A DNA stretch of 23,516 bases, taken from positions 1-23,516 of the forward strand of contig QMKT01000002.1 in the NCBI GenBank assembly GCA_003646505.1, read 5' to 3'. A program made the translations under genes and the position numbers. The DNA comes from Campylobacterota bacterium. GTDB lineage: Bacteria; Campylobacterota; Campylobacteria; Campylobacterales; Sulfurovaceae. Shown here piece by piece: positions 1 to 23,516 of this stretch. A model generated the notes under the pieces. The model saw only the letters and a list, made by a program, of their open reading frames with translations. It made no database searches and was not told where the DNA came from. Every line of letters begins with the position of its first letter. Position 1 is the stretch's first letter.

Positions 1-576
1 ATACTCCATAAAAACGAACAACACAGTAAAGATGAAAAAAGATTTGTGTATGAAGGAACACTAGATAAGGTAAGAGAATTTGAAACTGTTTTAGATGCAT
101 TTTCAAAACTAAAAAGTGATACATGGAAACTTATTATCTCCACACGAGACATACCTTATGCGCAAAAAATGTTAGAAAACTACCCTCACATAAAAGATCA
201 CATAGAGCTATGTAATGCACAAACAAAAGAAGCATTGATTGATCTTATAGCCAAAGCAGATATAGGGGTAGCACTTTTGCCTGATATCCCTATCTATAAC
301 GCTTCTACCCCTGTGAAGGTATTTGATTACTACTCCTCTGCCGTGCCTTGTCTTATGACCCGTGCAGAGCATATAGGTACTATTTTTACTGACTGTGATG
401 ATGCATGGTTTTGTGACTTTACCCAAGATGACATTAGCAAAAAGCTGGAACACCTCCTTAGTCTCAGCAAAGATGAGGTTGCCAAGGTGGGGGAACATGG
501 ACAACAGAGACTTCTTGAAACCAGGAACTATGAAACCATTGCTAAAAAAATAGCAGACCAATTAGAGGTACTTTAA
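1..576 (+). CDS. Glycosyltransferase family 1/4-like, C-terminal part (5' end outside window)
   Basis: The reading frame is open from base 1, so the gene begins upstream; the GTG at 46 is internal, not a start. About 191 residues remain. They look like the C-terminal, nucleotide-sugar-binding Rossmann half of a GT-B glycosyltransferase: the start (FVYEGTLDKVREFETVLDAF) is the usual 'y.GtLd..r.ve.ll.Af..l' opening of that domain. Further on, NASTPVKVFDYYSSAVPCL matches the 'P.K..EY.a.g.PvI' donor-binding segment, with Asp where many members have Glu. The expected role is transfer of a sugar in surface-polysaccharide or glycolipid synthesis. Substrate cannot be told from this fragment. The stop is 3 bases before mqo, so the two may be co-transcribed, although their jobs are unrelated. 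Confidence 0.8.
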   Translation: MLHKNEQHSKDEKRFVYEGTLDKVREFETVLDAFSKLKSDTWKLIISTRDIPYAQKMLENYPHIKDHIELCNAQTKEALIDLIAKADIGVALLPDIPIYNASTPVKVFDYYSSAVPCLMTRAEHIGTIFTDCDDAWFCDFTQDDISKKLEHLLSLSKDEVAKVGEHGQQRLLETRNYETIAKKIADQLEVL

Positions 577-579
577 CCT

Positions 580-1944
580 ATGAAGAAGACACCTGTGAAA
601 AAGAATCATTATGATGTTTTGATCGTCGGAGGAGGCATCTCCGGAACAGCACTTTTTTATGAGTTGGCCAAATATACCAATGTAAAATCCTTGTGTCTGC
701 TTGAAAAATATGAAGCATTGTCAACCCTAAACTCTAAAGGAACCAGCAACTCTCAAACCATCCATGTAGGAGATATAGAAACAAACTATACGCTGGAAAA
801 AGCCAAAGTAACCAAACGAACCGCAAAAATGGTTGAAAAGTTTTGTTTGCAATATGCATTGGAAGACAAGATCATGTTCTCCCATCAGAAAATGGCACTG
901 GGTGTGGGGAAAAAGGAAGTCGCATTTATAGAAAACAGATTTAATGAATTTAAAGACCTCTTTCCTTATCTTGAATTGTGGGATGTTGACAAACTCAAAA
1001 CACTTGAACCAAAAATTGTTTACACTGATCTAGAACAAACAAAAGTACGACCTGAACCTATCCTTGCCATGGGAACAGACACACAATATACGACTGTTGA
1101 TTTTGGAGCCATGTCGGAAGCACTGGCTAAACAGGCGCAAGAAGCCTCAGATACCCTAACAGATATCTTTTACCATTCGCACGTGGAACAAATAGAAGAA
1201 CAGGAAGATAAAACATTTAAGGTCACTACTACAAAGGGAGAAACATATACAGCTAATTTTGTAGTGGTCAATGCTGGAGCACATTCACTCTTTTTGGCCC
1301 ATAAAATGGGTTATGGTAAACATATGGGTTGTCTGCCTATGGCCGGCAGTTTTTACATGACCGACGGGCACTTTCTTAATGGTAAAGTCTATATGGTGCA
1401 AAACAACAAACTACCTTTTGCCGCACTGCATGGGGACCCGGATATTTTAGCTGAGGGGAAAACAAGATTCGGACCAACAGCACTTATGCTCCCCAAACTT
1501 GAAAGATATAAACCAGGTACCTATTTGGACTTTTTTAAAACCCTCAATTTTGATTCAAAAATAATCAAAATATTTTGGGATCTGCTCAAAGACAGAGATA
1601 TTAGAAACTACATCTTTAAAAACTTTTTATTTGAAGTGCCTCTGATCAACAAAAAACTCTTTGTACAGGATGCCAAGAAAATCGTACCTTCTTTAAGTGT
1701 CGATGACATAGAGTATGCAGATGGTTTTGGAGGAGTCCGCCCACAAGTTTTAGACAAAGAAAAAGAAAAACTCATGCTGGGAGAAGCCTCCATTAATCCG
1801 GGTAACGGGTTGATCTTCAATATGACACCAAGCCCTGGGGCTACCTCCTGTCTTGGAAATGCAGAAAGAGATCTTAAGATCATCGTTGATTTTCTTGGAT
1901 TAAACTATGATGAAACACAGTTTTTAAATGATCTGACGGAGTAA
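580..1944 (+). CDS. mqo: Malate:quinone oxidoreductase (FAD-dependent)
   Basis: 454 residues. The N-terminus has an FAD-binding Rossmann signature (YDVLIVGGGISGTALFYEL, GGGISG at residues 17-22), followed by NSKGTSNSQTIHVGDIETNY at about 52-71, the segment that corresponds to the NxAGTGH..ELNYT region of Mqo. The C-terminus ends in a conserved glycine-rich FAD/substrate segment (FNMTPSPGATSCLGNAERD). The protein is shorter than the ~500-550 residue E. coli type and fits the Campylobacter-type Mqo. Mqo oxidises malate to oxaloacetate at the membrane surface and passes electrons to quinone, replacing NAD-malate dehydrogenase. A weak ribosome-binding site (GAGG near 565) lies inside the end of the preceding gene. 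The next gene, gltA, uses the oxaloacetate. A related FAD-dependent dehydrogenase of the DadA/L-2-hydroxyglutarate class is the main alternative. Confidence 0.85.
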   Translation: MKKTPVKKNHYDVLIVGGGISGTALFYELAKYTNVKSLCLLEKYEALSTLNSKGTSNSQTIHVGDIETNYTLEKAKVTKRTAKMVEKFCLQYALEDKIMFSHQKMALGVGKKEVAFIENRFNEFKDLFPYLELWDVDKLKTLEPKIVYTDLEQTKVRPEPILAMGTDTQYTTVDFGAMSEALAKQAQEASDTLTDIFYHSHVEQIEEQEDKTFKVTTTKGETYTANFVVVNAGAHSLFLAHKMGYGKHMGCLPMAGSFYMTDGHFLNGKVYMVQNNKLPFAALHGDPDILAEGKTRFGPTALMLPKLERYKPGTYLDFFKTLNFDSKIIKIFWDLLKDRDIRNYIFKNFLFEVPLINKKLFVQDAKKIVPSLSVDDIEYADGFGGVRPQVLDKEKEKLMLGEASINPGNGLIFNMTPSPGATSCLGNAERDLKIIVDFLGLNYDETQFLNDLTE

Positions 1945-1971
1945 ATACACACACATTCTACACTCGCACGC

Positions 1972-2004
1972 TATAGTAAATCAATTAGGCTATCCCTAGA
2001 AAAG
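1972..2004 (+). promoter_or_regulatory. Probable gltA promoter -10 and ribosome-binding site
   Basis: The 70-base gap after mqo holds a -10-like TATAGT (1972-1977) with no clear -35, and AAAGGA (around 1999-2004) about 10 bases before the gltA ATG. This suggests that gltA can be transcribed separately from mqo. No convincing terminator separates the two genes, so read-through is also possible. Confidence 0.4.
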
Positions 2005-2014
2005 GATTATTATC

Positions 2015-3298
2015 ATGAAAAAAAATACTATGACGCTCACCAATAACATGACTGGTGACAGCTACGAATACAATATCTTAGAGGGAACAAGAGGACCATC
2101 CGTTCTAGATGTTAGAACCTTTTTTGCTGACACAGGTATGTTTACCTATGATCCTGGTTTCACCTCTACCTCTGCGTGTGAATCTACCGTGACGTTCATC
2201 GATGGAGGAAAGGGAGAGTTACGTTACCGGGGTATAGCCATAGAAGACTTAGCAAAAAACAATACCTACCTTGAGACATGTTTTTTACTTCTTAACAAAC
2301 GTCTTCCCTCAAAAGAGGAACTCTATGCCTTTGACCTGGAAATAAGGCACCGTTCTTTCTTGCATGAGGGTCTGCGTCATCTCTTTAATGCCTTTCCCGA
2401 CAATGCACATCCCATGGCTACACTTTCTGCCGCGGTGACCGCACTGTCTACTTTTTATAATGACCATATAGAGATGAACAAAGAAGAAGAATTTTTGGAG
2501 ATGTCACATCGTATCATTTCCAAGATGCCAACTATCGCAGCCTTTGCCTACCGACATTCTCTAGGTATCCCTTTCATACAACCAGACATAGACCTAGGCT
2601 TCACAAAAAACTTCCTTACCATGATGCGTGCTTATCCTGGAGGCAAAATGCACCTTTGCCCAAATGGTCATGAAGAGATAAAAAATGTAGAAGTGCGTGC
2701 CCTAGATACCATATTCACCCTACATGCAGATCATGAGCAAAATGCTTCTACCACCGTGGTAAGAGGTGTTGCTTCAACAGGTGCACACCCTTATGTTGCC
2801 ATAAGTTCTGGTATCTCGGCACTTTGGGGGCGGGCACATGGAGGAGCCAATGAATCAGTAATTGCCCAACTTGAATATATTGGATCTGTGGAAAATGTTG
2901 AAGCCTTCATACAAAGAGCAAAAGACCCGGATGATGATTTCCGACTCATGGGTTTTGGTCACAGAGTCTATAAAAATTTTGACCCAAGAGCCAAAATACT
3001 CAAAAGTCTGCAAGATGAACTAAGAGAAGAATTAAATCTTGATACCGAGCTTATGGCTATTGCCCGAAAAATAGAAGAGATCGCATTAAACGATGATTAT
3101 TTTGTTTCACGTAATCTTTACCCTAACATAGATTTTTACACCGGAATCATTTTAACTGCTCTCCAAATACCAAAATCTATGTTCACGCCTATTTTTGTCA
3201 TAGGTCGAACTGTCGGATGGATAACCCAATGGATAGAATTCAAAAAAGACAAAACCTCAAAAATTGCAAGACCGAGACAACTTTATTTGGGTGACTGA
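2015..3298 (+). CDS. gltA: Citrate synthase (type II-like)
   Basis: 427 residues, the length of the E. coli hexameric enzyme. It condenses oxaloacetate and acetyl-CoA to citrate in the cytoplasm. The three catalytic elements are visible: His in LHADHEQNAST (about residue 240), His in GRAHGGANE (about 275), and Asp in NFDPRAKI (about 323), within the family signature GFGHRVYKNFDPRAK. The N-terminal beta-rich domain of type II enzymes is present (about residues 1-60). The start is supported by AAAGGA about 10 bases upstream. Mqo directly upstream makes its substrate, so together they cover malate to citrate. In relatives that run the reductive TCA cycle this step is catalysed in the other direction by ATP-citrate lyase; that gene is not in this window. 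Methylcitrate synthase activity cannot be excluded. Confidence 0.96.
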   Translation: MKKNTMTLTNNMTGDSYEYNILEGTRGPSVLDVRTFFADTGMFTYDPGFTSTSACESTVTFIDGGKGELRYRGIAIEDLAKNNTYLETCFLLLNKRLPSKEELYAFDLEIRHRSFLHEGLRHLFNAFPDNAHPMATLSAAVTALSTFYNDHIEMNKEEEFLEMSHRIISKMPTIAAFAYRHSLGIPFIQPDIDLGFTKNFLTMMRAYPGGKMHLCPNGHEEIKNVEVRALDTIFTLHADHEQNASTTVVRGVASTGAHPYVAISSGISALWGRAHGGANESVIAQLEYIGSVENVEAFIQRAKDPDDDFRLMGFGHRVYKNFDPRAKILKSLQDELREELNLDTELMAIARKIEEIALNDDYFVSRNLYPNIDFYTGIILTALQIPKSMFTPIFVIGRTVGWITQWIEFKKDKTSKIARPRQLYLGD

Positions 3299-3547
3299 TA
3301 AAGGTCATACTTTATACGTCAAAACAGTCTCTTTTTAGGGGCTAAAATAAGCGCTTTTATTTTACTTTTCATACCATGGGTTAAAAAAGATCTTAAAGTA
3401 TCTTATTGTGTCTGTTGCATAGCATAAAATCGTTTTTAGAGAATTATAATAGTTTTAAATATAACTAGATAATATATTTACTAAAAAGATACATAAACTG
3501 CTACAAAAATTAAATTTCCAGCGTTAGCTGTTTATAAAATACTGATA
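3299..3547. other. Convergent gltA/nrdA intergenic region with weak hairpin
   Basis: 249 bases between two genes that point at each other. An AT-rich inverted repeat, AAAATAA and TTATTTT (3344-3350 and 3357-3363), could form a weak hairpin usable from both strands. No GC-rich terminator, open frame with a ribosome-binding site, or repeat was seen in the remainder. Confidence 0.35.
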
Positions 3548-5917
3548 TTATTGACACCCCACACATTCCTGTGAACGATCCTCAACATCTCCAGAAGCTT
3601 CAGGAGACTGAGAACGTAAATAGTAAGTAGACTTTAATCCAAACTTCCATGCATTCATGTAAATCTCATTTAAATACTTACCACTTGCTTTGTCAAGTGT
3701 AATAAAGATGTTTAATGACTGACCCTGGTCTAGCCACTTTTGACGTATAGCCCCTGCTTTAACAAGAAGATTTTGGTCAAGATCATATGCTGGTGTATAA
3801 TACTGCCAAGTATCCGCAGACAAGTTTGGTGCAACAACAGGAATGAGTCCTGAAAGATTTTCTTCAAACCACTTTCTTTTGTAAACAGGTTCAATGGCCT
3901 GTGTTGTCCCTGTCAAGATAGAGATTGACGAAGTAGGTGCAATAGCCATAAGATACCCATTTCTCATACCATCTGTTTTAACTTTTTCTTTTAAGGCTTG
4001 CCAATCATGGTTATAACCAAACAGACCACCTCTGTCAACAAGTTTACAAGCATTTTCATTTGCTTTGTCAATAGGGAAAATACCTTTAGACCAATCTGAA
4101 CCTTCAAAAGTCGGATACTGTCCTTTTTCAAGTGCCAGGTTACTTGATGACTCTATTGTATAGTAAGAGAATGATTCCATCACTTCATCTATCTTTGTAA
4201 AGTGATCATGACTTCCCCACTCAATACTGCTTTCTGCAAGCATTTGAGCTTCACCCATAACACCAAGACCTATGGATCTTGATTTTTCATTTGTCTTTTT
4301 TACTTTTGCAAGAGGATAGAAGTTCAAGTCAATCACATTGTCAAGCATACGAATGGCTGTAGGTACAACACGTGCCAAATCTTCTGTCGTATTTATTTTT
4401 GACAAGTTGACAGAGGCAAGGTTACACACTGCCGTGTCACCATCCGTTTTTTCTTTATCTACTATCCATATCTGTTTACCATTTAGGCTGTCAAGTGCTG
4501 TCACTTTCTTCGCCGGCTTTGTCATGCCATTGTCTACAGTCAACATTTCATTTTCATCATAAGATTCTACTGTGCCATCGTCAAATGTAAATTGCGTCTT
4601 GTAAGTGTTAGGTCCTGTATTCTGAAATATCTCCGTACAAAGATTTGTAGATCTGATGACACCTACATGTTTGTTAGGGTTTGCTTTGTTCGCTGTATCT
4701 TTAAATGTAAGGAAAGGGTTACCTGTTTCAAAGTAAGAACGAAGCATATCTTTCCAAAGTCCTTTAGCCGAGATACGTTCCCTGACAATATTGTCATCTG
4801 AATTTTCAAGTTCCAGATAACGTTTTTCAAAATCCTCACCATACAGTGCCGTCAACTCTTTCACTTCAAATGGATCAAAAAGTGTCCACATTTCATCTGC
4901 TGCCACTCTTGACATAAAGAGATCATTTAACCAAATTGCAGGGAAAAGGTCATGTGCTCTACGACGCTCTTCTCCTGAGTTTTTCTTTAAATCAAGGAAA
5001 TCACGAATGTCAACATGCCAAGGTTCAATGTAAACTGCAATGGCACCTTTACGTGTTCCAAGTTGGTCAACAGCGATGGCAACATCATTGGCAATTTTCA
5101 AGAAAGGTACGATTCCTCCTGCCGCATGTTTATGTCCATCTATGTATGAACCCATACCACGAACCAGTGACCAGTCCCAACCGATCCCTCCACCGAACTT
5201 AGAAAGTAATGCCATCTCTTTGTACCCATCAAAAATACCTTCAATGTTGTCAGGTGTTGACCCAATATAACATGAACTCAATTGGTGTCTGGGTGTTCTG
5301 GCATTTGACAATGTAGGTGTCGCAGCCATCACTTCAAATTTTGACAAGATGTCGTAAAACTTTTTTGCCCATGTTTGACAATCAAATTCATTTTGCGCCA
5401 AAAACATAGCCACACCCATAAAGAGTTGTTGTGGAAGTTCTATAGGTGATCCCTCTTTGTTCTTAAGAAGGTAACGATCATAAAGTGTTCTGATACCAAG
5501 ATATGTAAACTGTAAATCACGTTCAGGTTTCAGATAGGCATCCAGATCGTCAAGGTCATACTTCTCTTTTAGACCAAGAACAATACGTCCCTCTTTTTCT
5601 CCACGTTCAAAATGTTCTCGTAGATGGTTGTAACCTGTAAAGCCTGTTGACTTATGATATATGTCATAAAGAAAAAGTCTAGACGCAACAAATGTCCAGT
5701 CAGGTCTGTCAATGTCAATTTTGTCAACGGCTGTTTTAATGAGTGTTGTTTGTATCTCTTCTGAAGAGATCATGTCACGAAACTGTAACTTCGCGTCTAC
5801 TTCAAGTTCACTCTGACTGACACGTTCAAGACCTTCCACTGCTGCTGCTGTATATTTCTGAATCTTTGATACATCTAAAGTTTCTACTCTACCATTTCGT
5901 TTGACAACTCTGATCAT
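3548..5917 (-). CDS. nrdA: Class I ribonucleoside-diphosphate reductase, alpha subunit
   Basis: 789 residues. NrdA reduces ribonucleoside diphosphates to deoxyribonucleotides with a small radical-generating subunit (nrdB, not in this window). The N-terminus is an ATP-cone allosteric domain (IRVVKRNGRVETLDVSKI, residues 2-19). The active-site pair is visible as Cys216 (QLSSCYIG) and Cys498 (AVCNLASVNL), and the thiyl-radical loop as Asn425-x-Cys427-x-Glu429 (NLCTEI). PTSSISILTGTTQAIEPVYKR matches the C-terminal barrel signature. The protein ends in CVGCQ, the mobile redox-active cysteine pair. Between Cys427 and Cys498 there are about 70 residues rather than the ~22 of E. coli, an insertion I believe is usual in this phylum. 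AAAGGA sits about 9 bases before the ATG. purB lies upstream on the same strand, as in Campylobacter jejuni (purB-nrdA). Confidence 0.96.
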   Translation of the reverse strand: MIRVVKRNGRVETLDVSKIQKYTAAAVEGLERVSQSELEVDAKLQFRDMISSEEIQTTLIKTAVDKIDIDRPDWTFVASRLFLYDIYHKSTGFTGYNHLREHFERGEKEGRIVLGLKEKYDLDDLDAYLKPERDLQFTYLGIRTLYDRYLLKNKEGSPIELPQQLFMGVAMFLAQNEFDCQTWAKKFYDILSKFEVMAATPTLSNARTPRHQLSSCYIGSTPDNIEGIFDGYKEMALLSKFGGGIGWDWSLVRGMGSYIDGHKHAAGGIVPFLKIANDVAIAVDQLGTRKGAIAVYIEPWHVDIRDFLDLKKNSGEERRRAHDLFPAIWLNDLFMSRVAADEMWTLFDPFEVKELTALYGEDFEKRYLELENSDDNIVRERISAKGLWKDMLRSYFETGNPFLTFKDTANKANPNKHVGVIRSTNLCTEIFQNTGPNTYKTQFTFDDGTVESYDENEMLTVDNGMTKPAKKVTALDSLNGKQIWIVDKEKTDGDTAVCNLASVNLSKINTTEDLARVVPTAIRMLDNVIDLNFYPLAKVKKTNEKSRSIGLGVMGEAQMLAESSIEWGSHDHFTKIDEVMESFSYYTIESSSNLALEKGQYPTFEGSDWSKGIFPIDKANENACKLVDRGGLFGYNHDWQALKEKVKTDGMRNGYLMAIAPTSSISILTGTTQAIEPVYKRKWFEENLSGLIPVVAPNLSADTWQYYTPAYDLDQNLLVKAGAIRQKWLDQGQSLNIFITLDKASGKYLNEIYMNAWKFGLKSTYYLRSQSPEASGDVEDRSQECVGCQ

Positions 5918-6236
5918 ATTAGTCTGTCCTTTTGTGTTGCTTTGTCATCTTATTTTGTGACAATGATTAATCAGATTTTACTCAAATTTACCTTGTGTAT
6001 TTTTGAATTACTGTATCATTTTTAGACATCTTTTTCATAAGGAGAAGGAATACTTTTTGAAAGGCTGTGCAGGTGGGGAAAAGTTAGAAAGAGTAAGTAA
6101 TTAAATACAAAACTTAGGTAGAAAAAGTAACACTAAAATCAAAATAGGATTAGAGTGCATTCGCTTGTACAAAAGATTTCAAAGCTGCACATTTGTACAG
6201 CGTGAAATATCTCGTGCAAGATGATGTGCTGTAAAC
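5918..6236. other. nrdA leader / purB-nrdA intergenic region (319 bases)
   Basis: Read on the minus strand this is the region upstream of nrdA. It contains the nrdA ribosome-binding site (AAAGGA, complement of about 5926-5931) and an inverted repeat TTGTCA/TGACAA (5942-5947 and 5958-5963) that could be an operator or leader hairpin. I looked for an NrdR-box-like palindrome pair and did not see one. A second palindrome at 6184-6201 lies just after the purB stop. Open frames here are under 25 codons and lack ribosome-binding sites. Confidence 0.45.
6184..6201 (-). terminator. Near-perfect palindrome after purB, possible terminator
   Basis: GCTGCACATTTGTACAGC pairs 7 of 8 positions around a TT centre. 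On the minus strand it starts 36 bases after the purB stop and is followed by a T-rich stretch (TTTGAAATCTTTT). The T-tract is interrupted, so termination is only plausible. It could instead be an operator for nrdA, since GTACA elements recur at about 6166 and 6196. Confidence 0.4.
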
Positions 6237-7565
6237 CTATTTAAATACTCTTGCGAATATTTTGTCAACATTCTTTGTATAATAGTCAAAGTTGAAACAT
6301 TCTCTTATCTGCTCTTCTGAAAGAGATTGTCCCAGTTCTTCATCTGACAACAGGTATTGTAAATAGAGTGACTCACCATCTTCATTGGTTGTTGAGTCTC
6401 CTTGTTGGATCTTCTCCCAAACTTTCATTGCATTACGTTGTACAATTCTGTATGCATCTTCACGGCTCACTCCTGCTTTAGGAAGTTCCAATAAAACCCT
6501 TTGAGAGAAAACCAACCCACCGGTTAGGTTTAAGTTTTTCATCATATTCTCAGGCATAACTGTCAAGTTGGCAATTACATTATTCATACGGTGCATCATA
6601 AAGTCACAAGTGATAAATGCATCTGGTAACCAGAAACGCTCTGTTGACGAGTGAGAGATATCTCTCTCATGCCAGAGTGCTACATTCTCCATAGCTGGAG
6701 TAATATATGCTCTTACCATACGTGCAAGACCTGTAATGTTTTCTGTCAAGATAGGGTTTCTTTTGTGTGGCATTGCAGAAGATCCTTTTTGACCTTTTGC
6801 AAAATATTCTTCACACTCATACACTTCTGTACGTTGCCAGTGTCTTACCTGTACGGCAAACTTTTCAACACTTGACGCCAACAGTCCAAGTGTTGTCGCA
6901 AGTCTCGCATAACGGTCTCTTTGAATAACCTGGTTTGATGCAGGTGCTGATTTAAGACCAAGCTCTTCCATCGCATAATCTTCAAGCTCAAGAGGTGCAT
7001 GTGCAAAGTTACCCATAGCCCCAGAGATCTGACCTACTGAAATAACATCCATCGTCTGCTCCAGGTTTGTCAAGTGTCTAGCCATTTCGTCATACCATAC
7101 TGCCAACACAAGACCAAAAGTAATAGGCTCACCATGGATACCATGTGAACGTCCAACCATAAGTGTCATCTTGTGTTCTTCTGCTCTTTTCTTGATTGAC
7201 ACCATCATCATTTTAGTATCTTCAATAATGATCTTAAGTGATGCTGTCATCTGTAAAGCAACAGCAGAGTCAACTGTGTCTGAAGATGTCATACCATAGT
7301 GGAACCATCTACTCTCATCACCCAGTGTTTCAGATACAGAAGTTGTAAAGGCAATAAGATCATGTCTTGTCACTGCTTCTATCTCGTCAATACGCTCAAC
7401 AGAGAATCCTGCATTGTCAACTATCTTCTGTGCATCATCATCCGGGATGAGCCCAAGTTTATTCCATGCTTTGACAACTGCGATCTCAACATCAAGCCAT
7501 GCTTGATACTTTGCTTGCATCGTCCAGTTCTTTGCCATCTCTTCTCTTGAATATCTTTCAATCAT
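6237..7565 (-). CDS. purB: Adenylosuccinate lyase
   Basis: 442 residues. PurB acts twice in purine synthesis, splitting fumarate from SAICAR and from adenylosuccinate. The superfamily signature GSSAMPHKRNP is at residues 261-271 (mobile loop with the catalytic Ser). The general-acid region GRSHGIHGEP is at 138-147, and TSSDTVDS at 93-100 is the substrate-binding segment. The ATG start has AAAGG 6 bases upstream on the minus strand. The gene is divergent from an RluA-family gene (gap 72 bases) and precedes nrdA. The same RluA-purB-nrdA order occurs in Campylobacter jejuni, which supports the assignments. Both purB and nrdA serve nucleotide supply. The 319-base gap and palindrome between them argue for separate regulation. 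Confidence 0.96.
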   Translation of the reverse strand: MIERYSREEMAKNWTMQAKYQAWLDVEIAVVKAWNKLGLIPDDDAQKIVDNAGFSVERIDEIEAVTRHDLIAFTTSVSETLGDESRWFHYGMTSSDTVDSAVALQMTASLKIIIEDTKMMMVSIKKRAEEHKMTLMVGRSHGIHGEPITFGLVLAVWYDEMARHLTNLEQTMDVISVGQISGAMGNFAHAPLELEDYAMEELGLKSAPASNQVIQRDRYARLATTLGLLASSVEKFAVQVRHWQRTEVYECEEYFAKGQKGSSAMPHKRNPILTENITGLARMVRAYITPAMENVALWHERDISHSSTERFWLPDAFITCDFMMHRMNNVIANLTVMPENMMKNLNLTGGLVFSQRVLLELPKAGVSREDAYRIVQRNAMKVWEKIQQGDSTTNEDGESLYLQYLLSDEELGQSLSEEQIRECFNFDYYTKNVDKIFARVFK

Positions 7566-7589
7566 TGTATACCTTTATGTCTATAAAAA

Positions 7590-7609
7590 TTTGATACAAT
7601 TCTATCAAA
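7590..7609. promoter_or_regulatory. Symmetric divergent promoter between purB and the RluA-family gene
   Basis: TTTGATACAATTCTATCAAA is a 20-base palindrome with one mismatched pair (C/C). Read on the plus strand it offers the -10 box TACAAT (7595-7600) for the RluA-family gene; read on the minus strand it offers TAGAAT (complement of 7599-7604) for purB. The two boxes overlap by 2 bases, so polymerase probably cannot occupy both directions at once. Promoter function is inferred from box similarity and position. Confidence 0.5.
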
Positions 7610-7637
7610 ATTCCCGTTATAAAGAGGTAAGCACATT

Positions 7638-8567
7638 ATGCCATTTGTCAAAGAAAAATTCAATATTCCAAAGAAGATGCCTGCATTTTTATTTATCATG
7701 CGTACATTCAATTTCACACAGGGGCAAGCACAGCGTGTATTGGCAAAAGGCAGATTACTGATCGGTGAGGAATCTATATTTAATACTGGTGAGTCCATAG
7801 AGGGTGATGTTGAAGTTGTCTATTTCAAGCCCTCATCAAAAGGTCATAGTCCACTCTTTCATAACAAGAACTTTATGGTCTACGAGAAGCATTCAGGTGT
7901 TTTAGTCCATCCCAATACCATGGCTACCCCATACTCTCTTTTAGATGAAATACGTACCATTGCAGGCGATAATGCCAATGCTGTGCATCGCATCGATATG
8001 GAAACTTCAGGACTCTTATTGGCAAGTAAGCATAAGAAAGCAGAGTCATATTTGAAGTGTTCATTTGAAGATAGAAGCATCACAAAATCTTACCTTGCCT
8101 GGGTAGATGGAAAGCTCGTAGAACCTTTCTCTTCTCATGAGTCTATCAAGATAAACAATGACTACAGTCAGACTAAACATAAAGTATTTATATCCAAGGA
8201 GGGCAAGGCATCACATACTGACTTCATCCCTTTAGAGTATGATCAAGACCTTGATGCTACACTTGTAGCCTGCTATCCACATACAGGAAGAACACATCAG
8301 ATACGAGTACATTTGTTTCACGTGAAACATCCCATTTTAGGTGACCCCATTTATGGTGCAAGCTATGAAGCAAGCAATGATTATCTGGAACTAACACAAA
8401 GCAAAGAAAATAGACTTATCCAGCATGGGGCACCAAGACTTATGCTCCATGCACAAAGTCTCAGTTTCATTTATGGTAACAAATTCCTGATAGAAAGTAG
8501 GGAGGATTTTAAAGGGATGAAGGACTTGATATATGCTAAAGATAAAAGGGTTTTCAATAAAAATTAA
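7638..8567 (+). CDS. RluA-family RNA pseudouridine synthase
   Basis: 309 residues. The enzyme isomerises specific uridines of rRNA or tRNA to pseudouridine. The N-terminal part (about 22-60, RTFNFTQGQAQRVLAKGRLLIGEE) resembles an S4 RNA-binding domain. The catalytic signature is AVHRIDMETSGLLLASK, with the nucleophilic Asp at residue 120 (HRID). GRTHQIRVHLFHVKHPILGDPIYG is the second conserved block of the family. The ATG is preceded by AGAGG about 10 bases upstream. It corresponds in position to the Campylobacter jejuni RluA-type gene beside purB; which uridine is modified cannot be said. A perfect parS sequence lies inside the gene, at the codons for LFHVKH. Confidence 0.92.
   Translation: MPFVKEKFNIPKKMPAFLFIMRTFNFTQGQAQRVLAKGRLLIGEESIFNTGESIEGDVEVVYFKPSSKGHSPLFHNKNFMVYEKHSGVLVHPNTMATPYSLLDEIRTIAGDNANAVHRIDMETSGLLLASKHKKAESYLKCSFEDRSITKSYLAWVDGKLVEPFSSHESIKINNDYSQTKHKVFISKEGKASHTDFIPLEYDQDLDATLVACYPHTGRTHQIRVHLFHVKHPILGDPIYGASYEASNDYLELTQSKENRLIQHGAPRLMLHAQSLSFIYGNKFLIESREDFKGMKDLIYAKDKRVFNKN
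8314..8329. other. parS: parS site (ParB-binding), perfect match, inside the RluA-family gene
   Basis: TGTTTCACGTGAAACA, a 16-bp perfect palindrome identical to the widely conserved chromosomal parS consensus bound by ParB/Spo0J. It lies within the RluA-family coding region. ParB loads here, spreads, and organises the origin region for segregation. Two further parS-type sites occur within 1.9 kb. Confidence 0.9.
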
Positions 8568-8692
8568 TCTATGACGCTTACGCTTTTTTCTATCTTATCG
8601 TAGTACAAAAAAGAAAAAGCAACTGGGAGGAAGAGTATCAAAAATAGACTACATTAAAATAAAATATACAAAGAGATATTCAATACACGTAA
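8568..8692. other. Short intergenic stretch downstream of the RluA-family gene
   Basis: AT-rich stretch between convergent genes. A loose pairing of GCTTTTTTC with GAAAAAGC (about 8590 and 8620) might act as a weak terminator. I see no gene here. Confidence 0.3.
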
Positions 8693-8708
8693 TGTTTCAC
8701 ATGAAACA
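8693..8708. other. parS: parS-like site, one mismatch
   Basis: TGTTTCACATGAAACA differs from the consensus at one central base (CACATG for CACGTG). The flanks extend the symmetry by one base on each side (8692-8709). It is intergenic, 5 bases beyond the stop of the 33-residue membrane protein gene, and lies between the two better sites at 8314 and 10163. Confidence 0.72.
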
Positions 8709-8713
8709 TTTAC

Positions 8714-8815
8714 CTACTTTTCATCATCCGAACGAGACTCAATAATCAAAAATCCTATACCAATAATAGCAACAACAATAATAAATCCTAACATAACCAA
8801 ATCAAGTGTACCCAT
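8714..8815 (-). CDS. Small single-pass membrane protein (33 residues), coupled to rlmN
   Basis: Unrecognised family. The minus-strand frame from ATG (complement of 8813-8815) to TAG encodes 33 residues: a short N-terminus (MGTLDLVM), a hydrophobic helix of about 20 residues (LGFIIVVAIIGIGFLII), then a charged tail (ESRSDDEK). This predicts one transmembrane segment with an acidic end. The last base of the rlmN TAA is the first base of this ATG (TAATG), and an AGAAGGAGAAG ribosome-binding site lies at the correct spacing inside the end of rlmN. Translation is therefore probably coupled to rlmN. The strong ribosome-binding site, the start/stop overlap and the clean helix make it a believable gene despite its size. 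Function unknown. Confidence 0.75.
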   Translation of the reverse strand: MGTLDLVMLGFIIVVAIIGIGFLIIESRSDDEK

Positions 8816-9894
8816 TATACTTCTCCTTCTAATTCTTGTTCACGAAGCTGACCACATGCAGCCGAGATATCTAATCCTTTAGATTCACGAATTGTACAAT
8901 GCAGGCCATGTGTTGTTAAGTACTCTTGAAATTTTTTCATGTCTTCTGTCGAAGGTCTTTTGAATTCTGTACCACCATAAGGATTAAAATAGATCAAGTT
9001 TACTTTTGCTTTAATACCGTCAAGCAAGGAAAGTAATTTCTTTGCTGCGGAGAGATCATCATTGATATCTTTGATAACAAGATACTCGAACATGACCCTC
9101 TTTCTATCATTGACAGGAAAGTTTTTTACAGCCGTAATAATAGAAGCAATATTGTATGCTTTGTTAATAGGCATCAACTGTTGTCGCAATTCATCATCTA
9201 CCGCATGGAGTGAGATAGCCAAGTTAATACCCAGCTCCATCTTTCCTAGTTTCTCAATCTTAGAGCTTAGTCCAGAAGTTGAGATAGTTTGTCTGTGTGT
9301 TGCTATTGCCATACCTTCTTCATCTGCAAATATCTTGACAGACTTTGCCACTTCAGGCAGGTTGTCAAGTGGCTCACCCATACCCATATATACAAGATTG
9401 ACACGGCGGTTGGCAGCAATGTCATTGTCCTTCTTTATCAAACGTACCTGTTCAACGATCTCACCCGCAGTAAGGTTTCGCATGAAACCACCCTTTGCAG
9501 TCAAACAAAAAGCACATCCTACCTTGCACCCTACTTGAGAAGAGATACAGACTGTATAACGCTCCTGATGCTTTACGGAACCATCTTTATGGTACTCCTT
9601 ATCACGCATAAGAAGTAGTACAGCTTCCACAGTATGTTTATCATGAAGTTCATACAGATATTTACGGCTGCCGTCTTTAGAGTTTTGTACCATCACTTGC
9701 TTTAAAGGTGCAACAGTATATTCTAGCTCTAGCTTTTCTCTCATCTCTTTTGGAAGATTTTTCATTGTAGCAAATGAGTCTGCATACTTATGATAGATCC
9801 AATGATATATCTGCTTTGCCCGAAAGCTTGGCTTGATGAGTTCACCTAATTCTTCTTTTGTTAGGTCTTGTATTATTTTCTTAGGACTCGACAT
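8815..9894 (-). CDS. rlmN: 23S rRNA (A2503-C2)/tRNA (A37-C2) methyltransferase RlmN
   Basis: 359 residues, normal for the family. RlmN is a radical-SAM enzyme that methylates C2 of adenosine 2503 in 23S rRNA and A37 in some tRNAs. The [4Fe-4S]/SAM motif CxxxCxxC is at Cys123, Cys127 and Cys130 ([11 protein letters not shown]). GMGEPLDN is the SAM-binding GGE-type segment. The C-terminal ISAACGQL contains the methyl-carrying Cys347, and Glu90 (TVEAVLL) matches the conserved active-site acid. The ATG is preceded by GAGAGG. It follows the PNP-family gene on the minus strand at a 22-base gap, and its stop overlaps the start of the small membrane protein gene. Confidence 0.96.
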
Positions 9895-9916
9895 TTAATG
9901 CCTCTCTTGTATTCAT

Positions 9917-10441
9917 TTATTTACTTTCTTTAATATACTTCGTTAGTCTAATCATCGCTTCTTTATGATTATCAATAAAATCTTTATGTGCATTTTCATC
10001 ACAATAATTTGTCACTATAAAAGCACCTGCGACAGGAATACGAAATGACTTTGCCACTTTAAGTACAGCATAATATTCCATATTTTCCAAATGAATATTC
10101 TTGTTAAGATACGCTTTGGCAACCTCTTTTTCCGTCGTAATATAATTCGAAGAGTTCACAATAGTTTCACGTGAAACATCTTCTGCAGTACTCACCATAT
10201 TGTCAATGGGGGTATACGCTCCTGCATTAAAAAAGCTGTTTTCAATATTGGCAGCAGTTTTAGACTCTACAATATCAAAGATTTTTTTCTCACCATACGA
10301 GCCTGCAGTTCCCACAAAAAATAAAAACTTTGGTTTTTCAGACATACATAATTTTGTTAGATTGATCGCAACATCTGTCATGCCAATACCCACAGGTAAA
10401 GCAAAATTAAACTGTTCACTCTCTCCGGCACAGATAAACAT
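9917..10441 (-). CDS. Short PNP/MTA-SAH nucleosidase superfamily protein
   Basis: 174 residues. Motifs of the purine nucleoside phosphorylase/MTAN fold are visible: VGTAGSYG (43-50, the phosphate/ribose-binding GtAG loop), ENMEYYAVLKVAK (119-131, the 'EMEg.a' ribose-binding helix) and TNYCDENAH (144-152, containing the base-binding Asp). The likely reaction is cleavage or phosphorolysis of a purine nucleoside, but substrate is open. It is about 50-60 residues shorter than typical MTAN or DeoD proteins. The start is good: the ATG directly follows the hisF TAA with no gap, and GAGG in the last hisF codons serves as ribosome-binding site, so translation is probably coupled. A parS-type palindrome lies in the gene at the codons for DVSRET. 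Confidence 0.75.
   Translation of the reverse strand: MFICAGESEQFNFALPVGIGMTDVAINLTKLCMSEKPKFLFFVGTAGSYGEKKIFDIVESKTAANIENSFFNAGAYTPIDNMVSTAEDVSRETIVNSSNYITTEKEVAKAYLNKNIHLENMEYYAVLKVAKSFRIPVAGAFIVTNYCDENAHKDFIDNHKEAMIRLTKYIKESK
10163..10178. other. parS: parS site, one mismatch at the outer base, inside the PNP-family gene
   Basis: AGTTTCACGTGAAACA contains the perfect 14-bp core GTTTCACGTGAAAC (10164-10177) and differs from consensus only in the first base. It is inside a minus-strand gene and uses a different codon frame from the site at 8314. Confidence 0.85.
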
Positions 10442-11206
10442 TTATAACCTCACAGGAATATTTTTTTCCCTAAGATAGCTTTTTAATTCCATAATGTCAA
10501 TCTCTTTAAAGTGGAAGATTGATGCTGCCAATGCTGCATCTGCATTGCCAAGAGTAAATGCTTCTTCCATGTGTTTCATAGTTCCTGCTCCGCCAGAGGC
10601 GATAACAGGTATATTGACAAGTTCACCTATCTTCTTATTTAGACTATTATCAAAGCCGGCTTTTGTACCATCTGCATCCATTGAAGTAACAAGTAATTCT
10701 CCTGCCCCTCTATCGTACGCTTCTTTTGCCCACTCTAATGCATCCATCCCTGTGTCATTTCTTCCGCCATGTGTAAAAATATTCCATTTGTTTGAGGCAA
10801 CCTGTTTCGCATCTATGGCCACAACAATACACTGAGAGCCAAAACGTTTGGCTCCCTCTTCTATGAAGTCAGGTCTTTTAATCGCTGCAGAGTTAATACT
10901 CACTTTGTCACATCCAACGTTCAATAAGTTATAAATATCAGAAAGTTCACGAATACCTCCGCCAACAGTCAAAGGAATAAATACTTCTTTCGCCACCTGT
11001 CTGACCACATCCACTATGGTGTCGCGTCCTTCATGTGTTGCACCAATGTCAAGAAAAGTGATCTCATCAGCACCTTCTTCATTATAACGATATGCTACTT
11101 CAACAGGATCTCCTGCATCACGCAAGCCAACAAAATTCACACCCTTAACAACGCGTCCATTGTCTACATCTAAACAAGGTATAATACGTTTAGCAAAATA
11201 ATCCAT
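10442..11206 (-). CDS. hisF: Imidazole glycerol phosphate synthase cyclase subunit HisF
   Basis: 254 residues, full length. HisF uses ammonia from HisH and converts PRFAR to imidazole glycerol phosphate and AICAR in histidine synthesis. The (beta-alpha)8 barrel signature is clear: [16 protein letters not shown] with catalytic Asp13, and VVAIDAK with the second catalytic Asp132. [11 protein letters not shown] and [17 protein letters not shown] are the phosphate-binding loops. GGAG lies 8 bases before the ATG. No other his gene is nearby, in line with scattered his genes in this phylum. Its product AICAR connects to purine synthesis, where PurB (6237-7565) acts. It is the first gene of a minus-strand group hisF, PNP-family gene, rlmN, small membrane protein. 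Confidence 0.96.
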
Positions 11207-11302
11207 CTGTTCTTCTCCATTTTAATTGAACTATGTCATCAATAATAAAAATATATTAATAGAATTCCGTGCCTATATAACATAGTAAGGATTTAATTAT
11301 GG

Positions 11303-11340
11303 TAGAATTATACAAAACTTATCCCAAATTGAGGATAAGT
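11303..11340 (+). promoter_or_regulatory. rsmA promoter (extended -10) with perfect inverted repeat at the expected transcript start
   Basis: TATGGTAGAAT supplies an extended -10 (TAGAAT at 11303-11308). About 9 bases downstream begins ACTTATCC (11317-11324), an 8-base spacer and the exact complement GGATAAGT (11333-11340). This repeat would sit at or just after the transcription start, as an operator or a 5' leader hairpin. One arm read on the minus strand contains TTATCCTCA, one base from the E. coli-type DnaA box. Confidence 0.5.
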
Positions 11341-11365
11341 ATAGAGTATAAAGGTAGATTGTAGT

Positions 11366-12223
11366 ATGATTATTGATAATTTAGCCGAATTTGCATCTAA
11401 GAAATTTGGTCAGAATTTTTTGAAGAATGATATTTATCTTCACAAGATCATCCAAGCGATGCCCAATGACGATTTAAAAGTCGCAGAAATTGGACCTGGC
11501 TTAGGTGATTTAACCAAAGAACTTGTAAAAGTTCGTAATGTCACAGCATTTGAGGTTGATAAAAGATTATGTGAGCATCTCACATCTGAATTTGAAGAAT
11601 CCATCCACAAAGGAAACTTCGAGTTACGATGCGGCGATGTGCTTGAGCGTTGGGAGTCAGGAAGCCTACTGGATGAACCTTATCATTTAGTAGCCAACTT
11701 GCCCTATTATATCGCGACCAATATTATATTAAAAGCATTTAAAGATGAACAGTGCCAGTCTATTTTGGTAATGGTTCAAAAAGAAGTTGCCGTTAAATTT
11801 GCTGCAAACGTCAAACAAAAAGAGTTTTCTGCTCTTTCTGTGCTTGCTGCATCTGTAGGTAAAGCGACACTCTGTTTCGAGGTTGAGCCCGAAGCATTTG
11901 TCCCCGCACCAAACGTCACTTCTGCCGTGCTTTTAATAGAAAAAAATAAGTCACGAGATGACGAGAAGTTTGAAGCGTTCTTAAAGATCGCATTTGCCCA
12001 ACCGCGCAAAAAACTTTCTAAAAATCTTGTCACTGTTTTTTCAAAAGATATTGTCAATAAAACTTTTATCAAGCTAGAACTTGATTCTAACTTACGACCC
12101 CATGAAGCTGAGACATCTATTTATCATCACATATATAATGAATTAAAGGATACTTTAGATGGACAACAACCCACAAAACAACGAAAAATCTCAAAATCAA
12201 GAGAAAAAAACGCAAAACAGTAA
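11366..12223 (+). CDS. rsmA: 16S rRNA (A1518/A1519-N6,N6)-dimethyltransferase RsmA (KsgA)
   Basis: 285 residues. RsmA dimethylates two adjacent adenosines near the 3' end of 16S rRNA late in 30S assembly. The N-terminal KKFGQNFLK (12-20) is the family opening. AEIGPGLGDLTKEL (40-53) is SAM motif I, AFEVDKRL (61-68) binds the SAM ribose, and NLPYYIATNI (111-120) is the NLPY catalytic motif. The C-terminal part carries the usual helical domain, then a basic, polar tail of about 25 residues. That tail is encoded where the gene overlaps rnj by 65 bases in another frame, so its sequence is constrained twice. AAAGG lies about 12 bases upstream of the ATG. The rsmA-rnj overlap has a counterpart in Helicobacter pylori. 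Confidence 0.95.
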   Translation: MIIDNLAEFASKKFGQNFLKNDIYLHKIIQAMPNDDLKVAEIGPGLGDLTKELVKVRNVTAFEVDKRLCEHLTSEFEESIHKGNFELRCGDVLERWESGSLLDEPYHLVANLPYYIATNIILKAFKDEQCQSILVMVQKEVAVKFAANVKQKEFSALSVLAASVGKATLCFEVEPEAFVPAPNVTSAVLLIEKNKSRDDEKFEAFLKIAFAQPRKKLSKNLVTVFSKDIVNKTFIKLELDSNLRPHEAETSIYHHIYNELKDTLDGQQPTKQRKISKSREKNAKQ

Positions 12224-14345
12224 TACACCAAGAGAGAGAAGACCTAACCCACATAGACAAAATAACAATGGTCAAAACAGAGCAGAAGGACAAGAGGGGA
12301 ACAACAATCGTCCCAACCCTAATGCCAATAGAAAACCAAATCCTAACAAAAAACCAAATCCTAATAGAGACGTAAATGGTAATGTTCAGGATAAAGAAGC
12401 ACCAGACGGGAACAGAAAGCCTAACCCTAATAATAGAAACAATAATCAAAACCGTCAAGGTGGTGGAAACAAAAATAATAACAATAACCAACCTAATCCT
12501 AAACAAGGTAATAAACCCGGGAATAAGCCGAACAATCAAAACCGTCAAGGCGGCGGGAACAAAAACAAAGGTCGAAGAAAAAATGTTACCACTGTAAATG
12601 ACACAATGAGAGCATCTATCGAAGAGAATGCTCGCGTAAAAGACGCTACCATGAACCCATGGAAACAAATCGATATGTCTTCCAAAGGAAAGATCCGATT
12701 CACGCCACTGGGTGGTCTTGGTGAGATCGGTGGGAATATGGCTGTACTTGAAACAGAGACAACCGCTATCATTATCGATGTAGGGATGTCTTTCCCTGAT
12801 GAGACAATGCATGGTGTTGATATTTTAGTTCCTGATTTCTCTTACTTGCATACACTCAAAGAGACCAAAGATGTCTATATTATCATCACACACGGTCATG
12901 AAGACCACATTGGTGCAATGCCTTACTTGTTTAAAGAATTACAATTCCCTATTTATGCAACACCTCTTGCACTTGCTATGATAGAAAATAAATTTAATGA
13001 ACATGGACTTTCACAACACACAAATAAATTTAACTTTGTCACACTGAGAAAGCAGTATCAGCTCGGTGACCTACAGATAGAATGGCTACATAACACTCAC
13101 TCTATTATTGATGCATGTTCACTTGCTATAGAAACACCTGCAGGGACTATCATTCACACGGCAGACTTTAAAATAGACCATACACCTGTAGATAACTATA
13201 CTATGGATCTACATCGTTATGCTTACTATGGTGCCAAAGGGGTACTTTGTCTTTTCTCTGACTCAACAAATTCACATAACCCTGGATTTACCAAAAGTGA
13301 AAAAGTAGTAGGAAAAACATTTGATGTACTCTTTGACCTTGCAAAAGGAAGAGTGATCATGTCAACCTTTTCATCCAATGTACACCGTATCTTCCAAGCT
13401 ATGGAACGTGCAGTCAAACATGGCAGAAAGATCTGTGTTATAGGACGTTCTATGGAGCGGAATATTGAGACAAATAGGGCGTTAGGCTTTGTAGACATTC
13501 CTGACAAAAACTTTATTGAAGTACATGAAGTACCAAAATATTCTGACAATGAAGTACTCATCGTCACAACTGGTTCACAAGGTGAAACCATGGCTGCATT
13601 GAACCGTATGGCCACAGATGAACACAGACACATTAAACTAAAACCATCAGATACGGTTATCATCTCTGCTTCTGCTATCCCAGGGAATGAAGCTTCTGTT
13701 TCTGGGCTAATGAACAAACTGGTCAAAGCAGGGGTCACTGTTCGTTATAAAGAGTTTGGAGACATTCATGTTTCAGGACACGCAGCACAAGAAGAGCAAA
13801 AACTGATCTTAAGACTCGTTCAGCCTAAGTTCTTTCTGCCAGTTCACGGTGAATATAATCACATTGCCAAACATGCTAAAACAGCTGCTGACTGTGGCGT
13901 GGATGAAAGAAATATCTTACTAATGTCTGATGGAGATCAGGTAGAGATCACAACGAAGTATCTTAAGAAAGTAAAAACAGTTAAAAGTGGTAAAACATAC
14001 ATTGACAACCAAAACAATATGACCATAGAGAATGATGTCGTACTTGACAGACAAAAGCTTGCGGAAGATGGTATTGTGAATGTAGTGGCACAAATTTCAC
14101 AAAGTAACCAAAAAGTGGTTGGTAAACCTGTGGTCACTTCTCATGGTCTTGTTCCAGATAAAGATGATAAGAAATTTGCAAAAGAGATAGAAGTGCTCCT
14201 TGAGACAATGCTTCTTAACATGAAACCTGAAGCACTCAAAAACCACAAAGATATTGAAAATGATATACGTTCAGTCGTGAGAAAACATGTTGTTCGTACA
14301 AAAAAGAGATATCCGCTTATCATCCCTACTATCTTCATCATATAA
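12159..14345 (+). CDS. rnj: Ribonuclease J with long asparagine-rich N-terminal extension
   Basis: 728 residues. RNase J is a metallo-beta-lactamase/beta-CASP nuclease with endo- and 5'-exonuclease activity, and the main RNA-decay enzyme of Helicobacter and Campylobacter. Residues 1-140 are low-complexity (Asn, Pro, Lys, Arg, Gln, Gly), probably disordered and cationic. The catalytic domain begins near 178 (KIRFTPLGGLGEIGGNM). The metal motif THGHEDH is at 244-250; HTADFKIDHTP and FSDSTNSHNPGFTKSE follow. LPVHGEYNHIAKHA belongs to the C-terminal part of the beta-lactamase core, and the end (RYPLIIPTIFII) matches the family. The start is fixed by AAAGGA about 9 bases upstream of ATG 12159, inside rsmA. 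In H. pylori RNase J the comparable extension is also present and the enzyme works with the helicase RhpA. Confidence 0.95.
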   Translation: MDNNPQNNEKSQNQEKKTQNSNTPRERRPNPHRQNNNGQNRAEGQEGNNNRPNPNANRKPNPNKKPNPNRDVNGNVQDKEAPDGNRKPNPNNRNNNQNRQGGGNKNNNNNQPNPKQGNKPGNKPNNQNRQGGGNKNKGRRKNVTTVNDTMRASIEENARVKDATMNPWKQIDMSSKGKIRFTPLGGLGEIGGNMAVLETETTAIIIDVGMSFPDETMHGVDILVPDFSYLHTLKETKDVYIIITHGHEDHIGAMPYLFKELQFPIYATPLALAMIENKFNEHGLSQHTNKFNFVTLRKQYQLGDLQIEWLHNTHSIIDACSLAIETPAGTIIHTADFKIDHTPVDNYTMDLHRYAYYGAKGVLCLFSDSTNSHNPGFTKSEKVVGKTFDVLFDLAKGRVIMSTFSSNVHRIFQAMERAVKHGRKICVIGRSMERNIETNRALGFVDIPDKNFIEVHEVPKYSDNEVLIVTTGSQGETMAALNRMATDEHRHIKLKPSDTVIISASAIPGNEASVSGLMNKLVKAGVTVRYKEFGDIHVSGHAAQEEQKLILRLVQPKFFLPVHGEYNHIAKHAKTAADCGVDERNILLMSDGDQVEITTKYLKKVKTVKSGKTYIDNQNNMTIENDVVLDRQKLAEDGIVNVVAQISQSNQKVVGKPVVTSHGLVPDKDDKKFAKEIEVLLETMLLNMKPEALKNHKDIENDIRSVVRKHVVRTKKRYPLIIPTIFII
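12441..12565 (+). repeat. Duplicated 35-base segment in the RNase J N-terminal region
   Basis: Bases 12441-12475 and 12531-12565 are near-identical and in the same frame. Each encodes NNQNRQGGGNK. Differences are mostly third-position (GGT GGT GGA against GGC GGC GGG), so the peptide is kept while the DNA has drifted. Shorter NPN(R/K)KPNPN units recur at about 12310-12370 and 12415-12430. Confidence 0.75.
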
Positions 14346-14374
14346 ATAATTTCTGCCTTTGGGCAGCAATTATT
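14345..14374 (+). terminator. Hairpin at the end of rnj
   Basis: AATAATT, T, CTGCC, TTTG loop, GGCAG, C, AATTATT: 12 base pairs with one mismatch. It starts on the last base of the rnj stop codon. It lacks a following long T-tract, so it may work as an inefficient terminator or a 3'-end stabiliser. Confidence 0.6.
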
Positions 14375-14429
14375 ATCATACAAACAAATTATAATTATAA
14401 GTTTAATCTATTTATAATAAAGAAAAGGC

Positions 14430-14459
14430 TACAATTCTCTCTTTAATGCGTCAAGAAAG
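14430..14459 (+). promoter_or_regulatory. Probable promoter for the 14468-15561 pair
   Basis: A -10-like TACAAT at 14430-14435 and AAAGGGA around 14456-14462, about 6 bases before the ATG. No clear -35. Placed just after the rnj hairpin, so a new transcript likely starts here. Confidence 0.45.
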
Positions 14460-14467
14460 GGAACACT

Positions 14468-15016
14468 ATGAAAAAATCCATCTTAGCACTTTTAGTGCTT
14501 TTGTTTTTACTTATAATTACATGCGTCTATCAAAAAACGGACGTTCTTCATGCAAAATATAATGACAGCCCTCCAAATACTATGACAGCAATTGCCGCTA
14601 CACCTCTTCCTGCGATAAAAAAAGAGACCACGGAAGTAAAGCTAGAAGAAAAAACAACCATAGAAAAAGAGATAAAAATTGCAAAGAGTGAAACAGAAAT
14701 TCTGCAAACACCTGTGATCAAACAAGAAACATTCGTTGCAACTCCACCTGCTCCTGCTAAGCAAAAAGATATCGAAGAAATTGATACTCTAATGCAAGCA
14801 TTAAAAGACAGAGAAGTTGCATTCAAAAATAGAGATAAATTTGAATTACACCTACAGCAACTCATCAAGCGAGCACTAGAAAATAGATCTACTGCGATAA
14901 CCCATATGAATAAAGAAGAATTGCATCTGATTGAGGTACAAAAAGAACTCATAAACGCCAGAGACCTTACCTACAATAAGATTAATCAAACCAACAACCC
15001 AACATCAGGAGAATAA
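14468..15016 (+). CDS. Membrane-anchored coiled-coil protein of unknown function
   Basis: 182 residues; family not recognised. Residues about 4-19 (SILALLVLLFLLIITC) form one hydrophobic segment, a signal anchor or signal peptide. The Cys at 19 is preceded by IIT, not a good lipobox. Residues 25-105 are a Pro/Thr/Lys/Glu-rich, probably flexible linker. Residues 110-180 are charged and helical with heptad-like spacing (LMQALKDREVAFKNRDKFEL and onwards), likely coiled coil. Topology would place the coiled coil outside the cytoplasm if the N-terminus is inside. It ends 2 bases before the next gene, whose ribosome-binding site lies within this gene, so the two are translated together. A role at the cell envelope is inferred from the anchor only. 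Confidence 0.75.
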   Translation: MKKSILALLVLLFLLIITCVYQKTDVLHAKYNDSPPNTMTAIAATPLPAIKKETTEVKLEEKTTIEKEIKIAKSETEILQTPVIKQETFVATPPAPAKQKDIEEIDTLMQALKDREVAFKNRDKFELHLQQLIKRALENRSTAITHMNKEELHLIEVQKELINARDLTYNKINQTNNPTSGE

Positions 15017-15018
15017 TT

Positions 15019-15561
15019 ATGTTAGAAATCGCTTTAGAAATCATTATCTGTTTACTGCTCGCTACACTTATAGGTTTTGCCCTTGGTTACATTGTCGCTA
15101 AAAGTCAATCAGCAAAATCAAAACCTGTTACAAGCACCAAGACGGAGACAAAAGATAACTCGGAAGAAGAGCTAGAAGTAGTAGAACTTGCCGTAGAAGA
15201 AGAGCCTAGTCAAGAAACTTTAGTGACGGAAGAGACAACTGTATCAGATGAAGTGGAAATACCTACAGAAAATGCTATCGAGAATGCACTCGAGGCATTA
15301 GAAGAGTTGGAAGATACTAAGGCTGGCGAAATACCTGAACTCCTTTCTGAGCCACGCAATGGAGAAAAAGACAAGCTGACAAAGATTAAAGGCATCGGAC
15401 CAAAGGTAGAAGAAAAGCTCAACGATTCAGGCATATTCCATTTTGAACAGATCGCAAATTGGACAGAAGAAAATATGATATGGCTGGAAGCACATACACT
15501 CTTTGCATCACGAGTCAAAAAAGAGGCATGGGTCATAGAATCAAAAGCCTTACTCTCATAA
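15019..15561 (+). CDS. Membrane-anchored helix-hairpin-helix protein
   Basis: 180 residues. A transmembrane helix at about 4-27 (IALEIIICLLLATLIGFALG) is followed by a Lys/Ser-rich turn, a strongly acidic linker (about 45-115) and a C-terminal helix-hairpin-helix domain. The hairpin KIKGIGPKVEEKLNDSGI is at 122-139, followed by FHFEQIANWTEENMIWLEA. Such HhH domains, also seen appended to ribosomal L21 or NADH dehydrogenase subunits in bacteria, resemble DNA-binding hairpins but often have unknown partners. With Lys/Arg after the helix, the HhH domain should be cytoplasmic, so a link between membrane and nucleic acid (or a protein) is possible but unproven. AGGAG lies about 6 bases before the ATG. 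A strong hairpin follows the gene. Confidence 0.8.
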   Translation: MLEIALEIIICLLLATLIGFALGYIVAKSQSAKSKPVTSTKTETKDNSEEELEVVELAVEEEPSQETLVTEETTVSDEVEIPTENAIENALEALEELEDTKAGEIPELLSEPRNGEKDKLTKIKGIGPKVEEKLNDSGIFHFEQIANWTEENMIWLEAHTLFASRVKKEAWVIESKALLS

Positions 15562-15574
15562 CGCTTAAGCCAAG

Positions 15575-15597
15575 GAGATCACTATTTTAGTGATCTC
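15575..15597 (+). terminator. Perfect 10-bp hairpin terminator
   Basis: GAGATCACTA, TTT loop, TAGTGATCTC, followed by TCTACTTTCT. It starts 14 bases after the stop of the HhH gene and separates that pair from kdsD. Confidence 0.75.
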
Positions 15598-15671
15598 TCT
15601 ACTTTCTATACCCCCTACTGTTCCCCCAACAATTAAATACTTAAACCTATGATGGGTAATAATTAACTCTA

Positions 15672-15680
15672 TGCTATAAT
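15672..15680 (+). promoter_or_regulatory. Extended -10 promoter of the kdsD group
   Basis: TGCTATAAT within TATGCTATAAT, with a consensus TATAAT at 15675-15680, 26 bases before the kdsD ATG. No -35 match, as is usual for housekeeping promoters in this phylum. The same 11 bases recur before fic at 20556-20566. Confidence 0.7.
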
Positions 15681-15706
15681 CATACATCAAAATCTAAAGT
15701 AGACGC

Positions 15707-16690
15707 ATGAACCTTATCAAGATTGCACAAGAGACATTTCATATTGAAGCTGATGCACTGAACAAAGCAGCTAAACGATTAGACCAAAATTTCCTTGATG
15801 CCATTGCACTCATACTGAACACCAAAGGGAAACTGATCATCACAGGTGTAGGAAAGTCTGGTCTGGTAGGGGCAAAGATGGCTGCCACCTTTGCAAGCAC
15901 TGGTACCTCCTCTTTCTTTTTGCATCCCACGGAAGCCCTACACGGAGACCTGGGTATGATAGGTAAAGAAGATACCCTCCTGGCGATCAGCAGTAGTGGA
16001 GAGAGCGAGGAACTGACTAAGATCCTTCCTCATATCAAACGTTTTGATATCCCTCTAATAGGGCTTACAGGAAATCCAAGTTCTTCGCTGGGCTCTTACG
16101 CAGATGTCTTTCTTGATATCTCCGTTGAAAAGGAAGCCTGTCCATTAGGGATCGCACCTACGACTTCCACTACGCTGACTATGGCACTGGGTGATGCTTT
16201 AGCCGTTGCACTCATGGAACAAAAAGGCTTCAAACAAGAAGATTTTGCCTCTTTCCATCCGGGAGGGGCTTTAGGCAAGAAACTGTTTATCAAGATCAAA
16301 GACCTCATGAAAACAGATGATCTACCTATCATAAACACATCAACAACATTAAAAGATGCCGTTGTATCCATGAGTGAAGGGAAATTGGGCACCGTACTCA
16401 TTGTTGATACACAAGGCGTGTTTGTCGCTATCCTCAGTGATGGAGATCTTCGGCGTGCACTTATGAAAGAAGGGTTTAGTTTAGAACATTTTGCCATAGA
16501 CTATGCCTCTAAAAACCCTAAACGATATACCAATACCGAGTTATTGGCAAGCGAGGCACTTGAGATCATAGAAGAGGGAAGGATACAACTCCTCCCGATC
16601 ACAACGGATGAAGGAAAGATCATTGGTGTATTACATATACATGATCTTATCAATGCCGGAATTAAAAGTAAACAAGACAGGAAAGCATGA
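15707..16690 (+). CDS. kdsD: D-arabinose 5-phosphate isomerase (KdsD/KpsF/GutQ family)
   Basis: 327 residues. The enzyme converts ribulose 5-phosphate to arabinose 5-phosphate, the first step to Kdo for lipopolysaccharide or capsule. The SIS domain spans about 30-165 with IITGVGKSGLVGAKMAATFASTGT (glycine-rich sugar-phosphate loop at 47-52) and AISSSGESEEL (93-103). FHPGGALGKKL contains the conserved active-site His. Two CBS domains follow (about 200-320; LVIVDTQGVFVAILSDGDL is typical). It heads a tight plus-strand group: the next gene overlaps by 4 bases (ATGA), and rarA follows closely. kpsF beside rnj is also found in Helicobacter pylori. GutQ-type function instead of KdsD is unlikely outside a sugar operon. 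Confidence 0.93.
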   Translation: MNLIKIAQETFHIEADALNKAAKRLDQNFLDAIALILNTKGKLIITGVGKSGLVGAKMAATFASTGTSSFFLHPTEALHGDLGMIGKEDTLLAISSSGESEELTKILPHIKRFDIPLIGLTGNPSSSLGSYADVFLDISVEKEACPLGIAPTTSTTLTMALGDALAVALMEQKGFKQEDFASFHPGGALGKKLFIKIKDLMKTDDLPIINTSTTLKDAVVSMSEGKLGTVLIVDTQGVFVAILSDGDLRRALMKEGFSLEHFAIDYASKNPKRYTNTELLASEALEIIEEGRIQLLPITTDEGKIIGVLHIHDLINAGIKSKQDRKA

Positions 16691-17580
16691 GACTTAACAA
16701 ATATATATCACATAACACAAAGTATTCCAGAAGAGAAGCAGATAAACTTATCGAAGAAGGAGAGGTCACACTCGATAAAAGAGTCTTAAAAGATTTTGCT
16801 TACGAAGTAGAAGAAGAAGACCATATCTATGTCAAAGGAAGGCATGTCAAAGTAAGCACTGAGCTCACCATCATTGCCTACAACAAACCCAAAGGGGTAC
16901 TTGTTACTAAAAAAGATGACAGAGGACGTGCAACCATTTATCATAAGCTTCCAGGGAAATACCGACATTTTGTACCTGTAGGTAGGCTCGACTATGCGTC
17001 AGAAGGACTTTTGCTCTTAACAGACTCCCCTGAGGTTGCTACAGCTCTTATGGAAAGTGGTCTGGATCGTACCTATAATCTAAAAGTCGATAAACCTCTC
17101 AGTGAAGAGATGATGACTGCGATGAAAGAGGGACTTCTTCTTGATGATGCACGTGCAGGAGCACATGAAAAATCTAAGATCTACAGTATGGAGTTTGCAC
17201 CCTTTGCTCATTTTGAAGTCAGATCCGAAGGTAAGAACTTTACAAAACTTCGCGTGACCATTACAGAGGGGAAAAACCGGGAGCTCAGACGTTTTTTTGC
17301 CCATTTTGAAGCAAAAGTGCTTGACTTGAAACGTATCGCTTTTGGAGGAATAGAGCTCAATAATCTTCCTGAAAACAAAACACGTTACTTTACCCGAAGA
17401 GAATATGATGATGTGCATAAATTTATGAAACGCAGACGTGCAAATGCTGAAGCTGCTACTAAAAATGAAGCCAATGCCCGAAAACAAGAGTGGCAAAACA
17501 AAATGGCAAAAGAAAAAGAAGCGCTTGAAGAATTACGAGAAAAGAAAAAGTCCTCTAAAAAGTTTTCTAAAAAAGACTAG
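16687..17580 (+). CDS. RsuA/RluB/RluE/RluF-family pseudouridine synthase
   Basis: 297 residues. The N-terminal S4 RNA-binding domain (RLNKYISHNTKYSRREADKL, then GEVTLDKRVL) covers about 1-50. The catalytic signature is VGRLDYASEGLLLLTD with Asp102. GKNRELRRFFAHFEAKVLDLKRIAFGGIEL is the conserved second block. This family modifies single uridines in 16S or 23S rRNA; which one cannot be decided. The C-terminal 55 residues are a highly charged, Lys/Glu-rich tail (MKRRRANAEAATKNEANARK onward), longer than in E. coli homologues and possibly an extra RNA-binding element. The ATG overlaps the kdsD stop (ATGA) with GGAAAG upstream. It is the second of two pseudouridine synthases in the window and belongs to a different family from 7638-8567. 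Confidence 0.92.
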   Translation: MRLNKYISHNTKYSRREADKLIEEGEVTLDKRVLKDFAYEVEEEDHIYVKGRHVKVSTELTIIAYNKPKGVLVTKKDDRGRATIYHKLPGKYRHFVPVGRLDYASEGLLLLTDSPEVATALMESGLDRTYNLKVDKPLSEEMMTAMKEGLLLDDARAGAHEKSKIYSMEFAPFAHFEVRSEGKNFTKLRVTITEGKNRELRRFFAHFEAKVLDLKRIAFGGIELNNLPENKTRYFTRREYDDVHKFMKRRRANAEAATKNEANARKQEWQNKMAKEKEALEELREKKKSSKKFSKKD

Positions 17581-17583
17581 TCC

Positions 17584-18771
17584 ATGGGAAGCTTTGCACT
17601 TAAATATCGTCCTAAAATACTTGATGATATCGTAGGGCAATCTCATCTGCTCGATGCCCATGCATCCTTACGTAAACTCATAGAAGCAGATGCCCTGCCT
17701 CACTCTTTTTTCTCAGGCCCTCCAGGATGCGGAAAAACCACTTTGGCAAGAGTCATTGCTTCACTCTTACAAAAACCCTTTTATGAGATGAATGCCACCA
17801 CACTCAAGATCGAAGATCTACGTAAAATATTTAAAGCGTATACCAATGCATTAGAAAAGCCTCTTATTTTTATAGATGAAGTACATAGGCTCAGCAAGAA
17901 TCAACAAGAGGTACTCTTGCCTTTTATGGAAAATAATGCTGCACTCATCATAGGCGCTTCCACCGAAAACCCCTACTACTCACTCACTGCGGCGATGCGC
18001 TCCCGTTCACATCTTTTCGAACTTCAAGCCATTAGTCAAGACGATATGTCTGCGTATCTCAAACACATCATAAAGATAGAAAATATCACGTTAGAGCCTG
18101 ATGCACAAGAGTATCTTGTCTTTTCAAGCGGGGGTGATGTACGCGCCATGCTAAACCTACTTGAGAGTGCCAATGCGGTAGAAAACCCTATCACATTGGA
18201 AATACTTAAGCAAATACGCCCACACGCCATGCAGGCAGGGAGCAGCGAGAGCGAAAGCCACTATGAATTAACCTCTGCCATGATCAAAAGTATTCGCGGT
18301 TCTGATATAGATGCTTCCATTTACTATCTTGCCAGGCTCATAGATGGAGGAGAACCTGCAGAGTTCATCGCCAGACGTTTGGCTATTTTGGCCAGTGAAG
18401 ACATAGGCAATGCCAATCCCCCTGCCCTAAACCTTGCCTCTTCCACCCTGAACATTGTTAAACATATAGGATATCCAGAAGCACGCATCTCTCTCTCCCA
18501 GCTTGTGGTCTATCTGGCTTCCTCACCCAAGTCAAATAGTGCTTACTTAGCCATAAATAGTGCTTTAAATGCCATAAAGGAGGGTCAGGTATACCCTATC
18601 CCCTCTCATATTAAAACCCATGCCAAAACCTATGTTTACCCGCATGATTTTGGAGGCTGGGTAAAACAATCTTATCTCACAACTCCTTTACATTTCTATC
18701 AAACGCAGCAGATGGGCTTTGAAAAGACACTATGGCAATGGCATGATAAAATAATATCTGTCAAAAAATAA
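17584..18771 (+). CDS. rarA: Replication-associated recombination protein A (RarA/MgsA, AAA+ ATPase)
   Basis: 395 residues. RarA is a clamp-loader-like AAA+ ATPase acting at stalled replication forks. Walker A is GPPGCGKTT (about 45-53) and Walker B LIFIDEVHRL (94-103). Sensor 1 is IIGASTENPYYSL, and AAMRSRSHLFEL contains the arginine finger region. The C-terminal half carries the RarA tetramerisation domain (ASEDIGNANPPALNLA and HDFGGWVKQSYL are typical). It begins 3 bases after the preceding stop. The ribosome-binding site is weak, so translation likely depends on coupling. RuvB and DnaX are excluded by the C-terminal domain. Confidence 0.95.
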   Translation: MGSFALKYRPKILDDIVGQSHLLDAHASLRKLIEADALPHSFFSGPPGCGKTTLARVIASLLQKPFYEMNATTLKIEDLRKIFKAYTNALEKPLIFIDEVHRLSKNQQEVLLPFMENNAALIIGASTENPYYSLTAAMRSRSHLFELQAISQDDMSAYLKHIIKIENITLEPDAQEYLVFSSGGDVRAMLNLLESANAVENPITLEILKQIRPHAMQAGSSESESHYELTSAMIKSIRGSDIDASIYYLARLIDGGEPAEFIARRLAILASEDIGNANPPALNLASSTLNIVKHIGYPEARISLSQLVVYLASSPKSNSAYLAINSALNAIKEGQVYPIPSHIKTHAKTYVYPHDFGGWVKQSYLTTPLHFYQTQQMGFEKTLWQWHDKIISVKK

Positions 18772-18811
18772 AATATATTCACAACAAAGACACCTTTTCA
18801 GCACACTTCTG

Positions 18812-18847
18812 TGATATAATCATTGCGCAAAAAGATCAACTAAAAGG
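18812..18847 (+). promoter_or_regulatory. Promoter and ribosome-binding site of the glycine-zipper lipoprotein pair
   Basis: A consensus TATAAT at 18815-18820 with TG two bases further upstream (TGATATAAT context), and AAAAGG at 18842-18847. The AAGG lies 6 bases before the ATC at 18854, the normal distance to a start codon. Confidence 0.65.
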
Positions 18848-18853
18848 TAAGAC

Positions 18854-19129
18854 ATCAAACATCATAGTATTAAAACTCTCTCTATTCTCAGCATTGTCGC
18901 AGCGCTTCTCTCGGGCTGCACCGGAAATGAAGCAGTACCTTCAAATGCAACACAAACAGGAGCATTGACTGGTGCTTTAGTTGGATCTGTTATCGGGTAC
19001 AACTCCGGTAGCCATAGCGGTACCAATGCGGTAGTAGGGGGACTGATAGGCTCTGCAGTTGGTGCAGGCATAGGAAATGCCGTAGACAGCAACAACCCTC
19101 CTCCTCAACAAACAGGCGGATGGCAATAA
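18854..19129 (+). CDS. Small glycine-zipper lipoprotein with apparent ATC start
   Basis: A 91-residue frame that begins right after an in-frame TAA (18848-18850). It has no ATG, GTG or TTG before the mature part. At the place where a start belongs, 6 bases after AAAAGG, stands ATC. From there: two Lys and a hydrophobic stretch (IKTLSILSIVAALLSGC), with a perfect lipobox LSGC (lipidated Cys22). A glycine-zipper membrane segment (about 36-76, GALTGALVGSVIGYNSGSHS and on) and a Pro/Gln/Gly tail follow. It resembles the start of the next gene's product, including IGYNSGSH. It is either a true gene with a rare ATC start, a gene damaged by one G-to-C change, or a sequence error. The intact promoter, ribosome-binding site and frame favour a recent or harmless change. 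Envelope location is inferred. Confidence 0.65.
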   Translation: MKHHSIKTLSILSIVAALLSGCTGNEAVPSNATQTGALTGALVGSVIGYNSGSHSGTNAVVGGLIGSAVGAGIGNAVDSNNPPPQQTGGWQ

Positions 19130-19151
19130 ATAAACACTTTAAAGGAAATAA

Positions 19152-19859
19152 ATGCATATTAAAAAAACCATACTCGTAGCAACACTGGCTACATTTATAT
19201 TTGGGGGATGTTCCAATCAACCAGGTCTTGTGCAAGATGAAAGTTATGATCGCACAAAAACAGGCGCTGCAGCCGGTGCATTGGCAGGTGCCATCATAGG
19301 ATATAATTCAGGAAGCCATAATGCCGGAAGTGCCCTTCTTGGTGCAGCTATTGGCGGTCTTGTTGGTGGTGGTATCGGGTACAGTATGGATGAGCAAGCC
19401 AATGAGATAGCACGTGCACTTGGTACAGGGGTAAACAATGATCCTTTGGCTGCACTTGACCCCAATAATGAGATCATAGTATCAAAGAATAGTAACTATG
19501 TCAAGATCATGTTCAGAGACCGTATGATGTTTGCAAGTAATTCAGCTACCTTACAATCCAGAGCAAAAACTAAAGTAAAAAAAGTAGGGATCCTCTTAGC
19601 AAACTATTCTCAAACCGTTGTAGGCGTCGCAGGGTTTACAGATAATGACGGAGGCTTCGAGTATAATCAGAAACTATCAAAAAAACGGGCAGACACCGTA
19701 GGTAATCTACTTGCTGTCAATGGAAGACCATTCACAAAAGGCTGCTCATACGATAAAGCGATCGTAGCGAACACTTCTGCAAAAAATAAGGCACTCAACA
19801 GACGTGTAGAAGTCTATCTTTATAGTAATCAGAATAATATGTCTGATCCTTGCCGCTAA
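19152..19859 (+). CDS. OmpA-like lipoprotein with glycine-zipper domain
   Basis: 235 residues. The signal peptide ends in lipobox FGGC (Cys20), so the protein is lipidated and likely anchored in the outer membrane. A glycine zipper spans about 38-80 (AGALAGAIIGYNSGSH, then GAAIGGLVGGGIGYSMDE). The C-terminal domain (about 105-230) is OmpA/Pal-like and expected to hold peptidoglycan: MFASNSATLQSRAKTKVKKV, then VAGFTDNDGGFEYNQKLSKKRADTVGNLL, and NRRVEVYL at the end. GFTDNDG replaces the usual GHTD.xG; the Asp is kept. This layout matches YiaD-like lipoproteins. TAAAGGA about 7 bases before ATG is a good ribosome-binding site. It lies 22 bases after the shorter glycine-zipper gene and probably shares its promoter. 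Confidence 0.9.
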   Translation: MHIKKTILVATLATFIFGGCSNQPGLVQDESYDRTKTGAAAGALAGAIIGYNSGSHNAGSALLGAAIGGLVGGGIGYSMDEQANEIARALGTGVNNDPLAALDPNNEIIVSKNSNYVKIMFRDRMMFASNSATLQSRAKTKVKKVGILLANYSQTVVGVAGFTDNDGGFEYNQKLSKKRADTVGNLLAVNGRPFTKGCSYDKAIVANTSAKNKALNRRVEVYLYSNQNNMSDPCR

Positions 19860-19864
19860 ACCAT

Positions 19865-20275
19865 TTACTTTAAGGTGCCAAGCGCACGCTTGGCACCTTC
19901 TGTATTTAAAGTCCCTGAAAAATATTCATTTTCAACATTATCAATAGACTGACTGATCTTCTCTTGCAGAACTGTGCCTCTCACTCTTTCTTGAGCAAAG
20001 ATCTTCATTTCTGAGAAATCAGGGAAAAGCATTAAAAATTCATCTTTTAATTTGGACTTATTCCATGCAGCCACCTGTACACTCGCAGAAGCACCCGTCA
20101 TATCAAGTATCTCACGACCTATACTGTCTGCACTTTGATAGGCATCATATTTATGTTTTTCTGTATATTCACTATTTTGAAGGCTATCATCTTCCTGAAG
20201 CTCTCCAACAAAGTTGGTGACAAAATAAAGAAATCCAATACCTATTGCAATGAACATCATAAAACTCTTATCCAT
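19865..20275 (-). CDS. Small membrane-anchored protein of unknown function
   Basis: 136 residues, family not recognised. An N-terminal transmembrane helix (about 5-24, FMMFIAIGIGFLYFVTNFVG) is followed by an acidic, helical, soluble part. It contains AWNKSKLKDEFLMLFPDFSEMKIFAQERVRG and ends in GAKRALGTLK. No catalytic motif or cysteine pair is seen. AGGA lies about 7 bases before the ATG on the minus strand. The gene is convergent with the OmpA-like gene with only 5 bases between stops. Its last codons form a perfect 13-bp palindrome that looks like the terminator of the opposite gene. I infer a chromosomal conserved hypothetical protein; codon use looks like the neighbours. Confidence 0.75.
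   Translation of the reverse strand: MDKSFMMFIAIGIGFLYFVTNFVGELQEDDSLQNSEYTEKHKYDAYQSADSIGREILDMTGASASVQVAAWNKSKLKDEFLMLFPDFSEMKIFAQERVRGTVLQEKISQSIDNVENEYFSGTLNTEGAKRALGTLK
19872..19899. terminator. 13-bp perfect hairpin inside the end of the convergent gene
   Basis: AAGGTGCCAAGCG, CA, CGCTTGGCACCTT: thirteen perfect pairs, the strongest hairpin in the window. It starts 13 bases after the OmpA-like stop and is followed by CTGTATTT on the plus strand. It also codes for the C-terminal residues of the minus-strand gene. Probably a terminator for the plus strand. Confidence 0.7.
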
Positions 20276-20586
20276 TAAAAATCCTAATTATAATTTATAT
20301 AGTGGAAGTATACAATAAATTGTAAAATATGTTAAGAAGTAGTTTGAAGTAATAAATCAAAGAATATCCAACTTTCTTTCCATTCAAGCATCTCAAGGGA
20401 AATGCCTCTGTACTGCAGATAAATCTATGATTAATTATTTAGAACAGAAAACAAAATCCGCAATTAATTAATAATAATCTTATGTATAGTATATAATATA
20501 TACCGTATAGTCGCCTATTATGTCTATAATTATCTGCAAATAAATCCGCAATAATTATGCTATAATATTCTCAAAAGGAGTTAATT
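20276..20586. other. AT-rich intergenic region upstream of fic with direct repeats and palindrome
   Basis: 311 bases, very AT-rich. Two mosaic direct repeats: CTGCArATAAATC at 20413-20425 and 20534-20546, and AAATCCGCAAT at 20454-20464 and 20542-20552. Between them lies a palindrome GTATATA-A-TATATAC (20489-20503). TATAAT-like boxes at 20525-20530 and 20561-20566 face fic. I see no gene. The repeats flanking the promoter suggest a regulator-binding site. Confidence 0.5.
20556..20580 (+). promoter_or_regulatory. fic promoter and ribosome-binding site with very short leader
   Basis: TATGCTATAAT (TATAAT 20561-20566) would start transcription near 20573. AAAAGGAG at 20573-20580 sits 6 bases before the TTG start. 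The leader would be only about 14 bases. If so, the upstream box at 20525-20530 may be the more useful promoter. Confidence 0.5.
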
Positions 20587-21783
20587 TTGGATTTTACACC
20601 TCTGTTACCCAACGATAATCAAGGTAATATTGATACCGAACTACTCTCAATGGCAGAGAAACTTTGTATTAAAAGTGCCTCACTTTCTGGTTCTCATGCT
20701 CCACAAGTACTTTATGGAATCAAAGAGTTACTTAGAAAGGTCAATAGCTATTACTCCAATCAAATTGAATCAGAGGGTACTCACCCCATAGATATAGATA
20801 AGGCTACACGGCAAGAGTTTTCAAGTGATTCAAAAGAAAAACAACTACAACAGCTTTCACTTGTTCACATAGAAGTCCAAAAATATGTAGAGAGCTATTT
20901 CACAGAAGGACAAACACCTTATAGTATGGATTTTGTTTTAGATGTACATCGTGAGCTTTATTCACATCCTGATATGGCTCATTTTTTACAGATTGAAGAT
21001 AAAGAAAATCATAAAACTATAAATATGAAACCAGGGAAATTAAGAGACAGTAACGTGCGTGTAGGACAACATATAGCTCCTGACTATACGGAACTATCAC
21101 ACTTCTTTAACAAATATGAGCTACTTTACAAAATACCAAATTATGCTACACAGGCGAAACAGGTCATCTTTGCTTTAGCTTCACACCATAGACTGATGTG
21201 GATACACCCTTTTCTTGATGGTAATGGTAGAACAGCTAGACTCATACTCGATGGTATTTTCTCTAATATGTCATTAGAAGGATATGGACTTTGGAATGCA
21301 TCAAGAGGACTCTCTAGGCGTTCGGAGGATTATAAACGCTACCTAGCCCTTGCAGACATGGTAAGACAAGGTGATTTAGATGGAAGAGGAGCACTCTCTA
21401 CCAAGGCATTTATCTCTTACATCAAATTTATGCTAGAAATTGCCATAGATCAAGTGGACTTTATGAATAAAAACCTAAAGATGCACTCTTTGCATGAACG
21501 GATAGAGAGCTATGTACGTCTCTCTAAAGAAAGTCTATTTGACACAAAGCCTCTTCCTAAATATAGTGAGTTACTTTTTAAAGAGTTACTTATGGTAGGT
21601 GAAGTGCAAAGAGGTAAGGTAATGGATATTATACATACAAAAGATAGGACAGCAACAACGCTCATAAAAGAGTTGATACAAATGGACTTTTTAGAATCAG
21701 ACACACCTAAAAGTGCAATACGTCTAAAATTTAATGCACACTTTGCATCCTATATTTTCCCTGATCTTATACCACAAAAATAA
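20587..21783 (+). CDS. Fic-family protein AMP-transferase
   Basis: 398 residues. Fic enzymes usually transfer AMP from ATP to target hydroxyls. The catalytic motif HPFLDGNGRTAR is complete (His207 to Arg215), preceded by the hydrophobic helix FALASHHRLMWI. The N-terminal part carries YYSNQIESEGTHP (55-67), which matches the inhibitory helix SxxxE(G/N) of class II Fic proteins, with Ser62 where Gly or Asn is expected; the inhibitory Glu61 is present. The C-terminal 60 residues look like a winged helix (GKVMDIIHTKDRTATTLIKEL). The start is TTG, chosen because AGGAG lies 6 bases upstream and the next ATG (22 codons in) has no ribosome-binding site. No antitoxin-type partner is beside it. It lies just outside the tRNA-Leu element and is probably accessory DNA. 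Target unknown. Confidence 0.9.
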   Translation: MDFTPLLPNDNQGNIDTELLSMAEKLCIKSASLSGSHAPQVLYGIKELLRKVNSYYSNQIESEGTHPIDIDKATRQEFSSDSKEKQLQQLSLVHIEVQKYVESYFTEGQTPYSMDFVLDVHRELYSHPDMAHFLQIEDKENHKTINMKPGKLRDSNVRVGQHIAPDYTELSHFFNKYELLYKIPNYATQAKQVIFALASHHRLMWIHPFLDGNGRTARLILDGIFSNMSLEGYGLWNASRGLSRRSEDYKRYLALADMVRQGDLDGRGALSTKAFISYIKFMLEIAIDQVDFMNKNLKMHSLHERIESYVRLSKESLFDTKPLPKYSELLFKELLMVGEVQRGKVMDIIHTKDRTATTLIKELIQMDFLESDTPKSAIRLKFNAHFASYIFPDLIPQK

Positions 21784-21891
21784 AGAGTTGTAAATTAGTT
21801 ATGAGGTTTTGGTTACCAATCGTAAACTAGTGAAAGCTTAAAATAATGATTAAAGTTCGATGTAGACATTGTTAGTGAGGATTATATAAAA

Positions 21892-21919
21892 GTAGCTGGT
21901 GCGGATGAGAGGACTCGAA
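21892..21919 (-). repeat. att: Left attachment repeat: copy of the tRNA-Leu 3' end
   Basis: 28 bases identical to 23330-23357, in the same orientation. On the minus strand it reads from the TTCGA of the T-loop through the acceptor arm and CCA to five bases beyond (GCTAC). The remainder of the tRNA is absent, so this is a fragment, as expected at the far end of an element integrated in a tRNA gene. Confidence 0.88.
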
Positions 21920-22041
21920 GCCTAAAATTTAAACCCCGTGAAAGCCCGCTACATAGGGATTTGCGAGGATTTAATCCGTCAAAATAGATCAAAATATTCC
22001 GTTTTACAAGCTTGGCAGCAGAAAATGAACCCCCTTAAACT

Positions 22042-22050
22042 GGGGGGGGG
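22042..22050 (+). repeat. Poly-G tract (G9)
   Basis: Nine consecutive G, preceded by CCCCC ten bases upstream, with which it can pair (CCCCC, TTAAACT, GGGGG). G tracts of this length are commonly phase-variable in Campylobacterota. Here it is intergenic, about 55 bases beyond the nucleotidyltransferase stop. Confidence 0.7.
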
Positions 22051-22060
22051 CTGTAGACGG

Positions 22061-22096
22061 TTAGTATATCACTTAGTATATCAGTTGGTATATCAC
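22061..22096. repeat. Three tandem 12-bp repeats
   Basis: TTAGTATATCAC (22061-22072), TTAGTATATCAG (22073-22084) and TTGGTATATCAC (22085-22096). Each copy differs by at most two bases. They are followed by ACCTATATT (22095-22103), a half-site of the operator in front of the winged-helix gene at the other end of the operon. Iteron-like protein binding or recombinase arm sites are possible. Confidence 0.8.
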
Positions 22097-22105
22097 CTAT
22101 ATTGA

Positions 22106-22642
22106 CTACAAATCCCCTATTCTTTGCTTGAAAATATTGAACTTATCCATCTCCTGTTCCTTCTGCGACCACTGCTCTATAGACGCAAGATCAAATCTGT
22201 TTTCCTCTGCAACCCAAACAGCCTGTTCCAGACTTTGAGGGTCATCCCAATGGTAATATGCTGCCAATCTATCTTTGATACAATCAGTAGGAGTCAATAG
22301 CCTGAGTATGCCTGTCTCTTCTTCCAGTGTAGCAATATCATCTACAGGAGCATCACCTACTCCAAGAGGTCCACGTGGGAACTCAATGAACCACTCCGTA
22401 TCATCATGTACAAAGTAACGATTATGCTCTTTAAAGCCCATATCCAACATTACTTTTTTGATGAGTGTATGTCCTCCATTAAACCTATCTATAAGATCAA
22501 TATCATCAGAGGTATATTTACCCTGTGAGTATATCTGCACACAAGAACCACCAGAGAGAACGGTCTCTATATTGTTCTCTCCCAGTTTGCTACACACATA
22601 AGCAGCCAACTCTTCCATACTCATCTGAGAAACAGGCTTCAT
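22106..22642 (-). CDS. Nucleotidyltransferase-fold protein (AbiEii/DUF6036-like), candidate toxin
   Basis: 178 residues. The polymerase-beta-like nucleotidyltransferase signature is visible: TVLSGGSCVQIYSQGKYTSD then DIDLID, giving GGS (31-33) and the metal-binding DxD (Asp47, Asp49). A possible third acid is Glu87 (WFIEFPRG). The downstream block LTPTDCIKDRLAAYYHWDDP (with QSLEQA following, about 116-141) recurs in small nucleotidyltransferases of the AbiEii/MenT and DUF6036 type as I know them. It is the second gene of an operon: its ATG overlaps the winged-helix stop by ATGA. A regulator plus nucleotidyltransferase pair on a small tRNA-borne element points to toxin-antitoxin or defence function, with transfer of nucleotides to a tRNA or protein as a possible activity. 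That function is inference. Confidence 0.75.
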   Translation of the reverse strand: MKPVSQMSMEELAAYVCSKLGENNIETVLSGGSCVQIYSQGKYTSDDIDLIDRFNGGHTLIKKVMLDMGFKEHNRYFVHDDTEWFIEFPRGPLGVGDAPVDDIATLEEETGILRLLTPTDCIKDRLAAYYHWDDPQSLEQAVWVAEENRFDLASIEQWSQKEQEMDKFNIFKQRIGDL

Positions 22643-22968
22643 AATGGCTTCCCTGCTCTTCTTGGACGCTTACGACCCATGGTAAGACGTTCTATCTCAT
22701 CAGGATCATAATACTCTCTAGCTCTCTCCAGTAGTGCTTTCAATTCATTCAAGAACGCATAACGTGGGCTAAAGACAAAGAGTCTAGTTCTTCCTACATT
22801 TTTACTTACCAGAACACCACCAAGCTCCAACTTCTCCAGTTGCTTTTGGATAGGGTCAAGGCTTGTATCATAAAAGTCTGCTATCTCTTTGGCATACCCG
22901 TCACCATTTGCAAGGATAAATTGCAGTACACGTTCTCTATTCTTTGATCCGAATATAGCCTCTAACAT
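22639..22968 (-). CDS. Winged helix-turn-helix regulator, candidate antitoxin/autorepressor
   Basis: 109 residues from the ATG at 22968. I chose this over the in-frame GTG at 22983 because GGAG lies 5 bases before the ATG, while the GTG has no clear ribosome-binding site. The start LEAIFGSKNRERVLQFILAN, then GYAKEIADFYDTSLDPIQKQLEKL (recognition helix region, about 28-52) and GGVLVSKNVGRTRLFVFSPRY (wing) are typical of ArsR/MarR-type winged helices. The C-terminus is basic (GRKRPRRAGK). It precedes the nucleotidyltransferase gene with an ATGA overlap, and overlapping palindromes cover its promoter, so autoregulation is likely. No metal-binding cysteines are present, which argues against a metal-sensing ArsR. 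Confidence 0.82.
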   Translation of the reverse strand: MLEAIFGSKNRERVLQFILANGDGYAKEIADFYDTSLDPIQKQLEKLELGGVLVSKNVGRTRLFVFSPRYAFLNELKALLERAREYYDPDEIERLTMGRKRPRRAGKPL

Positions 22969-23002
22969 CCTTACTCCATTCACCTATAAAATAGTTTTAA
23001 TT

Positions 23003-23037
23003 ACCTATATTATAGGTTATATAACCTACATTGTCAA
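23003..23037 (-). promoter_or_regulatory. Perfect consensus promoter with overlapping palindromic operators
   Basis: On the minus strand: TTGACA (complement of 23032-23037), exactly 17 bases, then TATAAT (complement of 23009-23014). Two palindromes overlap it: ACCTATA-T-TATAGGT (23003-23017), which covers the -10, and TAGGTTATATAACCTA (23013-23028), which fills the spacer. A further half-site ACCTATA lies at 22982-22988. The expected binder is the winged-helix protein. Confidence 0.8.
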
Positions 23038-23039
23038 GA

Positions 23040-23055
23040 GGTGGAACTTTCCACC
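23040..23055. promoter_or_regulatory. Perfect inverted repeat upstream of the -35 box
   Basis: GGTGGAA-CT-TTCCACC, seven pairs, three bases upstream of the TTGACA. It is unrelated in sequence to the downstream operators, and lies between the divergent operon and the 24-residue peptide gene. It could be a second protein-binding site or a leader hairpin. Confidence 0.5.
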
Positions 23056-23190
23056 AAAAATAGGGTATATATATGAGGGAGTATTGTCTTACACTTCCCA
23101 CAAACTAACCCTCTCATGCCATAACCACAACTTACCATTCCCACTGTCGTTATCGTATACATTCATATTCCCATTAAAGGAGGCACATAT

Positions 23191-23265
23191 ATGCCATGGA
23201 ATCAAATCCTATCCATCGCCTTGGTCGTAATCACCACCATCGCCAACGAATTACACCATAGGTAA
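23191..23265 (+). CDS. 24-residue hydrophobic peptide, possible type I toxin-like
   Basis: The frame starts at ATG 23191, preceded by AAAGGAGG (about 23177-23184), one of the best Shine-Dalgarno sequences in the window, with 6-7 bases spacing. The peptide begins MPWNQ, has one hydrophobic helix (ILSIALVVITTIA) and ends in ELHHR. The size, single helix and charged end resemble small membrane toxins of type I systems, but no family is recognised. Upstream (23073-23116) ATGAGGGAG-like and CCCTCTCAT arms could fold a leader stem, a feature of such mRNAs. A T-rich stretch follows the stop. It is divergent from the winged-helix operon and lies inside the tRNA-Leu element. Chance cannot be ruled out for so short a frame. 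Confidence 0.5.
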   Translation: MPWNQILSIALVVITTIANELHHR

Positions 23266-23329
23266 TTATTTATTTATTTTTTAATGATTTTTTGTTGATT
23301 TAAAAGTCTTTGAAAGTCCCAGTATATGG

Positions 23330-23357
23330 GTAGCTGGTGCGGATGAGAGGACTCGAA
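23330..23357 (-). repeat. att: Right attachment repeat at the tRNA-Leu 3' end
   Basis: 28 bases identical to 21892-21919. It comprises part of the T-arm, the acceptor 3' strand and CCA of the tRNA-Leu gene, plus five bases beyond. Immediately downstream on the minus strand is a small CCCATATACTGGG hairpin (23318-23330) that may end tRNA transcription. Confidence 0.88.
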
Positions 23358-23419
23358 CCTCCACGCCGTAAAGCACCAGATCCTAAGTCTGGCGTGTATA
23401 CCAATTTCACCACATCCGC
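23335..23419 (-). tRNA. tRNA-Leu (anticodon UAG)
   Basis: On the minus strand it begins GCGGATG and ends CATCCGC-A-CCA, a perfect 7-bp acceptor stem with encoded CCA. The anticodon arm CCAGA-CTTAGGA-TCTGG gives anticodon UAG. The long variable arm (GTGCTTTACGGCGT) marks a class II leucine tRNA. TTCGA is in the T-loop. The 3' end doubles as the attachment site of the adjacent element and remains intact. Confidence 0.96.
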
Positions 23420-23449
23420 ATGTGATTGTTTTACTAAACAATAATAAAG

Positions 23450-23516
23450 TGGTACACCCATTAGGATTCGAACCTAAGACCCTCGCCTTAGAAGGGCGAT
23501 GCTCTATCCAGCTGAG
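23450..23516 (-). tRNA. tRNA-Arg (anticodon UCU), partial
   Basis: The minus strand holds the D-arm onward (CTCAGCTGGATAGAGCA), the anticodon arm TCGCC-CTTCTAA-GGCGA with anticodon UCU, T-loop TTCGAAT between TTAGG and CCTAA, and the encoded 3' CCA. The first bases of the 5' acceptor strand lie beyond the window. It is 30 bases upstream of tRNA-Leu on the same strand, so the two are probably co-transcribed. Confidence 0.93.

Follow-up and report, generated by a model that had tools for sequence, protein, structure and literature searches.

The 1.44-kb segment at the 3' end of tRNA-Leu(UAG) in a Sulfurovum draft genome (1.46 Mb, 142 contigs, 80% complete) is best explained as a CIME-type element, integrated and non-autonomous, with a probable toxin-antitoxin (TA) operon as its cargo and an older, Fic-carrying unit beside it (probability of about 0.72). 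The window, which is the whole stretch of DNA that was analyzed, comprises the entire contig C2 of 23,516 bp. According to this explanation, a tyrosine integrase would have recombined the element into the 3' end of the tRNA gene, forming attL and attR. The segment would have kept both sites without an integrase, probably after an integrase-bearing element had lost all but the operon and the att ends, or alternatively after the operon was captured between att arms, and it would persist because the operon is costly to lose. Genomic islands are usually recognized through their integrase. Integrase-free units of such small size are easily missed, yet they bring probable TA genes to the same tRNA hotspots.

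Insertion at tRNA-Leu(UAG) and the neighboring Fic gene

The sequence GTAGCTGGTGCGGATGAGAGGACTCGAA is present in the window in two exact 28-bp copies, a distal att repeat at 21892-21919 and a tRNA-side att repeat at 23330-23357 (neither assigned a strand), with a start-to-start distance of 1438 bp. In the tRNA-side copy, 23 bases are the end of an intact tRNA-Leu gene, the integration target (23335-23419, minus strand; ARAGORN and Rfam), and 5 bases lie past it. The anticodon TAG was read from the same tRNA-Leu in relatives, where this is the last gene of a Pro-His-Arg-Arg-Leu tRNA cluster. No match comparable to the repeat pair was obtained in 100 shuffles with 3 mismatches allowed, confirming the two perfect direct repeats of the original prediction, one of them ending the tRNA gene.

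The tRNA-Leu loci of 36 genomes were then compared, selected among the 67 genomes (of 78) in which a match had been obtained (G056 had no tRNA match). Ten genomes (G039, G037, G004, G001, G061, G015, G042, G016, G063, and G045) have a conserved chromosomal gene 75 to 117 bp from tRNA-Leu and no second core copy; this gene lies at 19865-20275 on the minus strand of the window. A second core copy was found 3.9 to 13.1 kb away in G011, G017, G054, G010, and G002, each with an adjoining tyrosine integrase, and in G074 the distal core copy and the integrase are on a separate contig. The distal copies of these integrase-bearing elements share the same 23- to 24-bp core, the last bases of tRNA-Leu, past which the window's repeat reaches by 5 bases. 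The remaining loci contain other DNA without a second copy, or their sequence ends too soon. G002 (filled) and G004 (empty) make a pair, in that the 110 bases past the distal copy of G002 match those past the tRNA of G004. Judged by eye from their open reading frames (ORFs), the integrase-bearing elements at tRNA-Leu look satellite-like.

The best empty junction for the window itself was that of G032. Here, the sequence following tRNA-Leu is identical at 51/60 positions to the first 60 bases beyond the CCA of the left repeat, versus 34/72 for the element side, while shuffles reached at most 43. Nine other genomes were less similar at the same junction (29/84 to 46/62). The 1.44-kb segment is an insertion. 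An empty site with a single core copy had been anticipated in relatives and was found, both in the 10 genomes and at the G032 junction, and these single-copy sites contradict a repeat pair shared by all relatives.

The flank past the distal repeat (21784-21891, no strand assigned) is similar to what follows tRNA-Leu in G032 and, to a lesser degree, in G057 and G043; it is a candidate for the tRNA-side arm of an older, second unit. Its probable cargo is a Fic protein of 398 amino acids (aa) (20587-21783, plus strand; PF02661), whose gene separates the left repeat from the chromosomal gene. The Fic gene was detected at an E value of ≤1e-40 in 10 of 78 genus genomes, its own included. At the matching place, G032 has a comparable flank beside the tRNA and a different Fic-like ORF, whereas the similar flanks of G057 and G043 are followed by a different nucleotidyltransferase (NTase)-like ORF and that of G059 by type I restriction-like ORFs (all by eye). 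The flank carries spaced repeats, GCTACCCTATTGCTACC in G057, that look like integrase arm sites. In G044, a Fic gene 90% identical to that of the window is located ~280 bp downstream of tRNA-Ser(GGA), with GGCAACCTATTGGTAACG in between; no distal tRNA-Ser copy was found in 3.6 kb. In G066, the Fic gene is 91% identical and the window's junction to the chromosomal gene is kept (90% over 91 bp), and the winged-helix/NTase operon adjoins tRNA-Asn. No third core copy, which would form the outer repeat of the second unit, was detected in the interval from the Fic gene to the chromosomal gene. Collectively, these comparisons in G032, G057, G043, G059, G044, and G066 point to an accretion of two integrase-free units, probably arranged in tandem in the window, the 1.44-kb element having presumably landed beside the older Fic-carrying unit at the same tRNA.

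The operon and its probable function

As predicted, the ORF list between the repeats contains a winged-helix/NTase operon and a 24-residue ORF, together with short repeats; in addition, a 113-aa ORF (22889-23230, plus strand) overlaps the winged-helix gene on the opposite strand. The operon is on the minus strand, in the same direction as tRNA-Leu, and its two ORFs (22639-22983 and 22106-22642) overlap by 4 bp. The winged-helix ORF opens at GTG 22983; however, its start is probably ATG 22968, because conservation begins at MLEAIF. The protein (22639-22968, minus strand) gave DUF7342 and ArsR-type matches, both below the cutoff, and a PADLOC match to PDC-M05A (E value of 7e-8). These profile matches and its position upstream of the NTase gene suggest that it is a probable antitoxin and autoregulator; in 21 of 21 sequences, a winged-helix match immediately preceded that of the NTase. 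The NTase (22106-22642, minus strand; 178 aa), a probable toxin by its invariant residues and fold matches, has D47, D49, and E87 conserved throughout an alignment of 16 sequences, from which 10 of the sequences of the 26 genomes with the gene were omitted as broken, partial, or not chosen.

A promoter was recognized by eye ahead of the operon (23009-23037, minus strand), with TTGACA at 23032-23037, a spacing of 17 bp, and TATAAT at 23009-23014. It overlaps the palindrome TAGGTTATATAACCTA at 23013-23028, a candidate operator. Comparable promoter and palindrome sequences precede the winged-helix gene in G004, G023, G003, and L139; G047 has kept the promoter and lacks the palindrome, and the sequence at this position is different in L154, L155, L158, and G181. 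Between tRNA-Leu and the operon, the 24-residue ORF (23191-23265, plus strand) encodes a hydrophobic peptide and has a GGAGG ribosome-binding site upstream. A search of 175 family genomes gave two homologues with 42% identity, each located in G003 and each with GGAGG, and one further partial, weak match in G120. One homologue is located 267 bp downstream of tRNA-Ser(UGA) and the other ~1.5 kb downstream of tRNA-Met. Both of these G003 regions hold several TA-like ORFs, named by eye.

A profile search for PF00589 (E value of 1e-3) detected neither an intact nor a decayed integrase on the window contig, in line with the proposed absence of an integrase from the segment. The genome has three PF00589 matches: those on C13 and C108 are both XerC/D-like, and that on C99 is a 62-aa integron-integrase-like end at the contig edge.

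By fold comparison, the NTase had its best Z score to MenT1, closely followed by ANT(2'')-Ia. No chain of a solved structure was matched by sequence, and no MenT model was matched in the libraries scanned, which may hold none. Assignment to the AbiEii family by sequence was rejected, as Pfam searches with 16 members at an E value of ≤10 returned DUF2204 and a few other families with weak E values and no AbiEii, and neither PADLOC nor NCBIfam gave a match for the NTase. The operon resembles MenAT and AbiE in pairing a gene for a winged-helix protein with one for an NTase, whose nearest fold is that of MenT1; in contrast to these systems, it gave no match to a model named AbiEii or MenT in these libraries, and its winged-helix protein is short and single-domain. 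It may instead be no TA pair and encode, for example, an NTase that acts on a small molecule or a drug, together with its repressor. ANT(2'')-Ia and LnuA are indeed among the best fold matches and the weak ArsR-type match of the winged-helix protein would fit such a role, but the constant two-gene order with overlap or near-overlap, the patchy distribution, the plasmid and island locations, and the best Z score to MenT1 make this alternative rather unlikely. Fold, gene order, and distribution suggest that the operon is a probable TA pair, most likely MenAT/AbiE-like, and an addiction or defense module, in which an autoregulating winged-helix protein would restrain an NTase with RNA as the probable acceptor of the transferred nucleotides.

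Related operons at RNA genes and beside integrases

The NTase itself is an unnamed, widespread protein, with 5213 proteins at an E value of ≤0.001 among 7999 scored candidates. Its distribution is patchy: it was found in 26 of 200 genomes, its own included, and some copies are broken. None was found in phage records, and IMG/VR contained two distant matches. When genomes from 84,980 species were scanned with two peptide patterns, 83 relatives were obtained, 80 of which were kept, giving 81 loci with the window.

Recurrence of the unit at other tRNA loci had been predicted, and integrase-free units were found at two further tRNA genes and also at tmRNA. In G047 (L080/L133), a unit of 1228 bp with an exact 25-bp repeat is inserted at tRNA-Phe; in L154 (Helicobacteraceae GLR69), a unit of ~1.47 kb with a 13-bp repeat is inserted at tRNA-Leu(CAA); and in L139 (Sulfurospirillum bin10080), a unit of ~1.49 kb is inserted at tmRNA, its repeat agreeing at 37/39 bases by eye. 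G053 provides a precise empty site for the G047 unit. Query positions 1-477 and 1677-2182 match adjoining places there, and the matches overlap by 30 bases; therefore, one repeat copy is present. G049 is also without the insert, while G040 has the insertion and lacks the distal copy. For L154, 60 genomes gave no informative junction, their sequences being too diverged. In a tree of the NTases from 68 of the 81 loci (13 were omitted for stops, length, or ambiguity), the NTase of the window groups as sister to the G047 and G040 NTases with support of 98/96, and L139 and L154 are placed elsewhere. Since sister NTases are found in different tRNA genes, related operons have changed their target gene, either by arm exchange or by repeated capture, at a frequency that is not derivable from the few labeled rows.

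Across the loci, a tRNA gene within 3 kb has its 3' end toward the operon in 12 of 13 cases, the exception being the tRNA-SeC of L155 (11/12, P = 0.003, when L133 and L134, which represent one insertion, are counted once). Exact repeats of at least 20 bp within 500 bp on both sides were detected at 5 of 64 loci (the window, L133, L158, L168, and L184), 17 of the 81 having been left out for too little flank; random placements within these loci, which are partly dependent on one another, gave 21/3044. Neither a tRNA gene within 3 kb nor a flanking repeat was present at 58 of the 81 loci. The tRNA-adjacent operons of L134, L136 (whose sequence ends 523 bp past the operon), L153, L164, L178, L183, L185, L194, and L195 were not counted as units because no convincing distal core copy was found for them. 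The repeat-flanked operons of L158, L168, and L184 are situated away from RNA genes, and those of G004, G181, G023, and G003, likewise not at RNA genes, have short, distant, or imperfect repeats.

Integrases were detected by a local profile in 7 of the 81 operon loci. The nearest integrase-bearing form seen is L155 (Sulfurospirillaceae STD2_19), where the winged-helix protein, the NTase, and a 386-aa integrase are encoded in succession within a few bases, close to a 57-bp stretch resembling the 3' part of tRNA-Leu(UAG). In L163, a 385-aa integrase is directly upstream of the operon, so that recurrence beside integrases, which was also expected, extends to direct adjacency in these two loci. 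In G036 (L178), the operon is met by the converging end of a decayed integrase, 1.3 kb from tRNA-Ser; for L152 and L202, the distance between operon and integrase is 2.0 and 2.5 kb, respectively. At the shared locus of L133 and L134, a 280- to 283-aa protein of Xer size is encoded 4 to 5 kb away, probably outside the unit. The operon travels with integrases and therefore provides a source for integrase-free derivatives.

The arms of the units were inspected for candidate integrase sites. In the window, three TGATATACYAA repeats with a 12-bp period (22060-22099, minus strand) are confined to the distal arm, ~174 to 198 bp from the core end. They are candidate arm-type sites, or they may be a mini-satellite, a functionless tandem duplication; their pair pattern (at most 2 mismatches) is absent from the other 77 genus genomes. 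The distal arm (21920-22105, of which 21920-22059, with no strand assigned, precedes the repeats) had no match at an E value of ≤0.01 among 227 loci, and its minus-strand RNA fold was not above shuffles (z of 0.35). The tRNA-side arm gave two weak matches among the same loci (E values of 7e-4 and 0.007). Integrase-bearing elements at tRNA-Leu(UAG) have direct repeats with a period of 12 at +71/+83 from the core start and also 138 to 151 bp ahead of the distal core end. The repeat is GGGGATAC in L059 and L072, GGTAACA in L065, GGTAACA with one GGTTACA in L073, and GGTTACA in L071, with a single exact copy on the tRNA side; position and spacing suggest that these are arm-type sites. The L154 unit has AGGTAACA twice in each arm as candidate integrase-binding sites, at spacings of 23 and 11 bp and in the orientation to the tRNA opposite to that of the integrase-bearing elements. 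In the 3.0-Mb genome of L154, the exact spaced pair occurs at two places, both inside the unit, and the reversed control at none. By eye, the distal arm of G047 contains TGTACG three times. No comparable spaced motif was seen in the arms of L158, L168, and L184.

Origin and mobility of the segment

A repeat pair formed by chance or local duplication, without integration, is very improbable, with nothing in its favor beyond the bare possibility and with the result of the shuffles, the G032 junction, and the precise empty site of the sister unit of G047 against it. The odds are roughly even that the segment is a plain remnant, in which a large island decayed by deletion and left the operon between its att repeats, immobile since. 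This corresponds to the definition and route of CIMEs in an excerpt of PMC5704250 and agrees with the decayed integrase that adjoins the G036 operon at tRNA-Ser, with the missing distal repeat of G040, and with the several broken operon copies. On the other hand, the four units are of similarly small size, their operons are intact, and two of them have exact repeats, which exceeds what would be expected from random decay, and the 24-residue ORF is the only possible leftover recognized in the window's unit.

An alternative that we hold to be possible at a lower likelihood is that the unit is still excised and integrated by integrases that are supplied by co-resident elements whose core and arm sites match, as a tyrosine-integrase counterpart of MITEs. 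The four units at four RNA genes are close in size (1.23 to 1.49 kb), the repeats of the window and G047 are exact, and sister operons occupy tRNA-Leu and tRNA-Phe. In addition, L154 has spaced AGGTAACA in both arms, a motif found as GGTAACA, in the other orientation, in integrase-bearing Sulfurovum elements, and its genome has 18 integrase-domain matches. However, no helper with the window's arm motif was found in the other 77 genus genomes, the exact arm pattern of L154 occurs nowhere else in its own genome, and the arms of the four units are unlike each other by eye. Movement of such units in trans is possible, and a broader proposal remains tentative: a family of miniature elements, each with one TA operon between att sites, that would be moved in trans, switch targets among tRNA-Leu, tRNA-Phe, and tmRNA by arm swap, and be kept by addiction rather than by copy number. 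Whether a TA operon alone is a sufficient passenger for trans-acting integrases or a survivor of island decay is made testable by four units with defined ends, one of them with a precise empty site.

By the features tested, the segment is best classed as CIME-like: attL and attR are retained, as seen from the exact 28-bp repeats and the empty junction, and no integration or transfer genes were found, either by PF00589 on the contig or in the ORF list between the repeats. A PICI-like phage satellite was considered and rejected, there being no integrase, packaging, or replication genes between the repeats. For such units in Sulfurovum, no paper was found among open-access articles, with few subscription journals covered. 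The CIMEs of the PMC5704250 excerpt are likewise flanked by att sites, lack integrase and transfer genes, and can lie in tandem with another unit at one tRNA; in contrast, the present segment is only ~1.4 kb with one operon, and comparable units with related operons are found at three further RNA genes. Unusual features are this minimal size and the fact that such units recur at four RNA genes. Among the ssrA islands of Dehalococcoides, 15 of 31 are without an integration module according to part of PMC3146451, and these islands share the direct repeat of the RNA gene 3' end and the tandem units, whereas they involve serine recombinases and carry rdhA and other genes, unlike the single-operon units at tyrosine-integrase sites described here. 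MITEs and CALINs, as presented in part of PMC11389934, also lack the enzyme and are moved, or possibly moved, in trans; they depend on transposases and integron integrases, respectively, in contrast to the tRNA-type att sites seen here. Integron cassettes and CALINs are bounded by attC sites, whereas the repeats of the segment are the 3' end of a tRNA gene.

The nucleotidyltransferase operon between repeats other than tRNA ends

The winged-helix/nucleotidyltransferase operon was also found between repeats of other kinds. At one locus (L085 of genome G023, 7820-10500), the 3' end of a gene recurs, and its copies enclose the operon together with a MazEF-like pair, the latter recognized by eye. 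These copies are identical over 34 bp, with an imperfect likeness that extends further, and the arrangement is like a toxin-antitoxin module array built on duplicated gene ends. Exact repeats of 25 bp (L158), 32 bp (L168), and 31 bp (L184) likewise surround the operon at three loci, and none of them is a tRNA end. At a further locus (L094 of G181; 8440-9650 as oriented), an imperfect duplication of a gene 3' end, about 80 bp long and identified by eye, flanks the operon, and it looks as if the target gene had been restored by the element.

Counterparts of the window's Fic flank, Fic gene and peptide gene beside tRNA genes

In two genomes (L099 of G057 and L112 of G043), a different nucleotidyltransferase-like ORF directly adjoins tRNA-Leu(UAG) on its downstream side, behind a flank of the same kind as that of the window's Fic unit. 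A Fic gene with 90% identity to the window's lies about 280 bp 3' of tRNA-Ser(GGA) in G044 (L120, 562-2124); spaced arm-like repeats are present at this locus, and no distal tRNA-Ser copy was found for the gene in the 3.6 kb covered. In G003, the 24-residue peptide gene occurs on the reverse strand of L232 and L233, 3' of tRNA-Ser(UGA) and tRNA-Met, and these regions also carry several ORFs that by eye are RelE-, MazF-, AbiEii-, and Fic-like, i.e., toxin-antitoxin-like. At the window's edge, a partial tRNA (23453-23516; Rfam RF00005), cut by the contig end, occupies the position of the tRNA-Arg that adjoins tRNA-Leu in relatives.

Integrase-bearing elements and a possible integron trace

Five loci (L059, L065, L071, L072, and L073) hold elements of 3.9 to 13 kb at tRNA-Leu(UAG) with an integrase and small HTH proteins. 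Some contain ORFs that appear terminase-like by eye, and the elements are possibly phage satellites of Sulfurovum. Elsewhere in the window's own genome, a 62-residue C-terminal end resembling an integron integrase lies at the end of contig C99 (L128, 7171-7358), which points to a possible chromosomal integron.
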